Assembly (NCBI RefSeq): GCF_000317145.1
Contig: NC_019697.1
Location: 3,072,385-3,136,384, forward strand
From: Chamaesiphon minutus PCC 6605
GTDB taxonomy: Bacteria > Cyanobacteriota > Cyanobacteriia > Cyanobacteriales > Chamaesiphonaceae
Direction of reading: 5' to 3'
DNA length: 64,000 nucleotides
The notes beneath the pieces were generated by a model. It did not search any database. It was given only the letters and a program-made list of their open reading frames with translations, and was not told where the DNA came from. The position numbers and the translations under genes were made by a program. Shown in pieces: positions 1 to 64,000 of the stretch. Position 1 is the stretch's first letter. The number at the start of each line of letters is the position of its first letter.

Positions 1-1128
1 CGCCACCTCGGTGCGCCAATGCGCTTGCGGACTTCTGTATATCAGCTACCGAGTACTGGCAATAAATTTAATCTGTTAGTGGTAGGTAGAGGCGATCCGA
101 GTTTGACCGTGACTGGTTTAGACTCGATCGCGCAACAACTCAAGCAACAAGGCAGAGATCGGATCGGTCAAATTAGCTTCGATGATGGTTATTTTCGCGG
201 CGAACCAATTAACGGCGATTGGGAATGGGGCGATTTATCGACCGATTATGCACCACCAATTAATGGTTTGATGTTCGGTCAAAATTCTAATCCACTCGTC
301 GTTAGCTCGCAACAAATTGGAATGCCGCTGACATATACCTGGAAAGATCCCAGTTTAAATAATTGGCAAATAGAAAACCAAAGTTTGACAGCTCCAGCTA
401 CCGAGCAAAATACTGTCAATGCAAGTGCGGTTTTTGGTAAATCAACGATTCGGTTGACGGGTAAGCTTGCCCTCAATTCTACTCCTACCCAAATCGATCT
501 GCCGCTAGTCAATCCAGCCCAGTCTTTTAGTACTGCCTTTGCTCAAAGTTTAACTCGATCGAGCATCACGATCGACAGTACGCGAGTAGTATCGGGACAA
601 AATAGTACTAATTTGCCAGAAATTGCCGCGATCGATTCACCGCCAATTGCCGAACTAATTAGCGAAACAAATCAGCGCAGTAATAATGTCTATGCTGAAG
701 TTTTACTAAAATCGATCGGTAGAACTCATCCCGAACATTTTAGCAGTAGTCAAGATACCAGTACTCTAGGTATTGCCCTATTCAAACAAAATCTCACGGC
801 AATGGGTGTAGATCCGCAAGCCTATAGTCTCCGTGATGGCTCTGGTTTGTCTCGACATAATTTAGTTGCACCGACTGCTTTCGTGCGTGTCCTATCGGCA
901 ATGGCAATCTCCCCCACCGCCCAAATTTATCGGGACTCCTTACCCGTTGCAGGCATCAGTGGCAGCCTCAAAAATCGGATGAAAGGGACTTTAGCCCAAG
1001 GCATTGTCAAAGCAAAAACGGGAAGTTTGAGTGGAGTGGCTAGTCTCTCTGGCTATATCAATCCCCCTCAATATTCCCCACTAGTATTTAGTATTATCCT
1101 CAATAGACCTATCCTAAAACCTGTGTAG
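1..1128 (+). pseudogene. dacB: D-alanyl-D-alanine carboxypeptidase (PBP4/DacB type), 5' part cut by the window edge, 3' end cut by an IS
   Basis: Penicillin-binding protein 4 type D,D-carboxypeptidase/endopeptidase, which trims peptidoglycan peptides in the periplasm. The frame is open from base 1, so the gene begins outside the window and the SxxK serine box is not visible. The SxN box is seen as SNN (about nt 679, RSNNVYAE) and the KTG box as KTGSLSG (about nt 1015). At nt 1102-1104 the reading frame meets an insertion sequence; the last seven codons (RPILKPV) and the stop at 1126-1128 are IS sequence. The natural C-terminus, 26 residues, lies at 2252-2332 beyond the IS. The catalytic boxes remain, so a shortened protein could still fold, but the conserved C-terminal helix is lost. 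Confidence 0.85.
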
Positions 1129-2248
1129 CAGACTCAGCATAGGTTCCGAACGATAGACACTTCACAGTGTATTCTATATGTTTCCCCAATCAGTTCTAGG
1201 AGTCCAGCTAATTACTATTAAAAACTAGCCCATTAATTGCCATTTTGTATTTTTTGTATTTACGAGCTTCTTTACTATCGTCAAACTGCTAAAATCAATG
1301 TTCCCAGTCGCAATCTAACTAATCCACATATTGTTAGTATTACTTCTTCATATTTATTCCCCTTCATCCGGAATCTTTCTTTGGCCGCCCTAAATATCTT
1401 GATTAGGCGAATGACATGTTCTACATATATTCTTTCACTAGATATTTCCTTGTTCACCTCTTTTTGTAGATCTGTTAATTCTTTTCCTCTTGGCTTCTTC
1501 TGAGGAATTTTGATATTAATACCACCTTGATATCCTTTGTCTCCGGTAAATTTCTGCTCAATATTAAATTTCTTTTGCTGTTCTCTAAATATACTAATAT
1601 CACTAGTCTTACCTTGTTTGCCCACCTCTACATCGACTAAATCTTTTCCTGATGGTAATGTAATTACCTGCCCTTTAAATGTGTGTTGCTTTTTCTTTCC
1701 TGAATAATATTCTTTCTGCACCTGATTGTCTTCAGGTCTTTCTCTCGGCTGTTCCCAACTATCTACAATCAACTCATACTCGGCGAGCATTTCTTTCACC
1801 ACTGCCAATTCTTCTCGGTCTTTTCTTGCTCCCTCTATTAGGCTAGATGGTAGTATTTTTCTCAGGATTTTTATCCAGTAATTAAATGTATCATTCGCTT
1901 CTGTTTTGGAAACACTAAATTGCAACCCTAGGATTTCAAATGTCGGCAAATGCCTTAGATAAAATACACACAAACATATTTCTTCCTCTAAGGTGAGTTT
2001 TTTAGGTCTCCCTCCTCCTTTTTTATTAATCCTAATCTTTTGTTTTTCATGTGCCAATCTTAATCTTTCTTCCTCAATTTTTGCAATCTCTACTAATGCC
2101 GACCACTGCTCGTAATTAATTCCGATAATTTGCTTTGTTCGTTCTGGATAGTTTTCAATATATTCTAGTGGATTTTTCATTATGGCTAAAATACTATTTT
2201 ACGATTTTAGTGCCTTTTTTGTCCATGAATTATATTTCGGATAGGTCT
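1105..2248 (-). mobile_element. Complete IS5-like insertion sequence (ISL2-type, ANT target) inside dacB
   Basis: 1144-bp element with imperfect terminal inverted repeats starting AGACCTATCC at 1105-1114 and ending GGATAGGTCT at 2239-2248. It is flanked by a 3-bp direct repeat AAT (1102-1104 and 2249-2251). Removing the element and one AAT joins the dacB frame exactly (I-L-N|Q-H-D-R-P), which fixes both ends. A 3-bp ANT duplication is the habit of the ISL2 subgroup of the IS5 family, and the encoded transposase agrees with that. The transposase is intact, so the element looks recent and may still move. Confidence 0.85.
1281..2180 (-). CDS. IS5-family (ISL2-like) DDE transposase
   Basis: Full-length 299-aa transposase that would cut and paste the surrounding IS. 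An N-terminal helix-turn-helix region (about residues 55-115, after the basic GGGRPKKLT stretch) precedes a DDE_Tnp_4/HARBI1-like catalytic core: first Asp in LIVDSWEQPRERP, the conserved YYSGKKKQHTFKGQ stretch, second Asp in GDKGYQG, and the Glu in ERIYVEHVIRLIK. The family usually shows IVDGTEQP at the first Asp, so SW is a small variation. It ends in CGLVRLRLGTL as in relatives. No frameshift or internal stop. It runs opposite to the interrupted dacB gene. Confidence 0.88.
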   Translation of the reverse strand: MKNPLEYIENYPERTKQIIGINYEQWSALVEIAKIEEERLRLAHEKQKIRINKKGGGRPKKLTLEEEICLCVFYLRHLPTFEILGLQFSVSKTEANDTFNYWIKILRKILPSSLIEGARKDREELAVVKEMLAEYELIVDSWEQPRERPEDNQVQKEYYSGKKKQHTFKGQVITLPSGKDLVDVEVGKQGKTSDISIFREQQKKFNIEQKFTGDKGYQGGINIKIPQKKPRGKELTDLQKEVNKEISSERIYVEHVIRLIKIFRAAKERFRMKGNKYEEVILTICGLVRLRLGTLILAV

Positions 2249-2251
2249 AAT

Positions 2252-2332
2252 CAACACGATCGACCCACATCCCAAATGGTCAAGGTTATCGACGAAATTA
2301 TGGTGGTATTAGCCCGATTAAAGCAGTGTTAA
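2252..2332 (+). pseudogene. dacB: 3' remnant of dacB beyond the IS
   Basis: Twenty-six codons in one frame, beginning QHDRPTSQMVKVIDEI and ending VVLARLKQC before a TAA stop. The I-D-E-I-x-x-x-L-A-R-L pattern is the usual C-terminal helix of cyanobacterial PBP4-type carboxypeptidases, and the frame joins the 5' part when the IS and one AAT are removed. It has no start of its own and is not a gene by itself. Confidence 0.85.
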
Positions 2333-2357
2333 TTACACGCTCGAGACTAGCACCAAG

Positions 2358-2798
2358 TCAGCCTAGCTGCTTTTTGATAAAGTAAGCACTAACTTCTGCC
2401 AGGAGTGGATCGATCGTTTGCGCCTGAATTTGATGGGGTGGGTGCCAATCGATCCATTCATATCCTAAATGTTCGGTAGTCGTAATTGAAGTTTGTGGAG
2501 CCACCCAGCCCAAGAAAATAATTAAAGTCTTCTCGACAACTTCATTATTAAATCTGGCATACTGTGGATAATAAATCGATCGATACTGAAACTCAGGCTC
2601 GATCTCGATTTTACTAGCCGCAATGCCCGTTTCTTCGGTTGTCTCTCTAATCGCGCACTCCAGATCCGATTCACCAGGCTCGACATGTCCCTTAGGTAAA
2701 TCGTACCGTTCGCGATGCTTCATTAGTAAAAAAGATTTTGGCAGCTCGGAGCGATCTCCACGAAATAAAATAAAACCGCAGGATTTGATTTGTTGCAT
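2358..2798 (-). CDS. Nudix hydrolase, Ap4A-hydrolase-like
   Basis: Nudix pyrophosphohydrolase, probably splitting dinucleoside polyphosphates (bis(5'-nucleosyl)-tetraphosphatase-like) in the cytoplasm. The Nudix box is complete: G-H-V-E-P-G-E, seven residues, then R-E-T-T-E-E-T-G-I. I take the ATG at 2798, giving 146 residues beginning MQQIKSCGFILFRG, the usual N-terminus and length for this family. The frame stays open to an ATG at 2966, which would add 56 residues without family resemblance; no clear ribosome site decides between them. Its 3' end faces dacB and its 5' side abuts the psaB terminator, so it is probably transcribed alone. Confidence 0.85.
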   Translation of the reverse strand: MQQIKSCGFILFRGDRSELPKSFLLMKHRERYDLPKGHVEPGESDLECAIRETTEETGIAASKIEIEPEFQYRSIYYPQYARFNNEVVEKTLIIFLGWVAPQTSITTTEHLGYEWIDWHPPHQIQAQTIDPLLAEVSAYFIKKQLG

Positions 2799-2985
2799 AG
2801 AGATAGAAGAGATCGAAACAATTAGGAACTCAGGCGGAAGTAGAAAAGCATCACCAAAATGTCTGGGATAAATTTTTCCAAACTTAATAGAACTATATTC
2901 CTTTGCTTCAAAAATTTGGCAATCTGGAACTCCCACTGATAAGTCGATTGTAGCTTTGTTTATCATCCGATCTCGATCTCATTGA

Positions 2986-3018
2986 AAAAGCCCCCGCCAC
3001 TAGGTGACGGGGGCTTTT
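2986..3018 (-). terminator. psaB terminator, strong GC hairpin
   Basis: Stem GCCCCCG (2990-2996) / CGGGGGC (3008-3014), extended by AAAA/TTTT on both sides, 11-nt loop. On the minus strand the stem is followed by a T run, so it fits a factor-independent terminator 25 bp after the psaB stop. The symmetrical A/T flanks make it usable from the other strand too. Confidence 0.85.
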
Positions 3019-3042
3019 ATTCAGCCGATGATAACTTCAGAA

Positions 3043-5244
3043 CTATCCGAACTTACCAGCAGTAGAGGCGATGAGGAAGGCTGCGTATGTGAGGATATAG
3101 CCGACTGTGAAGTGAGCTAGACCGACAACACGACCTTGAACGATCGACATAGCAACAGGCTTGTCTTTCCAACGAACTAGGTTAGCAAGCGGAGTCCGCT
3201 CGTGTGCCCAGACGACGGTTTCGATCAACTCTTGCCAGTAACCACGCCAGCTAATTAAGAACATAAAGCCAGTTGCCCAGACGAGGTGTCCAAAGAGGAA
3301 CATCCATGCCCATACAGACAGGTTATTCATCCCGTAAGGGTTGTAGCCGTTAATTAACTGAGCGGAGTTCTGCCAGAGGTAATCGCGCAACCAACCCATC
3401 AAGTAAGTCGAAGACTCATTGAACTGGGCGACGTTACCTTGCCAGATACCGAGATGTTTCCAGTGCCAGTAGAATGTTACCCAACCGAGGGTGTTTAACA
3501 TCCAGAACATCGCTAGGTAGAAGGAATCCCAACCAGAGATATCACAAGTACCACCACGACCGGGGCCATCGCAGGGGAAGGCATAGCCGAAGTCTTTCTT
3601 GTCGGGCATTAGTTTGGAACCACGGGCATCCAACGCACCTTTGACCAAGATCAAGGTGGTGGTGTGGAGTCCTAGAGCAATCGCATGGTGGACTAAGAAG
3701 TCACCAGGGCCGATGGTCAAGAACAAAGAGTTAGTACCAGAGTTAATGGCCTCTAACCAACCGGGCAGATAAGCTGCGCTGCTAGTGGAAGCTAAACTAC
3801 CGGAATTTGAGAGCAAGGTATCAAAACCGTAGAGTAATTTACCGTGGGAACTTTGTACCCACTGTGCGAATACTGGTTCGATTAAGATTTGCTTCTCAGG
3901 GGTACCAAAGGCAACTACGACATCATTGTGAACGTAGAGACCCAAGGTATGGAAACCTAAGAACAGAGACACCCAACTTAAGTGAGAGATGATTGCCTCT
4001 TTGTGCTCTAACATCCGCGAGAGCACGTTGTTCCGGTTTTGCTCTGGGTCGTAATCCCGTACCCAGAAGATCGCACCGTGAGCGAATGCACCAACCATTA
4101 AGAAACCAGCAATATACTGGTGGTGGGTGTAAAGTGCGGCTTGGGTGGTAAAGTCCTGCGCCAAGAACGCATAAGGTGGCATGGAGTACATGTGTTGAGC
4201 CACCAAGGAAGTGACTACACCTAACGAAGCCAGTGCCAAACCTAATTGAAAGTGGAGAGAGTTGTTGATCGTGTCATAAAGACCTCTGTGACCGTCTCCG
4301 AGTCTTCCTCCGGGTGGTTTGTGAGCATTGAGGATGTCCTTAATGCTGTGACCGATGCCGAAGTTAGTACGGTACATGTGCCCAGCAACGATGAAAATTA
4401 CCGCGATTGCTAGGTGGTGGTGCGCCATATCAGTCAACCACAAAGATTGAGTCTGAGGATGGAAGCCACCCAAGAAAGTCAAGATCGCCGTACCAGCACC
4501 TTGGGAAGTCCCAAATACTTGCTGTGCGGTGTCTGGATTTTCTGCATATACACCCCAGTTACCCGTAAAGAAGGGGGTTAGCCCAGCGGGGTGAGGTAAG
4601 GTACTGAGGAAGTTATCCCAGCCAACGTGCTGACCGCGAGATTCGGGGATGGCAACGTGAACTAGGTGACCAGTCCAAGCTAGCGAACTGACGCCAAACA
4701 AACCAGATAAATGGTGGTTCAGGCGAGATTCAGCATTCTTGAACCAAGACAAGCTCGGACGGAATTTAGGTTGAAGATGCAACCAACCAGCGAACAACAT
4801 GACCGAAGCGAGGAGGAGCAAGAAGATCGATCCCGCATACAAGTCTTCGTTCGATCGCATTCCGATCGTGTACCACCACTGGTACAAACCGGAGTATGTG
4901 ATGTTAACTGGGTTAGATGCACCGCCTTGAGTAAAAGCATCGACTGCGGGTTGCCCAAAGTGAGGGTCCCAAATCGCATGAGCGATCGGACTCACGTTCA
5001 GCGGATCTTTAATCCACTGCTCGAAGTTGCCTTGCCAAGCTACGTGGAACTGGTTACCAGAAGCCCACAAGAAGATGATGCCTAGATGACCGAAGTGAGT
5101 TGCAAAAATCTTTTGGTAAAGATTTTCCTCAGTCATGCCATCGTGGCTTTCAAAGTCATGAGCCGTGGCAATCCCGTACCAGAGCCGACGGGTGGTCGGA
5201 TCTTGAGCGAGGTCTTGGCTAAATTTGGGGAATTTAGTTGCCAT
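3043..5244 (-). CDS. psaB: Photosystem I P700 apoprotein A2 (PsaB)
   Basis: One half of the photosystem I core heterodimer in the thylakoid membrane; it binds P700, the inner electron-transfer chain, antenna chlorophylls and half of the Fx iron-sulfur cluster. The protein begins [16 protein letters not shown], the invariant start, so the ATG at 5244 is used (733 aa) although the frame is open 10 codons further. The Fx loop [12 protein letters not shown] gives two Cys ligands near residue 560. Eleven hydrophobic His-rich helices are evident. It lies 197 bp downstream of psaA on the same strand, with a perfect stem-loop in the gap, and ends at a strong terminator. Confidence 0.98.
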
Positions 5245-5275
5245 AGTTTTCTTATCGGGTTTCCTCGCGGACAAA

Positions 5276-5316
5276 CGAGATGGTTACAGTTGATGATGCT
5301 AACTGTAACCATCTCG
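5276..5316. other. Perfect 16-bp stem-loop in the psaA-psaB intergenic region
   Basis: Arms CGAGATGGTTACAGTT (5276-5291) and its exact reverse complement (5301-5316) enclose 9 nt. It lies between the psaA stop and the psaB start, 32 bp upstream of psaB. On the minus strand no T run follows, so full termination is unlikely; mRNA processing, stabilisation of the psaA 3' end or attenuation are possible roles (inference). Confidence 0.75.
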
Positions 5317-5441
5317 TGTGGCATTAATTAGCATCATGTTAATGATGGTGCCGAATCTAGAGTTCTAGATTCGATCGGTGTCAATCTTTGCGAAAAATTA
5401 CATCTACAATCGATCGACACCGATAAAGAGACATCGTCTTA

Positions 5442-7694
5442 TCAGCCGATTGCGATCGATCGAGCTAAGAAGAATGCCCAGGTTGTCGCAATCCCGCCGA
5501 GGAGATAGTGAGCGACACCAACAGCCCGACCCTGAATGATGCTCAGAGCGCGAGGCTGAATTGCGGGTCCAACGTTGAGCTTGTTGTGCGCCCAAACGAT
5601 CGACTCGATTAGTTCTTGCCAGTAGCCACGACCGCTGAACAGGAACATTAAGCTAAACGCCCAGATAAAGTGCGCGCCCAAGAAAATCAAACCGTAGGCA
5701 GACAGAGCCGTACCGTAGGAGTTGATAACTTGAGAAGCTTGCGCCCACAGGAAGTCACGCAACCAACCATTAATGTTAATAGCACTAGCAGCAAAGTTAC
5801 CACCAGTAATGTGCGAGACAGTTCCATCTGGCGCGACTGTACCCCATACATCCGACTGCATCTTCCAGCTAAAGTGGAAAATCACAACCGAGATGGCGTT
5901 GTACATCCAGAACAGACCGAGGAAAACGTGATCCCAACCAGAAACTTGGCAAGTACCACCACGACCTGGGCCGTCGCAAGGGAATCGGAAACCCAAATTA
6001 GCTTTGTCGGGGATTAACCGAGAGCTACGGGCAAACAAGACACCTTTGAGCAGAATCAGAACGGTGACGTGAATGGTGAAAGCATGAATGTGGTGAACCA
6101 TAAAGTCCGCCGTACCCAACACAATCGGCATCATCGCCACTTTGCCACCGACGGCGAGCGTATCGCCACCGAAAGCAAGGCTGGCAGTTTGCAGCGCATT
6201 TGGTGCAGTGTTACCCGGTGCAGCCGTGTGCAGTCCTTGAATCCACTGAGCGAATACGGGTTGCAACTGAATCGCCTTATCAGAGAACATGTCTTGAGGG
6301 CGACCCAAAGCTTGCATGGTGTCGTTATGAACGTACAAACCGAAGCTATGGAAACCAAGGAACAAGCAAACCCAGTTCAGGTGCGAAATAATTGCATCGC
6401 GGTGACGCAGCATCCGATCGAGTAAGTTGTTTTGATTCATAGCAGGATCGTAATCCCGAACCATGAAGATTGCTGCGTGAGCGGCACCACCGACGACACA
6501 GAAACCGCCAATCCACATGTGGTGGGTAAATAGCGATAGCTGAGTAGCATAGTCGGTAGCTAAGTAAGGATACGGAGGCATTGCATACATGTGTTGTGCC
6601 ACGATGATGCTGACCGATCCCAACATTGCCAAGTTAATTGCTAACTGAGCGTGCCAAGAGGTGGTAAGAATTTCATATAGACCTTTATGGCCTTCGCCAG
6701 TGAATGGCCCTTTATGATTTTCTAAAATTTCTTTCATACTGTGACCGATGCCCCAGTTCGTGCGGTACATGTGACCAGCAACGATGAAAAGCACAGCCAA
6801 AGCTAAATGATGGTGAGCCGTGTCGGATAACCATAGACCGCCAGTAGTAGGATTGAGACCGCCTTTGAAGGTGAGGAAGTCTGCATACTCAGCCCAGTTC
6901 AATGTAAAGAACGGGGTTAAGCCCTTAGCAAAACTGGGATACAGTTCGGCCATCTTGGCAGGATCCAAGAACTCATGTGGTAAAGGAATATCTTTTGGTG
7001 CGACACCAGAATCTAGTAATTTATTTATTGGTAGAGATACATGGATCTGGTGACCTGCCCAAGACAGACAGCCTAGACCTAACAAACCAGCCAAGTGGTG
7101 GTTCATCATGGACTCTACATTCTGGAACCACTCCAATTTTGGAGCGCGCTTGTGGTAGTGAAACCAACCAGCAAATAGCATCAAACCAGCCATGACGAGG
7201 CCGCCAATAGCAGTGGCATAAAGCTGTGTGGAGTTGGTGTACCCTGACGCTCTCCACAGTTGAAACAAACCAGAGGTGATTTGAATCCCGTGAAAACCGC
7301 CGCCAACGTCTGCGTTGAGAATGTCTTGACCGACAATCGACCAGACGACTTGGGCACTGGGTTTGATGCCAGTAGGGTTGGTGAGCCACGCTTCATAGTT
7401 AGAGAAACGGGCACCGTGGAAATACATCCCGCTCAACCATATAAATATGACGGCGAGATGACCGAAGTGAGCACTGAAAATCTTACGAGAAACGTCTTCC
7501 AAGTCACTGGTGTGACTATCGAAATCATGGGCGAGAGCATGAAGATTCCAAATCCACGTAGTGGTTTTTGGTCCCTTCGCTAGGGTGCGATCGAAATGAC
7601 CTGGCTTACCCCACTTCTCGAATGAAGTAGGAACTGGATCTTTGTCAACGACTACCTTTACTTTTGCTTCCCGCTCTGGCGGACTAATTGTCAT
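5442..7694 (-). CDS. psaA: Photosystem I P700 apoprotein A1 (PsaA)
   Basis: Partner of PsaB in the photosystem I core of the thylakoid membrane; binds P700, A0, A1 and half of Fx. I place the start at the ATG at 7694, giving [20 protein letters not shown] and 750 aa, the family length; the frame is open 49 codons upstream but that stretch is leader. The Fx loop [12 protein letters not shown] with two Cys is near residue 580. GAGAGG precedes the start by about 9 nt and lies in a small hairpin. First gene of psaAB; the divergent neighbour at 8233 is a lipoprotein gene. Confidence 0.98.
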
Positions 7695-8232
7695 GAGGAT
7701 TGTCCTCTCTAGACAAGGAACGAGGTGATACCCAACTGAAATGCCCGTTTCTGAGGGAAATGGAGCCAAAAGCCTCGTTCGATCCCTTTTAAATTCTATT
7801 AGAAATAAAAGTATCGAACCGCGCACAATCGAGCAAAACAAGTCTGCCCTTTCGGCACCGCTGTTGATGAATTATAGGTTGATGGCCTAGCCTTATTCAC
7901 CATTTGTTAACAATAATTCAAAGTCGCTCTCCAGAATGATTATGTCGATCTTAATTTGATGGAGCTGGGATAAAAGTCAAGCTTAATACATTTATTTTAA
8001 ACAATCTTAACGATCGCCAAAGTCATACATCAGCCCACCTCTAACAGCGATCGCAATAGTCTGGTGCTATTTGCTTCTTTAATGGATAACATTGAAATTT
8101 TCAATTATATTTACATATCTACATAAATACTGTTATTTGAGTTCTCTGATGCCAAACGTCAATAGTTCAAAAATTCGCTAACCCTAGTAAAATAGGCAAT
8201 GCAAACTAGTAACTTGTGAAGCAGAGGTACGG
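7695..8232 (-). promoter_or_regulatory. psaA leader and promoter region (divergent with the lipoprotein gene)
   Basis: 538 bp without a gene. Reading on the minus strand, a perfect -10 hexamer TATAAT (7876-7871) would give a leader of about 170 nt; no good -35 is seen. The leader contains an 8-bp complementary pair GAACGAGG (7718-7725) / CCTCGTTC (7773-7780), and next to the ATG a hairpin GAGGA-TTG-TCCTC (7695-7707, plus-strand reading) that covers the Shine-Dalgarno. psaAB of other cyanobacteria also has long leaders and light-regulated promoters. A palindromic TTGTTAACAA (about 7904-7913) lies upstream. 7914-8232 is AT-rich with nothing else I can name. Confidence 0.4.
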
Positions 8233-10155
8233 GTGTTGAGAGCGAATCTGAAGTGGAAATTAGTTGCTCGGTTATGTTTGGGATCGTGCTTGGCGGCGAC
8301 TCTAGCAATCGGGATCGCTGGCTGCGAGCCATCTGCTCCCGACACAACGACTAACTTGGTGGCTGTAACCTCACCCAATCCGGTTTTAAATAATACCGAT
8401 GGTCCCTTAGCAGAAGTCAATACACCAACAAGTATCTCTAAACTCGCTCCGAGTCTAGAAAAATTTCAGCCTCAAGTGCGGATCCTCAGCCCCAAACTCG
8501 ACGAGATGCTCTCAGACGATCGAGTTAGTGTCAAATTGCAAGTAGACGCTCTGCCCTTATTTAAAAATCGAGAATTGGATCTGGGCAATCATTTAGAGGT
8601 AATTCTCGATCGTCAAACTTACCAAGAAGTATTCGATCTGAGCCAACCCTTGGTTTTTAAAAATTTAGCGGCTGGAACCCATACTTTACGTGTCTTCGCG
8701 GCACGTCCTTGGCATGAAAGCTTTAAAAACGATGGTGCCTACGCACAGGTGACATTTCACGTTTTGACGAAAACTGCGGAAAATCAGCCCGATCCCCAAC
8801 AGCCGCTACTGACGTACAATCGCCCCTTAGGTGTCTATGGAGCGGAGCCGATTATGTTGGACTACTACGTTACTAACGCTCCAGCACGGGTAGTAGGAAC
8901 CGAAGGTCAAAGCAGTGTCACGAGATGGCGATTGCGAGTGACAATTAACGAGCAGCGATTTATGCTCGATAGCGTTGGTGTAGCTTCAAAAAATAGCATA
9001 GAAGCCGCCGATCGAGAGCAACGCTGGACGCCAGTATACCTGCAAGGATTCCAACCGGGCAAAAATTTAGTGAGATTAGAATTGGTAGACGATCGCGGCA
9101 ATCTCATCCCAAATGCCTATAACGATACGATTGAAATCGTCACTTATAACCCTCAAGCCAAAGATAGTTTGGCTAAACTTATTGAGGGTAAGCTAGAGCC
9201 GATTGTCGCTAGTGCGTTTGTCGATCCCAGCTATATGGTGGCGATTAACCCAGCACCTGCGCCTACGCCTGCACCAGATCTCGCCTCTAAGCCAGTCATC
9301 ACGCCCGTCCAGATACCGACACCCGCGCCAACTACTACCCCAGCACCTGCACCCGTACCCAGCCCAATTGCCGCCATTCCCGCGCCAATAACTAAGCCTA
9401 GCGTGAGTCCGGTCATCATACCAGTACCGAGCGTGTCACCCCAGATCGAGGCCCCTGCGCAGACGCCAAGCCAAAGCAATCCCAAAACGCCACCCAAACC
9501 TAGCAATTCAGAGCCAATTGACAATTCGGCTCAGAAAGATAATCTCAATAAAATCCCGATCGCGCCAACTCCGACTATGACACCTAGCGTCCAGCCCTCA
9601 ATGCCACCATTATTAATCCCCGTACCAGTCACGATCGCGCCAACTCCGACTGTAACTGTAAAGCCCAGCGTTCAGCCCTCAACTCCACCATTATTAATCC
9701 CCGTACCAGTCGCGATCGCGCCAACTCCTGCTGCCGCAACCCCATCACCGACGATCGTGGTTCAGCCCAGTCCAGCTCCTGAAATAGTCATAAATCGTCC
9801 AGAACCGAGTCCGCAACTAACACCACCGCCAATTCCAACACCAAAACAGACTCCGACTCCCCAGCCAGTTTTGGCTGTTAAGCCATCTCCGAGTCCAGCT
9901 CCTCAACCGCCGAGCGTTACACCTCCAAGCAATCCTATTACAGCATCCCCACAGCCACAGAGCCAAATCGAGCCAAAACCGGAGCAAACTTGGCAAACAC
10001 AAACGCTCGAATTAGCAAAAATAGCTAGGGCGAAAATCAGAAAATTTACGAATACTATTCCCGCCAAAGCCCAAAGATTTGGAAAGAATCTACATACCTT
10101 TGCGGGGAATGTCATGAATTGGCTTGAGGAGTTACGCGATCGGAAGATAGGTTAG
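8233..10155 (+). CDS. Proline-rich lipoprotein, conserved but uncharacterised
   Basis: 640-aa protein starting at GTG with AGAGG 8 nt upstream. Residues 1-31 are a lipoprotein signal ending in the lipobox I-A-G-C (Cys31), so it is probably anchored to a membrane facing the periplasm. Residues about 75-320 form beta-rich segments (PQVRILSPK, LDRQTYQEVF, GTHTLRVFAARPWHES) like immunoglobulin-fold or wall-associated modules. Residues about 335-590 are a Pro/Thr/Ser/Ala-rich spacer containing two near-identical repeat units. The last 50 residues are basic and helical (KIARAKIRKFTNTIPAKAQRFGK). I do not recognise a function; the layout suggests an envelope protein whose C-terminal segment crosses or contacts peptidoglycan. 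Confidence 0.8.
   Translation: MLRANLKWKLVARLCLGSCLAATLAIGIAGCEPSAPDTTTNLVAVTSPNPVLNNTDGPLAEVNTPTSISKLAPSLEKFQPQVRILSPKLDEMLSDDRVSVKLQVDALPLFKNRELDLGNHLEVILDRQTYQEVFDLSQPLVFKNLAAGTHTLRVFAARPWHESFKNDGAYAQVTFHVLTKTAENQPDPQQPLLTYNRPLGVYGAEPIMLDYYVTNAPARVVGTEGQSSVTRWRLRVTINEQRFMLDSVGVASKNSIEAADREQRWTPVYLQGFQPGKNLVRLELVDDRGNLIPNAYNDTIEIVTYNPQAKDSLAKLIEGKLEPIVASAFVDPSYMVAINPAPAPTPAPDLASKPVITPVQIPTPAPTTTPAPAPVPSPIAAIPAPITKPSVSPVIIPVPSVSPQIEAPAQTPSQSNPKTPPKPSNSEPIDNSAQKDNLNKIPIAPTPTMTPSVQPSMPPLLIPVPVTIAPTPTVTVKPSVQPSTPPLLIPVPVAIAPTPAAATPSPTIVVQPSPAPEIVINRPEPSPQLTPPPIPTPKQTPTPQPVLAVKPSPSPAPQPPSVTPPSNPITASPQPQSQIEPKPEQTWQTQTLELAKIARAKIRKFTNTIPAKAQRFGKNLHTFAGNVMNWLEELRDRKIG
9558..9713 (+). repeat. In-frame tandem duplication in the proline-rich spacer
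   Basis: Two copies (9558-9632, 75 bp; 9633-9713, 81 bp) starting GATCGCGCCAACTCCGAC and both holding CCACCATTATTAATCCCCG; a third partial start follows at 9714. The 6-bp length difference keeps the frame. Encodes IAPTP...SVQPS.PPLLIPVPV twice, so the spacer grows by unit duplication. Confidence 0.85.
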
Positions 10156-10161
10156 ATTGCT

Positions 10162-10222
10162 GCTATCGACTGAAGTCACCGCTGGTGATGCAAAGTCCGC
10201 CCACGCGGACTAAATATCTTTA
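10162..10222. repeat. Dispersed palindromic repeat, copy 1
   Basis: A 61-bp stretch running from GCTATCGACTGAAGTC to GCGGACTAAATATC that recurs at 43160-43220 with about nine mismatches. It contains nested inverted repeats (GACT-GA-AGTC; GTCCGC-CCAC-GCGGAC). Located just after the lipoprotein gene; a dispersed extragenic element, perhaps usable as a structured 3' end. Confidence 0.75.
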
Positions 10223-10311
10223 GGATTAACCCAGAAGTATTGCGAGATCTTCGCTGCTATGGCTCCTCTCGAAATCTGCGTTCGCACCATTGGAAATAAA
10301 GAGTCAAAATT

Positions 10312-11232
10312 ATGAGCGATCGGCAAATTTGGACTGATATTGAGGCAAATATTACTCAAGCTACGGGTCAGCAATTTGCGCTCGGCGATCGACGCTCGAT
10401 CGGTGGTGGTTGTATCAATCAAGTTTATTCGATCGCTAATTCTCTAGTTTCATCCTCAACTCTCGATCGATCCGATCGGTATTTTGTTAAGCTCAATCAG
10501 GCAAATTTGGTTGAGATGTTTGCAGCGGAAGCTAGAGGATTAATCGAAATAGCCGCAACTGCAACTATTAAAGTGCCAATCCCAATTTGTTGGGGAACGA
10601 GCGGAGATCGCAGCTATTTAGTTTTAGAATATTTAGAATTAACAAATAAAGTTAACGAGCAAAGTTGGCATGAATTAGGTAGTAATTTAGCCAAGCTACA
10701 CCGTCACCAAATTAACGATCGAGCGGCATTTGGTTGGCATACAAATAACACGATCGCATCGACCCCGCAAATTAATATTTGGCAAGAAGATTGGGCAAAC
10801 TTCTTTATGCACCACCGAATCGGCTATCAATTAGAACTCGCCCGCTGCAAGGGTGGTAATTTTGCCAAAGCAACAACATTACTCAACGCAATTCCGCAAC
10901 TACTCGACGGTCATCAACCGAAACCGTCATTAGTTCATGGCGATTTGTGGGGTGGAAATGCCAGCTTTACAAGTACTGGCATTCCCATTATTTACGATCC
11001 AGCAACTTACTGGGGCGATCGTGAGGTCGATTTAGCCTTAACTGAATTATTTGGTGGTTTTCCAACTGCTTTTTATCAAGGATACGATCGAGTTTATCCC
11101 GTAGATTCTGGCTACTCTCAGCGCAAGGCTTTATACAATCTTTATCACATTCTCAATCACTACAATTTATTTGGTGGTAGTTACCACAGTCAAGCCGAAC
11201 GCTCGATCGACTCAATTTTGAAATACTTGTGA
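10312..11232 (+). CDS. Fructosamine-3-kinase family protein
   Basis: 306-aa kinase of the fructosamine/ketosamine-3-kinase family, which phosphorylates sugar adducts on proteins so that they fall off (deglycation), in the cytoplasm. Seen: N-terminal glycine-rich lobe with GGGCINQVY (phosphate loop), FVKL (ATP-binding lysine), the catalytic segment LVHGDLWGGN with Asp about residue 211, and the metal-binding Asp in IIYDPATYWGDREVDLA. Length and order match the family. Single ATG start; no tight operon partners, 61 bp from the convergent MlaE gene. Confidence 0.92.
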   Translation: MSDRQIWTDIEANITQATGQQFALGDRRSIGGGCINQVYSIANSLVSSSTLDRSDRYFVKLNQANLVEMFAAEARGLIEIAATATIKVPIPICWGTSGDRSYLVLEYLELTNKVNEQSWHELGSNLAKLHRHQINDRAAFGWHTNNTIASTPQINIWQEDWANFFMHHRIGYQLELARCKGGNFAKATTLLNAIPQLLDGHQPKPSLVHGDLWGGNASFTSTGIPIIYDPATYWGDREVDLALTELFGGFPTAFYQGYDRVYPVDSGYSQRKALYNLYHILNHYNLFGGSYHSQAERSIDSILKYL

Positions 11233-11293
11233 GCAAGACAGAGGAAGTGGATAGTATGAAATATTCGATACTAAGTCATCAATTATTAATTAC

Positions 11294-12064
11294 CTAAATC
11301 GCCTTAGAACCCGCACTACCAGAACCTTGAAACATTAGCCAAGAGAGGAAAAAGTTAGAAATAAAAATTGCCAACAGCGAAGTTACTACTGCTGTGGTGG
11401 TCGATTGCCCGACACCTTTGGCACCACCTGTAGTCGTTAGTCCCCAACTGCAACCGATAATTGCAATTAAGGCACCAAAACAGACTGCTTTAATCGGTGC
11501 GCTGCATACATCCCAAATTTCTAGAAAGTTACGAGCTGATTCTAAGAATACTCGTGCGGGCATTCCAAATAAACTAGTAGCAACGATTAAGCCGCCAATC
11601 ATCCCCGTGACGATCGACAAAACAGTCAACAATGGTAGCATTACACAACAAGCTACCAAGCGGGGGATTACTAAATAATCGACCGGATCTGTCTTTAAAA
11701 TGTAGAGTGCGTCGATTTGTTCGCTAACTTTCATCGTGCCAATTTCGGCAGCAAATGCCGAGCCGACTCTACCAGCTAATACGACGGCGGTAAGTACGGG
11801 GGCGAGTTCGCGAGTCAGAGCCAGCGACAAAACCCCGCCCACGATTTGTCCCGCACCGATATTAATAAATTCCCGCGCTACCTGAATGGTAAATACCATC
11901 CCAATCGTGGTAGCTGTCACTAATGCGATTAAAAGTGATTCTGGGCCGACTAAAGCCATTTGCTCGACAATATTTGCATAATTAAATTTGCCCCTCAGAA
12001 TATGAACAATCACTTGTCCACCCAAGAAAATGGCTGCCACAAACCGCCTAAACCACAAGCGCAT
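11294..12064 (-). CDS. MlaE-family ABC transporter permease
   Basis: 256-aa inner-membrane permease of the MlaE/YrbE family, which moves lipids between membranes together with an MlaF ATPase and an MlaD substrate-binding protein; cyanobacterial and plastid relatives (TGD1 type) handle lipid import to photosynthetic membranes. Five to six hydrophobic segments and the family block ELAPVLTAVVLAGRVGSAFAAEIGTM are clear, followed by EQIDAL. The ATPase and MlaD partners are not adjacent, which is usual in cyanobacteria. Divergent from glmU. Confidence 0.9.
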   Translation of the reverse strand: MRLWFRRFVAAIFLGGQVIVHILRGKFNYANIVEQMALVGPESLLIALVTATTIGMVFTIQVAREFINIGAGQIVGGVLSLALTRELAPVLTAVVLAGRVGSAFAAEIGTMKVSEQIDALYILKTDPVDYLVIPRLVACCVMLPLLTVLSIVTGMIGGLIVATSLFGMPARVFLESARNFLEIWDVCSAPIKAVCFGALIAIIGCSWGLTTTGGAKGVGQSTTTAVVTSLLAIFISNFFLSWLMFQGSGSAGSKAI

Positions 12065-12307
12065 ATCAATTTTAGGTTATCGATCGTTAGTAATACGATT
12101 ATACGAGAAGCACGATCGCTGTAAAACTAATGTATCGCAATTATTCAAGCCATACACCGCCAGATCGAGTTCAAAATGCTCTTGACAACAAACTACAATC
12201 GATTTTCGATCGGACGAACGACTTTGCCAAGGATTGCATTCATGTTTCGATCGATGGGGTATTTTAAGATAGGCTTTGTTTAGTTTCCCTCGGTAGTAGT
12301 TATATTT

Positions 12308-13666
12308 ATGGTAGCAGTAGCAATTTTGGCAGCGGGCAAAGGTACGCGAATGAGATCGGACTTACCCAAGGTACTACACTCGCTAGGAGGTCGATCTCTA
12401 GTCGAGCGGGTGCTGATTGGTTGCGAACAATTACAACCCGAGCGGCAATTAGCAATAGTCGGTTATCAAGCTAACCGAGTCAAAGAAGCACTGCTGCATT
12501 ATCCCGACTTGGAGTTTGTCGAACAAGCCCAACAATTAGGTACGGGACATGCCGTTCAACAATTACTCCCCCATTTAGAAGATTTTGAAGGGGACTTGCT
12601 AGTCTTAAATGGCGACGTTCCACTTTTGCGTCCTGAGACGCTCAAAGCACTCTTAGCGACGCACCAACACCATCAAAATGCCGCAACTATACTCACAGCC
12701 CAAATTCATCATCCACAAGGCTATGGGCGGGTCTTTTGCGACAGCAATAATTTACTCAAGGAGATCGTCGAAGATCGGGACTGTACCGACGCACAGCGTC
12801 AAAATCGGCGCGTTAATGCCGGAATATATTGTTTTAATTGGCCGAAACTCCAAGCAGTATTGCCCAAATTGCAAAGCAATAACAGCCAACAAGAATATTA
12901 CATTACCGATGCAGTTAATTTCCTCTCGCCAGTGATGGTTTATGATGTGCCTGACGATCGAGAAATTTTAGGCATTAACGATCGTCGTCAGTTAGCGACT
13001 GCTTATCAGATCCTGCAATCGCGGATCAAAGATGAGTGGATGGCTGCTGGCGTCACGATTATCGATCCCGACAGCGTGACGATCGACGATACCGTCCAAA
13101 TCGGCGTGGATGCAATTATCGAGCCGCAAACTCATTTGCGAGGTAAAACCACAATTGGTGTTGGCAGCCGGATTGGGCCTGGTAGTACGATCGAGAATAG
13201 CGACATCGGCGATCGCGTCACAATCTTGCATTCGGTGGTAATCGATAGCTCGATCGGCGATAAAGCGAATATCGGCCCCTTCGCGCACATCCGCCAACAA
13301 GCTACCGTCGGCGAATCCTGCCGGGTCGGCAACTTTGTCGAGTTGAAAAAAAGTACTCTTGGCGACAATACTAACGTCGCACACCTATCATATATTGGCG
13401 ATGCAACTGTGGGCAAGCAAGTCAACATCGGTGCGGGCACAATTACGGTCAATTACGATGGCAAACACAAACATCACACCACGATCGGTAACTTTACACG
13501 GATTGGCTCCAACAACACCCTGATTGCGCCACTAAATCTAGGCAATGGTGTAACTACCGCCGCAGGCTCGACAATTTCCGAGGATGTCCCAGATGATTGT
13601 CTGGCGATCGCCCGATCTCGTCAAACGATTAAGCCAGGTTGGCGACCAAAATGGCATCAAGAATGA
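12308..13666 (+). CDS. glmU: Bifunctional UDP-GlcNAc pyrophosphorylase / glucosamine-1-phosphate N-acetyltransferase
   Basis: 452-aa GlmU makes UDP-N-acetylglucosamine from glucosamine-1-phosphate, acetyl-CoA and UTP for peptidoglycan and lipopolysaccharide. Residues 1-225 form the uridyltransferase, with [17 protein letters not shown] (nucleotide-binding loop) and the metal-site segments [11 protein letters not shown] and NAGIYCF. Residues about 245-452 are a left-handed beta-helix of hexapeptide repeats ([36 protein letters not shown]), ending GWRPKWHQE. Full length with an ATG start. Monocistronic by context, with a hairpin just downstream. Confidence 0.97.
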
Positions 13667-13685
13667 GCGACGAAGTCACTGGTGT

Positions 13686-13717
13686 AGTTTTAGAGATGTC
13701 ATGTCATCTCTAAAACT
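13686..13717 (+). terminator. glmU terminator-like hairpin
   Basis: Perfect 13-bp stem AGTTTTAGAGATG (13686-13698) / CATCTCTAAAACT (13705-13717) with a 6-nt loop, 20 bp after the glmU stop, followed by ATTTCTTC. The T run is short, so termination strength is uncertain. Confidence 0.65.
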
Positions 13718-14820
13718 ATTTCTTCAACTAAACCGCTATTCGACCGAGAAACCACCTACCATAGGTTTGTTTCTAGGCGCACACTAACATAGCTAAGAGA
13801 CTTGCTATTACTTAACCTCCCGATCGGTTCCGGTCTGGTGCGTTACGCTACGCGATAAGATACCCTACAATCTAGAGCGAAATTTGCTTTGATGAAAAAT
13901 AGAGAGTGCCAGTAGTAACAGGGTGGAAATCAATCGATTTTAGTAAATTCACACTAGCAAATCGATCGAGAAAATTTAGCGATAGTAACTAACCAAGCAC
14001 CAACTCAATTAAACTTCGGAAGGACGAAAATTAGAGATCGAGTTAATGGTATCGAAACAAAAATTAGCACCAACCAAGCACCAAAACCACAGTGCCACAA
14101 CAACGATCTTACCAACTTCGATCGCCAATGATGATGGCTGCTGTTGGGCGATCTCGCTTGTACGATCGGCCATCGATTCTGAATCGATCGCGATTGGTAA
14201 CATCAATTCTGATAAGGGAACCACCTTCAGTGTCGAGCTGCCAAAACTCTTGCCAGTAGGTAGTTTCGTGCGAGCTAGAGAACTTGTTACTAATTGAGAT
14301 AATCCAGAAGAGTGAGGTTGAAGCATAGATTCGACAACAGGTCGGAGTATGGTGCTGGAAATTTGTGTCAGTAAGCAAAATTAGCCGTCTATTCTGTACC
14401 GAACCGTTAATTCTTAGCTCTAATTCGCTCTAGACTTGAGATATAGGTCGTTGTTACTAAGGTGTTGGCAAATATAGATAATTGGTATCTAATTCAAGTA
14501 CACGATAGCGTAGATGTCAAGTCCGAATCGAGAGTCGGTTGGTAAAAAATCGAACTTCCCACCGAATTCCCTTAAGTCTAATTGAAACAGACATGATTAT
14601 TAATCCGAAAATCCCCCGATCTTATGAAAATTGATTTCGATCGCTTGTCGGTATAAACACGGAGATAAGTATCATTGACCTCAGAAATCGAATTAAATTC
14701 ATCGAGCGGTAGCAGCCTAATTTATCCCGCGCTACTTATTTTATCGATCGATTGCAATCTGTCAACATTGAAGATCGATTAGATCGGCCATGTCTTCTCC
14801 AGTCTTTACCCCCAACCCTA
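13718..14820. other. Gene-poor region of about 1.1 kb
   Basis: No intact gene. It holds a decayed copy of a common cyanobacterial repeat (GGTGCGTTACGCTACGC at about 13837), a direct repeat of AACCAAGCACCA (about 13991 and 14073), a possible histidine-kinase remnant (14046-14297) and AT-rich sequence before the MFS gene. High density of stops in all frames outside the remnant. Confidence 0.5.
14046..14297 (+). pseudogene. Possible remnant of a sensor histidine kinase ATPase domain
   Basis: An 83-codon open frame whose middle part, CCWAISLVRSAID then SDKGTTFSVELPKLLP, resembles the G2 box and last strand of HATPase_c domains (GLGLAIxxxxVE ... GKGTTFTVELP). The G-L-G is degraded to G-C-C and no H, N or G1 box is found upstream, where stops appear. 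It reads as a decayed 3' end rather than a working gene. The resemblance is by eye over about 36 residues. Confidence 0.3.
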
Positions 14821-16014
14821 ATGAACCGCAGCTTCTGGATTATTGCTATTATTAATTTCATCAATGCACTGAGTTTTACGATCCTGATTCCGACAATTTA
14901 TCAATACGGGCGAGAGTTTAACCTAAGTGACAAGGAAACTAGCCTCTTATTTGCAATATTTTCGATCGCTCAATTCTTTGCTACGCCAATTATTGGCAAA
15001 CTATCGGACAGGTTTGGGAGACGACCGTTATTGATTATCAGCTTAGTCGGCACCGTAATCGGTAACTTTATGGCTGGCACCGCAACTAATGCGCCAGTCC
15101 TATTTTTTGCCAGATTTTTAGATGGTGTGACGGGTGGTAATGTCTCAGTGGCTCAAGCTGTCATCGCGGATGTCACTACTCCAGAAAATCGTGCTAAAGG
15201 ATATGGGATTTTTGGTGCGTCACTGGGATTGGGATTTGTCATGGGGCCAGTACTCAGTTTAGTCGCCCAACAACGTTCTCTAGGCACAGCATTTTTGGTT
15301 TCTTCAGGAATTGCCGCATTCGCCTTAATTTTAACAATACTTTTTTTACCAGAAACATTACCCGAACGCACGAATAACAATACGAATATTTTCGATCTGG
15401 GGTTACGAGATTTGATTAGAGGACTAACTTTTCCCAGAATAGGAATCTTATTTATTATCAATCTTTGTGTCGGGACGACATTCACCTTATTTACTTTTGC
15501 TTTTCAACCTTACTACCTGAAAGTATTGCATCAAGATAATAGGTCTTTGACATTGTTGTTTTTTGCTATTGGTGTAGTCGGTGTAGTTGTTCAGCTTCAA
15601 GGAGTAAAAATATTAACTAGGTATATTAGTTTTGTTAAAATTTTATTTCTAGGCTTATTCTTTCGTAGTTTATCATTCGTGCTAATGCCGATCGTCCCAG
15701 ATATTTATTTTTTCTTAGCTATTAGTACGATCTTTGCTATATTTAACTCTGTCGTACAACCGATGATTAGTACGCTGATTTCACTCAATACGACTCCAGA
15801 AGAACAAGGAAAAATGTCCGGACTCAATGCTTCTTATTTAAGTGCTGCAAATGGCATCGGCCCAGTTATTGCTGGATTGATGGTAGACCAAAATAATCCG
15901 ACAACTTATGGGTATCCACTATATCTAGCCGGGATTTTTACATTCATAGTGTTATTTTTTGCCGTCCGCAATCGTCGTAAATTCACGCCCAAACAAACCC
16001 AGCCAACTACCTAA
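14821..16014 (+). CDS. MFS transporter, TetA-like drug/H+ antiporter family
   Basis: Inner-membrane major facilitator protein of the DHA1/TetA type with 12 predicted membrane segments. Signature seen between helices 2 and 3, GKLSDRFGRRPLL, and the antiporter motif C-like GASLGLGFVMGPVLS in helix 5. The ATG at 14821 gives 397 aa, the family length; an in-frame TTG at 14752 would add 23 residues. No ribosome site is convincing for either. The substrate cannot be told; multidrug or tetracycline-like efflux is the family norm. It converges with the sugar permease gene (7 bp between stops). Confidence 0.85.
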   Translation: MNRSFWIIAIINFINALSFTILIPTIYQYGREFNLSDKETSLLFAIFSIAQFFATPIIGKLSDRFGRRPLLIISLVGTVIGNFMAGTATNAPVLFFARFLDGVTGGNVSVAQAVIADVTTPENRAKGYGIFGASLGLGFVMGPVLSLVAQQRSLGTAFLVSSGIAAFALILTILFLPETLPERTNNNTNIFDLGLRDLIRGLTFPRIGILFIINLCVGTTFTLFTFAFQPYYLKVLHQDNRSLTLLFFAIGVVGVVVQLQGVKILTRYISFVKILFLGLFFRSLSFVLMPIVPDIYFFLAISTIFAIFNSVVQPMISTLISLNTTPEEQGKMSGLNASYLSAANGIGPVIAGLMVDQNNPTTYGYPLYLAGIFTFIVLFFAVRNRRKFTPKQTQPTT

Positions 16015-16021
16015 TCTACCT

Positions 16022-16933
16022 TTAGTCCTGAGTCCACGTTCGTAGCTGTAAATAAACTAAACCAGACGTAAAAGCTAATAAGACCATCGCAGCGGCTGCG
16101 GCGTAACCAAAATCAAATTGAGCGAAAGCGCGATCGTAGATATAATAGACTAATAAATTAGTAGAATTCAATGGCCCGCCGCCCGTAATAATATACACTT
16201 GCTCGAAACTTTTAAGCGTAAAGATTGTAGTTGTAATCGCCGTAAGAATTAACGTCGATTGCATTCCAGGTAAAGTGATATGTCGAAACTGCTGCCAACT
16301 ATTTGCACCATCTAATTCTGCTGCTTCATAGCGATTGCTAGGGATTGCTTGTAAACCAGCTAAAAAGACAACTAGATTGAAACCAATTTGCTTCCAAATA
16401 CTCAAAATAATGATGACAGGCATCGCCCATATAGAATCGCTCAACCAGGCAATTTTGTCAAAGCCGAAGCTACTCAGTAAAGCATTAATCGCGCCATCTG
16501 CTTGGAATAGCCAGCGAAAACCCAGTCCAGCCGCTACTAGCGAGACGATCGAGGGAATAAAATAAATCGTCCGAAAAATACCCGCAAAGGGCACATTCTG
16601 ATTTAATAATACGGCCAGTCCTAAAGGAATTACAATACTCGGAATTACCGTCCCGATCGTAAAATAAAGAGTATTACCGATAACTTGCCAAAAATCTGGC
16701 GAAAGTAGCAATCTTAAGTAGTTATTAATACCCACCCACTGTACGCCCGATCGCGTAAAACTGCCGCCAGTAAAGCTTAAATAACCCAGATAAATAATTG
16801 GAAAAATCAAAAATATGCCCAGCAATGATAAAGCTGGAAATAAAAAGACTCCTGCGGCAATATCTTCTCGATCGAGTAACATTGCCAACCGATTAAAAAA
16901 AGAACGCGATGATTTGTATTTATGACTGTTCAT
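16022..16933 (-). CDS. Sugar ABC transporter permease (UgpA/MalF-like)
   Basis: 303-aa inner-membrane permease of a binding-protein-dependent carbohydrate importer (UgpA/LacF type). About six membrane segments and the EAA loop that docks the ATPase, YEAAELDGANSWQQFRHITLPGM (residues about 213-235). The second permease, binding protein and ATPase are not next to it, so the transporter is split across the genome. The N-terminus (KSSRSFFNRLAMLLDREDIA) is basic and cytoplasmic. Substrate unknown; sugars or glycerol-phosphate-like compounds are the usual loads. Confidence 0.9.
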   Translation of the reverse strand: MNSHKYKSSRSFFNRLAMLLDREDIAAGVFLFPALSLLGIFLIFPIIYLGYLSFTGGSFTRSGVQWVGINNYLRLLLSPDFWQVIGNTLYFTIGTVIPSIVIPLGLAVLLNQNVPFAGIFRTIYFIPSIVSLVAAGLGFRWLFQADGAINALLSSFGFDKIAWLSDSIWAMPVIIILSIWKQIGFNLVVFLAGLQAIPSNRYEAAELDGANSWQQFRHITLPGMQSTLILTAITTTIFTLKSFEQVYIITGGGPLNSTNLLVYYIYDRAFAQFDFGYAAAAAMVLLAFTSGLVYLQLRTWTQD

Positions 16934-17101
16934 AGTAAAGAGCCTAACTTTTGAAAATTAATATGAGAACGATCCGGCTATACTCAATCGGGTTGTAATC
17001 TACTCATAACTACAGTTGCCGACCGATCGTCAGCCTAAATTACCGATCGATTATTTGCGTTCGATTCCTCAATTTCTACTTCCTAACTCCTAAAATAACC
17101 C

Positions 17102-18007
17102 GTGGACGGATTCATTAACTTAAAAAAATTGCCAGACTGGACTTCTCACGATTGTGTTGCCAAAGTGCGGCGGATCTTGCAGACAAAAAAAGTCGGGCAT
17201 GGCGGGACATTAGATCCTGCCGCAGTAGGAGTATTGCCGATCGCCATCGGCAAAGCAACTCGATTGCTACAGTATTTACCTGAAGGCAAAGCATATCGAG
17301 CCATTATCCGACTCGGTATCGAGACAACAACAGACGATTTGGCTGGAGAGACGATCTATTCGGAGCCAGCATCCGCCGTGACGATCGATCGCATCCGAGC
17401 GGTAATTCCCGAATTTATCGGCGAGATCGTCCAAACGCCGCCCATGTATAGTGCCATCCAAGTAAATGGGCAAAGATTGTATAAGCTAGCGCGCGCTGGC
17501 GAAGTCATTGAAGTACCTACTCGCCTAGTAAATATCCATGTAATAGATATCCTCAACTGGACGCCAGGAGATTTTCCCGAAGTTGAGGTACAGATTAATT
17601 GCGGTGGCGGCACATATATTCGCTCGATCGCCCGCGATTTGGGCGTTAAGCTAGGTACTAGAGGCGTATTGGCAGTTCTAGAACGCAATGCCAGTTGCGG
17701 CTTTGAGTTGCCGGAGAGCATCACCTTAGAAGAATTAGAAACCCAACAGCGCGCGGGGACTTTTATCCCCATTGCGCCCGATCGTGGATTGGCTCATTTA
17801 CCAACAATAACCCTATTAGATGCCGATCGAGTTAAATTCTGGAGTCAGGGGAAACGGTTACCGATCTCCGAACTTCAATTGACACCTGCAAATTCCGAGC
17901 CGAGCGGCTTTGTGAAAGTCATGGACGAACAGCGGTGCTTGGGAGTAGGCGAAATCCGCCAGATTGAAGGCGAGAATTTATTAGTTCCTCAGACAGTATT
18001 GCTCTAA
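17102..18007 (+). CDS. truB: tRNA pseudouridine(55) synthase TruB
   Basis: 301-aa enzyme that converts U55 of the tRNA T-loop to pseudouridine. The catalytic motif KVGHGGTLDPAAVGVLPI holds the nucleophilic Asp (about residue 40); YRAIIRLGIETTTDDLAGE and GGGTYIRSIARDLG are the other TruB blocks. Begins with GTG at 17102 (MDGFINLKKLPDWTSHD), the conserved N-terminus; no earlier start fits. The C-terminal 60 residues form the small extra domain typical of cyanobacterial TruB. Stands alone, divergent from the ABC permease. Confidence 0.95.
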   Translation: MDGFINLKKLPDWTSHDCVAKVRRILQTKKVGHGGTLDPAAVGVLPIAIGKATRLLQYLPEGKAYRAIIRLGIETTTDDLAGETIYSEPASAVTIDRIRAVIPEFIGEIVQTPPMYSAIQVNGQRLYKLARAGEVIEVPTRLVNIHVIDILNWTPGDFPEVEVQINCGGGTYIRSIARDLGVKLGTRGVLAVLERNASCGFELPESITLEELETQQRAGTFIPIAPDRGLAHLPTITLLDADRVKFWSQGKRLPISELQLTPANSEPSGFVKVMDEQRCLGVGEIRQIEGENLLVPQTVLL

Positions 18008-18227
18008 TAACGCCAGTTTAGGTTAAGGATATTCGCCTTGTTTGATTACCGCCGCCGATTAACATCGGAGCTTGTGAGGCAAAGTCCGCCTGCATTGGCA
18101 GAGGAGCGGTTTTCAACCGCTTGGGTTGTAGGTAGCAACTTGGGTTAATGCTATGATAATTTTTCGACTCTTGCCGATTTAGAGTCGGAGATTGACTAAT
18201 CAACAGTATTTATTCTGAGGACGATCG
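18008..18227. repeat. Intergenic region with palindromic repeat fragments
   Basis: 220 bp between two plus-strand genes. It contains AGGCAAAGTCCGCCTGC (about 18077), a fragment of the dispersed repeat family also seen at 10162 and 43160, then the hairpin AGCGGTT-TTC-AACCGCT (about 18105-18121), and GACTC/GAGTC arms around 18168-18186. A terminator or processing role for truB is possible. Confidence 0.45.
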
Positions 18228-19268
18228 ATGGTTGTTTCAGTTGGCTCTAGTACGGATCTCGAAATTGTAGCGGCTTTAGAAGCAAATGCCGATCTCATCT
18301 TCGATTTACCCGATCCCGAAGATGAAGCAGTCGGAGATTTTGATTTTCGACAGCGGTACGATGACGCTTGGCTAGTCTGTGACAGCTTCGATCTGCAAAC
18401 TGAGATTTGGCGCGGTAGAATTTTACGGGCGATTCGCGATCGAGAAAAAAAAGGCGGCGACGGACGCGGCGAGGGTTTTCTCAACTGGCTCAAAGATCGA
18501 GAACTCAGCAAGAGTCAGGCGTATGCGTGGATCGAACTTGCTAATAGTGCCGATACACTCCTCGAAAATGGCGAACTTTCCGCATCTACACTCAAAAATT
18601 TTAGCAAACGCGCCTTCGTCGAAACGGCCAAATCTTCACCAGAAGTCCAACAACTAGTTACGGATGCGGCTGAAAGAGGAGATCGGATCACTCGGCGCGA
18701 AGTCCGCCAACTCTCCGACGAATGGATGGCGATGAGTTCCGATCTGATTCCCGATGAAGTCAAAGAACAAGCCGCCGCTGGAGCCACTCCACCGCGCTTC
18801 ATCGCGCCTCTAGTCAAAGAAATGGAGAAACTACCCGAAGCACATCAACTGGCGATCCGGGACGAAATAGCCGCCAATCCCGACGTCGATAATATCAAGC
18901 TCGTCACCAGCAACGCCCGCAGTTTATCCAAATATCTCGATGCTGGCGCGCAGGTACAAGTCCTCAATGATTCTAAAGTCGATCTAGCTACCGCGCTCGA
19001 AGAAGCAATGCGCGTGGGATGTCTCCCTGTCGCCGCAGATGTGCTCAAGCAAGCCGCACAATTGGAGCAAACGATGACCAAATTCTATTTAACCTGGAAA
19101 CGTTTGGGCAGTTTAGTAGACAGGTTGTATGTCGATACAGGTGCCAGTACGCCCAACTTACGATCGCTCATCGCCTGTGTCGAACGTCTCTCTAGCGAAA
19201 TCGTCGAAGTACCTCTCGATGATAGTGGCGAAAATGCCATCCGCTTACGCGTGATGACTGGAGAATAA
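18228..19268 (+). CDS. Conserved cyanobacterial protein of unknown function, helical, HTH-like segment
   Basis: 346-aa soluble, mostly helical protein with no signal peptide. Residues 1-50 are acidic (DLPDPEDEAVGDFDF). Residues about 85-165 (FLNWLKDRELSKSQAYAWIELAN ... RITRREVRQLSDEW) look like a helix-turn-helix region of the ParB/KorB kind, where a short recognition helix is followed by helices binding nearby DNA. The middle is rich in Lys/Glu helices, and the end is a small beta strand (AIRLRVMTGE). I do not recognise a named family. ATG start with GAGGACGATCG upstream. A DNA-binding role is an inference from shape only. Confidence 0.7.
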   Translation: MVVSVGSSTDLEIVAALEANADLIFDLPDPEDEAVGDFDFRQRYDDAWLVCDSFDLQTEIWRGRILRAIRDREKKGGDGRGEGFLNWLKDRELSKSQAYAWIELANSADTLLENGELSASTLKNFSKRAFVETAKSSPEVQQLVTDAAERGDRITRREVRQLSDEWMAMSSDLIPDEVKEQAAAGATPPRFIAPLVKEMEKLPEAHQLAIRDEIAANPDVDNIKLVTSNARSLSKYLDAGAQVQVLNDSKVDLATALEEAMRVGCLPVAADVLKQAAQLEQTMTKFYLTWKRLGSLVDRLYVDTGASTPNLRSLIACVERLSSEIVEVPLDDSGENAIRLRVMTGE

Positions 19269-19297
19269 CAGACTAGTGAAGAGACTGTCTAAACAAC

Positions 19298-19768
19298 TCA
19301 CAAAACGCATGCCAATTTCTCCTCGTCTAACTGTCGAAAACCTTGCTGCTGATAGAATCTTTTAGCACGATCGTTTTGGAGATGGACGCTGGTATCGATC
19401 CGCAGTACACCGAGATCGAGTAACTCTTGTTTGAGATCTTGTAATAAAGCCGAACCAACACCTCGACCCTGCTTGGAGCTAATGACAAACACGTCATCGA
19501 GCTTGGCAACAATCCCCCCGATCGAAGTAGAAATAGCAAAGCAAACCATACACACGCCGACGGGTTCGCCCTCAAGATAGGCTAACCAGACAAAACCGAG
19601 TTCGGGCAATCGTAAAAACAGATCCAACGCTCTCCTTAGCTCCGGTTCCCCTCCGCCACCATAAACAGCACTGCTATCGAGATAATATTCGTCCTCGCCC
19701 AGAAAAGAACGCAATAGACTAAACGCATCCTCACTCGACTCGCGCGTCATTTTTCGGCATTCAATCAT
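19298..19768 (-). CDS. GNAT-family N-acetyltransferase
   Basis: 156-aa acetyl-CoA-dependent N-acetyltransferase. Motif A is intact: LDDVFVISSKQGRGVGSALLQDL, with the Q-G-R-G-V-G-S pyrophosphate loop near residue 100, then HLQNDRAKRFYQQQGFR (motif B). Substrate unknown; the length and C-terminal F-Y-x-x-x-G-F pattern match small GNATs acting on amino groups of metabolites or proteins. Its ATG overlaps the stop of a possible tiny upstream frame (ATGA at 19768-19765), which would allow coupled translation. Confidence 0.88.
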   Translation of the reverse strand: MIECRKMTRESSEDAFSLLRSFLGEDEYYLDSSAVYGGGGEPELRRALDLFLRLPELGFVWLAYLEGEPVGVCMVCFAISTSIGGIVAKLDDVFVISSKQGRGVGSALLQDLKQELLDLGVLRIDTSVHLQNDRAKRFYQQQGFRQLDEEKLACVL

Positions 19769-19920
19769 TTACTCCCTCCCATCGGATCGATCGTTCTTAC
19801 ATTGTAGATTTTGTCCGCAAGCAATAAGACTAAAGGATCGGTTTTAACGATCGACCCACCATCCAAATCGATTGGCTCTGTGTAAATAACCGCTAGAAGA
19901 TTGCCAAAACCTAAGTACAT
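19765..19920 (-). CDS. Possible 51-codon small protein upstream of the acetyltransferase
   Basis: Open frame MYLGFGNLLAVIYTEPIDL ending GGSK, with its stop overlapping the GNAT start by the 4-bp ATGA. The frame is open to 19992 but the longer form overlaps the divergent Uma2 gene. The overlap is the main argument; no family is recognised and the segment could simply be leader. Confidence 0.25.
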   Translation of the reverse strand: MYLGFGNLLAVIYTEPIDLDGGSIVKTDPLVLLLADKIYNVRTIDPMGGSK

Positions 19921-19953
19921 AATAGAAGGTAAGACGTTTGGAGAAGATGGCAA

Positions 19954-20532
19954 ATGGTGCATACCCCAGTCAAACAAAGCGCGCTCGAACAACTACTAGA
20001 TCTGCCCGATGCTAACGCCATCGAGTCTAGCAATGGTCGGCTCGTCCCATTACCAATACCGCAAGTTCATCGCAGTATCATCCAACGACAATTACTATTT
20101 GCCATCGATCCGCTGTTAAACGAACTCGATATCGCCCAAGCCTTCCCGTCACTACACTGTACTTTTGGCGATCGATCGATAATAGCTGACATCGCCGTGT
20201 TTGAAGATGTCAATATCGCCACTGACGCGCTGGGCAACATCGAAGATACATTCGCAATTTCTCCAGATTGGATCGTTCAAATTCTGCCACCCACCCGCAG
20301 CATTACTACAGCTCTTAAAAATATTAATTACTGTCTCGCCCATGGTACTCAAATGGGATGGCTCATCGATCCGATCGAGCGATGCGTATTCACGAGCGGA
20401 GCTGAGCGCACCTTCGAGCTGATTGAAGATCCCGCTACAATTTTACCAGTGCCACTATTTGCCGCATCGATCGAGCTGACAATCTCTCAGTTATTTGGAG
20501 CGATCGCTAAAAGTTATCGAAAATCGACATAG
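19954..20532 (+). CDS. Uma2-family (DUF820) restriction-endonuclease-fold protein
   Basis: 192-aa member of the Uma2/DUF820 family, very numerous in cyanobacteria, with a PD-(D/E)XK nuclease-like fold. Seen: RSIIADIAVFEDV (the acidic strand, where relatives have PDxxV), then DWIVQILPPTRSITTALKNINYCLAHGTQMGWLIDP (relatives: SPSD..... K...Y...G...YWLVDP). The usual catalytic Asp-Lys spacing is degraded (PDI is ADI; SPSD is LPPT), so nuclease activity is doubtful. Function of the family is unknown. Confidence 0.82.
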   Translation: MVHTPVKQSALEQLLDLPDANAIESSNGRLVPLPIPQVHRSIIQRQLLFAIDPLLNELDIAQAFPSLHCTFGDRSIIADIAVFEDVNIATDALGNIEDTFAISPDWIVQILPPTRSITTALKNINYCLAHGTQMGWLIDPIERCVFTSGAERTFELIEDPATILPVPLFAASIELTISQLFGAIAKSYRKST

Positions 20533-20615
20533 CATAATCGGTAATCAACCCAACGTCACCAGGCGATCGCGAGTTACCATATAAAAATACAATGCGCTAA
20601 GAGCGGAATAAATAC

Positions 20616-21287
20616 ATGGTACAGTCCCAATATTACGGCGGCGATAGCTATTACCGGACACCGCCACCAGATTTACCCTCACTGCTACTAAAAGAGCGGA
20701 TTGTCTACATGGGCGGGCCATTAGTATCGTCCGATGACTACAAGCGGCAAATGGGCTACGATCCTACCAAGCTATTGATCGCCCAATTGCTATATCTCCA
20801 ATTTGACAATCCCGAAAAACCGATTTACTTCTATATCAACTCCACTGGGACATCTTGGTATACAGGCGACTCGATCGGGTTTGAAACCGAAGCTTTCGCG
20901 ATTTGCGACACCCTCGGCTACATTAAGCCACCCGTCCATACGATCTGTATCGGGCAAGCCATGGGTACTGCCGCCATGATCCTCGCCGCAGGTACCAAAG
21001 GCTGTCGCGCCAGTCTCCCGCACGCGACCATCGTCCTCAATCAGCCCCGTAGTGGCGCGCAAGGACAAGCCAGTGATATTCAGATTAGGGCCAAAGAAGT
21101 CTTGGACAACAAGACTGCAATCTTGGACATCTTCTCGCACAGTACGGGTCAACCCGCCGAGAAAATCGCCAAAGATACCGATCGGATGTTGTACATGACA
21201 CCCACCGAAGCTAAAGAATACGGCTTAATCGATATCGTTCTCAATAGTGCCAAAGATTTACCTACAGCGATTCCAGCTTTGGTCTAG
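20616..21287 (+). CDS. clpR: ClpR, inactive ClpP-like subunit
   Basis: 223-aa non-catalytic paralogue of the Clp protease core; in cyanobacteria it forms mixed rings with ClpP3 that work with ClpC. The start MVQSQYYGGDSYYRTPPPDLPSL is typical of cyanobacterial ClpR. The active-site serine segment (Clp[12 protein letters not shown]) reads IGQAMGTAAMILAAG, losing Ser, and the His segment (MIHQP) reads VLNQP, losing His. The fold is otherwise full length. It opens a cluster with a second ClpR-like gene and clpP3 on the same strand. Confidence 0.93.
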   Translation: MVQSQYYGGDSYYRTPPPDLPSLLLKERIVYMGGPLVSSDDYKRQMGYDPTKLLIAQLLYLQFDNPEKPIYFYINSTGTSWYTGDSIGFETEAFAICDTLGYIKPPVHTICIGQAMGTAAMILAAGTKGCRASLPHATIVLNQPRSGAQGQASDIQIRAKEVLDNKTAILDIFSHSTGQPAEKIAKDTDRMLYMTPTEAKEYGLIDIVLNSAKDLPTAIPALV

Positions 21288-21320
21288 AGAGTAGAGGGTA
21301 GTGAAAATAGTCAATAGTGG

Positions 21321-21418
21321 ATAGTGAATTTAGACGCAAGCGTTTTTATTCACTCCATCCATTCAGCCACCCATCCACCCATCTACCCCCTAATTCCTAT
21401 CCCCTATCCCCTATCCTT
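21321..21418. repeat. C-rich short tandem repeats before the second clpR-like gene
   Basis: Degenerate units CACCCATCCACCCATC and CCCCTATCCCCTATCC running up to the ATG at 21419, leaving no normal ribosome site. Part of the STRR class seen in at least eight gaps of this window. Confidence 0.75.
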
Positions 21419-22063
21419 ATGCCTGTCGATCGGATTTTAAACGTACCTTACAACCTTCCTGGCAGTCAATATTGGCAGTGGATTAACATCTACACGCGGA
21501 TGAGTCAGGAACGGATTATCTTCCTCAACCAGCCGATTACCGATGGATTGGCAAATAGCATGGTGTCATCGCTGCTGTATCTAGAGTCAGTCGATAATAC
21601 CAAGCCGATCTACCTGTATATCAACTCACTGGGCGATCCTGTCGCCGCTGGGATGGCAGGACAAGAAATCGGGATGATGTCTGTGATGGCTGGATTGGCA
21701 ATCTATGACACCATCAAGCACATCAAGTCTGAGGTTTATACGATCTGTCTCGGTCAAGCAATGGGTATTGCCACACTCTTGCTATCTGCGGGCACACCGG
21801 GCAAACGTGCCAGTCTCCCTCATGCCTCGATCGGCTTAATGCCAGCCCGTGCGGGCAGCCGAGGACAAGCTTCGGATATTGTCATTAATGCTGCCGAAGT
21901 CTTGGCAAAAAAAACCAACATCATCGATGTACTCGCTCAAAATACAGGTCAATCGCCCGAAAAAATCGAGCGAGACAGCGAACGGATGTTTTATATGACC
22001 GCCCACGAAGCCCAAGCCTACGGCTTAATCGATCGAGTCTTAGAAAGCTCGAAAGAGTTGTAA
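21419..22063 (+). CDS. Second ClpR-like, catalytically inactive ClpP paralogue
   Basis: 214-aa ClpP-family protein starting MPVDRILNVPYNLPGSQYWQ at 21419; the frame is open to 21317 but that part is repeat sequence. The Ser segment reads LGQAMGIATLLLSAG (Gly where ClpP has Ser) and the His segment reads SIGLMPARAG (Met in place of His), so two of three catalytic residues are missing. It carries an insertion SLGDPVAAGMAGQEIGMMSVMAG not found in ClpP3. Similar extra ClpR-like copies occur in filamentous cyanobacteria. Likely a structural subunit of a Clp core ring. Confidence 0.88.
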   Translation: MPVDRILNVPYNLPGSQYWQWINIYTRMSQERIIFLNQPITDGLANSMVSSLLYLESVDNTKPIYLYINSLGDPVAAGMAGQEIGMMSVMAGLAIYDTIKHIKSEVYTICLGQAMGIATLLLSAGTPGKRASLPHASIGLMPARAGSRGQASDIVINAAEVLAKKTNIIDVLAQNTGQSPEKIERDSERMFYMTAHEAQAYGLIDRVLESSKEL

Positions 22064-22065
22064 TT

Positions 22066-22199
22066 AGGCTTTAGGTTTTAGGCTTTAGGCTTGAGGATTA
22101 AAGACGCTTGCGGCTATCTAATGCACTACTCACTCATACCTAGAGCCTAAAGCCAAAAGCTTCTCCCCCTCTCCCCCTCTCCCCCTCCCCTAAAATTCT
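22066..22199. repeat. Inverted pair of heptamer repeats before clpP3
   Basis: AGGCTTTAGGTTTTAGG and relatives (about 22068-22095) are answered by the opposite orientation GAGCCTAAAGCC (about 22144-22155), then CTCCCCCT units up to the clpP3 ATG. The two orientations could pair in the transcript. Confidence 0.7.
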
Positions 22200-22802
22200 A
22201 TGTCAATCGGCGTTCCTAGCGTTCCATATCGCTTACCTGGTAGTACTAACGAACAGTGGATTAATATCTACGATCGATTATTTCGCGAGCGGATTATCTT
22301 CATGTTTGAAGAAGTCGATGCTGGCATGGCAAATGCGATCGTGGCTTATATGCTCTATTTAGATTCTGAAGACTCCAGCAAACCGATCTATCTCTATATC
22401 AACTCCCCTGGCGGCGAAATTACTGCCGGGATGGCAATTTACGACACGATCCAGCATATTAAGTCAGAAGTTGTCACCATTTGCGTCGGGTTGGCTGCTT
22501 CGATGGGTGCTTTTTTACTCGCGGCTGGTAGCCCTGGCAAACGCTTGGCGTTACCCCACGCACGAATCATGATCCATCAACCTTTAGGTGGTACCGGACG
22601 GATGCAAGCATCGGATATTCAAATCGAAGCCAAGCATATCCTCGAAACTCGCACGCTGCTCAATCAGTTGATGGCGGATCGATCTGGCCAAACCTTAGCA
22701 CAGATCGAAAAAGATACCGATCGAGATAACTTTATGTCCGCAGCCGAAGCAATGGCATACGGTTTAATCGATAAAGTTGTCGAAACTGCTAATGTCCGCT
22801 AA
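22200..22802 (+). CDS. clpP3: ATP-dependent Clp protease proteolytic subunit ClpP3
   Basis: 200-aa active serine peptidase subunit of the Clp core, cytoplasmic. All catalytic parts are present: Ser101 in [14 protein letters not shown], His126 in [11 protein letters not shown], and an Asp in the [11 protein letters not shown] segment. Starts [26 protein letters not shown], close to Synechocystis/Synechococcus ClpP3. Third gene after two inactive paralogues, so one locus can supply a mixed ring. A long hairpin follows the stop. Confidence 0.95.
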
Positions 22803-22833
22803 TTGTAATTGATTTAATTTCTCAATTATCAAT

Positions 22834-22892
22834 AACAAATCCCTACTTTGACTGGTATCTGTTTTATAGATACATCAAAGTAGGGATTTGTT
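22834..22892 (+). terminator. Long hairpin after clpP3
   Basis: Perfect 18-bp arms AACAAATCCCTACTTTGA (22834-22851) and complement (22875-22892), with a second inner stem GTATCT/AGATAC. No T run follows, so it may be a terminator of the T-poor cyanobacterial kind, an RNA-processing site or a small mobile palindrome. Confidence 0.6.
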
Positions 22893-23380
22893 GTAATGAT
22901 AGATCTGCCCTCGATTCACGCGCGCGATCGCCTATATCTATCAAAAAATATATAATCCAATCTGAATTATGACTCGCTCTATTTGATATCGATCCTAGCT
23001 AGATCTTCATTTAAAAAAGACCGAGCGGGAATACCCGAACCTTCGCAATAGCTAAGCATAGATAGGTTTAGCTAAATATTTAAAGATTAAACAAGTGACA
23101 ATTCGATTCTAGTAGTTCATTAGAACTAATACAATAAAAATTACAAATTGGTAATAAGTTCGATCGAGAGTGCCAAAATGAACAATTTGGTGTAAACTAC
23201 AACACAGAAACAATTAGCCGAATTAATCGTACCAAAAGATAGATTGAGAACGAACTTTCTTAATAAGGTTCGATCTTAAATGTAAATAGGTAGTCAAATT
23301 CCTTTTCCCATAGCTCACAAGTTAGTCGCTATACCTCTAACCAAATATCTAAACTATAAAATTGCTTCAGATATTAGTAC
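22893..23380. other. AT-rich gap upstream of the DnaD-like gene
   Basis: About 490 bp with stops in all frames and few repeats. A weak stem CGAAC...GTTCG occurs near 23250-23272. A TATAAA hexamer near 23355 could serve as a -10 for the next gene, without a recognisable -35. No gene is supported. Confidence 0.4.
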
Positions 23381-24286
23381 TTGAGTATTAGTAATTCAGC
23401 CGCGATCGCATTTACCAGTCAAGCTAATGGCACGACTAATTGCGAGCGAGGGTATCAAGGATCTCCTTTGTCAATGAGCCATTTTCACCAAAACTTTATT
23501 ACGGTAGTAATCGATTTGTACGGTTTAGAACTTGATGGCCATCAAGTCGATACTCTCGTGGCAAATTGGTTAAAAAAATACGATAATAACTGGATTATCA
23601 AAGCGATCGTCGAGTCGCTGTACAGAGGTAGATACAAAATCGTATCTGTCGATAATATTCTTAAAGACTGGCAAAGACTCGGCAAACCGCGTTACAATTT
23701 CACGCCAGAATACGAGCGTGAAATTTTACAAAATTTACCAGCCGTAGTCGAGTTACCTACGACTTCAGATTCACCAGTACAGGTGTCTGCTGAGGAGCCA
23801 GTTCAAGCCGATTTTTCGGTAGCTTTGCCCTCTCGACAAGATGCCAAGCTGCTCAATCCCGAAGAGTCGGCACCCTTTCAATACCATCATTACCCAAGTC
23901 CAGTTCCACCCGCCAATCCTTCTGGATCGGACAAAGCGGCGTCAGAAGATCGGCAATTAAAATTAGCAAATACTACAAAGTCGGTCGAATCATCTTCAAA
24001 TACAGAAGCTGATTCCCGCAGTTCTGGGCGATCGGCTTCAACCACCCATGTAGATCCAGCCGAGATCGATACAGATCGTGAAGATCGGGCAGAGCCAGAC
24101 AAAGTTGTAGCTCAACCGACCAAAAGTAAGCTATTCTGCACTCTCAAAGCAATTGTCGATCCCAAAAATCGTCAAGCTTCCAATTGCTTGTTGTTGCCAT
24201 CGATCGGCATCGAGAAGCCAGATCGAATGCATATAGATCGATTTAAGCTACCTCTCGAAAATCTGACCGAGCAGCACCAATTATAA
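23381..24286 (+). CDS. DnaD/DnaB_2-like domain protein with long disordered tail
   Basis: 301 aa from a TTG at 23381, or 270 aa from the ATG at 23474 (MSHFHQNFITVV), which has AAGGA upstream and is the better start. Residues about 33-115 (ITVVIDLYGLELDGHQVDTLVANWLKKYDNNWIIKAIVESLYRG ... VDNILKDWQRLGKP) match the DnaD C-terminal/DnaB_2 pattern, which in Firmicutes helps load replicative helicase; the N-x-I-L-x-x-W near the end is characteristic. Residues 130-260 are Ser/Pro/Glu-rich and probably unstructured. The last 40 residues are conserved-looking (LLLPSIGIEKPDR). A role in replication is an inference. Confidence 0.7.
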   Translation: MSISNSAAIAFTSQANGTTNCERGYQGSPLSMSHFHQNFITVVIDLYGLELDGHQVDTLVANWLKKYDNNWIIKAIVESLYRGRYKIVSVDNILKDWQRLGKPRYNFTPEYEREILQNLPAVVELPTTSDSPVQVSAEEPVQADFSVALPSRQDAKLLNPEESAPFQYHHYPSPVPPANPSGSDKAASEDRQLKLANTTKSVESSSNTEADSRSSGRSASTTHVDPAEIDTDREDRAEPDKVVAQPTKSKLFCTLKAIVDPKNRQASNCLLLPSIGIEKPDRMHIDRFKLPLENLTEQHQL

Positions 24287-24352
24287 TCGCTCGCATCTTG
24301 CACTAATTTAAATACACTAGTGCTCAGTGTAGATTCAGGGTACCTACAAGGG

Positions 24353-24377
24353 TTACCCCTAAATAATTAAGGGGTAA
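24353..24377. terminator. Small hairpin between convergent genes
   Basis: TTACCCCT (24353-24360) pairs with AGGGGTAA (24370-24377) around a 9-nt AT loop, between the DnaD-like gene and rluD stops. AT-rich flanks on both sides. Possibly bidirectional terminator; weak. Confidence 0.35.
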
Positions 24378-24396
24378 TTGTTAATTCGTAAACGTC

Positions 24397-25392
24397 TCAA
24401 CGTTTGCGCAGTACTTGGAGTAAAGTAAGGAAATAACTAGGGATCGGTGCTGTGGCACTAATCAGCTCTGCGGTATGGGGATGAATTAGCTGTAGCTGCC
24501 GCGCGTGGAGAGCTTGTCCTGGCAGATTGATGCCAATCGATCTCCCCGTTCCATATACCGGATCGCCGACGATCGGATGTCCCATTTGTGCCGCATGAAC
24601 GCGGATCTGATGAGTTCTGCCAGTTTGTAGACGAAATCTAATTAGGGTAAAGCCGCGCAATCTTTCTTCGATCTGCCAATGAGTAATAGCAGATCTACCA
24701 CCACGATCGAGCGGCACGATCGCATTTTTTTGGCGATCGACCGGATGGCGTCCGATCGGTAAATCGATCGTCCCACTATCGACCTTTGGTGCCCCGTAGA
24801 CTACCCCTAAATACTCGCGCCTAGCAGTTTTAGCTTGAAGCTGTTGTTGGAGGTGCTGGTGGGCAAAATCGGTCTTGGCGATCGCGATCGCACCAGTGGT
24901 ATCTTTGTCCAAACGGTGGACGATACCAGGACGCTGAATGCCACCGATACTAGAGAGCGGACAATGAGCGAGTAGGGCATGAACCAAGGTACCAGTACTG
25001 TGTCCGGCGGAGGGATGAACTACCATGCCTGCGGGTTTATTTACAACTAATAGGCATTCATCTTCGTAAAGGATATCGAGTGGAATTGCTTCGGGTATTA
25101 GATCGAGCGCATCTGGCGGTGGGATGACAACACAGACTCGATCGCCAGATTTTAATTTATACTTTTTGTCATTGCAGTCTCGATCGCCAACTCGAACGTG
25201 TCCTTGAGAAATGAGTTTTTGCCAACGCGATCTCGAAAAATCGGGTAATTGTGCGGCTAACCACAAGTCAATTCGCGGTTCGGTGAGATCGTCAGTTGCG
25301 ACAGTTAATTCGATAACTTCAGCTACTTCCTCATCCGAGAATCGTTCCTCGATTGCTAAATTAGTTACGCCAACTGTATTTATTACGTTCAT
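24397..25392 (-). CDS. rluD: 23S rRNA pseudouridine synthase, RluD family
   Basis: 331-aa pseudouridine synthase of the RluA/RluD group that modifies large-subunit rRNA uridines. An S4 RNA-binding domain lies at about residues 37-100 (RIDLWLAAQLPDFSRSRWQKLISQGHVRV), then the catalytic domain with PGIVHRLDKDTTGAI (Asp nucleophile near residue 160), RREYLGVVYG and RLQTGRTHQIRVHAAQMGHPIVGDPVYG. Start taken at ATG 25392 (MNVINTVGV); the open frame extends 34 codons further but would run into the divergent channel gene. Only 12 bp separate the two start codons. Confidence 0.93.
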   Translation of the reverse strand: MNVINTVGVTNLAIEERFSDEEVAEVIELTVATDDLTEPRIDLWLAAQLPDFSRSRWQKLISQGHVRVGDRDCNDKKYKLKSGDRVCVVIPPPDALDLIPEAIPLDILYEDECLLVVNKPAGMVVHPSAGHSTGTLVHALLAHCPLSSIGGIQRPGIVHRLDKDTTGAIAIAKTDFAHQHLQQQLQAKTARREYLGVVYGAPKVDSGTIDLPIGRHPVDRQKNAIVPLDRGGRSAITHWQIEERLRGFTLIRFRLQTGRTHQIRVHAAQMGHPIVGDPVYGTGRSIGINLPGQALHARQLQLIHPHTAELISATAPIPSYFLTLLQVLRKR

Positions 25393-25404
25393 TTTTATCG
25401 TGCT

Positions 25405-26322
25405 ATGAAGAATAGATTTCGCCGCAGTCGGACTGTGAGAATTGCCAATCAAGATGGTAGACTTGTCATTCACGGAATGGGAAATTGGTATCACCTATGG
25501 CGAGACCCTTATCATTTACTACTAACTGTGCCGTGGATTGGATTTATCGGCATTGTTTCGGTAGCTTACTTGCTGCTTAATACTGTGTTTGCGTTGGCAT
25601 ATTTAGTTGGTGGAGATTGCTTGGAAGGCGCGCGTCCGGGTTCTTTTACCGATGCCTTCTTTTTTAGCGTCCAGACTTTAGCTTCAATCGGTTATGGTGC
25701 GATCCATCCCAAGAATTTTTATGCTAACTGCGTGGTGACGCTCGAAGCGATTGCGAGTTTGTTATTAATGGCGGTAGTAACGGGACTAGCTTTTGCGAGA
25801 TTTTCGCGTCCGATCGCCAAAGTATTATTTAGTAAGTTTATCATTATTACCACTCACAATCGGCAGCAGACGCTGATGTTTCGAGTTGCCAACGAGCGTC
25901 ATAATTTTATTTTGGAATCTACGGCTCAAGTTTATTTGATTATGGATGAAATTACTGCTGAAGGTGACTTTATGCGACGGATTCAAGAACTAAAATTGTT
26001 ACGCCACCGTACTCCCAGTTTAATCCTAACTTGGACGATCGCGCACCAGATCGATGCCGATAGTCCGTTATATGGTCTCACTACTCTCGATTTGCAGCAC
26101 CGACATGCTGCGATTAGCGTGTTGATTGATGGTGTCGATGAGACGGTTGCTTATAAAATTACCGCCCGACACAGCTACAATACCGCTGAAATTATCTTCG
26201 ATCGACAGTTTGAGGATATCATTCACAAAGCCGAAAACGGAGATCGCTACTTTGACTATAGTCGATTTCATCAACTGCGATCGATTGAGGAAATTGAGGA
26301 GCGGAATGTAGATCTGTTATGA
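25405..26322 (+). CDS. Inward-rectifier potassium channel, KirBac type
   Basis: 305-aa inner-membrane K+ channel. Two membrane helices (about residues 47-70 and 110-135) flank a pore loop with the filter S94-I-G-Y-G98 (TLASIGYGAIHP); most Kir channels have T-I-G-Y-G. The cytoplasmic immunoglobulin-like domain follows (LMFRVANERHNFILESTAQVYLIMDE, LRHRTPSLILTWTIAHQID), typical of KirBac and animal Kir. A slide helix (DPYHLLLTVPW) precedes helix 1. No visible ribosome site; start 12 bp from divergent rluD, so promoters must overlap the neighbour's coding sequence. Its 3' end overlaps the convergent gene by 6 bp. Confidence 0.92.
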   Translation: MKNRFRRSRTVRIANQDGRLVIHGMGNWYHLWRDPYHLLLTVPWIGFIGIVSVAYLLLNTVFALAYLVGGDCLEGARPGSFTDAFFFSVQTLASIGYGAIHPKNFYANCVVTLEAIASLLLMAVVTGLAFARFSRPIAKVLFSKFIIITTHNRQQTLMFRVANERHNFILESTAQVYLIMDEITAEGDFMRRIQELKLLRHRTPSLILTWTIAHQIDADSPLYGLTTLDLQHRHAAISVLIDGVDETVAYKITARHSYNTAEIIFDRQFEDIIHKAENGDRYFDYSRFHQLRSIEEIEERNVDLL

Positions 26323-26859
26323 CTTTAATCGGTTAGTAAACTCCACATTTAGTCGAGCGAGCAATTGCAGCCAGTAGTCGGTATAAAAGTAAGTAGGTAA
26401 ATTACTCGGCGGAAATAGATACAAATAATGTGCGTACAAACCCGCAGCGGCAGCCAATAATTGCCAAACAACAATTAATAATAGCGACTTTACTTTACCC
26501 CAACCCAAAGTTTTGAGATCTAAGCTAACTAATAAACCTGCCGCACACAAAACAACAGCATCGACAAAAAACTGCACCCAAGTTAGTAAAATTACCGAGC
26601 CGATACTCCCAATAATCACCAGAATTAGTGCGCGCACATCGGTTTTAAAAAAGCCCCCAAAACCAAACGATACGCTGCGACTGGGGTAAGTAACAAACGC
26701 AGCCATCGCCACCACAGCAAAAGCTACCATCAACCAGATTTCTCGATTCCTAGTCCAATCGTATAGCAACCAACCGAAGGTCATGTACGTTAAAAATAGT
26801 AATACTAAAGAAATCCATGGTAGCTTGGGCAGGCGAGAAGTTGGGCGATCGAGTGCCAT
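26317..26859 (-). CDS. Conserved cyanobacterial membrane protein of unknown function
   Basis: 180 aa with four to five membrane segments (about residues 14-32, 40-60, 76-98, 100-112, 122-150) and a Tyr/Phe-rich C-terminal part (YLFPPSNLPTYFYTDYWLQLLARLN). The N-terminus MALDRPTSRLPKLPW is short and cytoplasmic. No functional motif seen; the same general pattern occurs in many cyanobacteria as a hypothetical membrane protein. Convergent overlap of 6 bp with the KirBac gene. Confidence 0.75.
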   Translation of the reverse strand: MALDRPTSRLPKLPWISLVLLFLTYMTFGWLLYDWTRNREIWLMVAFAVVAMAAFVTYPSRSVSFGFGGFFKTDVRALILVIIGSIGSVILLTWVQFFVDAVVLCAAGLLVSLDLKTLGWGKVKSLLLIVVWQLLAAAAGLYAHYLYLFPPSNLPTYFYTDYWLQLLARLNVEFTNRLKS

Positions 26860-26922
26860 ACGCTAAAATGTCAAAAGGATATCGATACCAGTCTATAATA
26901 TCTGTGAAAATGCACCGATGAA

Positions 26923-28053
26923 TTACTTCTGATCCTGAAATTGTCGAGCTAAGTTGAGTGCGTTTGTAGATTTGTTTTTGTTACCTTGTTGCTGATATAG
27001 TTGCGCCGCAGTCTTCAGATCGCTAACAGCACCGCCGCGCTCTTTGAGAGCCTGACGTGCCGTGCCTCTGTTGTAATATGCTTCGGCGAAATTAGGATCG
27101 AGTTCGATCGCTTTTGTAAAGTCTTTCGTCGCCCCTGCCAAATCTTGGATTTTTCTGCGTGCGAGTCCGCGATTGTTATATCCAAAAGCATAATCTGGTT
27201 TGAGTTGAATACTTTTATCGTAGTCGGTGATTGCCCCCGATTCATCACCTAGAGTGCGCCGTAAGTTTGCACGACTGTAATAGCTCAGATAATAATTAGA
27301 ATTGAGCTGAATCGCGCGATCGTAATCGGCCATCGCGCCGCGATTATCCCCCAGATCTGCTTTAGCCCACGCTCGATTATTATAAGCCAGATGGTAAGTA
27401 GGATTTGCTTCAATTGCCAGATCGTAATCGGCGATTGCGCCTTGTCGATCGCCTGACTGATATTTTGCCAAACCTCTATTTAGATAGGCATCAGCACGAT
27501 TGGGTTGAAGGTTGAGTATTTGCGAAAAATCGGCGATCGCCCCTGTAATATCACCCGATGCCTGAAGAAGATTGCCCCGATTGAGATAAGCATCGGTAGA
27601 TTTTGGCTCGATTTCAATCACACGCTTGTAATCGCTTAAAGCTCCTTGCTTATCGCCAAATTTAGCTTTGGCAACCGCTCGATTAAAATAGCTATTCGCA
27701 CTCTGAGGATTTAATTTAATTACCCGATCGTAATTATCGATTGCCTTTTGACGATCGCCAGAGAGATCGTACGCAATCGCCCGATTATAAATAGCCTTTT
27801 CAAAATTAGGCGCGAGCTGAATTGCTTGAGAAAAGTCAGCAATCGCACCAGTATAATTTTTCTGGATTAACTTTTGATTGCCAGAATTGAATAGCTCTTC
27901 AGCCTGTCTTTGCGGAGTTTGAGCCAGGTTATAACTATCTTTAATTCCAACAGGCAATAAATTATCGGCGATCGCCCGATCGTTACTAACAATAGCTGCC
28001 GCAAATACGATCGATAGAGCAGTTACAATTCTAAAGTTTATAAATAGTTTCAT
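26923..28053 (-). CDS. TPR-repeat protein with signal peptide
   Basis: 376-aa protein from ATG 28053; an upstream extension to 28125 is less likely. Residues 1-30 (MKLFINFRIVTALSIVFAAAIVSNDRAIA) form a signal peptide, so it is exported. About nine consecutive 34-residue tetratricopeptide repeats follow (A.ADFSQAIQLAPNFEKAIYNRA, SGDRQKAIDNYDRVIKLNPQS and so on), with D-x-x-G-A-I-A-D-Y-D-x-A-I spacing. TPRs give a protein-binding scaffold; the partner is unknown. Alone on its strand, between two membrane-protein genes. Confidence 0.88.
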   Translation of the reverse strand: MKLFINFRIVTALSIVFAAAIVSNDRAIADNLLPVGIKDSYNLAQTPQRQAEELFNSGNQKLIQKNYTGAIADFSQAIQLAPNFEKAIYNRAIAYDLSGDRQKAIDNYDRVIKLNPQSANSYFNRAVAKAKFGDKQGALSDYKRVIEIEPKSTDAYLNRGNLLQASGDITGAIADFSQILNLQPNRADAYLNRGLAKYQSGDRQGAIADYDLAIEANPTYHLAYNNRAWAKADLGDNRGAMADYDRAIQLNSNYYLSYYSRANLRRTLGDESGAITDYDKSIQLKPDYAFGYNNRGLARRKIQDLAGATKDFTKAIELDPNFAEAYYNRGTARQALKERGGAVSDLKTAAQLYQQQGNKNKSTNALNLARQFQDQK

Positions 28054-28217
28054 AACTAAAAAGCTTGATAAAACAACAATATTATTGCTTGAGCGTAGAA
28101 TATATTTTTGATTTATACAGTCCAACCATCACGTAGTCCAGTCTACTAATATTGTAATTGTAACGCGAGTTCGTGCGTGTAGCCGCCAAGCGATCCCGCT
28201 TGATGTCATCCTTAACT

Positions 28218-28997
28218 TCAATCTAAGGGTTGCAATTGTGCGTACTGATTGAAATAACGATTGGCAATCGCACCAGTGACAATTGTTGCAGCGATCGTAT
28301 TGCTTGCCATTACCATAAATAGTACGACAATCTGATAGCCAGCAGCATTCACAGGTTGTATCCCACCTAACAATCCCCCTGCCAAAAAGCCTGGAATCGT
28401 CACTAACCCAGAGATCGCCAAAGTATCGATCGTGGGTAGTAAAGTCGATTTTATCGCCGTTTGACGATAAGGCGCGATCGCCTGGGCTGGTGTTGCACCC
28501 AGACTCAACCGCGTTTCGATCTCAGCTTGATGTCGCTCGATCTCCCCGATCGCGCGTTCGCCCGCAATTGCCGTACTATTGAGCAAATATCCCAGACTTA
28601 TCCCGGCACAAGCGAGTAAATATTGCGGTTGCTGCCAACTAGTTGGTTTAATCACGACTAAAATCGTGTATCCTACTGCCACAATTAGCCCCGTACCGAT
28701 ACCTCCACCGACAATTGGTGCTAAATTCTTCATTCGATCGCCGATCCGATTGCTAGCGGCGATCGTCGTCGCCAATGCCATCGCGCCGATACAGCCTAAA
28801 GTCACCAGTGGAGTATTTAATTGCCAAATAAGCTGCAATCCAAAACCCATCACCAATAACTGCAAACACGCCCGCGCCGCTGCTACTAACGTTTGTCCTG
28901 CCAATCCCACTCCTTGCCATCGCAATAAACCAATCGCGATCGCAATTAAACCAAATGCCCAGGCTAAATCTTGTAAGTCTAATACGCGCGGATTCAT
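28218..28997 (-). CDS. fetB: FetB/YbbM-like ABC permease (UPF0014)
   Basis: 259-aa inner-membrane protein of the UPF0014 family; in E. coli FetB with the ATPase FetA exports iron and lowers oxidative stress. About seven membrane helices; family block GERAIGEIERHQAEIETRLSLGATPAQA and LPTIDTLAISGLVTIPGFLAGGLLGG are seen. Start at ATG 28997 (MNPRVLDLQDLAWAFG); upstream codons to 29072 are low-complexity repeat translation. FetA is not adjacent, so the substrate (iron or another metal) is inferred from family only. Confidence 0.88.
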   Translation of the reverse strand: MNPRVLDLQDLAWAFGLIAIAIGLLRWQGVGLAGQTLVAAARACLQLLVMGFGLQLIWQLNTPLVTLGCIGAMALATTIAASNRIGDRMKNLAPIVGGGIGTGLIVAVGYTILVVIKPTSWQQPQYLLACAGISLGYLLNSTAIAGERAIGEIERHQAEIETRLSLGATPAQAIAPYRQTAIKSTLLPTIDTLAISGLVTIPGFLAGGLLGGIQPVNAAGYQIVVLFMVMASNTIAATIVTGAIANRYFNQYAQLQPLD

Positions 28998-29070
28998 GGG
29001 TAACGGTAATGGGTAATGGGTAATGGCTAGATAGGTGGATGGATCGTGTAGTTTATTGACCCTTTCCCCC

Positions 29071-29389
29071 AAAGCCTAAAGCCTAAGAGGATGTCTGAAA
29101 ACTCAATTTTGTTAAGCTCAAACCCTAGAGAATCCCCCCTAGCCCCCCTTAAAAAGGGGGGAAATGGATTTTAAAGTCCCCCTTTTTAAGGGGGATTTAG
29201 CGGCGCATCGAACGGGAGGTTCCCTCCCGTTTGTGTGCGACAAGACAGGGGGATTTACCCAGCGTAAACGAAGCAATTAGACTTTTCAGACATCCTCTAA
29301 AACCTAAAGCCTAAAGCCTAAAGCCTAAAGCCTAAAACCTAAAGCCTAAAGCCTAAAGCCTAAAACCTAAAGCCTAAAGCCTAAAATCT
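29071..29389. repeat. Heptamer array AAAGCCT, split by a miniature element
   Basis: Two units (29071-29084) lie left of the element and, to the right, 13 units in perfect register (29299-29389: AAAACCT, AAAGCCT x4, AAAACCT, AAAGCCT x3, AAAACCT, AAAGCCT x2, AAAATCT). The last unit overlaps the corA stop codon (CTA at 29388-29390). This is the longest clean array in the window. Confidence 0.9.
29087..29297. mobile_element. 211-bp miniature inverted-repeat element inserted in the heptamer array
   Basis: Ends GAGGATGTCTGAAAA (29087-29101) and TTTTCAGACATCCTC (29283-29297) are exact complements, with weaker pairing inward. The flanks TAA (29084-29086) and TAA (29298-29300) are a duplication: deleting the element and one TAA restores unbroken heptamers. 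Inside are further hairpins: CCCCCTTTTTAAGGGGG-like arms near 29141-29195 and AACGGGAGG-TTC-CCTCCCGTT near 29210-29231. No coding capacity, so it must be moved by a transposase elsewhere; a TNA target fits the IS1031 subgroup of IS5 (inference). Confidence 0.85.
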
Positions 29390-30518
29390 AGATGACTGAC
29401 TTAAACCAACCACGTTTCCAGAAGAAAAACACCAAACTACCAGCGGTGATTCCCATGAGAGCCAAACAAAAAGGATAACCCCAATACCAGCCTAATTCGG
29501 GCATATTTAGTGGAGATTTGGATCGATCGAAGTTCATGCCGTACACGCCAGCAATAAATGTCAAAGGAATAAAGATTGCTGAGACAACGGTAAGTAATTT
29601 CATGATTTCATTCATTTTATTACTAACTGCCGATAGATAGACATCCATCAATCCGGTTGCGAGTTCTCGATAGGTTTCAACCATATCCATTACCTGGACG
29701 GTATGATCGTAGCAATCTCTCAGGTATACTTGGACATCATTACTAATTAGATCGCTACCATCGCGAATCAATGAATTAATAGCATCTCGTTGTGGCCAAA
29801 TTGCTCGGCGGATCGTCAGTAATTCGCGGCGAATTTTGTAGATTTTTTCTAATGTCGATCGAGTGGGACGAGTGATGACTTCATTTTCTAATTCTTCAAT
29901 TAATTCACCATAATATTCTAAGACCGGAAAAAAGCCATCGACGATCGCATCGAGCAGACAATAAGCTAAATAGTCTGCACCTTGTTTGCGAACGATGCCG
30001 CGATCTAATTCAATCCTTTTTCTAACTCCATGAAAGCAGTCTTGTTCGGGTTCTTCTTGAACCGTAAGCAGATAATTTTTACCTAAAACTAAGCTAACTT
30101 GCTCCTTAACAAATCCATTTCGATCTGGATTGAGGATGACCATAGTCGCAATAATTAATAACTGATCTTGATAGTCTTCAACCTTCGGACGCTGTGGCAC
30201 GTTGACGATATCTTCAACCAACATTTGATGGAGATTAAAAATCGAACCTAAAGCTTCCCAGGTAGCATTATTCCCCAATCCCAAAACATCGATCCAGGAG
30301 ACAGTATGAGTCTTTAAATATTCATTAATTGTCTCAGGATCTTTAATAATCGTGCGTGAAAAACTATCTCGATCGTAATCGATCGAGACTAGCTCTGCTG
30401 GGGGTGCATCTTCACTGAGATGTAGCTGTCCCGGCATCGTGCCCGGTCGATCGTAAAAATACTCCAACCGAGATGTTTCGGGCGAACGATAGGTAGAGGG
30501 GAAATCTAATTTTGACAC
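29388..30518 (-). CDS. corA: Magnesium/cobalt transporter CorA
   Basis: 376-aa CorA-type divalent metal channel of the inner membrane, pentameric in relatives. Long acidic cytoplasmic part (residues 1-310) with the typical SWIDVLGLGN, HQMLVEDIVNVPQRPKVEDYQDQLLI blocks, a long helix (LENEVITRPTRSTLEKIYKIRRELL), then two C-terminal membrane helices joined by Y-G-M-N (GVYGMNFDRSKSPLNMPELGW), the selectivity loop. The last residues (FFFWKRGWFKSVI) are the basic tail. Its stop codon lies in a heptamer array. Confidence 0.95.
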   Translation of the reverse strand: MSKLDFPSTYRSPETSRLEYFYDRPGTMPGQLHLSEDAPPAELVSIDYDRDSFSRTIIKDPETINEYLKTHTVSWIDVLGLGNNATWEALGSIFNLHQMLVEDIVNVPQRPKVEDYQDQLLIIATMVILNPDRNGFVKEQVSLVLGKNYLLTVQEEPEQDCFHGVRKRIELDRGIVRKQGADYLAYCLLDAIVDGFFPVLEYYGELIEELENEVITRPTRSTLEKIYKIRRELLTIRRAIWPQRDAINSLIRDGSDLISNDVQVYLRDCYDHTVQVMDMVETYRELATGLMDVYLSAVSNKMNEIMKLLTVVSAIFIPLTFIAGVYGMNFDRSKSPLNMPELGWYWGYPFCLALMGITAGSLVFFFWKRGWFKSVI

Positions 30519-30556
30519 GATCGGTATAAATAGTTTTTGAGTGAATGAGTATTAAC

Positions 30557-31071
30557 TTACAAATATCGCGGAAAATCCGCATAATTAGTATTGGCAGCTA
30601 GCAGCAGAATTAATAAATTCGAGATCGCAAAAGCACGGTATGTTTTTTAAGTACGGGCACCGCCGAAGTTAATGCCGCAGTACCCGCCGACACGCTGACT
30701 GTCACAGTCAAGATATAGTCGATCGTTAACGAGCCGCCAGCAACCAAGCCAGCCATCAATCCCAAATTTTCCCGCGCCACAATATACGAGCCACCACCAT
30801 TGGGATAAGCTTTAATCGTCTGGCTGTAGGATAAAATTACGATTCCCAGTAGCAGCATAATGACAGCCGCGATCGGAATAGAGTAGCCCAGCGCACTACT
30901 ACCCGCTGCGACTAAGACTAGTAAAATTTCTTCAGTAGCATAAGCCACTGAAGATGGTGCATCGGAAGATAGCACCGCCAAGGCAGCCGCATTACTGAGT
31001 CTTTCCTCCGCATGGGCACTAGTCGGTAAGGACTTACCCACTAGCAATCGCTTCAGTCCAGATAATGACAT
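30557..31071 (-). pseudogene. Decayed KimA/YdaO-type APC permease
   Basis: The intact part (153 codons) is the N-terminus of a KimA/YdaO-like potassium or amino-acid permease: LPTSAHAEERLSNAAALAVLSSD, then APSSVAYATEEILLVLV and NGGGSYIVARENLG are family signatures. It stops after HTVLL, about one quarter of the normal length of 600 or more. In another minus frame at 30557-30619 I read NLLILLLAANTNYADFPRYL, which is the family segment near helix 8 (relatives: LLAANTNYADFPR). So an internal deletion removed the middle, and the rest after this piece is gone. No functional transporter is encoded. Confidence 0.85.
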
Positions 31072-31218
31072 ATGGTTAAACTAATAGTGGGTAGATGTCA
31101 GCGATCGATCGAGATACTCAATCTCGAACTCTAGGTAGGGTGTGTCAACTCAATGCTCTGCCCGATCGATTGCAGTCTCAACGATGAGACTACTATCTTA
31201 ATTTTGACAACTTAATTC

Positions 31219-31650
31219 ATGGAAAATAACCTCAATCTCTGGTGGATTTATGCTTTGCTTTCAGCTTTTTTTGCGGCATTAACTACCATTTTTGCTAAGA
31301 TTGGGGTCGCTAATGTCGATGCTAATTTAGCCACTGCCGTGCGAACTGTAGTCATCTTGATGTTTGCCTGGGGCATCGTCTTGGCACAAGGCAATTTGCC
31401 GCTGCTAGCTACGATCTCCTCTCGATCGCTGATTTTTTTGATAGTTTCTGGGCTGGCAACTGGCTTGTCTTGGATTTTTTACTTTCAAGCACTAAAGTTA
31501 GGTAAAACCGCACAAGTCGCGCCGATCGATAAATCTAGCGTTGTGATGGTGATTCTGTTTTCAGCACTCTTTCTCCAAGAACCGCTCACGTTTAAAGTTA
31601 TCGTCGGCGGATTGCTAATTGTCATCGGCACTCTAGTTTTAGTATTGTAA
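31219..31650 (+). CDS. Single-domain EamA-family (DMT) transporter
   Basis: 143-aa inner-membrane protein with five hydrophobic helices and one EamA domain; such half-size members work as dimers. Seen: WWIYALLSAFFAALTTIFAKIG at the start, GLSWIFYFQALKLGKTAQVAPIDKSS (the conserved loop before helix 4), and a C-terminal LQEPLTFKVIVGGLLIVIGTLVLVL. Substrate unknown; relatives export small metabolites. Followed after 10 bp by the DUF362 gene, so the two may be co-transcribed. Confidence 0.87.
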   Translation: MENNLNLWWIYALLSAFFAALTTIFAKIGVANVDANLATAVRTVVILMFAWGIVLAQGNLPLLATISSRSLIFLIVSGLATGLSWIFYFQALKLGKTAQVAPIDKSSVVMVILFSALFLQEPLTFKVIVGGLLIVIGTLVLVL

Positions 31651-31660
31651 TCTCGATTTT

Positions 31661-32491
31661 GTGAATAATCCCACTTCCGACACTCATACAACTCCAACTC
31701 GATCGTTTATTTATCAACCGCCGCCAGCCGCTCGTGACGCCAGACATATTTTAGTTAAACCCAATCTCGGCTACCCGCTGGGAGCACCATTTACCGTTAG
31801 TATAGGCGTTTTGGGTAAAGTACTCCAAGCCCTCCGCCAAGCTAGCCCCAATGCCCAAATCTCGATCGTCGAAGGAGTTTGCTCTCCCGTGAGCCTTCAC
31901 GATATTGCCAGCAAAAACGGGCTGTACGCGCTGCTAGACGATCGGATGGAATTACTCGACGCCGATACGCTCCCACTAGTCGAATACCCCAATTTATCCC
32001 CCACTCCCGTCCGATTTCAGACAATGTGGGCACCCGCACTCCTCCAGCAAGTAGATTGCCGAATTACCGTCGGCACCTTCAAACGGACGATGCTTAAAGA
32101 TAAACCCCTGATCTCCGCATCGCTCAAAAATCTCTACGGACTCTTCCCGCGATCGAAATATCACGCTCGCAGCCTCAATTCGCGCGGACAACTCCACAAA
32201 CCCTCTGTCCCCCTAGTTCTCCAAGATGTCTATTTTTGCATCGGACATCTATTCGACGGCGCAGTCGTCGATGCCGATCTCCGGATGATTAGCCCCGACT
32301 GGAAACCCGATCGCGGTCGGACGATCGAGTTTGGTAAGATATTTGCGGGCACCGATCCAATTGCTGTCGATCGAGCCGCCTGTATCGCCACTGGCGAACC
32401 TATCTCAGATTATCTCGACGAGATCGATGCTCTTCGGGAGAAACGAGAATCCACAATCTGCAATCCGCAATCCGCAATCCAAAATGACTAA
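31661..32491 (+). CDS. DUF362 domain protein
   Basis: 276 aa from a GTG at 31661. DUF362 proteins are often fused to or found with ferredoxin domains; here no Fe-S Cys motif is present, so only the core remains. Seen: ILVKPNLGYPLGAPFTVSI (N-terminal strand typical of the family), ISASLKNLYGLFPRSKYH, and AGTDPIAVDRAACIATG near the C-terminus (relatives: GTDPVAVDAVG). The last residues (STICNPQSAIQND) come from AATCCGC tandem repeats that run into the next gene. Function unknown. Overlaps the next gene by 8 bp. Confidence 0.8.
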   Translation: MNNPTSDTHTTPTRSFIYQPPPAARDARHILVKPNLGYPLGAPFTVSIGVLGKVLQALRQASPNAQISIVEGVCSPVSLHDIASKNGLYALLDDRMELLDADTLPLVEYPNLSPTPVRFQTMWAPALLQQVDCRITVGTFKRTMLKDKPLISASLKNLYGLFPRSKYHARSLNSRGQLHKPSVPLVLQDVYFCIGHLFDGAVVDADLRMISPDWKPDRGRTIEFGKIFAGTDPIAVDRAACIATGEPISDYLDEIDALREKRESTICNPQSAIQND

Positions 32492-32990
32492 ACTCCTCTT
32501 CGTCTGTCTCGGTAATATCTGTCGCTCGCCAGCCGCCGAGAATATTATGAATCACCTAGTAGCCCAAGCCGGAATGAGCGATCGGATCGAGTGTGACTCA
32601 GCCGGAACTGCTAGTTATCATACTGGCAATCCACCCGATCGTCGGATGCGAGCCGCCGCCGCCAACCGAGATCTGCCGATGGTTGGTAAAGCTAGGCAAT
32701 TTACCAAAGCCGACTTTACCGCCTTCGATCTGATTTTGGCGATGGATCGCGAAAACTATCATAATATCCTCGCGCTCGTTGGCTCCGCTGCTCCTTCGGA
32801 GAATCTTCAAGAGCAGTATCGCGACAAAGTTAAGCTGATGTGCGACTTTGCCACCGAGCATCTCGATAAAGAAGTTCCCGATCCCTATTATGGCGGTGCA
32901 GAAGGCTTTGATTATGTGATTGACTTGCTGCTAGATGCTTGTAGCGGACTGCTGCTAGAGCTAGAAACCACAGCCGCTAAAAAGGTTTAG
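32484..32990 (+). CDS. Low-molecular-weight protein tyrosine phosphatase
   Basis: 168-aa cytoplasmic phosphatase. The P-loop is V-C8-L-G-N-I-C13-R14-S-P with the C-x5-R-S signature at the very N-terminus, SAGTASYHTGNPPDRRM follows, and the general acid Asp is in VPDPYYGG (about residue 135). Start at ATG 32484 (MTKLLFVCLGN), inside the end of the DUF362 frame and directly after a repeat AATCCGCAATCC, so there is no normal ribosome site; translation is probably coupled. In bacteria such enzymes act on tyrosine kinases of polysaccharide export or on arsenate (not determined). Confidence 0.93.
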   Translation: MTKLLFVCLGNICRSPAAENIMNHLVAQAGMSDRIECDSAGTASYHTGNPPDRRMRAAAANRDLPMVGKARQFTKADFTAFDLILAMDRENYHNILALVGSAAPSENLQEQYRDKVKLMCDFATEHLDKEVPDPYYGGAEGFDYVIDLLLDACSGLLLELETTAAKKV

Positions 32991-33060
32991 GGTGTTGCTG
33001 AATTCAAGTATGAAAAGTTAGAGCGGGGAACGGGGAAAAGAGCAACGATCCTACCTCAAA

Positions 33061-33663
33061 TTAGCAATGCCAGATAATTGAGTTACCTAGCTGTGGGCGA
33101 TCGAAGCCCAATTCGGTACACACTGCATCTAGTGGCAGATCCCAAGGCTCGATCGGTAGTGATTCAACATAGGCAAAATCAAAGACAATGCCGATCGTCG
33201 GAATCTTGCGCCAATCGGCATCAGCACGGAGACGATCGTAATAACCACCCCCATAACCCAAGCGATAATTATTAAAATCGATCGCGACAGCCGGAACCAG
33301 AATCAGATCGACGTTACTGGCTGCTAGAGTCGGTAATTCTGCACTCGGTTCTAAAATTCCATACTCCCCAGTTACTAGCAGTTCTGAAGGCTGCCAGCGG
33401 TGCCAGCGTAGATCTTTGCCAACACATCGGGACAATCCCCATTGTTTATCGGTAGCTTTAAATAACGAGTGGAGATTTGGCTCTTGGCGACAGCTTTGAT
33501 ACGCCAGAATCGTCTGTGCCTCGACAAATTGGTGGCAATTTGCGAGATGATGGCAGATGCGATCGCTTTGCATTTGCCACACTGCTGGGGCTAAAGCCTG
33601 TCGCTGTTGGAGAAATTGACGACGCAGAGTCTGTTTATGCCGATTCACGAGCGTAAGTCTCAA
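33061..33663 (-). CDS. 5-formyltetrahydrofolate cyclo-ligase
   Basis: 200-aa ATP-dependent enzyme turning 5-formyl-THF into 5,10-methenyl-THF in one-carbon metabolism (YgfA/MTHFS family). The signature NYRLGYGGGYYDR (about residues 150-162) and the basic N-terminal RRQFLQQRQAL are seen, as is the substrate-site segment ILVPAVAIDF. Full length. Divergent from the alpha/beta hydrolase gene, convergent with the phosphatase gene. Confidence 0.92.
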   Translation of the reverse strand: MRLTLVNRHKQTLRRQFLQQRQALAPAVWQMQSDRICHHLANCHQFVEAQTILAYQSCRQEPNLHSLFKATDKQWGLSRCVGKDLRWHRWQPSELLVTGEYGILEPSAELPTLAASNVDLILVPAVAIDFNNYRLGYGGGYYDRLRADADWRKIPTIGIVFDFAYVESLPIEPWDLPLDAVCTELGFDRPQLGNSIIWHC

Positions 33664-33718
33664 TTAAAATAGTAGATCCGGTACACTTATTGACGCCCGC
33701 GCGAACTGTTCACCACTG

Positions 33719-34603
33719 ATGTTTCCAAGTTTCTTACCTAGTAGTGTCGCTCGACTCACACAGCCAGAATCGATCGAGTTCGCCAGTCAAATCCAACGCA
33801 CAGGTATTATCACATCCTTACTCCTCGAACAGATCGCGACTAGTTATACCCGTCAGGGCGTAGGTGGCATCCCGATCGTCTTTTTACATGGATTCGACAG
33901 TTCGATTTTGGAGTTTCGGCGAATTATCCCAATTATTGCAGCACATCGCGAAGTTTGGGCGATCGATCTGCTAGGATTTGGCTTTACCGAAAGATTGCCT
34001 GATTGCCCGTTTAGTTCGACAAGTATCCGCACTCATTTAGAAGCATTCTGGCAGGTAAAGATCCAACAGCCGATAATCTTAGTCGGTGTCTCGATGGGTG
34101 GTGCCGCCGCGATCGAATTTACACTCAATCATCCCACAGCCGTCGATAGACTGATTCTCATCGATAGTGCTGGTTTCACTCAGCCGCCAGCGATGGGTAA
34201 GTTTCTAATCCAACCATTAGGCAATTTAGCCACCAACTTTTTATCAAGTCCCAAGGTTCGTAGAAGTGTTAGCGAGAAAGCTTATTTCGATCGCTCCTTT
34301 GTGACTGAAGACGCGCAATTATGCGCCGCACTGCATTTAGAAATGCCGAATTGGAGCGAAGCTTTGATTGCATTTACTCGCAGTGGTGGGTATGGATATT
34401 TACTCGATCGGTTGTCAGCGATCGAGCAAGAGACTCTAATCCTCTGGGGTAAGCAAGATCGCATACTAGGGATTAAAGCAGCAGAGTTATTCAAGAAACG
34501 CTTACCTAATTCTCAACTCAAATGGATCGATAATTGCGGGCATGTTCCCCATCTGGAAATGGCTCAGATTACGGCTGAATATATTTTAGATTTTATTAAA
34601 TAA
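33719..34603 (+). CDS. Alpha/beta hydrolase
   Basis: 294-aa hydrolase fold protein. Oxyanion region VFLHGFDSS, nucleophile elbow VGVSMGGAAA (Ser), acid in LILWGKQDRILG (Asp), base in DNCGHVPHLE (His), all in canonical order; a cap region (residues about 150-225) lies between strands 6 and 7. Cytoplasmic; no signal peptide. Substrate unknown; relatives include ester and C-C bond hydrolases. ATG at 33719. The 264-bp gap that follows holds the promoter region of the iron cluster. Confidence 0.9.
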   Translation: MFPSFLPSSVARLTQPESIEFASQIQRTGIITSLLLEQIATSYTRQGVGGIPIVFLHGFDSSILEFRRIIPIIAAHREVWAIDLLGFGFTERLPDCPFSSTSIRTHLEAFWQVKIQQPIILVGVSMGGAAAIEFTLNHPTAVDRLILIDSAGFTQPPAMGKFLIQPLGNLATNFLSSPKVRRSVSEKAYFDRSFVTEDAQLCAALHLEMPNWSEALIAFTRSGGYGYLLDRLSAIEQETLILWGKQDRILGIKAAELFKKRLPNSQLKWIDNCGHVPHLEMAQITAEYILDFIK

Positions 34604-34777
34604 TTGCTCGTATTTCAAACCAGCGAATTATGGAAATCTTACAGCACATCTGAGCTGGCATAAATGTTATCTATTCGACTACATATGCCTTCTACCCTAT
34701 ACCTTCTACTTTCTACCCTCTCGTCTGCCATCTGTAACCCTACTAAAGCGAATTGGTATGAGTGTTTGCGTTCTGAC

Positions 34778-34819
34778 TAATAATATTATTAATTATTTAA
34801 TTTCATAGCTGGTTATAAT
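34778..34819 (+). promoter_or_regulatory. AT palindrome and -10 box upstream of the multicopper oxidase gene
   Basis: A perfect 14-bp palindrome TAATAATATTATTA (34778-34791) lies 22 bp before a perfect TATAAT (34814-34819), itself 48 bp before the ATG. The palindrome overlaps the place of a -35 box and resembles the AT-rich half-sites of Fur operators (GATAAT repeats). Regulation by Fur would fit the iron genes downstream, but this is only a resemblance. Confidence 0.4.
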
Positions 34820-34867
34820 AGCTAGTTAAGATAGTTTCTCAATATGTAGGGCAACTTACTACCAGTT

Positions 34868-35893
34868 TTGATGTCTAATCTCGATTCTTCCTTGGAGAGG
34901 CTCCGCCAAAGATTCCTTCACAACCCGCTGCTGCATCGGCGTCAGTTACTCAAATACGGCTTGGCAGGATTGGGCTTGACTACAGCTACCGTGGCTTGGC
35001 AATCTCTCAAGCCTCAGCCTGCTGCTAGAATTCCCGTCATCCCAGTCAATAACCCGATGATGGGCAACACTTTTAGCCCAATGAAAACGCTGCGGGATTT
35101 TGACTATGGTTCTGTCAAGCAGGAAAATGGGCGCACCGTGCGGGAATTTAGATTGGTAGCGGGAAATACAACGCTTCAGTTGAATAAAGCAGTGTCGTTC
35201 AATAGTTGGAATTTTAATGGGAGAGTACCTGCACCAACACTCAGAGCCAAAGCGGGCGAACTGATTCGGGTATTTTTTCTCAATCGCGCTGGGCACGCGC
35301 ACTCGCTGCACTTTCATGGTTTTCATCCAGCGGCGATGGATGGCATCAAACCAATTCGTAATGGTACTGGGATGATTTACGAGTTCGATGCCGAACCTTA
35401 TGGAGTACATCTCTACCATTGTCATGTCGCGCCAGTGACGCGCCATGTGGGCAAGGGTTTGTATGGAATGTTAATTATCGATCCGCCCGAACCCCGCCCG
35501 GTGGCTGATGAAATGGTATTGCTGATGGGCGGTTACGATACCAATGATGATGGCAAAAACGAGCTATATGCTTTTAATGGGGTACCGGATTACTATATGA
35601 TGCACCCGATCGAGATTTATCAGCACCAATTAATTCGGCTATATGTCCTAAATATGATCGAAATCGATCCGGCGGTAACTTTTCACCTCCATGCCAATAT
35701 GTTTCGGGTATATCCGACAGGCATGACGCTACAACCCACTCACAGCAGCGATGTAATTACGATGGGCACGGCGGAACGGCATATTTTGGAGTTTGAATTT
35801 AAGTATCCCGGCGAATTTATGTTTCATCCCCACCAAGATGCGATCGCCGAAAGTGGCTGTATGGGCGCATTCAAGGTGATTCCCTTCACTTAA
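34868..35893 (+). CDS. Two-domain multicopper oxidase, probable ferroxidase
   Basis: 341-aa exported copper oxidase. The N-terminus HRRQLLKYGLAGLGLTTATVAW looks like a Tat or lipid-free signal anchor. Domain 1 (about 85-205): SLHFHGFHP (H148, H150), HLYHCHVAPVTRHVGKGLYGM (H181, H184, C185, H186, H193, M201), a type 1 site plus trinuclear ligands. Domain 2 (about 215-341): FHLHANMF (H273, H275) and FHPHQD (H320, H322), no type 1 Cys-His pattern. So type 1 copper lies in domain 1 only. Followed by a lipoprotein and FTR1, which suggests Fe(II) oxidation for uptake; laccase-like use is the alternative. Confidence 0.9.
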   Translation: MMSNLDSSLERLRQRFLHNPLLHRRQLLKYGLAGLGLTTATVAWQSLKPQPAARIPVIPVNNPMMGNTFSPMKTLRDFDYGSVKQENGRTVREFRLVAGNTTLQLNKAVSFNSWNFNGRVPAPTLRAKAGELIRVFFLNRAGHAHSLHFHGFHPAAMDGIKPIRNGTGMIYEFDAEPYGVHLYHCHVAPVTRHVGKGLYGMLIIDPPEPRPVADEMVLLMGGYDTNDDGKNELYAFNGVPDYYMMHPIEIYQHQLIRLYVLNMIEIDPAVTFHLHANMFRVYPTGMTLQPTHSSDVITMGTAERHILEFEFKYPGEFMFHPHQDAIAESGCMGAFKVIPFT

Positions 35894-35914
35894 TAGAAAT
35901 TTATTGCAAATAAA

Positions 35915-35943
35915 TTGACATTAGTTCTCATTAAGTTCACAAT
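35915..35943 (+). promoter_or_regulatory. Possible promoter before the HHH lipoprotein gene
   Basis: TTGACA (35915-35920), 17-bp spacer, CACAAT (35938-35943), in the 199-bp gap after the oxidase gene. The -35 is perfect, the -10 is weak. If used, the lipoprotein and FTR1 genes can be expressed apart from the oxidase. Confidence 0.3.
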
Positions 35944-36092
35944 TAGGATGATTAAACAGCAGCAATTGTTACTAACTTAGCAAGCATCAACTCAGTAGCT
36001 GACTTTGCTCCAGACGAGAGTAGTTACTTTCGTTCTAATTTGAGATCGATCGACTGATGTGGAGATTGCCAAGGTAGAATAATTTAAAATTT

Positions 36093-37136
36093 ATGAATAA
36101 TAAAAATCGAGAGTATATTAAAATCGCAATTGTTGCCTGTGTCGCGGCAATTGTCATTAGTGCTTGCAATAAAACTACCACTTCTACCACAGAAACTAGT
36201 CCTAATGCGGCAACACCACCTACACCAGCGGCCACACCAGAAATGGCAGGCATGAAACATAGTAGTGGCAAACAAATTAATATTAATAGTGCGATTTTAT
36301 CAGAACTAGATAAACTAGAAGCCAAGTTGGGTATTCCAGCATTATCAAGTAAGATTCAATCCGAACGCCCTTATAAAACACCTGAAGACTTGGTGTCTAA
36401 GAAAGTTATCGACCAAAAACAATTCGACCAAATTAAAGACATGGTGACGATTGAGGATGTCGTGCTCGCGGGAGTCGAAAAAGATGCTGACTATATGGTC
36501 AAACTAGGATTGATGAAAGGGCACCTATTTGTAGCAAAAGAACTCCTCGATCTCAATAAACCAAAAGAGGCCGAACCCCATATCGGGCATCCGGTAGAAG
36601 AGATTTATACCGACGTCGCCGATCGACTCAATGAGCGCAAAGTCAAAGAATTTAAAACGGCATTAATTACACTAGAAGATCTAGTTAAAGCTGGAGCTAA
36701 AGACAATACTAAAGTCACGACTAATTTTAAAGAGTCGATGCAATCGATCGATGGAGCAATTGCCGCATTACCAGAGGTTCAGCGCAAATCTCCTGCATTC
36801 GTACTGCAAGTAATTAACGGATTATTAGATACCGCTAATTCTGAGTATGGTGCGTCAATTGCTGACGATAAAATCAAAGCAGCAATTGAATATCAAGACT
36901 CTAGAGGTTTCATTGCTTATACAAATATCCTGTACAAAGGGATTTCGGCAACTATGGCCAAAGAGCATCCCGATGTGCATAAAACAATCTCAGAAAATCT
37001 CAAGCAATTAACCACTGTCTGGCCAGCAGCCATTCCACCTGCAACGCCTGTGAAAACGCCAGCAGAAGTTGGTAAATTAGTAACCGCGATCGAGCAAAGT
37101 ACTCAGAAAGTCATTGCTACTGTTGCTAGTAAATAA
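36093..37136 (+). CDS. Helix-hairpin-helix lipoprotein of the iron cluster
   Basis: 347-aa lipoprotein: signal ending in I-S-A-C (Cys25), then a Thr/Pro-rich linker with MAGMKHSS. Residues about 60-125 (ININSAILSELDKLEAKLGIP ... KTPEDLVSKKVIDQKQFDQIKDM) form a ComEA-like helix-hairpin-helix. The remainder is helical with a striking LMKGHLFVAKELLDL and HIGHPVEEIYTDV pair; the H-P-V-E resembles the HxxE metal motif of EfeO/imelysin-type iron proteins. Between a multicopper oxidase and FTR1, it probably passes or binds iron in the periplasm (inference). I know no experimental work on this combination. Confidence 0.75.
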   Translation: MNNKNREYIKIAIVACVAAIVISACNKTTTSTTETSPNAATPPTPAATPEMAGMKHSSGKQININSAILSELDKLEAKLGIPALSSKIQSERPYKTPEDLVSKKVIDQKQFDQIKDMVTIEDVVLAGVEKDADYMVKLGLMKGHLFVAKELLDLNKPKEAEPHIGHPVEEIYTDVADRLNERKVKEFKTALITLEDLVKAGAKDNTKVTTNFKESMQSIDGAIAALPEVQRKSPAFVLQVINGLLDTANSEYGASIADDKIKAAIEYQDSRGFIAYTNILYKGISATMAKEHPDVHKTISENLKQLTTVWPAAIPPATPVKTPAEVGKLVTAIEQSTQKVIATVASK

Positions 37137-37352
37137 TTGCATTTTAATCTTCAATATTACTGCGAAGATCTACCCACCCCACTGGGTCACCCGACCAGCA
37201 GCCCTACGGGCACCCCTGTCTTGTCTTGTCTTGTCTCGCTGCTTGATGCGCTGACGCTGCGCGAACGGCAAAGCCAAGGAACGCGAGCCGCTCCCAGGAG
37301 GGGATTTTCTCGCACAGCCTTCTACTCTCTACCCTCTACCCCCTAATCGATT

Positions 37353-38297
37353 GTGGATTTTAGTTCAGCTTTACCAACTTTTGTCATTACCCTCAGAGAA
37401 GGCGTAGAAGCCGCCCTCGTAGTGGGGATCGTGCTTGCTTGTCTCAAGAAAGCCAAACAGAGCTACTTGAGCTGGTGGGTGTATGCAGCCGTCGCCGTGG
37501 GCATTGCGGCAAGTGGCATCGTGGGAGTGCTGCTATCACAAGCGGCGCAAGCATTATCTCAATCCCAAAATCCTTATGCAGCGACACTAGAACTATTTCT
37601 GGAAGCAATTTTTGGGCTAGTCGCGATCGTGATGCTCAGTTGGATGTTAATCTGGATGACCAAGCAAGCCAGATTTATGAAGACGCAGGTAGAAGGTGCC
37701 ATCGAGCAAGCAATGGCGACGAATGCGGGTTGGGGCGTATTTACGCTCGTATTTGTCGCGGTTTTGAGAGAAGGATTTGAAACTGTCTTATTCATCGTTG
37801 CCAAATTTCAACAAGGGTTAATTCCGTCGCTCGGTTCATTAGCAGGATTGAGTGTCGCGGCTGCGATTGGTGCGTTGTTATTTAAGTGGGGAATCAAAAT
37901 TAATATCCGTCGCTTTTTCCAGGTGATGGGGGTATTATTATTGCTAATCGTATCGGGTTTAGTGGTATCGTCATTGGGACATTTTGATACGGCGATCGCC
38001 ACGCTCGCGCAAAGCGATCGACAGTCGGCTGGCATGTGTGTTTTTTATGAAAAATTTACTAAGGTGCATTCTTGTAACTTGGGTGGCTTAGTCTGGAATG
38101 CCACTAAAGTCTTACCAGAAGATAAGTTTCCTGGGTTGCTGTTGAGCGCGTTATTTGGCTATACCGACAAACTTTACCTAGTTCCAGCAATAGCTTACAT
38201 CGGATTTCTGATTTCGATCGGGGGCATCTATTTCCGCAGTCTCAATCCTCCATCGTCAAAACGAGCGCACATTGCCGCACCTGCCAAAACCAATTAA
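37353..38297 (+). CDS. FTR1-family iron permease
   Basis: 314-aa inner-membrane iron permease of the FTR1/EfeU family with seven predicted helices. The two R-E-G-x-E iron-binding motifs are present: R15-E-G-V-E19 in helix 1 and R139-E-G-F-E143 in helix 4. A loop with two Cys (MCVFYEKFTKVHSCNLGG) faces the outside, as in EfeU-like proteins. GTG start. In yeast, FTR1 imports Fe(III) made by the copper oxidase Fet3; here the oxidase gene lies 1.5 kb upstream on the same strand. The 216-bp gap before it holds CTTGT tandem repeats (about 37218-37236). Confidence 0.92.
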   Translation: MDFSSALPTFVITLREGVEAALVVGIVLACLKKAKQSYLSWWVYAAVAVGIAASGIVGVLLSQAAQALSQSQNPYAATLELFLEAIFGLVAIVMLSWMLIWMTKQARFMKTQVEGAIEQAMATNAGWGVFTLVFVAVLREGFETVLFIVAKFQQGLIPSLGSLAGLSVAAAIGALLFKWGIKINIRRFFQVMGVLLLLIVSGLVVSSLGHFDTAIATLAQSDRQSAGMCVFYEKFTKVHSCNLGGLVWNATKVLPEDKFPGLLLSALFGYTDKLYLVPAIAYIGFLISIGGIYFRSLNPPSSKRAHIAAPAKTN

Positions 38298-38373
38298 ATA
38301 GTGATGTAACTAAGTCCGATCGAGAACCTGGAATTTGCGTATAAAATAACAAAACAATCGATCGAGTGTCCCC

Positions 38374-39567
38374 ATGACTGCTGCGCCCAAACACCAGAAA
38401 GCCAAAGCCCTCAAACCCAATAGCAAACGCCCCGCCAAGGAATTATGCAGCGAATGTGGGTTGTGCGATACCCACTATATCCACTACGTCAAAACAGCTT
38501 GTGCTTTTCTCAATCAGCAGATTCCCACCTTGGAGACTCAAACCCACGGGCGCAGCCGGGATTTAGACAAAGAAGATGACTTATATTTTGGCGTCCATCA
38601 GCAGATGATGGCAGCGCGCAAAATCGAGCCGATTCCTGGTGCCCAATGGACGGGTATCGTCAGCACCATCGCGATCGAAATGTTGGAGCAGGGGCTGGTA
38701 GAAGGCGTTGTCTGCGTCCAAAACACCCCTGAAGATCGTTTTCAACCGATGCCGATAATTGCTAGGACTAGAGCAGAAATCCTCGCAGCTAAGGTAAACA
38801 AACCTACCCTCTCACCTAACTTATCGATCCTCGAACAAATCGCCGAATCAGGTTTAAAAAAACTATTAGTTATCGGCGTCGGCTGTCAGATTCAAGCCTT
38901 ACGCGCCGTCGAGAAAGAATTAGGCTTAGAGCAACTATACGTCCTCGGTACCCCCTGCACCGATAACGTCACCCGTGCAGGCTTGCAAAAGTTTTTAGAA
39001 ACCACCAGTCGATCGCCAGAGACGGTAGTTTATTATGAATTCATGCAGGATTTTAATGTCCACTTCAAACATGAAGACGGTTCGACAGAATTAGTCCCCT
39101 TCTTCGGATTGAATACCAAAGAATTAAAAGACGTTTTCGCACCATCCTGTTTGAGCTGTTTCGACTATGTAAACTCCCTCGCCGATTTAGTCGTCGGTTA
39201 TATGGGCGCACCCTTTGGCTGGCAATGGATTGTAGTTAGAAACGATCGCGGTCAACAGATGCTAGATTTGGTAAATAACGCGATCGAGACTCAAGCTGTG
39301 ATGTCCAAAGGCGATCGTACAGCCGCAGTCCAACAAAGTATTCCCGCCTACGATAAAGCAGTCACATTACCGATGTGGGTAGCGAAAATCATGGGCGTAG
39401 TCATCGATAAAATCGGCCCCAAAGGATTGGAATATGCGCGGTTCTCGATCGATTCTCACTTTACCCGCAATTATCTATTTACCAAGCGCAATTATCCTGA
39501 AAAGTTAGAGCAACACGTTCCAGAGTTTGCGAAGAAAATTGTCGATCGTTACAAGTTGCCTGAGTAA
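38374..39567 (+). CDS. bciB: 3,8-divinyl chlorophyllide reductase, ferredoxin-dependent (BciB type)
   Basis: 397-aa Fe-S flavoprotein of the FrhB/F420-hydrogenase beta family; the cyanobacterial member (Synechocystis slr1923 type) reduces the 8-vinyl group in chlorophyll biosynthesis. Cys cluster ELCSECGLCDTHYIHYVKTACAF (C25, C28, C31, C43) binds an iron-sulfur centre; a second Cys pair is in FAPSCLSCFDYVN. FrhB_N and FrhB_C regions follow in order. Full length. The close plant relative HCAR (7-hydroxymethyl chlorophyll a reductase) is the alternative name, but cyanobacteria lack chlorophyll b cycling in general. Confidence 0.93.
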   Translation: MTAAPKHQKAKALKPNSKRPAKELCSECGLCDTHYIHYVKTACAFLNQQIPTLETQTHGRSRDLDKEDDLYFGVHQQMMAARKIEPIPGAQWTGIVSTIAIEMLEQGLVEGVVCVQNTPEDRFQPMPIIARTRAEILAAKVNKPTLSPNLSILEQIAESGLKKLLVIGVGCQIQALRAVEKELGLEQLYVLGTPCTDNVTRAGLQKFLETTSRSPETVVYYEFMQDFNVHFKHEDGSTELVPFFGLNTKELKDVFAPSCLSCFDYVNSLADLVVGYMGAPFGWQWIVVRNDRGQQMLDLVNNAIETQAVMSKGDRTAAVQQSIPAYDKAVTLPMWVAKIMGVVIDKIGPKGLEYARFSIDSHFTRNYLFTKRNYPEKLEQHVPEFAKKIVDRYKLPE

Positions 39568-39818
39568 GTGAGTGAGTTTGTGAAAATCTTAGCGATATCG
39601 AAGATTGTTAATCGGAAAGGGGTCGCGGGTTAATTACATTTATAATAACTATAGTTGTAAGCTATCTATCATTTAATTCATATTTTTAAACCCCCGACAA
39701 CCTACCCCCCCATTCTGAAAATTGAATGCGTGGTTTAGATGTTCGACAGCTTAACTTAGATTCAACAGAGTTAGTGTAATTGAAAAGATGAGACTCGACC
39801 TCGACGATCGATTATCAA

Positions 39819-40367
39819 TTATCTACTCCATCCATTTGCCGAACATCCTGTGGCTGGATTGGGTGCGAGCGTAGACAAACACCAATAAGTTTTCCCGTCA
39901 AAAACAACACCATACTTGACAGATTTGAGATTAGAAATAGATTGCCATGGTTGTTCTCCCCCCTCAGTATCGTATCGATATCGATCGCCATCTACTTCCA
40001 AACCTTGGTCTGTCGCGCCTACCCAATAACGACCATCCACAATTTTAGTTGATGATTTATCTGTTCGATCGACTTCAGTATTTTTCTCGATCGATTCCGA
40101 TCGAGTTACTACTCCGTCACTAGTAGTTGTAGAAGTTTTGCTATTGAGTCTAACATTATTATTACCTTTGATTTCAACTTGTTGACTATTTTCGACTCGA
40201 ACATCTTGACTGGGTGTGTCGATCTTAGTGCTACTTCGAGATTCAGTCGATCGCTGTTTGTTAGCATTCTCAACGTTCGTACACCCAGTTACTATCGTTC
40301 CAATTAAACTAATAAAAATGAACAGGCTCGCGATCGAATGAGAAAATCCATGATTATGCTGCATCAT
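39819..40367 (-). CDS. Small lipoprotein of unknown function
   Basis: 182 aa; signal peptide with lipobox V-T-G-C (Cys29). The middle (residues 35-110) is Ser/Thr/Lys/Asp-rich and low-complexity, with VEIKGNNNVRLNSKTST reminiscent of short beta repeats. The C-terminal part (GRYWVGATDQGLEVDGDRYRYDTEGGEQPW ... KTYWCLSTL) is compact, with aromatic pairs and two Cys. No family is recognised. Minus strand, next to a second small exported protein gene. Confidence 0.7.
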   Translation of the reverse strand: MMQHNHGFSHSIASLFIFISLIGTIVTGCTNVENANKQRSTESRSSTKIDTPSQDVRVENSQQVEIKGNNNVRLNSKTSTTTSDGVVTRSESIEKNTEVDRTDKSSTKIVDGRYWVGATDQGLEVDGDRYRYDTEGGEQPWQSISNLKSVKYGVVFDGKTYWCLSTLAPNPATGCSANGWSR

Positions 40368-40527
40368 ATCAACTAAATTTTCGTAAGGAAATCTGCAATT
40401 TTAAATCGATATTAACCCTGGACACAGGAGAATATCCCATGCGTAACATCCAAAATCTGAATGACAGCCGCAACCAATAAATGTTTCGAGCTGCGGCTAC
40501 CAGGCTCTATGCGACTCATTCGTCATC

Positions 40528-40965
40528 TTAAGGTTGATTCTCACCGAACTGCGGTTTTCTAGTACTTATCTTGCGATATTGCCCCGCTGCTGTGACATTG
40601 TGCCCAAATCCACAGTTACTTTTCTGTTGTACCTTTAGCCCACCACCCACAAAATTCATGACGATCGCACATTCAGCTTCCGCACCTTCGGGCTTAAATA
40701 TAGCCGTGCGATTTTCGATGGTGGCGATACCGTTACCCGCGCCCAGATTTGCCATCGGACTACCATCGGCTAACTTATATTCATAAGTACCCAAAAACTC
40801 GACTTGGAGCCGTTGTTTGCCAAGTGCCCAAACTTTGAATGTGCCGAATTTTGATTTCCAAGTACCATTAACTTGTGTGCTAGTAACAATTTTTGGCTGG
40901 GCTTGTACGGTTGCAGGGACAAGGCTAAGACAGCACAAAATAATGGCAATCGATCGAATCTTCAT
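40528..40965 (-). CDS. Small secreted protein of unknown function
   Basis: 145 aa; signal peptide MKIRSIAIILCCLSLVPATVQA, cleavage after AQA. The mature part is beta-rich (NGTWKSKFGTFKVWALGKQRLQVEFLGTYEY ... TAIFKPEGAEAECAIVMNF) and has two Cys (AECAIV, SNCGFG) that may form a disulfide. It resembles small beta-barrel periplasmic proteins annotated only as hypothetical. The C-terminal tail is basic. Confidence 0.75.
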   Translation of the reverse strand: MKIRSIAIILCCLSLVPATVQAQPKIVTSTQVNGTWKSKFGTFKVWALGKQRLQVEFLGTYEYKLADGSPMANLGAGNGIATIENRTAIFKPEGAEAECAIVMNFVGGGLKVQQKSNCGFGHNVTAAGQYRKISTRKPQFGENQP

Positions 40966-41026
40966 ATTTTCGGCATTGGCTAAATCACCCTCGACAGCCG
41001 CAGCGATTATAGAGTTCCAAATCTTA

Positions 41027-41749
41027 TTAAATCTTTAAGATAATCCGATCGAAATTTAAAAGAAAGTAGCCCGTCCAGCCATTAGAGAAGCTCCACCAAC
41101 CATTGAGTGCAAAAATATACGCTCTCGGTAAACTTCCAGACGGAGCTTGTAAATCACAATTAAAATCATCCCACTGAGATAACCATCTACCACCGACACG
41201 CCACTGGACAAATTCGCCAAATTTATTTTCGCTAATTGTTTGGATCTGCATATTATCTTCTGACTTGCAGCCAAGCTGATGCCAAATATCTCTTTGAACG
41301 CTAAATCCAAAGCGACCGTTACTATATCTAATCCACAGTCGATCGATCGCGGCGAGAGCCTGGGGAGAGATACTTTTAGCGTCATCAGCTAACAACCACC
41401 CTTCTCGCTCTCGCCCAGCTATTTCTAGTAAAAGTCGTTTAGTTTCGAGATCGGCATCCTTCAAGTTACCTAGTTTGAGTAAGTATTCCAATCGCTCGCA
41501 CTGGATCGAAGTTTCGACAGATTTATCCTCAGTGGTTTTGATATTAGTTTGAGGTAGTTCTGATTTTAAAACTTCATAGGCAGCATTAATTTGGATTAGC
41601 TTTTCTTGTGCCTGCTTTTGTAAGATTGGATCGCCTACAAAACGATCTGGATGCCAAACTTTGGCTAAATTTCGGTAAGCCTGCTTGATATCAGCTTGCG
41701 ATGCTCCCGCTTCAATTTCGAGTACCTGGTAGTGCCGATCTAGTTTCAT
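41027..41749 (-). CDS. J-domain protein fused to a GUN4 domain
   Basis: 240 aa. Residues 5-65 form a DnaJ J-domain with the invariant H33-P-D35 (VWHPDRF), which stimulates Hsp70 ATPase. Residues about 80-235 are GUN4-like (LEYLLKLGNLKDADLETKRLLLEIAGREREGWL, then IDRLWIRYSNGRFGFSVQRDIW and WSFSNGWTGYFLL). GUN4 binds porphyrins and activates Mg-chelatase. The fusion suggests an Hsp70-linked tetrapyrrole sensor or a chaperone of chlorophyll enzymes (inference). Plastid and cyanobacterial GUN4 proteins usually have other partners; a J-fusion is less usual. Confidence 0.9.
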   Translation of the reverse strand: MKLDRHYQVLEIEAGASQADIKQAYRNLAKVWHPDRFVGDPILQKQAQEKLIQINAAYEVLKSELPQTNIKTTEDKSVETSIQCERLEYLLKLGNLKDADLETKRLLLEIAGREREGWLLADDAKSISPQALAAIDRLWIRYSNGRFGFSVQRDIWHQLGCKSEDNMQIQTISENKFGEFVQWRVGGRWLSQWDDFNCDLQAPSGSLPRAYIFALNGWWSFSNGWTGYFLLNFDRIILKI

Positions 41750-41967
41750 GGTCTTAAATTCTACTCAACTAGGAATTCTTAATGCTCGATCGCAATTTTT
41801 GCTAATACTCATCAAGTCTAGGGTACCCACATCCCGATCGACACTTGCCAACAATAGAATCGATCTTAATCCAAAGTCGGGTTGGTGACCTCACAAAGAA
41901 AGGTGACAGTTGCGATCGCCCCGATCGAATGACGGTCTACAATGATCCTTAGCTTCTTCATCTGGAA

Positions 41968-42630
41968 TTGACGATCGTGAACAATACGCCTGAATTACCG
42001 ATAGAGCATCAAAATGTCCCTAGCAATCATCAGGGTTTGCACGACTTTTTGTATAGTGCCGCTGACGAACACGCCGTGACAACAGTTCAGCCTCAGTTAA
42101 ATGTGGCGAGCAATGTTGTTTTACCGCTCGGTGAATGGCAGGCACTTGCTGAAAATGCGCGTGTAGCTGGGGTATATGCAGTTATGGACAGTGCTAATCG
42201 CACTCAATATGTGGGATACTCCCGCAATGTGTTGACCGCACTGAAAGGGCATCTAGCCGAGCACGGGAGCGATGTTTGTGCAGGCGTGCGGGTGCAAATA
42301 TTTAAGTTTCCCAAGCGGGAAGAAATGGAAAGTCTGCGTGACACTTGGATTGCCGAATTAGATGAAGTACCACCTGGAAATACTGGTGCAGGTGGTGTTT
42401 GGGCGACTACGGTGGGTGAAATTGCTAAGGCGGCGATGTCCGATGTGGAAAAAGCGGCATATGAGGAGAAAAAACTTAAACTCCGCCGCGCGATGGCAGA
42501 TAACGAATTGAGCCGAGAATTGGATGCCGCCGCTTTGAGTAACGAGCAAAAAAGCGAGCGGTTTATAGCGGCGATGACTGATGATAATTGGAGTGCAGTA
42601 ATTCAAGAGCAGACGGCAGAAACTATCTAA
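41968..42630 (+). CDS. GIY-YIG nuclease-domain protein
   Basis: 220 aa, TTG start at 41968 or GTG at 41977. A GIY-YIG fold is visible at about residues 65-135: AGVYAVMDSANRTQYVGYSRNVLTALKGHLAEHG, with G-V-Y for the first and Y-V-G for the second motif, and the Arg of YSRNV. The usual catalytic Glu is likely in EEMESLRDTWIAELDEVPPGN. The remainder is a Lys/Glu-rich helix. Similar chloroplast-type GIY-YIG proteins exist in plants and cyanobacteria, role unclear. Divergent from the J-GUN4 gene. Confidence 0.82.
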   Translation: MTIVNNTPELPIEHQNVPSNHQGLHDFLYSAADEHAVTTVQPQLNVASNVVLPLGEWQALAENARVAGVYAVMDSANRTQYVGYSRNVLTALKGHLAEHGSDVCAGVRVQIFKFPKREEMESLRDTWIAELDEVPPGNTGAGGVWATTVGEIAKAAMSDVEKAAYEEKKLKLRRAMADNELSRELDAAALSNEQKSERFIAAMTDDNWSAVIQEQTAETI

Positions 42631-42832
42631 GCTGTATACAACCCTTTTGAGATGTACAAAATGCACCATCCTGTCGTTTTTTAGATCTGTAGGGGTGGGT
42701 TTAGGCAATTTAAGTTCGATATTACTGTTCGATATCGGACAAAACCCACCTTCTGCCACCAGGATATAACCAGACCTCAAATGAGTTTTATACTTTAAGA
42801 GCGATCGCTTTGGGGAACTTATTATTAATACA

Positions 42833-43171
42833 ATGAATGCGATATATTCGATCGTCATCACTACGACTAGTAGCAAGGCAGAAGCAGAAAAGATCGCCCG
42901 CGCACTATTGGAGCTGCGTCTTGCTGCTTGTATTCAAGTAACTCAGATTCAGAGTTACTATACTTGGAAGGAAAGCATGAATGTAGATGACGAGCAGTTG
43001 CTATTAATTAAGTCTAAGCAAGCCGATTTTACAGATATTCAAGAGTGCATTAGTGCCAATCATAGTTATGAGGTACCAGAGATCGTTCAAATACCTATAA
43101 CTGATGGCTTGCCGCAGTATTTACAGTGGATCGATGTCAATACTTCTCGTTCGAGAACCGCTAGCGACTAA
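42833..43171 (+). CDS. cutA: CutA1 divalent-cation tolerance protein
   Basis: 112-aa trimeric cytoplasmic protein of the CutA1 family, tied to copper or divalent metal tolerance in E. coli. Seen: VITTTSSKAEAEKIARALLELRLAACIQV and YEVPEIVQIPITDGLPQYLQWID, the conserved C-terminal block. The last residues ASD and the TAA stop come from a dispersed repeat that begins at 43160, so the tail has been altered by the repeat. ATG at 42833. Confidence 0.93.
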   Translation: MNAIYSIVITTTSSKAEAEKIARALLELRLAACIQVTQIQSYYTWKESMNVDDEQLLLIKSKQADFTDIQECISANHSYEVPEIVQIPITDGLPQYLQWIDVNTSRSRTASD

Positions 43172-43220
43172 AGTCGCCGCTAGTGATGCAAAGTCTGCCT
43201 ACGCGGACTAAATATTTTTT
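43160..43220. repeat. Dispersed palindromic repeat, copy 2
   Basis: Same 61-bp family as 10162-10222: GCTAGCGACTAAAGTC, then TAGTGATGCAAAGTCTGC, then ACGCGGACTAAATA. It overlaps the last codons and stop of cutA and lies between convergent cutA and rsgA, where it could form nested hairpins. Confidence 0.8.
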
Positions 43221-43243
43221 TGATATCGACTCTCAATTATCAA

Positions 43244-44338
43244 TTAATCAACATCTAATTCTTCAGCCAGCTCGTCGAGTGATTGGATGAGAGTATGACG
43301 CGAAATCTGACGATATTTTGAGTCTAATTTCGGCTCGTATTGTTTTTTGCCCGACCCACTTTTTTGTTTTAAACTACTTTCCAGTTTGGGTTGAGATTGT
43401 AATTGCTGTTCCCAAGCGATCGAGTCAGCCAGAAAGTCTAGATAATGAGCGTATCGCTCCCAATCTCCCCGAACGACACAATTTGGTTCGTCGCGGTGGG
43501 TACAGTCGCTAAACTGACAATGCGCGATCGCCAATCGCTGCCGGATTTCGGGGAAATATCTGGGTAATTCTGTCGGCGTACAGGCGATATCGGGTTGATT
43601 GAAACCAGGCGTATCGGCGATTAAACCACCAGTCGGCATTGTGAATAATTGAACGTGGCGAGTGGTATGTCGTCCCCGACTAAGTTTGCCAGAGACCCTC
43701 GCCACACGGATATTTGAATCGGGAATTAAGGCATTGGTGAGGCTAGATTTGCCCACGCCAGAATGTCCGGCAAATACGGTGATTTGGCGATCGAGTTCGA
43801 TTTGCAATTCCTTGACACCAACTCCAGTTTCAACACTAATGACGATCGGCTGATAGCCCCAATTACTCAACCTGTCGCACCATTCCTGTCGCTGCATGTC
43901 GGTGACTAAATCGCTCTTATTCAGGCACAGACTGACCTGTAAGCCTGTCGATTCTGCCTTAACGAGAAATTTGCTCAACAAAAACGAATCGAGGGCTGGT
44001 TCGGCCAGGGCGAAGACTAGTAAGATCCGATCGGCATTGGCTACAGGCGGTCGATCGAGTAAACTATGGCGCGGAAATACATCAGTTACGACACCTTTAG
44101 CACTTTGCCAATCGACTTCATCGATCGTCACGCGATCGCCAACAATCGCGCTGACGCCAATTTTCTGAAGCCGCGCGCGACGGGTACATAAGATCAGTTT
44201 TCCCCCTACCGCCTCGGTTTCTGGATCGATCTGCACCTGGCAGAAATTGGCTTGAACGGCAATTACCGTGCCTACTAATGGAGTCGAGATCGGATGGGTA
44301 GGAGTTAAATTTTGATGCACGCAGACTATCGATCGCAA
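43244..44338 (-). CDS. rsgA: Ribosome small-subunit GTPase RsgA
   Basis: 364-aa circularly permuted GTPase that helps late 30S assembly and checks its binding state. OB-fold first (AVQANFCQVQIDPETEAVGGKLI), then the GTPase in permuted order: LNKSDL (G4), GHSGVGKSSLTNALIP (P-loop), HTTRHVQLF, DTPGF. C-terminal zinc knuckle has CQFSDCTH (Cys, Cys, His) and PNCVV (Cys). The extra 45-residue basic tail (KLESSLKQKSGSGKKQYEPK) is an addition. N-terminal start at 44338 is the first ATG. Confidence 0.93.
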   Translation of the reverse strand: MRSIVCVHQNLTPTHPISTPLVGTVIAVQANFCQVQIDPETEAVGGKLILCTRRARLQKIGVSAIVGDRVTIDEVDWQSAKGVVTDVFPRHSLLDRPPVANADRILLVFALAEPALDSFLLSKFLVKAESTGLQVSLCLNKSDLVTDMQRQEWCDRLSNWGYQPIVISVETGVGVKELQIELDRQITVFAGHSGVGKSSLTNALIPDSNIRVARVSGKLSRGRHTTRHVQLFTMPTGGLIADTPGFNQPDIACTPTELPRYFPEIRQRLAIAHCQFSDCTHRDEPNCVVRGDWERYAHYLDFLADSIAWEQQLQSQPKLESSLKQKSGSGKKQYEPKLDSKYRQISRHTLIQSLDELAEELDVD

Positions 44339-44436
44339 GAGTTGTTATCATCCATCATAATTGTTCTGAGTGTGCATCGGTATTAAGTATGGAGTGGCTA
44401 AAGAAAAAGGGTGCATATTTCTAAGAGCTTTAATGA

Positions 44437-45045
44437 TTAATCGATCGATTTCAACATCATTTCCATTAAATTATCGACCACCCGATATCGCTCGATCGGC
44501 ATTATTTCTCTGGCTTCCAGCATATTTTGCGATATATGATAATAAACCAATGTCCCAATAAATAGTGAAGTCGCTGCTTCTGGGTCGGATATTTTTAACT
44601 CTGGATGTGAAATAATATATTTTTTAACAACTTCATATATGGGTGCAAATAGACTCACCGTACATGCTTTTGCTAATTCGGGAAAGCGTCCAGATTCACC
44701 AATTATCGTTCGCATGAAGCAACTAAACTCTTCGTCTTCAAAGCTCTTGAAAGCTGTCTCTGCTAAGTTTCGCAACACAATTTTCGCTTCTCCAACTAGT
44801 GGTTCGCTTCCGAAAGTTGAGTTAAATTTTTTCTGTGCTAAGTTTTTAATTAATACCTGAAACAATACTTCTTTATCTTTAAAATAACTGTAAACTGTAG
44901 GCTTAGATACGCCAGCAGCCGCCGCGACTTTTTCCATGCTGGTACCCGCATAGCCGCGCACCAAAAACTCCTGCATCGCTCCTTGCAGAATTTGCTCGAA
45001 TTTTTCTCCGTGATGTTCTGCGTCCAAATCTCTCGTCTGTGTCAA
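44437..45045 (-). CDS. TetR/AcrR-family repressor of the DevBCA-like exporter
   Basis: 202 aa, TTG start at 45045. The N-terminal helix-turn-helix is classical: ILQGAMQEFLVRGYAGTSMEKVAAAAGVSKPTVYSYFKDKEVLF (about residues 19-62). The C-terminal helical domain would bind an unknown effector. Divergent from devB; two palindromes in the gap, one over a promoter, are the probable operators for it. Family logic: it represses the exporter until an exported compound or stress molecule binds. Confidence 0.9.
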   Translation of the reverse strand: MTQTRDLDAEHHGEKFEQILQGAMQEFLVRGYAGTSMEKVAAAAGVSKPTVYSYFKDKEVLFQVLIKNLAQKKFNSTFGSEPLVGEAKIVLRNLAETAFKSFEDEEFSCFMRTIIGESGRFPELAKACTVSLFAPIYEVVKKYIISHPELKISDPEAATSLFIGTLVYYHISQNMLEAREIMPIERYRVVDNLMEMMLKSID

Positions 45046-45108
45046 CTTTATTTATTTTGAGTCACCCTTCACTATATTCTATGCTAATCAGCTAACCTTT
45101 TCACCTAC

Positions 45109-45171
45109 TTGACTAAACCGTTTAGTCAAGCTACACTCAGAACATTCGCTAAACTACTAAACGTTTTAGTA
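45109..45171 (+). promoter_or_regulatory. Exporter promoter with two TetR operators
   Basis: Promoter: -35 TTGACT (45109-45114), 17-bp spacer, -10 TACACT (45132-45137), so transcription starts near 45144. Operator 1: TTGACTAAAC, one base, GTTTAGTCAA (45109-45129) covers the -35 and spacer. Operator 2: TACTAAA-CGT-TTTAGTA (45155-45171), 44 bp away centre to centre (four helical turns). Both share ACTAAAC..TTTAGT. Binding would block RNA polymerase; operator 2 sits inside the leader. Confidence 0.8.
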
Positions 45172-45189
45172 AACCTGGAGCAAAATCAG

Positions 45190-46608
45190 ATGCTGCAAAA
45201 ATCAGACGGATTGCCTTGGTGGAAGGCTGGTTGGCGGGTGCGCCTAATATTGGGAGCGATGACATTGCTGGGTATCGGTATCCCAATCTACCTCAACCAA
45301 CAGCAAGCCGCACAACAGCAACAACAAGCAAAGCAGCAGTTAACAGCCGTAGTTGCACCTACAACCGTGACAGCACTGGGGAAACTGGCACCCAAAGGAG
45401 AAGTCATCAAGCTATCTGCGCCGACATCAACCGAAGGGGTAAAAATTGAGAAGCTGTTGGTAGAGGAAGGGGCAACAGTCAAAGCGGGGCAGCTAATCGC
45501 CATCTTGGACAGTCAGGGACGCTTACAGGCGGCTGTAAATGAAGCCAGAGCCAAAGTCAGCGTTGCCCAGGCAAGTCTGGTAAAAGTCAAAGCCGGAGCC
45601 AAGCAGGGCGAAATCAATGCCCAGCAAGCCACGATTGGCAGATTTCAAGCCGAACGAGGAACTGGCATCGAAGCCCAGCAAGCGACACTCGCCAGAGTAG
45701 TGGCGGAAACAACAACTCAAATTGAAGCCCAAACAGCCACAATTGCCAGAGTCAAAGCCGAAACCGCCACCCAAGTCGAAGCTCAAATCGGCGCCATCGC
45801 CGAAGCCCAAGCAGGGCTGATTAATGCTCAAGCCGAAGATAAACGCTATGCTAGTTTAGCTAAACAGGGAGCGGTATCGGCATCTAGCGGCGATAGTAAG
45901 CGGCTGACTTTACAAACAGCGCAACAGAGAGTAAATCAGGCGCAAGCTAATTTAAGACGCATTCAATCTTCTGGGAAGCAACAACTAGCCGAGGCTCAAG
46001 CTAATTTGCGCCGAATTCAAACATCGGGACAGCAGCAAATCGTTGAAGCACGAGCTAATTTGCGAAAGCTCGAGACATCGACACAGCAACAGATTAAAGA
46101 AAGTCAATTTACGCTCAATAAAATTGCGGAAGTGCGTCCAGTTGATATCATGTCCGCTGAAGTAGATGTCAAAAGTGCGATTGCATCTCAAAAACGGGCC
46201 GAAGAAAATCTCGCTCAAGCTTATATTAGATCGCCACAAGATGGTCAGATCTTGGAAATTTTTGCTCGTCCTGGCGAAGTAGTGGGCACTAATGGGATCG
46301 CCGACATTGGTAAAACTAGTCAAATGTATGGAGTGGTAGAAGTTTACCAAAGTGATGTGAATAAAATTCGCGTCGGGCAGAAGGTAAAAATTACTAGTAA
46401 TTCTCTACCTAGCGAACTACAAGGCACGGTCGATCGAATTGGCATTCAAGTCAAACGTCAAGATGTAATTAATGCCGATCCGACTAGTAATATTGACGAT
46501 CGAGTAATCGAAGTTCATGTATTTTTAGACCCAGAATCTAGTCAAAAGGCTGCTAAATTTACCAACCTACAAATTAAAGCAGTAATTCAATTAGAGAGTA
46601 GAGAGTAA
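45190..46608 (+). CDS. devB: DevB-type membrane fusion protein (HlyD family)
   Basis: 472-aa periplasmic adaptor of a DevBCA-like exporter, linking the inner-membrane pump to TolC. Start at ATG 45190 with GGAG 10 nt before; the frame upstream to 45109 is the operator region. One N-terminal membrane anchor (VRLILGAMTLLGIGIPIYL), a lipoyl-like part (VEEGATVKAGQLIAILDSQG), and a long coiled-coil (about residues 115-330) built of Gln/Ala-rich repeats (AQQATIGRFQAERGTGIEAQQATLARV). Then DGQILEIFARPGEVVG and the beta-barrel. The last residues (ESRE) are coded by a GAGAGTA repeat. Confidence 0.9.
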   Translation: MLQKSDGLPWWKAGWRVRLILGAMTLLGIGIPIYLNQQQAAQQQQQAKQQLTAVVAPTTVTALGKLAPKGEVIKLSAPTSTEGVKIEKLLVEEGATVKAGQLIAILDSQGRLQAAVNEARAKVSVAQASLVKVKAGAKQGEINAQQATIGRFQAERGTGIEAQQATLARVVAETTTQIEAQTATIARVKAETATQVEAQIGAIAEAQAGLINAQAEDKRYASLAKQGAVSASSGDSKRLTLQTAQQRVNQAQANLRRIQSSGKQQLAEAQANLRRIQTSGQQQIVEARANLRKLETSTQQQIKESQFTLNKIAEVRPVDIMSAEVDVKSAIASQKRAEENLAQAYIRSPQDGQILEIFARPGEVVGTNGIADIGKTSQMYGVVEVYQSDVNKIRVGQKVKITSNSLPSELQGTVDRIGIQVKRQDVINADPTSNIDDRVIEVHVFLDPESSQKAAKFTNLQIKAVIQLESRE

Positions 46609-46628
46609 GCAGACACTATTGATATTTT

Positions 46629-47813
46629 ATGTTAAATCTAAAATTCATCCAAAATCTGACTCGGAGAACTCCGCTCGGCTGGCTACAATTGACTCAACAT
46701 AAAGGTCGATTTGCAGTAGCAATCTCTGGCGTGGCATTTGCAGACTTATTAATGCTGATGCAATTGGGATTTCAAGGTGCCCTATTTGATAGTGCCGTAG
46801 TATTGCACTCAAAACTCAAAGCGGATATCTTTATTATCAGTCCCCAGGCATTAAATATTGGGGCAATGTCTACATTTCCGCGCCGCAGATTATATCAAGC
46901 GATGGATATAACGGGGGTAGAATCGGCAGAACCAATGTATGTGAGCTTGGTAACCTGGAAAAATCCCCAAACTCGTGATAAAAAGACTTTACTCATTGTT
47001 GGATTTAATCCAAATCAACCAATTTTTAATTTGCCTGAAGTTAATAGTCAATTAGATAAAATTAAACAGTCAGATACTTTACTATTCGATCGCAAGACAA
47101 TTGGTACTTATGATAAAGTAGTAGAAAGTGTCGCTCGTGGTAAGCCCATCACTACTGAAATCGATCGCCGCACGATCTCTGTCAATGGCTTATTCTCGAT
47201 CGGATCTTCATTTTCAGCCGATGGACACCTGATGACGAGTGAAGATAACTATTTGCGGTTATTTTCTCGGCAATCCCAAAGTAATATCAACGTCGGGCTA
47301 ATCACACTAAAACCAGGCTACGATCCTCAGCAAGTAGCCGAACAATTAAAATCTTATTTACCCAAAGAAGGTATCAGGATACTAACCAAAAAGGAATACA
47401 TTGCTTTTGAGCAAGGATATTGGCAACAACAAACACCGATTGGGCCAATTTTTAGTCTTGGGGCAATTATGGGATTTGTGGTAGGGATAATTATTGTTTA
47501 TCAAGTTTTATCCACCGATGTGAATGCTCATCTTAAAGAGTATGCCACTTTCAAAGCAATGGGATATGGTAATACTTATTTACTTGGTATCGTATTTGAA
47601 GAGGCATTAATCCTGGCAATTGTCGGCTTTATTCCTGGTTTAATTGTATCGATCGGACTTTATAGTATTGTGGGTGGTGCTACCAATTTACCGATCGCGA
47701 TGACGATGGTTAGAGCAACTCAGGTACTCATAGGTACGCTGATTATGTGTATGCTCTCTGGTGCAGTTGCAACGAGTAAAGTTCAAGCCGCAGATCCTGC
47801 TGATATGTTTTAA
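46629..47813 (+). CDS. devC: DevC-type ABC permease (MacB/FtsX-like)
   Basis: 394-aa inner-membrane permease of the DevC group, MacB-like: one helix at the N-terminus (FAVAISGVAFADLLMLMQLGFQGALFDSAV), a large periplasmic domain (about residues 55-275), then three C-terminal helices (FSLGAIMGFVVGIIIVYQVLS, then LGIVFEEALILAIVGFIPGLIVSIGLYS, then TQVLIGTLIMCMLSGAVATSKVQAADPADMF). DevC proteins of Anabaena export heterocyst glycolipids; close relatives in non-heterocystous strains export other lipids or stress compounds. 20 bp after devB, so an operon. Confidence 0.92.
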   Translation: MLNLKFIQNLTRRTPLGWLQLTQHKGRFAVAISGVAFADLLMLMQLGFQGALFDSAVVLHSKLKADIFIISPQALNIGAMSTFPRRRLYQAMDITGVESAEPMYVSLVTWKNPQTRDKKTLLIVGFNPNQPIFNLPEVNSQLDKIKQSDTLLFDRKTIGTYDKVVESVARGKPITTEIDRRTISVNGLFSIGSSFSADGHLMTSEDNYLRLFSRQSQSNINVGLITLKPGYDPQQVAEQLKSYLPKEGIRILTKKEYIAFEQGYWQQQTPIGPIFSLGAIMGFVVGIIIVYQVLSTDVNAHLKEYATFKAMGYGNTYLLGIVFEEALILAIVGFIPGLIVSIGLYSIVGGATNLPIAMTMVRATQVLIGTLIMCMLSGAVATSKVQAADPADMF

Positions 47814-47894
47814 GTTAGATGGCAGAGGGTGGAGAGTAGAGAGTCGGGTTTAATTTAGAGATAAGATTATCAGTTCTATTAAAGTAGTCTAATT

Positions 47895-47974
47895 TTGTAT
47901 TTACGATCGAACCAGTTATTTTAAATCAGTTTAATTTTATGCTTACGATCGAACCAGTTATTTCAATTACTAAT
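47895..47974 (+). repeat. Tandem duplication around the devA start
   Basis: TTACGATCGAACCAGTTATTT occurs exactly twice, at 47901-47921 and 47943-47963, period 42, and the similarity extends leftward (AATTTTGTAT / AATTTTATGC). The right copy includes the devA start codon and codons 2-8; the left copy is its shadow in the gap. Confidence 0.85.
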
Positions 47975-48646
47975 CTCGACCATTATTTTGGTACAGGACA
48001 ACTTCGTAAGCAGGTATTATTTGATATCAACCTGAAAATAAATGCAGGTGAAATAATTATCATGACGGGGCCATCTGGTTCGGGCAAAACTACATTATTA
48101 ACTCTCTGCGGTGGATTGAGATCGGCACAATCTGGTAGTCTTAAAGTATTGGGGACAGAAATGTGTGGAGCTTCATCTAGACAACTGACGATCGAACGTC
48201 GCCATCATGGTTATATCTTTCAAGCGCATAATTTACATGAGAGTCTAACTGCTCTCCAAAATGTGAAAATGGGTCTGGAATTGCATTCTGAATATTCAGT
48301 CCGAGAAATGACCGATCGATCGATCGAGATGTTAGAACTAGTCGGATTGGGCGAACGGGCAAATTATTATCCACACAATTTATCTGGCGGACAAAAACAG
48401 CGAGTTGCGATCGCGCGCGCACTAGTCAGTCAGCCGAAAATTCTCTTAGCAGACGAACCGACTGCGGCACTAGACAAGCAATCTGGACGCGACGTGGTAG
48501 ATTTGATGCACAACTTAGCCAAAGAACAAGACTGTACGATTTTATTAGTAACTCACGATAATCGCATTTTAGATGTTGCGGATCGCATTATTTATATGGA
48601 AGATGGCAGATTGGCTAAAGCACCAGATTTACAAAAAGTAAGTTAA
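47939..48646 (+). CDS. devA: DevA-type ABC ATPase
   Basis: 235-aa cytoplasmic ATPase powering the DevC permease. Walker A GPSGSGKTT (about residues 43-51), Q-loop FQAHNLHES, signature LSGGQKQRVAIARAL, Walker B ILLADEPTAALD, His switch LLVTHD. Starts MLTIEPVISITNLDHYFG at 47939. Separated from devC by a 125-bp gap that contains a 42-bp duplication and the repeat GAGAGTAGAGAGT. Confidence 0.95.
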   Translation: MLTIEPVISITNLDHYFGTGQLRKQVLFDINLKINAGEIIIMTGPSGSGKTTLLTLCGGLRSAQSGSLKVLGTEMCGASSRQLTIERRHHGYIFQAHNLHESLTALQNVKMGLELHSEYSVREMTDRSIEMLELVGLGERANYYPHNLSGGQKQRVAIARALVSQPKILLADEPTAALDKQSGRDVVDLMHNLAKEQDCTILLVTHDNRILDVADRIIYMEDGRLAKAPDLQKVS

Positions 48647-48743
48647 ATACCTACCCATTCGGGTATTAAAAATCGTTAAAATAAGATCGATAGTCTACTA
48701 GTTTCAAAGCGCATGACTTAAAACTCACGTACTCTTAAAAATC

Positions 48744-49274
48744 ATGCTTAAACGTCGTTCGTTTCTCACTTATTTTGGTATTGGCTGGTTCGCTAGTTAT
48801 TTCCCGATCGTTTTAGCAGCCTGCACTCCGCAGAAATCGATAGCACAAACACCAACTAGCGATCGCGTCAAAACAGGCGACAGAAATACTCCCAAACCTA
48901 TCGTCCCGCAAAAACCTCAAAATTTCACAGTTGTGGGTTCTGTCAGCGATTTAGATAAAAACGGATATTTACAAACCAAAGAAGTTGCAGTTGTCAGACA
49001 GGTTTACACTTATTCTCAAAAATTAGTTGCTGTCAATCCCAAATGTACTCATCAAGGTTGCGATGTCAAATGGAAAGCAGAAGATAAAAAATATGTCTGT
49101 CCCTGTCATGGTTCGAGTTTTGACGCGACAGGAGAAGTATTAAACGGCCCAGCCACCAAGCCTTTAGCGGCCTATCCTGCTAAAATTGTTGGTACTCAAG
49201 TCCTAGTCGAAATTTTACCACCGCCAGTAGTACCCGATCGCAAGAAACCCTCTGGTCGTGGAGCCAGAGATTAG
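48744..49274 (+). CDS. Rieske [2Fe-2S] lipoprotein
   Basis: 176 aa; twin-arginine-like [16 protein letters not shown] and lipobox L-A-A-C27, so probably exported folded (Tat) and lipid-anchored. The Rieske domain (about 62-155) has C101-T-H103-Q-G-C106 and C119-P-C121-H122: ligands C101, H103, C119, H122, plus a C106-C121 disulfide as in cytochrome b6f Rieske proteins. N-terminal Thr/Pro linker. It is smaller than PetC and has no membrane helix, so an accessory electron carrier of the periplasm or lumen is likely; partner unknown. Confidence 0.9.
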
Positions 49275-49425
49275 GCTTTGGGCTTTAGGCTTTAGGCTTC
49301 AGGGAAAAGGGGAAAGGGGAAAGGAAATTAAAGATTTATCCACCCACCCACCCACCATCCCAACTCTCAACTCCCAACTTCCACTCTCCCACTCTCCCAA
49401 CTCCCAACTCCCACTCTCCCAACTC
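49275..49425. repeat. Mixed STRR block before the DUF512 gene
   Basis: GGCTTTAGGCTTTAGG units (49279-49296), AAAGGGGAAAGGGGAAAGG (about 49306-49322), then CCCACCCACCCACC and CCAACTCCCAACT / CCACTCTCCC units up to the ATG at 49426. No ribosome site can be seen. The open frame through it is a by-product of period-7 repeats. Confidence 0.85.
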
Positions 49426-50778
49426 ATGAGCGAAACAGCGATCCGTCCGGCTATAATTACTGGTGTTATTCCCGATTCGATCGCGGCAGAAATTGGCTTT
49501 ACACCAGGCGATCGATTGGTAAAAATCAACGGTCAAAAACCGCGCGATTTAATCGATTATCAATTTTTATGCTCGGATGAAGTTCTCGATCTAGAAGTAT
49601 TAGATGCCAAGGGTAAGCCTCATCAGATCGAGATCGAGAAAGATTACGATGAGGATTTGGGACTAGAATTTGAGACGGCTTTATTCGATGGGTTGATTCA
49701 GTGCAATAATAAATGCCCCTTCTGCTTTATCGATCAACAACCGCCAGGTAAGCGCGAATCTTTATATTTCAAAGATGACGATTATCGCTTGAGTTTCTTG
49801 TATGGCAGCTATCTAACTTTAACCAATCTCACCACCAAAGAATGGGATCGGATCGCCCAGATGCGTCTCTCGCCGCTATATGTGTCCGTTCATGCTACCG
49901 AGCCAGAAATTCGATCGCAACTGCTCAAAAATCAACGGGCGGGCGAGATAATGAAACAATTAGAGTGGTTTCAGTCTCATCGGCTCGAAATTCACGCTCA
50001 AGTAGTATTATGTCCCGGCATCAACGACGGCATACATCTCGATCGTACCATTCGAGATCTAGCTAGTTTCCATCACGGCGATACGCCAGCAGTAGCATCA
50101 GTCGCCGTCGTTCCCGTAGGTTTGACGCGGTTTCGTCCCAACCTTACCGAACTCGCTCCCGTTACGCCCGAAATTGCCAAAGTTGTCATCGCGCAAGTTG
50201 AAGCCCTACAACAAGAATTTCAGCAACAATTTGGCTCCACTTTCGTCTGGTTAGCTGATGAATGGTATCTAATTGCTGGGGTAGAACTTCCGCCTAGCGA
50301 TTATTACGAAGACTATCCTCAACTTGGCAATGGCGTCGGTTCGATCCGTCGCTTTCTCGATGAATTTGCTGAAGAAATAGCCGAATGGGAGGTGACCGAA
50401 ATCGATCCACCCCACACCTGTACTTGGGTGGTCGGCAATGCCGTCGAAAATGCCTTCCAACCCATCGTCGATCGGTTGAATGCTATCCCAGGTCTAACAG
50501 TCAACTTAGTGGCGATCGCGAGCCAATATTGGGGTCAACAGATGACAGTTACTGGGCTGTTAACGGGTCACGATCTCATGAATGATTTACCAGGGAGAGA
50601 TTTGGGCGATCGAGTCTTAATCCCCAGCGTAATGCTTAAGCACGACGAAGCCAAGTTTCTCGATGATGTGACTCTCGACGAATTAGCCGCAAAACTACAG
50701 GTGCCGCTCGTACCAGTTGACGGAATTTATCATTTTCTAGAAAAATTAGGGGAAAATAGATCGGGGGTACATAGTTAA
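49426..50778 (+). CDS. DUF512 radical-SAM-like iron-sulfur protein with PDZ-like N-terminus
   Basis: 450 aa from ATG 49426. N-terminal PDZ-like segment (GVIPDSIAAEIGFTPGDRLVKINGQKPRDLIDYQFL, about residues 13-48), then C93-x3-C97-x2-C100 (CNNKCPFC), the Fe-S motif expected for radical SAM, then YLTLTNLTTKEWDRIAQMRLSPLYVSVHATE and DUF512 at the C-terminus. Widespread in cyanobacteria and clostridia; Cyanobacterial copies are near-universal. Function not known. The Rieske gene upstream may give electrons (speculation only from proximity). Confidence 0.9.
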   Translation: MSETAIRPAIITGVIPDSIAAEIGFTPGDRLVKINGQKPRDLIDYQFLCSDEVLDLEVLDAKGKPHQIEIEKDYDEDLGLEFETALFDGLIQCNNKCPFCFIDQQPPGKRESLYFKDDDYRLSFLYGSYLTLTNLTTKEWDRIAQMRLSPLYVSVHATEPEIRSQLLKNQRAGEIMKQLEWFQSHRLEIHAQVVLCPGINDGIHLDRTIRDLASFHHGDTPAVASVAVVPVGLTRFRPNLTELAPVTPEIAKVVIAQVEALQQEFQQQFGSTFVWLADEWYLIAGVELPPSDYYEDYPQLGNGVGSIRRFLDEFAEEIAEWEVTEIDPPHTCTWVVGNAVENAFQPIVDRLNAIPGLTVNLVAIASQYWGQQMTVTGLLTGHDLMNDLPGRDLGDRVLIPSVMLKHDEAKFLDDVTLDELAAKLQVPLVPVDGIYHFLEKLGENRSGVHS

Positions 50779-50885
50779 TGCTAATGGTTGGTGTCTGAAT
50801 AATTCGTTCGCGTAGTTTCTTTCAGATAAGTGTAGTGTATAAATATCCAGATCTTTAGAAAGCAGTTTTTACAAAATCATCGCAT

Positions 50886-52493
50886 ATGCTAACTCTGATT
50901 AAATTGATCCATATGTTAAACAGCCGCATCGCACCATCGAACTTACAGCACAGCCGCAATTATCCCAAACGCAATTTTGTCGATGGAGTCGTGCATAGAG
51001 AGCGTCATCAGACTAAAGTCGGACTCCGCACGATTTGTACGATTGTCGCGCTGAGTTTGGGTGGCATGGTGCAGATGGAGATAGCAACAGCTCGATCTTT
51101 AGATGTGGCAGCAGTTTCTCAGAGTAGCCAACCAACTACACTCATCGCCCAAAATCCGCCCGCTCCAGCTCCGACACCTCAACCTGCACCTGCCTCTTCA
51201 GCCCCCATTCCCAATCTCATCAACAATCTCAACCTGCCCAGAACAGGTAATGAAGTTCAAATTACCGGGCGCAGATCGATTACCTTGCAAGAAGCGATCG
51301 ATATCGCCTTCCGCAACAATCGTCAAATTCAAGCCGCGCGCTTGACAGTCGATCGATCGCAAACAGGAATCGCTCAAGCCAGAGCCGCCCAAGCCTTACA
51401 ACTTCAATTGCTCGGCAACCTCCAAAATCAAGGTTCGCCACTAATCATCGGCGACCCATCGCCAACTGGCACCAATAGTGCTAGCAATGTCGATGGAACA
51501 CTGCAAGCCACTTACAGTATTTACAGTGCGGGTCGGAATGAAAGTAGCGTCAGAGCTGCCGAAGAACAAGTCCAATTCGACAGACTCGATCTGGTGCGGA
51601 TCGAGCAACTGGTGCGCGCGCAGGTACTGACAGCATATTACGATCTGCAAGCCGCCGATTCATCCGTGATTATCAATCAAGCTGCGGTCGCAGATGCCAC
51701 CCGCAGTTTGAGCGACGCGCAACTCCAAGAGCGAGCTGGTGTCGGTACCAGATTTGATATCCTGCGCGCTCAAGTCCAACTGGCCACCGCCAATCAAGAT
51801 CTTACCAACGCCCAGGCACAACAACAAACCGCTCGCAAACGCATCGCCCAAATTCTCGTCGTCGATAACAATACCGAATTTACCGCCACCGATCCCGTCC
51901 GAGAGTCTGGTACTTGGCCGTATTCCTTGGAAGATAGTGTGGTAATAGCATTTAAAAATCGCCCCGAACTCAGACAGCAGATATCTTTGCGTCGCATCAG
52001 CGAACAACAACAGATTATTGCTTCAGCAGGAGATTCGGCTCAAGTCAACCTGTTTGGTAGATATGGTGTCAACAAAAGCATCTCAACTTCTGCCCCGGCT
52101 CAAGATAATTACAGTGTGGGAGTCCAATTAAGTTGGAGCTTCTTGGATGGTGGGGCGGCGGGATCTAGTGCTAACAGAGAACGAGTCAGTCAGCAAATTT
52201 TTGAAAATCAGTTTACAACTACCCGCAATCAAGTTCGGTTTGAAGTCGAGCAAGCGTTTTCTACGCTCGGCTCCAACCAAAAAAATATTGCTACATCCAC
52301 TCAAGCTCTCCGCCAAGCCGAAGAAAGTCTCAAACTCGCACGTCTGCGCTTTCAAGCTGGGGTAGGCACTCAAACTGATGTTATTCAAGCCCAAACCGAA
52401 CTCGCACGCGCACGCGGCAATCGCATTAACGCAATTATTAATTACAACCGTTCGCTCTCCGATCTCCGCACGGCAACATTAATTCTTCAGTAG
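50886..52493 (+). CDS. TolC-family outer-membrane efflux protein
   Basis: 535-aa outer-membrane channel. Residues about 1-62 hold the signal region (a long charged start, then ICTIVALSLGGMVQMEIATA); an internal ATG at 50913 (MLNSRIAPS) may be the true start. A Pro/Ala linker (NPPAPAPTPQPAPASS) is followed by two OEP repeats of long helices (ITLQEAIDIAFRNNRQIQAARL ... SVRAAEEQVQFDRLDLVR; NQVRFEVEQAFSTLGSNQKNI). Lies 2.2 kb after devA; it may be the TolC (HgdD-like) partner of the DevBCA-like pump, with Rieske and DUF512 genes between. Confidence 0.9.
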   Translation: MLTLIKLIHMLNSRIAPSNLQHSRNYPKRNFVDGVVHRERHQTKVGLRTICTIVALSLGGMVQMEIATARSLDVAAVSQSSQPTTLIAQNPPAPAPTPQPAPASSAPIPNLINNLNLPRTGNEVQITGRRSITLQEAIDIAFRNNRQIQAARLTVDRSQTGIAQARAAQALQLQLLGNLQNQGSPLIIGDPSPTGTNSASNVDGTLQATYSIYSAGRNESSVRAAEEQVQFDRLDLVRIEQLVRAQVLTAYYDLQAADSSVIINQAAVADATRSLSDAQLQERAGVGTRFDILRAQVQLATANQDLTNAQAQQQTARKRIAQILVVDNNTEFTATDPVRESGTWPYSLEDSVVIAFKNRPELRQQISLRRISEQQQIIASAGDSAQVNLFGRYGVNKSISTSAPAQDNYSVGVQLSWSFLDGGAAGSSANRERVSQQIFENQFTTTRNQVRFEVEQAFSTLGSNQKNIATSTQALRQAEESLKLARLRFQAGVGTQTDVIQAQTELARARGNRINAIINYNRSLSDLRTATLILQ

Positions 52494-52499
52494 GATTGG

Positions 52500-52680
52500 G
52501 GTATGAGGAGTGGATGGGTCGATGGGTCGATGGGTGGACTGTACCATCGGAGGATGGGTGGATGGGTAGTTACTCAGAGATCTTGCTCTCCCAACTCCTA
52601 ACTAAATCCCCTCTCCCCGCTCCCCGACTAAGGCCCAACCCCTATCTTCTACCCCCCATTCCCTAATCCCTACCCCTACC
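52500..52680. repeat. STRR block after the TolC gene
   Basis: GGATGGGTCGATGGGTCGATGGGTGG units (about 52510-52535), a further ATGGGTGGATGGGTAG (about 52553-52568), then CTCCCCGCTCCCCG and CCCCATTCCC units. No gene. Confidence 0.8.
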
Positions 52681-52683
52681 CCC

Positions 52684-52699
52684 TTGGCAAAACTGCCAA
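52684..52699. promoter_or_regulatory. Palindrome upstream of the ferredoxin gene
   Basis: TTGGCA-AAAC-TGCCAA (arms 52684-52689 and 52694-52699), 50 bp before the ATG of the ferredoxin gene. Possible operator; no known regulator is assigned. Confidence 0.35.
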
Positions 52700-52749
52700 A
52701 TCTCTTAATAATTCTTAATAGGGTCTAAATTATTTTTGAGGATATAGAC

Positions 52750-53046
52750 ATGAGTGCGGTTAAATTTATCAAAGAGAACAAGGAGATTATCGTCGCACAG
52801 GGGGCAAATCTGCGCGAGAAGGCAGTTCAAAACCAGATTGACATCTATACCTTCAAAGGTAAACTGATGAACTGTGGCGGCTATGGTCAATGTGGCATGT
52901 GCGTGGTCGAAATTGCTGAAGGAATGGAGAATCTCTCTCCCCGCACTGATTTTGAGAACCGTAAATTAGCCAAAAAACCTGCTAACTACCGTCTTGCGTG
53001 TCAAACGTTGGTGAATGGAATCGCGTGCGTCAATACCAAACCGTAG
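52750..53046 (+). CDS. [2Fe-2S] ferredoxin-like protein
   Basis: 98-aa soluble electron carrier. Cys42-x5-Cys48-x2-Cys51 ([10 protein letters not shown]) and Cys84 (RLACQT) fit the plant-type 2Fe-2S ligand set; the loop is longer than in PetF, and Cys93 is extra. Conserved as a small adrenodoxin/XdhC-like ferredoxin in cyanobacteria, partner unknown. ATG at 52750 with GAGG 9 nt upstream. 158 bp before psbM. Confidence 0.9.
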
Positions 53047-53204
53047 TTGTGGCAGACTGGAGCTAGTTCAGAGTGGGATTCTTTTCTCAACACTGAGTTT
53101 CGGAAAATGGGGTCGATAAAATCCGATCGATCTTCCCTACACTCCTACTGGAAATGATATTCTAATATAGGTGTAGATAAAAATACTTTATAGGAATTAC
53201 TCTA

Positions 53205-53321
53205 ATGCAGACTAACGATTTAGGTTTTGTCGCCAGCCTTTTATTTGTGCTCGTACCGACGATTTTCTTAATCATTCTCTATATTCAAACCAATAGCCGC
53301 AATACTGGTGCTGATTCCTAG
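53205..53321 (+). CDS. psbM: Photosystem II protein PsbM
   Basis: 38-aa single-helix photosystem II subunit at the dimer interface in the thylakoid membrane. The sequence MQTNDLGFVASLLFVLVPTI is the conserved N-terminus (relatives begin MQVNNLGFIA), followed by FLIILYIQTNSRNTGADS. AGGA lies 9 nt before the ATG. Shorter than a normal ORF threshold, so easy to miss. A perfect 15-bp terminator hairpin follows. Confidence 0.95.
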   Translation: MQTNDLGFVASLLFVLVPTIFLIILYIQTNSRNTGADS

Positions 53322-53344
53322 AGCATTGAATTTCAATTTTGTCC

Positions 53345-53381
53345 AAAAAGACTACTAGAGACAATTTCTAGTAGTCTTTTT
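53345..53381 (+). terminator. psbM terminator
   Basis: Perfect 15-bp stem AAAAAGACTACTAGA (53345-53359) / TCTAGTAGTCTTTTT (53367-53381), 7-nt loop, with the T run of the stem at the 3' side: a strong factor-independent terminator 23 bp after the psbM stop. Confidence 0.92.
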
Positions 53382-53492
53382 GATGTCCGAGTACTGGCCT
53401 CGATCGGCTAACAAATATCTTAGATCGAGATTTCTAGTTTTCGCCAACCTTGGAGCTAGGCATTGAGAGCAGATCTCGACAATCTATCGGGA

Positions 53493-53915
53493 CTACGATG
53501 CGCCGATCCAGATAAACATACCAGGCATAGTGTCAGGTCGGCGTTGAAACCCAAATTTTTCATACATACTCGCAGCACCTGCTGCTGCCATTAGACCAAA
53601 AAATGTACCGGGCTGAGCGATCGAGAGTACATAATTATGGATTTTTTTAGTGATTCTATAACCGATCCCCCGACCTTGATAATCTGGTAAAACCATCACA
53701 TCTTGAAGGTAAAAATAGAGATAGCCATCTCCAACGACACGTCCATATCCAACTACCAGATCGCAATCGATCGCGCACACACTATATAAAGAATTTTGAA
53801 GAGAGCGTTCGACAATTGTCGCTGAATGATTGTGCCAACCTACAGATGCTCTCAAAAATTGATATTCACTTACCGTTGGAATCCGTTCGACAATTTCGAC
53901 AATTTCGGATGACAT
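53493..53915 (-). CDS. GNAT-family N-acetyltransferase
   Basis: 140 aa from ATG 53915 (MSSEIVEIVERIPTVSEYQFLR); the frame is open 16 codons further. Motif A: LQDVMVLPDYQGRGIGYRITKKI; the acetyl-CoA loop Q-G-R-G-I-G is intact. C-terminal EKFGFQRRPDTMPGMFIW. The pattern V-x-x-Y-G-R-V-V-G-D and the C-terminal pocket look like the PA4866/phosphinothricin-resistance-like group of small GNATs. Substrate unknown. Minus strand between psbM and rpe. Confidence 0.88.
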   Translation of the reverse strand: MSSEIVEIVERIPTVSEYQFLRASVGWHNHSATIVERSLQNSLYSVCAIDCDLVVGYGRVVGDGYLYFYLQDVMVLPDYQGRGIGYRITKKIHNYVLSIAQPGTFFGLMAAAGAASMYEKFGFQRRPDTMPGMFIWIGAS

Positions 53916-54048
53916 TTTACTACAACTCCCGATCGCGATCGTCATCTTTCTACATAGCTGCAATATCTGTTAACCAGATAAAACAAACAGGGATAAAAGT
54001 CGATCTCTCGTCCCTTTACCCCTTGCCGCTTTCGATTTTAGATAGTTC

Positions 54049-54738
54049 CTAAGCTGTTACTAACTCTGGACGTTTGCTATTGCGAATGCCTTTAATCGCT
54101 TCAGCATAATCAGGCGCATTAAATACCGCCGAACCAGCCACGATCGCATTGGCACCAGCGTCGATAACTTGCCAGCTATTATTCGCCTTGAGTCCGCCAT
54201 CGACTTCGATCCAAGGGTCTAAACCGCGCTCGTTACACATTTGACGTAACTTGGCAACTTTGGTAACCGCACTCGGAATAAAGCTTTGACCGCCAAAACC
54301 AGGGTTGACGCTCATAATTAGAATCAAATCGCACAATTCGAGCACGTATTCGATTAGCTCTAATGGCGTACCGGGATTGAGAACTACACCCGCTTGTTTG
54401 CCCAATTCTTTGATTTGTCCCAAAGTCCGGTGCAAGTGAGGAGAAGCATTGTGCTCGGCATGGACGGAGATAATATCTGCGCCAGCTTTGGCAAAATCAG
54501 CTACATATTTTTCTGGTTCCACGATCATCAAGTGGACATCCAGGGGCTTTTTGGTATGAGGACGAACTGCTTCGACAATCAGGGGGCCGATAGTAATATT
54601 TGGTACGAACCGTCCATCCATTACATCAACGTGAATCCAGTCCGCGCCAGCGGCATCCACAGCCCGAATTTCTTCACCCAAGCGGCCAAAATCCGCAGAA
54701 AGGATGGACGGGGAAATCACCAAGGATTTTTGGCTCAT
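54049..54738 (-). CDS. rpe: Ribulose-phosphate 3-epimerase
   Basis: 229-aa TIM-barrel enzyme interconverting ribulose-5-P and xylulose-5-P in the Calvin cycle and pentose phosphate pathway. Seen: [39 protein letters not shown] (metal His and Asp), [30 protein letters not shown] (phosphate), IEVDGGLK (Asp). Full length. Monocistronic by context. Confidence 0.97.
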
Positions 54739-54893
54739 AGTTACTATATGTCTCCTGAGAGTTAAGTTTCAGTAAAAATTTTAACAATTTCTACAATTTT
54801 AACAGGGGTTAGGGATCGATCGCATAAGTTGCTAGTTATGACCGAGCGATAATCCTGACGCTACATAATGCACTCGGCGATGAGTGTAGTTGT

Positions 54894-55331
54894 TCACTTG
54901 GCTGGCATCAATCCTAATTGCTGCATTAGTGCTAGCAAATTGCACTCATACCACCACTCAACAATCTTACTGTTAGAAATTTTGAGCAAGGTAAAATCAT
55001 TGATTTTGGCATGTTTACCAGTAGGTGGAATGCCTAAAAATTCGCCTGTATGGGTGCCTTGGATTGTGGTGCGATAGACCACTTTTTCGCCTTCGGCGAT
55101 CGTCTCCTCGATCGTCTGCTGAATATCTGGAAATCCTTCAAACAAGCTGGCATTAAAGGCTTTATTTGCTGCTAGTCCCACAATTGGTTCTGGGGAACTG
55201 TTGAAATGATGAATGACATCTTTACTCATTAATTCATCCCAAGCCTGTTGCCAATTAGGATTGGTGCCCCACCCTGCTGTCGCGAAACGGAGGGCGATCG
55301 ATTTGTTTTGTTCGATTTGAGTCATCATCAA
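54894..55331 (-). CDS. SnoaL-like ester cyclase family protein
   Basis: 145-aa protein of the SnoaL (NTF2-like) fold, families of which include polyketide cyclases and stress-linked enzymes. Seen: WDELMSKDVIHHFNSSPEPIVGL, PDIQQTIEETIAEGEKVVYRTTIQGTHTGEFLGIPPTGK, the G-x-H-x-G-E-F-x-G-I-P-P-T-G-K block typical of this group. Function unknown. It is divergent from a TetR gene with which it shares two operators, which suggests that TetR controls both. Confidence 0.85.
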   Translation of the reverse strand: MMMTQIEQNKSIALRFATAGWGTNPNWQQAWDELMSKDVIHHFNSSPEPIVGLAANKAFNASLFEGFPDIQQTIEETIAEGEKVVYRTTIQGTHTGEFLGIPPTGKHAKINDFTLLKISNSKIVEWWYECNLLALMQQLGLMPAK

Positions 55332-55348
55332 ATTACTCCTTCAACTTA

Positions 55349-55414
55349 CAATACATTAGTGTATGGTGAGACTGTAGCAACCTCATTTGCCAACGTCAAT
55401 ACATAGGTGTATGG
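55349..55414. promoter_or_regulatory. Two palindromic operators between SnoaL and TetR genes
   Basis: CAATACATTAGTGTATGG (55349-55366) and CAATACATAGGTGTATGG (55397-55414) differ at only two positions inside a 4-nt core; arms are ATACA/TGTAT. Spacing is 48 bp start to start. The first lies 18 bp before the SnoaL ATG, the second overlaps the TetR ATG (55411). Typical of autoregulation by TetR (inference). Confidence 0.8.
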
Positions 55415-55965
55415 AAGTATCCAATCCCAAATTAGGGCGACAAGACTGGTTGAATGCGGCACTAGACACCTTTATGGCTAAGGGCATCGAAGCCGTCAAA
55501 GTTGATGCGATCGCCAAATCGCTCCAGATTACACGCGGTAGTTTTTATTGGCATTTCAAAAATCTCGACGATCTGTTGAATGCGATCGTCCAGGAGTGGC
55601 AGGCTGTCAATACCGAAGCTGTCATGCACCAAGTCGAAGCCGAAGGTGGCATACCAAGTCAGCGGTTATTGCACCTATTTAAAATTGCGGCGGAAGATGA
55701 CGATCGATTAGAGAAAGCAATGCGCATCTGGGCGATCCACGATATCCGAGCCGCCGCCGCGATCGAACGCGTCGATCGACAGAGACTAGCATATCTTCAG
55801 CACTTATTCTTACAAATTGGCTTCTCCCCAACCGATGCCGAGGTACGCGCGCAAGTGGCTTACTCCGTCCGCCTGGGGTGGTTCATCATGGCATTGCCCA
55901 CCACTCGATCGAAACGCCTGACTGAAATCCAACTCGTTCATACGATTTTGACTCAACAATCATAG
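55411..55965 (+). CDS. TetR-family regulator, divergent from SnoaL gene
   Basis: 184 aa from ATG 55411 (MEVSNPKLGRQDWLNAALDTF); an alternative at 55387 would put the operator inside the coding part. HTH: GIEAVKVDAIAKSLQITRGSFYWHFKNLDDLL (residues about 25-56). The C-terminal half is a TetR_C ligand-binding region (AMRIWAIHDIRAAAAIERVDRQR). The operator overlapping the start codon suggests tight self-control. It is followed after 152 bp by the rhodopsin gene. Confidence 0.88.
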   Translation: MEVSNPKLGRQDWLNAALDTFMAKGIEAVKVDAIAKSLQITRGSFYWHFKNLDDLLNAIVQEWQAVNTEAVMHQVEAEGGIPSQRLLHLFKIAAEDDDRLEKAMRIWAIHDIRAAAAIERVDRQRLAYLQHLFLQIGFSPTDAEVRAQVAYSVRLGWFIMALPTTRSKRLTEIQLVHTILTQQS

Positions 55966-55980
55966 GGATAGGTGGATCGT

Positions 55981-56024
55981 AATGTCCTTTCCCCTAAAAC
56001 CTAAAGCCTAATACCTAAAATCTC
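55981..56024. repeat. Short heptamer-repeat block before the rhodopsin gene
   Basis: CCCCTAAAACCTAAAGCCTAATACCTAAAATC, imperfect AAAGCCT-type units, 94 bp before the rhodopsin start. No promoter is obvious in the rest of the gap. Confidence 0.7.
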
Positions 56025-56117
56025 TCGATCGCCAGATAACGACAACAGCCAAATTTGAAATACTGCAAATAGGGATCTTACTGCACGCTTTCCGAGTCGT
56101 TTATTTCTAATTAAATC

Positions 56118-56789
56118 ATGGTGCAAATTTGGCTTCAGATCGGTGTAGTCGGGATGATATTGGGCAGCCTAGTATTTGGCTTTGGTGCGAGTCGGGCCGC
56201 AGATCGACGATGGCAGATTCTATATACCTTGAACTTTTTTATCTGTCTGATTGCTGCGGGACTGTATCTAGCAATGTCTCTAGGGTTGGGCTTTCAAGTC
56301 ATTTACGATCGACCGACATTCTGGGTCAGATATATAACCTGGTTTTGCTCGACACCTTTACTGATCCTCGATCTAGCGTTTCTGGGTCGCACTAATTTAC
56401 CCATTACCTGTAGTTTGATTGGCGCGAATGCGTATATGATTGCAACTGGTTTTGTCGGTGCAATTACACCCAAACCAATGAATCAAATCTGGTATCTGGT
56501 CAGTTGTGGTGCGTTTATTGCTACGCTTTATCTATTGTTAAAGCCCTACCGCAGCCAAGCCGAACAGCACTACCCCCATGCCAAACAAGTATTTCGGAAG
56601 CTGTTAACCGCGCATGTCGTGCTATGGACTTTGTATCCTGTCGTCTGGATTTTGGCGGCGACTGGTTTGGGAGTGCTCAGTCAAGGGTACGAAACGATGG
56701 GCTACACGCTGCTAGATTTAGCTTCTAAGGTCGGATTTGGATTTTTATCGCTCAACTCGTTATACCAGCTAGAATCGCAAAAAGTTTAA
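56118..56789 (+). CDS. Microbial rhodopsin, cyanobacterial halorhodopsin type (TSD motif)
   Basis: 223-aa seven-helix retinal protein. Helix G holds the Schiff-base lysine K204 (LLDLASKVGFGFL) and D200 (bacteriorhodopsin D212). Helix C reads R71-Y-I-T74-W-F-C-S78-T-P ... D85, so the positions of D85, T89 and D96 of bacteriorhodopsin are T, S and D. T-S-D is the motif of cyanobacterial anion pumps such as those studied from Mastigocladopsis repens and Synechocystis PCC 7509; haloarchaeal halorhodopsin has T-S-A. Loss of D85 rules out the usual proton pump; inward light-driven chloride (or other anion) transport is expected. Helix F keeps LYPVVW; E192 matches E204. No retinal-forming oxygenase gene is in this window. 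Confidence 0.92.
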   Translation: MVQIWLQIGVVGMILGSLVFGFGASRAADRRWQILYTLNFFICLIAAGLYLAMSLGLGFQVIYDRPTFWVRYITWFCSTPLLILDLAFLGRTNLPITCSLIGANAYMIATGFVGAITPKPMNQIWYLVSCGAFIATLYLLLKPYRSQAEQHYPHAKQVFRKLLTAHVVLWTLYPVVWILAATGLGVLSQGYETMGYTLLDLASKVGFGFLSLNSLYQLESQKV

Positions 56790-56854
56790 AAAATTGATGG
56801 CTGATAATTGATAATTAGGAGTGTAGCGATCGCATCCCAACTTTTAGTTAGCTG

Positions 56855-57451
56855 ATGAAATTTCTTCACCGTTCCGATTTATTCTGTTGGTCTGAGTTCA
56901 ATTCCGAACGCAATATTGATTTTCATAGTATTGCCTGGATTCGAGCGGAGGGGAATGTTCTCATCGATCCGCCGCCCCTATCTGGAAACGATCTGGCACA
57001 TTTACAGTCGTTGGGTGGTACTAGCTGGATTGCGATCGCCAATTCCGACCATATTCGCGCCAGCGAGGAACTTGCTGCCAAAACAGGTGCCCAAATTGCG
57101 GCTCCGCAGGGCGAACGCGAAACATTCCCCATTGCTGTCGATCTCTGGTTGGCTGATGGCGATGCCATCGTCCCTGGGCTAGAGGCAATTGCATTACACG
57201 GTTCTAAAACCCCTGGCGAGTTGGGTCTTTTGTTGCAAGAAACTACCTTAATTACTGGCGATCTCGTCAGAGCGCATCGAGCTGGCTCGCTGATGTTATT
57301 GCCAGATGCTAAGTTATCCAATCGCGAGCTAGCACTGGCTTCGGTGCGAAGATTGGCAAAGCTAGACCGAATTGAAACGGTGCTAGTGGGCGACGGCTGG
57401 CATATCTTCCACCAGGGACATTTACAACTGCAAGCATTGTGCGCTCAATGA
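56855..57451 (+). CDS. Divergent metallo-beta-lactamase-fold protein
   Basis: 198-aa cytoplasmic protein with an MBL-like layout: IDPPPLSGNDLAHL, AIANSDHIRASEEL (relatives THxHxDH; here only D-H remains), ALHGSKTPGELGLLL, TGDLVRAHRAGSLML (TGD), and GDGWHIF (last His). Two metal His are missing, so it may bind one metal or none. 65 bp after the rhodopsin gene on the same strand, so perhaps co-transcribed; no direct link to retinal is visible. ATG at 56855. Confidence 0.75.
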   Translation: MKFLHRSDLFCWSEFNSERNIDFHSIAWIRAEGNVLIDPPPLSGNDLAHLQSLGGTSWIAIANSDHIRASEELAAKTGAQIAAPQGERETFPIAVDLWLADGDAIVPGLEAIALHGSKTPGELGLLLQETTLITGDLVRAHRAGSLMLLPDAKLSNRELALASVRRLAKLDRIETVLVGDGWHIFHQGHLQLQALCAQ

Positions 57452-57465
57452 AGTTAGCAAAAAAA

Positions 57466-57499
57466 GAAAGAGCGTTATTCCAAAGAATAATGCTCTTTC
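57466..57499 (-). terminator. rpoC2 terminator
   Basis: 15-bp stem GAAAGAGCGTTATTC (57466-57480) / GAATAATGCTCTTTC (57485-57499) with one G-T pair and a 4-nt loop; on the minus strand it is followed by CTTTTTTT. Strong factor-independent terminator for the rpoBC1C2 operon; it may also stop the convergent MBL gene. Confidence 0.9.
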
Positions 57500-57524
57500 A
57501 ACGTAAAACGATTGCTAATGATAA

Positions 57525-60500
57525 TTATTCAAAATCATCATCATCCTCGCTGTCCCCAGGCGGTGCCCAATCGAAATCATCTTCATCATCGGAGCTACTG
57601 GCTTTGACTGTATCGCCGTAGAGTCCAGCAAATTCGTCCTCCTCTTCTGGACTAGAAGGCTTGACAATCGATAAGCCACCGAGCATTGGATCGTCGAGAT
57701 CGTAGCTACGGGCGGTGCGATCGTCGAGAATCATATCCTCATCGCTGCCGAGGGTGCCATCGTAGGCACCATACATGCCTGGAGAGCCATAATCATTGTC
57801 CATAATCGGGCTGGAGAAGTTGGAGTCTTCATAGGCGTTGAAGCCAGTACCAGCAGGAATCAGACGACCGATGATCACGTTCTCTTTCAAGCCGCGCAAC
57901 CAGTCTGATTTACCTTCGATCGCGGCTTCTGTCAGGACGCGAGTGGTTTCTTGGAAACTTGCAGCCGAGATGAAGCTATCGGTATTCAACGATGCTTTGG
58001 TAATCCCGAGCAACATTGGCGTATATTCAGCCGGAGCTGCACCAGTAATCGACATCGCTTCGTTGACCTGTTCGACTTGGCGGAGTTCTTGGAGTTCTCC
58101 CGGTAACATGGTGGTATCGCCACCATCGTCGATGCGGACTTTGGAAGTCATCTGTCGGACGATCACCTCGATGTGTTTGTCGGCGATGTCGATCCCTTGA
58201 GATTGATACACCGATTGAACTTCATTTACTAGGAAGGCTTGGGCTTTTTGCAGGGCGAGTAACGCAGCTTCAAAGACGCCATTATCTTCGCGGAAGTGGT
58301 TGAAGTAGACTTCGAGGATTTCGTGTGGGTTCAACTGTCCATCCGTAAGCAGGTGTCCTGCTTTGACTTCATTTCCATCCGATACGAGTAAGTTTTGACC
58401 GGGGCCGAGGAAGTATTCTTCGACTGCGCCACTAGCATCGATGACTTTAATCTCGATCGGCTCGTTATCGTCACCATAAACTACAGAGGCAGTACCATCG
58501 CGACGGTTGAGGATACAGGCTTCTTTCGGTTTGCGGGCTTCGAGTAATTCCTCGATCCGAGGTAAACCTTGGATGATATCTCCGGTTTTCGATCGCTCGA
58601 ATACCAGTAGTACCAAGTTATCGCCCCGTTGGACGAGATCGCCGTTGTCAATATGCAGGATTGCTCCTGGCGAGACGCGATAGGGACGCGCCATCCGTAA
58701 GATGACTTGGGAGTCAGTAACTTCCACAACTTGACCGGATTCGGGACTAGCGAGACCTTCCGCGAGTTGGCCGCCTGCTACTACTAGTTTGCCGACTTTG
58801 ACAGTCGGTTTAACACCATTAGTTTCGACGAGCGTCCGATCGGTATCGCGAACTACGAGTACTCGCCGCACAGATTCAGCCCCTTGGCGAATCCCACGCA
58901 CGATCCCATGATGTTTACAACGAATCTCCGTCCGAGCGACAACTGCACCTGGTGCGATTTGTTGGCCATCGGTAACCAGAGCTTCGGTATATGTACTACC
59001 ACCCAAGTTATCACCAGCAGTATCGCGCCGGATCGTTAGCGATTCGAGAATCACTAGTTGAAGCCGGAGTTCGCCAGTATCTTCGTCTTTAATCAGTTCG
59101 ATATCGGCAGCCAGTTGGGGAGTGCTGGTAGAATCCATTTCCAACACCAGTTGGGTGCGGAGGAGTTCGACCCCATCCACAGATTTGACGCGTTCGCCAT
59201 CTTTGTAAGGTACGCGTTGCACCGCTCGTAACTCGATCGTGCCTTGGGCACCAGCCTGATTGACAGATGCTTGGGATGGCAGATTGGGTTCGTCAGGAAC
59301 TTGGTATTCTACGACGGGGCGGATCAAGAGTGCCGAACCTTCAGGAGTTTCGACGTATTCTAGATACCGCAGTTCGGTCAGTTCTTCGAGTTCGGGAACG
59401 GGTTTTTGACCGGGATAACAGATCGTACCGCTGACTGACTGTCCGGCTTCGGGATCGTCGAGCAGGTGCAGATCGCCAGGTTTGATCGTAATTTCCCGCA
59501 AGATGTCATTTTTCTGCACGACTTCGATAATCCCGCTGATACCGCAGAAGATATCGCGAATGACTTCGGTGCCTGCTTCGACATACTGCCCATCTTCGAC
59601 GTTGAGCAGGGAGATGTCTTTGTTGACTTCATGGGACTCTTCAGGAATCCACAGAATTGTCCCACCTTGGACGACCTCGTAGCCCTGTTTGGCTTTACCT
59701 TTTTTCTGGACATCTAGTCCGGCAAATTTGACAATCCCACCCGTGCGCGTGCGATAGCGATCGTCTACCAATTCGGCAACGGCAGTGCTATTTTGGACTT
59801 TGGTTCCAGGTGCGGTCAGCAGTTGGAAGCGTTGATTGTCATCGGTGACGATCGCATATTGTTCGCGACCAGACGTGGCATCGACTTCGACTTTAGCGCG
59901 ATCGAGCGACACGGATGCCGTGATAATATCGATCTCCCGTTCGCCGCGCAGTCGGACGACACCACCGCTGACCGAAATCAAGCGGGTTTCAGCCAAGACG
60001 CCATCGACAGAGATCCGATCGTCGTTTTTGACCATCGGTTCGGCACCAGGTGGTAAATTATAAACTTCGCCCGATAGTACCCAGATCAAACCACCACGTT
60101 GAGCGATCCGCGTCATATTACCTTGTCGATCGGTTTTTTCTTCCGGTACGATATCGGCAAATAAAACTTCCCCAGCCAGATCGGAGGCAACGTCTTTTGT
60201 TGCTTTTTCAGTGGAGCGGCCACCACGACTCAGCGCGATTTCTGCGAGCAGATCGCCAGATTTAACTTCCGCGCCATCGGGTACCAGTAACAGCGAACCA
60301 GGGGTGAGATTAAAGACCTTTTTCTTCCCTTTACCTTTAGGTTCGACGATCAGATCGCCATTGACTTCTACTTGTTCGCGGTCTTCTCCGTGGCGGGTGC
60401 GGACGGCACGCACGCGGAGATTGGAGAATTTAACAGTACCATCGTGTGGAGCACGAATTTGTTGCTCGACTTCGCCTGTAAATACCCCACCCGTGTGGAA

Positions 60501-61526
60501 TGTCCGCATTGTGAGCTGGGTGCCAGGTTCGCCGATCGATTGTGCGGCGATAATCCCGACGGCTTCGCCCAAATCGACCAGGTGTCCGTGTGCCAGACTC
60601 CAACCATAGCAGAGTTGACAGACCGATCGAGCGGCTTCACAAGTTAGAGCCGATCGCGCGAAGACCGATGTCACGCCAGCTTTGGTAATTTCTTTAATTA
60701 GATCTTCACCTAATTCTTGGTTGCGAGTGCCGATAACTGCTTTGGTTTCGGGATGCAAGACATCCGCCGCTAAGACGCGTCCGTGCAGCCGATCTTTGAG
60801 CGGAATCAAGACGCGATCTCCATCCTTCATTGCTTCGACAACCAAGCCGCGAGTCGTGCCACAATCATGTTCGCGGACGATCACATCTTGGGATACGTCT
60901 ACCAAACGACGAGTCAGGTAACCAGAGTCAGCCGTCCGCAATGCGGTATCGACCAGACCCTTACGCGCACCGTATGAGGAAATAATATACTCGGTTACCG
61001 TCAAGCCTTCTTTAAAGTTGGTCTTAATTGGTAAGTCGATGATTTCCCCTTGGGGATTGGCCATCAAACCGCGCATTCCGACGAGCTGACGAACTTGAGA
61101 CAGGTTGCCCCGCGCCCCAGAGAATGCCATCATATAGACGGAGTTGAGCGGATAATTTTCTCTAAAGTTAACTACTACTTGGTCTTTGAGGCTTTCAGAA
61201 GTGATGTTCCAAGTATCGATTACTTTTTGGAACCGTTCGACTTCTGTAATCTCGCCGCGAGTATATTTAGCTTCGGTTTCATCGATCGTATTTTCGGCAG
61301 CTTCCAGCATTTCCCGCTTGATCGGCGGAATCTTTAGGTCATCGATACTGATCGATACCCCCGCTCTAGTGGCAAATCGGAAACCCAATTCTTTGAGTTT
61401 GTCCGCCATCTGCGCTGTCCGAGCGGTACCATAATGCCGGAACGACCAAGTAATCAGCTTTTTCAACTGACCTTTATCAACCATCCGGTTGTTAAAAACG
61501 ATCGGCTTTCTCTCTTTTTCGCTCAT
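57525..61526 (-). CDS. rpoC2: DNA-directed RNA polymerase subunit beta' (C-terminal part, RpoC2)
   Basis: 1333-aa second half of the split beta' subunit of cyanobacteria and plastids. Begins [25 protein letters not shown]. Bridge helix and trigger loop region seen ([40 protein letters not shown]), zinc-type Cys cluster ([13 protein letters not shown]), a long cyanobacterial insertion of sandwich-barrel hybrid repeats (about residues 340-980), and a C-terminal acidic tail ([23 protein letters not shown]). Last gene of rpoB-rpoC1-rpoC2. Confidence 0.98.
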
Positions 61527-61657
61527 GATCTAGGGGATAGAGGTTAGGGGATAGGGAATAGGGTACGGAGGGGTAAAGGTTAAGGGGTAAGGGGTAAAGG
61601 GTAAGAACGAAACACTCGGTTTCTATTCCCTATCCCCTATCCCCTATTCCCTACTCC
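61527..61657. repeat. Inverted heptamer-repeat pair between rpoC1 and rpoC2
   Basis: AGGGGATAGAGGTTAGGGGATAGGGAATAGGG (about 61532-61562) and AAGGGGTAAGGGGTAAAGG (about 61582-61601) on one side, then TTCCCTATCCCCTATCCCCTATTCCCTA (about 61624-61652) on the other. The purine-rich and pyrimidine-rich blocks can pair over 20 bp or more within the operon transcript. Confidence 0.85.
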
Positions 61658-63532
61658 CTATACCGAGAGGACTTCTTGAATGGTCTTGTTGTAAATAATC
61701 CGGCCTGGGGTGGTATAGATATATTGAGAGAGCAGTTCACCTGTGCTGGTTTCGCGAATGCGGCGGTATTTATAGAGTCTGGTGGTCGTACCGTCGCCAT
61801 TGTCGATCGTTTCTAATGGGTCTTTTTCTTCATCGTCGGATTCCATTAAACCGTCGTATCTGACCCAGATAAAGCTGTGGATATTCAGCTCGCCGCGATC
61901 GTATGCACGAACGGCATCGTCTAGATTGGCAAAATAGCGATCGGTTTCGGCGAGTTCGGGATTCCGAGCGGTCAGATAATAACAACCCAAGACCATATCC
62001 TGAGAAGGTGCGACGATCGGCGAACCCGTTGCTGGTGAGAGAATGTTATTACTCGCCAACATTAGCAGTCGGGCTTCGGCTTGAGACTCCAAGGACAACG
62101 GTACGTGAACCGCCATCTGGTCTCCGTCGAAGTCGGCATTAAATGCTGGGCAAACTAGCGGATGGAGTTGAATCGCGCGACCTTCGACGATAATCGGCTC
62201 GAAGGCTTGAATCCCCAAACGGTGCAGGGTTGGTGCCCGATTCAGCATCACTGGGTGTCCGGCGATGACTTCTTCGAGGACATCCCACACGGTTGGATCG
62301 CCACGTTGGATCAGTTTTTTGGCAGCTTTGATATTATTGACCAAGTTGTTTTTGATCAACCGATGGATCACAAACGGCTGGAATAATTCGATCGCCATTT
62401 CTCTAGGCAATCCACACTGGTGGATTTTCAGTTTTGGCCCGACGACAATTACCGAACGTCCGGAATAATCGACCCGTTTACCGAGCAAGTTCTGCCGGAA
62501 GCGTCCCTGTTTCCCTTCGATAATATCGGATAGGGATTTGAGGGCGCGGTTATTGGCACCGACTACGGTTCTACCGCGTCTACCGTTATCGATCAGCGCA
62601 TCGACGGCTTCTTGAAGCATCCGTTTCTCGTTGCGGACGATGATTTCGGGTGCTAAGATTTCTTGCAATCTCGCCAGACGGTTATTCCGGTTGATGACAC
62701 GGCGATAGAGATCGTTTAAGTCCGAAGTCGCAAATCGACCGCCATCGAGTTGCACCATTGGGCGCAAATCAGGGGGAATTACAGGCACGTAACTGAGAAT
62801 CATCCATTCGGGACGACTACCTGTCGCGATGAAGTTATCGATCACCCGCAGGCGTTTGATCAACTTGGCGCGTTTTTGACCCTTGGACTCGCTAATCTGC
62901 TCGCGGAGCTTTTCAGCCTCTTCTTCCAATTGCAGGTCTTCTAGGAGCCGCTGGACGGCTTCTGCACCAATGCCGACTTCGACTCCTTCGAGTTGAGAGT
63001 CTTCACTATAGATCCGTTCTTCAATTTCTAACCACTGTTCTTCAGTCAGCAGTTGTTTGTAACCGAGAGTATCATCGTTACCTGCGGCCAAAACAACATA
63101 GGAGTTGAAGTAGACGATTTGTTCGACATCGCGCAAGGGCATATCGAGCAGGATGCTCAAGTAGCTGGGAATCCCTTTGAGGTACCAAACGTGAGCCACT
63201 GGCGCAGCTAGTTTGATAAAGCCCATCCGGTGACGGCGCACGCGGGATTCGGTAACTTCAACTCCACAACGTTCGCAGACGATGCCACGATGGCGCACCC
63301 GTTTGTATTTACCGCAATGGCATTCCCAATCCTTGGCAGGGCCAAAAATCCGTTCGCAGAACAAACCATCCATTTCCGGCTTCAATGTCCGATAGTTGAT
63401 GGTTTCTGGTTTGGTGACTTCGCCAACTAATTGTCCGTTGGGTAAGTTCCGCGAACCCCACTCTCGAATCCGATCGGGTGAAGCGATCCCAATCTTAACG
63501 TAATCAAACTTGGTTTCTAGCTTTTGACGCAT
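61658..63532 (-). CDS. rpoC1: DNA-directed RNA polymerase subunit gamma (N-terminal beta', RpoC1)
   Basis: 624-aa first half of beta' (gamma in cyanobacteria). Zinc ribbon [21 protein letters not shown] (about residues 71-91), clamp helices [22 protein letters not shown], and the catalytic metal loop [12 protein letters not shown] (about residue 465) with three Asp for Mg. Starts [26 protein letters not shown]. Full length, operon with rpoB and rpoC2. Confidence 0.98.
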
Positions 63533-63663
63533 AATTAGGCTTTAGGGATTAGGCTTTAGGGATTAGGCTTTAGGCTTTAGGGATTGGGCTTTAGGCTTTA
63601 GGGCAGATCTTAGGGGAACGCGCCGCGTTCCGAACCTAAAGCCTAAAGCCTAACACCTAACAC
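63533..63663. repeat. Inverted heptamer-repeat pair between rpoB and rpoC1
   Basis: AGGCTTTAGGGATTAGGCTTTAGG units (63537-63602) face CCTAAAGCCTAAAGCC (about 63637-63652); in the centre is GGAACGCG-CC-GCGTTCC (about 63615-63631). The whole gap can fold as one long hairpin on the transcript. Confidence 0.88.
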
Positions 63664-63667
63664 CTTC

Positions 63668-64000
63668 TTAGACTTCTTCGCTATCATCTCCACGAGCAAA
63701 GGATTCGTAGGTGGGGCGAGATGGGGCGCGGCGGGTGTTGACATCGGCCATCAGATCGACTTCGACGTCGCGGCTGTCGCCGTCGGGGGTCTGTTCGACT
63801 TTGTGGACGGCGATATCTAGTCCGAGGGATTGCAACTCGCGCATCAGTACTTTGAAGGATTCGGGAGTACCGGGACTCGGGATGGATTTACCTTTAACGA
63901 TCGCGTTGAGGGCGTCGTTACGACCTTGCATATCGTCGGATTTGACGGTGAGCAATTCTTGGAGGGTATACGCCGCACCGAATGCTTCGAGTGCCCAGAC
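63668..64000 (-). CDS. rpoB: DNA-directed RNA polymerase subunit beta (RpoB), C-terminal part
   Basis: The frame is open to the window edge, so only the last 110 codons are visible. [20 protein letters not shown] is the conserved block near the C-terminus that contacts beta', followed by [17 protein letters not shown] and [21 protein letters not shown]. Ends [14 protein letters not shown]. First gene of the rpoBC1C2 operon; the 135-bp gap after it is repeat-filled. Confidence 0.97.

Follow-up and report, generated by a model that had tools for sequence, protein, structure and literature searches.

The 64,000-nt window analysed here (the whole stretch of DNA, G000:C1:3072385-3136384, taken from a 6.76-Mb genome of three contigs) carries at 56118..56789 on the + strand a genuine, intact cyanobacterial halorhodopsin (CyHR) gene, a further member of a known family. 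We infer the transport itself, and put at about 0.88 the probability that the protein is a light-driven inward chloride pump. Residue 182 at its anion entrance (codon 56661..56663, +) is Thr, as at the aligned Thr183 of the sulfate pump SyHR, whereas the halide-only pump MrHR has Glu182; no acidic residue thus stands at the position to which the mutants of PMC9525653 assign a role in anion entry. The original prediction, a TSD halorhodopsin with a linked metallo-beta-lactamase (MBL)-fold neighbour, stands in its first part and is not supported in its second, and it had overlooked T182 and its bearing on the choice of anion.

The rhodopsin reading frame is full length, with 223 residues, seven helices and the retinal lysine K204. 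PF01036 (Bac_rhodopsin) matches residues 2-216 with an E-value of 7.9e-51, far past chance, and the best five entries in a sequence search of the PDB are those of MrHR and SyHR (E 1e-101 to 3.2e-97; next 3.5e-48). Aligned over nearly its full length, the protein is 68% identical to MrHR and 67% to SyHR. The residues on which the prediction was built are the same in both pumps: R71, T74, S78 and D85 in helix C (codons 56328..56372, +; TSD motif), and the counterion D200 and the retinal lysine K204 in helix G (codons 56715..56729, +). The domain match, this alignment, the tree and the structures all bear out that assignment. The His of the inner side (H166) and the outer Glu (E192) are both kept as well. 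A proton pump is ruled out, as position 74 has no Asp. A sensory rhodopsin was also rejected; the sensor-like rhodopsin of the same genome is a separate gene (L001).

An AlphaFold2 model, built with 27 window and locus sequences, has a mean pLDDT of 93.4 and shows seven helices with a BC-loop hairpin. Foldseek finds MrHR 6XL3 (rmsd 0.6) and SyHR 7ZOU (rmsd 0.7) closest to it, and VIA-align places the same six MrHR/SyHR entries on top, with Z-scores of 36.2 to 37.1, the latter being the highest obtained by the model; cyanorhodopsin-II comes next at 33.8. In a tree of 56 rows from which column 182 was left out, 49 CyHR rows separate from 7 outgroup rows with support of 99/99. The window protein lies within the same clade as MrHR and SyHR, outside the DTD/DTE pumps and the sensory rhodopsins, and pairs with L035 (100/100); deep order inside the CyHR clade is not resolved, and the long outgroup branches were flagged by the program. 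Two surveys attribute to the CyHR clade 24 of 56 cyanobacterial rhodopsin genes (PMC7541481) and 31 of 102 rhodopsin genes (PMC11528372). Our search of the literature, which covered the main texts of open papers, returned no publication on Chamaesiphon and rhodopsin.

On illumination, a retinal protein of this clade would carry an anion from the external medium into the cytoplasm. If it works as MrHR and SyHR do, chloride would lie near the protonated Schiff base at K204, held by T74 and S78; isomerisation of retinal would pass it into the inner-side H166 cavity, from which it would exit, and a new anion would come in via the outer basin, close to R71, E192 and position 182. With an uncharged T182, the pump lacks the charge that bars sulfate in MrHR; we therefore expect it to transport chloride and, to some extent at least, sulfate, the sulfate step being about an even bet.

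The pump appears to have a source of retinal. The original prediction had observed that no retinal synthase gene is near, which holds within the window: all three RPE65-family matches in the genome are outside it. This is not a weakness, since the genome holds elsewhere a strong relative (L008 1426-2907; 613 bits, E 2.6e-183) of the Synechocystis apocarotenoid-15,15'-oxygenase 2BIW, and thus a carotenoid oxygenase of the kind that the prediction had proposed to look for; a genome with no retinal source, which would have told against the pump, is not what we found. The gene for this oxygenase, diox1, is reported in 152 of 154 cyanobacterial genomes (PMC7541481). The second RPE65-family match scores 239 bits. 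The third is partial and lies within an open frame of 805 codons (L005, G000:C1:5215619-5216359). A search of the genome for a BCD (Blh) retinal synthase gave no match, and neither did its controls. The genome encodes a second rhodopsin (L001 1237-2223 (-) and 844-1221 (-), within G000:C1:1524678-1528334), with a DTT motif, a Pro at the position of the counterion Asp, a reading frame that extends 87 residues beyond the Pfam match, and a PF07100 transducer (ASRT) gene right behind it. We take it to be of the Anabaena sensory rhodopsin type.

Is an uncharged residue at the entrance enough to admit sulfate? According to PMC9525653, the anions pumped by MrHR are limited to chloride and bromide, apart from a faint sulfate signal; on E182T mutation its relative sulfate activity climbs from 0.008 to 0.092, with Ser, Gln, Arg, Lys or Leu at this position about equal to Thr (data not shown there), and E182T combined with a five-residue swap in helix F raises sulfate activity again, to 17.4% of that for chloride. 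The same source reports that T183E or T183D reduces the sulfate activity of SyHR without abolishing it. Sulfate activities given in PMC11995866 are pH changes of E. coli suspensions and not direct transport. The sulfate determinant is disputed: in PMC9525653, N63A/P118A alone gave MrHR no gain, contrary to Yun et al., and PMC9617919, like Yun et al. whom it cites, attaches importance to how large the entrance is and not to charge alone.

Around the entrance, the window protein has Phe59, Tyr63, Ala115 and Pro118, where SyHR has Arg, Ala, Thr and Ala; the small residues of SyHR at 63 and 118 are thus replaced by Y63 and P118. The bulk of Tyr63 and Phe59 may narrow the mouth of the pump, and calls for caution on sulfate. 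Within residues 155-164, MrHR and SyHR differ at six positions; the window protein agrees with SyHR at four of them (A155, V158, K161, L163) and with MrHR at the other two (Q157, T164). K161, however, is also present in 17 of 18 rows with Glu at position 182, MrHR being the odd one, and is therefore not special to sulfate pumps.

It is only a little less than an even chance that the protein pumps chloride and bromide alone, in the manner of MrHR, with Tyr63, Phe59 and Pro118 closing the entrance to sulfate despite the lost Glu. F59, Y63, A115 and P118 fit this reading, being unlike SyHR, in which R59, T115 and T183 are among the residues that line the outer basin (PMC9617919), as does the weight given to entrance size in the papers above. 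However, the A63N, A118P and double mutants of SyHR, which carry neither Tyr63 nor Phe59, did not pump less sulfate according to PMC9525653, where Doi et al. report the charge at 182/183 as the switch. We retain as our expectation a chloride pump with some capacity for sulfate.

A 2022 paper (PMC9617919) describes E182 as conserved, with replacement by Thr solely in SyHR. This fails for the sequences that we examined, since position 182 is Thr in 33, Ser in two and Glu in 18 of 53 distinct CyHR rows, and is uncharged in 37 of 45 genomes from two even draws. The 53 rows are the sequences with T74, S78 and K204, identical sequences being counted once; MrHR, SyHR (row L092) and the N-terminally short L035 are included. 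Left out of this gate count were L067, L001, L037 and L036, which are not of the family, L031 (in two pieces), L032, L033 and L106, which are split, short or frame-broken, and L101, L102 and L105, which lack T74/S78. The readable parts of L031, L032 and L033 have Glu at 182. L101 and L102, from two genomes of one genus, have an SSI motif with Ala at the gate, and L105 has TTV with Thr. D85 is present in all 18 Glu rows, which comprise MrHR, loci of Nostoc, Calothrix, Scytonema, Tolypothrix and Hassallia, and two genomes of family code f6. In two other loci (L058 and L063) the motif is TST, with Thr at donor position 85, outside the TSD, TSV, TSL and TSI variants given in PMC9617919.

The set of named loci is biased, having been retrieved with patterns drawn from MrHR, SyHR and the window protein, and the two even draws of genomes weigh more. 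Their counts are lower bounds, the genome search scoring candidates from a loose first look and the gate being read in matches at E <= 1e-60: the draw by class has CyHR in 29 of 388 genomes, with Glu in two of the 29 (L039, L040) and Thr or Ser in 27, and the draw by order in 19 of 388, with seven Glu, 11 uncharged (including two Ala, SSI variants) and one unreadable. Pooled, with three genomes common to both, the draws give 45 genomes, of which seven have Glu, 37 an uncharged residue and one an unreadable gate. All seven with Glu belong to family code f6 (three genera); the 37 uncharged ones are spread across nine family codes and 20 genera. In these sequences an uncharged entrance is the common state among CyHR, so that SyHR may not be an exception. 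It is a bolder and rather doubtful step to propose that sulfate-capable pumping is the common CyHR condition, of which the window protein would be a second natural example, and that MrHR is halide-only as a peculiarity of one group, in which Glu182 bars sulfate.

The outgroup bears on the origin of this Glu. In L067 to L070, four rows of DTD or DTE type, positions 182 and 192 are both Glu; in cyanorhodopsin N2098R this pair corresponds to Glu194 and Glu204 of bacteriorhodopsin and is putatively involved in proton release (PMC7541481). Two further rows depart from this at 182: L071 (DTS) has Lys, and L072 (TTG; genome G124), which is a distant rhodopsin, has Ala there and Gln at 192. On a simple reading, the release Glu of a proton pump would have been lost at the switch to anion uptake, with one group retaining or regaining it. 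A single clade is not rejected for the Glu rows (p-AU 0.374), nor is one for the Thr/Ser rows (p-AU 0.327).

The rhodopsin gene is followed, after a gap of 65 bp (56790..56854), by a gene for an MBL-fold protein of 198 aa (56855..57451, +), which we do not judge part of the pump. Both reading frames and the gap between them are located as the original prediction had them. The match to PF14597 (Lactamase_B_5) is strong (306.5 bits against a curated cut-off of 28.4, E 9e-92). The half-lost metal motif that had been described for it is confirmed: the canonical MBL motif is HxHxDH, and the protein reads NSDH and GSKTPG at the places of GHLDH and GHTPG in 2XF4, a distant enzyme that it matches weakly (E 0.012). 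PDB 2P97 (E 3.9e-78) has the same NSDH and GSKTPG letters, so that partial loss of the motif is not peculiar to this gene.

The original prediction also suggested that the two genes may be co-transcribed. They share a strand, and the gap contains no terminator-like site; one promoter-like site overlaps its start, the counts of such sites in the scanned region being not above chance. That the two form one functional unit is nevertheless most improbable. In a second genome of the genus (G001), the MBL gene lies beside rpoC2, but 3.8 kb and three phycobilisome-linker genes separate it from the rhodopsin. This locus (L073) is the only one of 31 other CyHR loci to share flanking genes with the window, namely rpoC2, the MBL gene and ribulose-phosphate epimerase (E <= 1e-10; flanks up to about 6-10 kb, ending at contig ends, some loci having been fetched twice). 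Outside the genus, the MBL gene is absent from the flanks (1.5 to 10 kb) of the CyHR loci examined, and in one set of CyHR loci the MBL protein had no match besides the window's own. Conversely, an MBL match of at least 240 bits occurs in seven of 11 genomes from the family, and no CyHR was found in five of these seven, three of the five being incomplete drafts. In short flanks of the MBL gene in other relatives, rpoC2 was not seen. Besides the rhodopsin itself, the first 18 neighbour clusters listed are common to at most 10 of 32 CyHR loci, the larger ones being shared among Nostocales-type loci. We rejected the MBL gene as a partner on the grounds of its separation in G001, its absence from other CyHR loci and its presence in relatives where no CyHR was found; it is probably no partner of the pump, and the neighbourhood looks like chance or a recent change.

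The copy in G001 (L073 8303-8791) is 95.7% identical to the window rhodopsin over the shared 162 residues. With dN of 0.028 and dS of 0.41, and third codon positions accounting for 36 of the 47 differences, dN/dS is near 0.07 over the shared part and the gene is under purifying selection. However, the G001 copy starts at residue 62, its first 61 residues (helices A and B) being missing. The contig aligns with the window up to ~54849 and then again from ~56302, and has at this locus no counterpart of the first 61 rhodopsin codons or of the two genes upstream, which encode a SnoaL-like protein (54894-55331, -) and, back to back with it and just upstream of the rhodopsin, a TetR regulator (55387-55965, +). 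It is possible that the break is an assembly fault, G001 being a draft of 760 contigs, albeit with no N in the contig at this locus. CyHR is found in two of nine genomes of the genus (this one included) and in neither of the two from the family's other genus; two of these 11 are drafts less than 85% complete. Since the G001 copy lacks its first 61 residues and only two of nine genomes have the gene, it seems dispensable in the genus, several of these genomes being incomplete drafts. Split or shortened copies also occur in Scytonema hyalinum, Scytonema sp. NIES-4073 and Iningainema tapete (L031, L032, L033), through gene decay or sequencing faults. Taken together, the truncation, the sparse occurrence and these broken copies could indicate a gene decaying in the genus, with little or no working pump left. 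The window copy, however, is full length with all functional residues present, the shared part is under the selection described and the break in G001 may be an artefact; we consider a relic very unlikely, and a working chloride pump remains our reading.

In the open main texts that we searched, SyHR is the only natural light-driven sulfate pump. Combined with the Thr-based account of SyHR, the Thr/Ser majority found here would predict many more. The behaviour of these relatives towards sulfate would tell whether light-driven uptake of sulfate is widespread in cyanobacteria or whether loss of the entrance charge is insufficient, and either answer would be useful for the design of anion pumps in optogenetics.

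Among known systems, the closest is MrHR (MastR) of Mastigocladopsis repens (PDB 6XL3/6K6I), which shares with the window protein the TSD motif, R71, H166, E192 and P118 in addition to overall sequence and fold, and from which the latter differs by Thr182 for Glu, Tyr63 for Asn, Phe59 for Val and Lys161 for Thr. SyHR of Synechocystis sp. PCC 7509 (PDB 7ZOU) has in common the TSD motif, the gate Thr, Lys at the 161 position, the helix F His and the outer Glu; here the window protein has Tyr63 and Pro118 for Ala63 and Ala118, Phe59 for Arg59 and Gln157 for Lys158, and its loop ahead of helix E has one residue fewer. The haloarchaeal halorhodopsins (HsHR, NpHR) are likewise inward pumps with a Thr/Ser chloride site, but their motif is TSA where the window protein has D85, a Thr replaces the helix F His, and the outer Glu is not conserved (PMC11995866). 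Cyanorhodopsin N2098R (PDB 6LM0), an outward proton pump, is also cyanobacterial and has the same fold, with 40% identity, but it carries the proton acceptor Asp at position 74 and, at 182 and 192, the two Glu of the putative release pair (PMC7541481).
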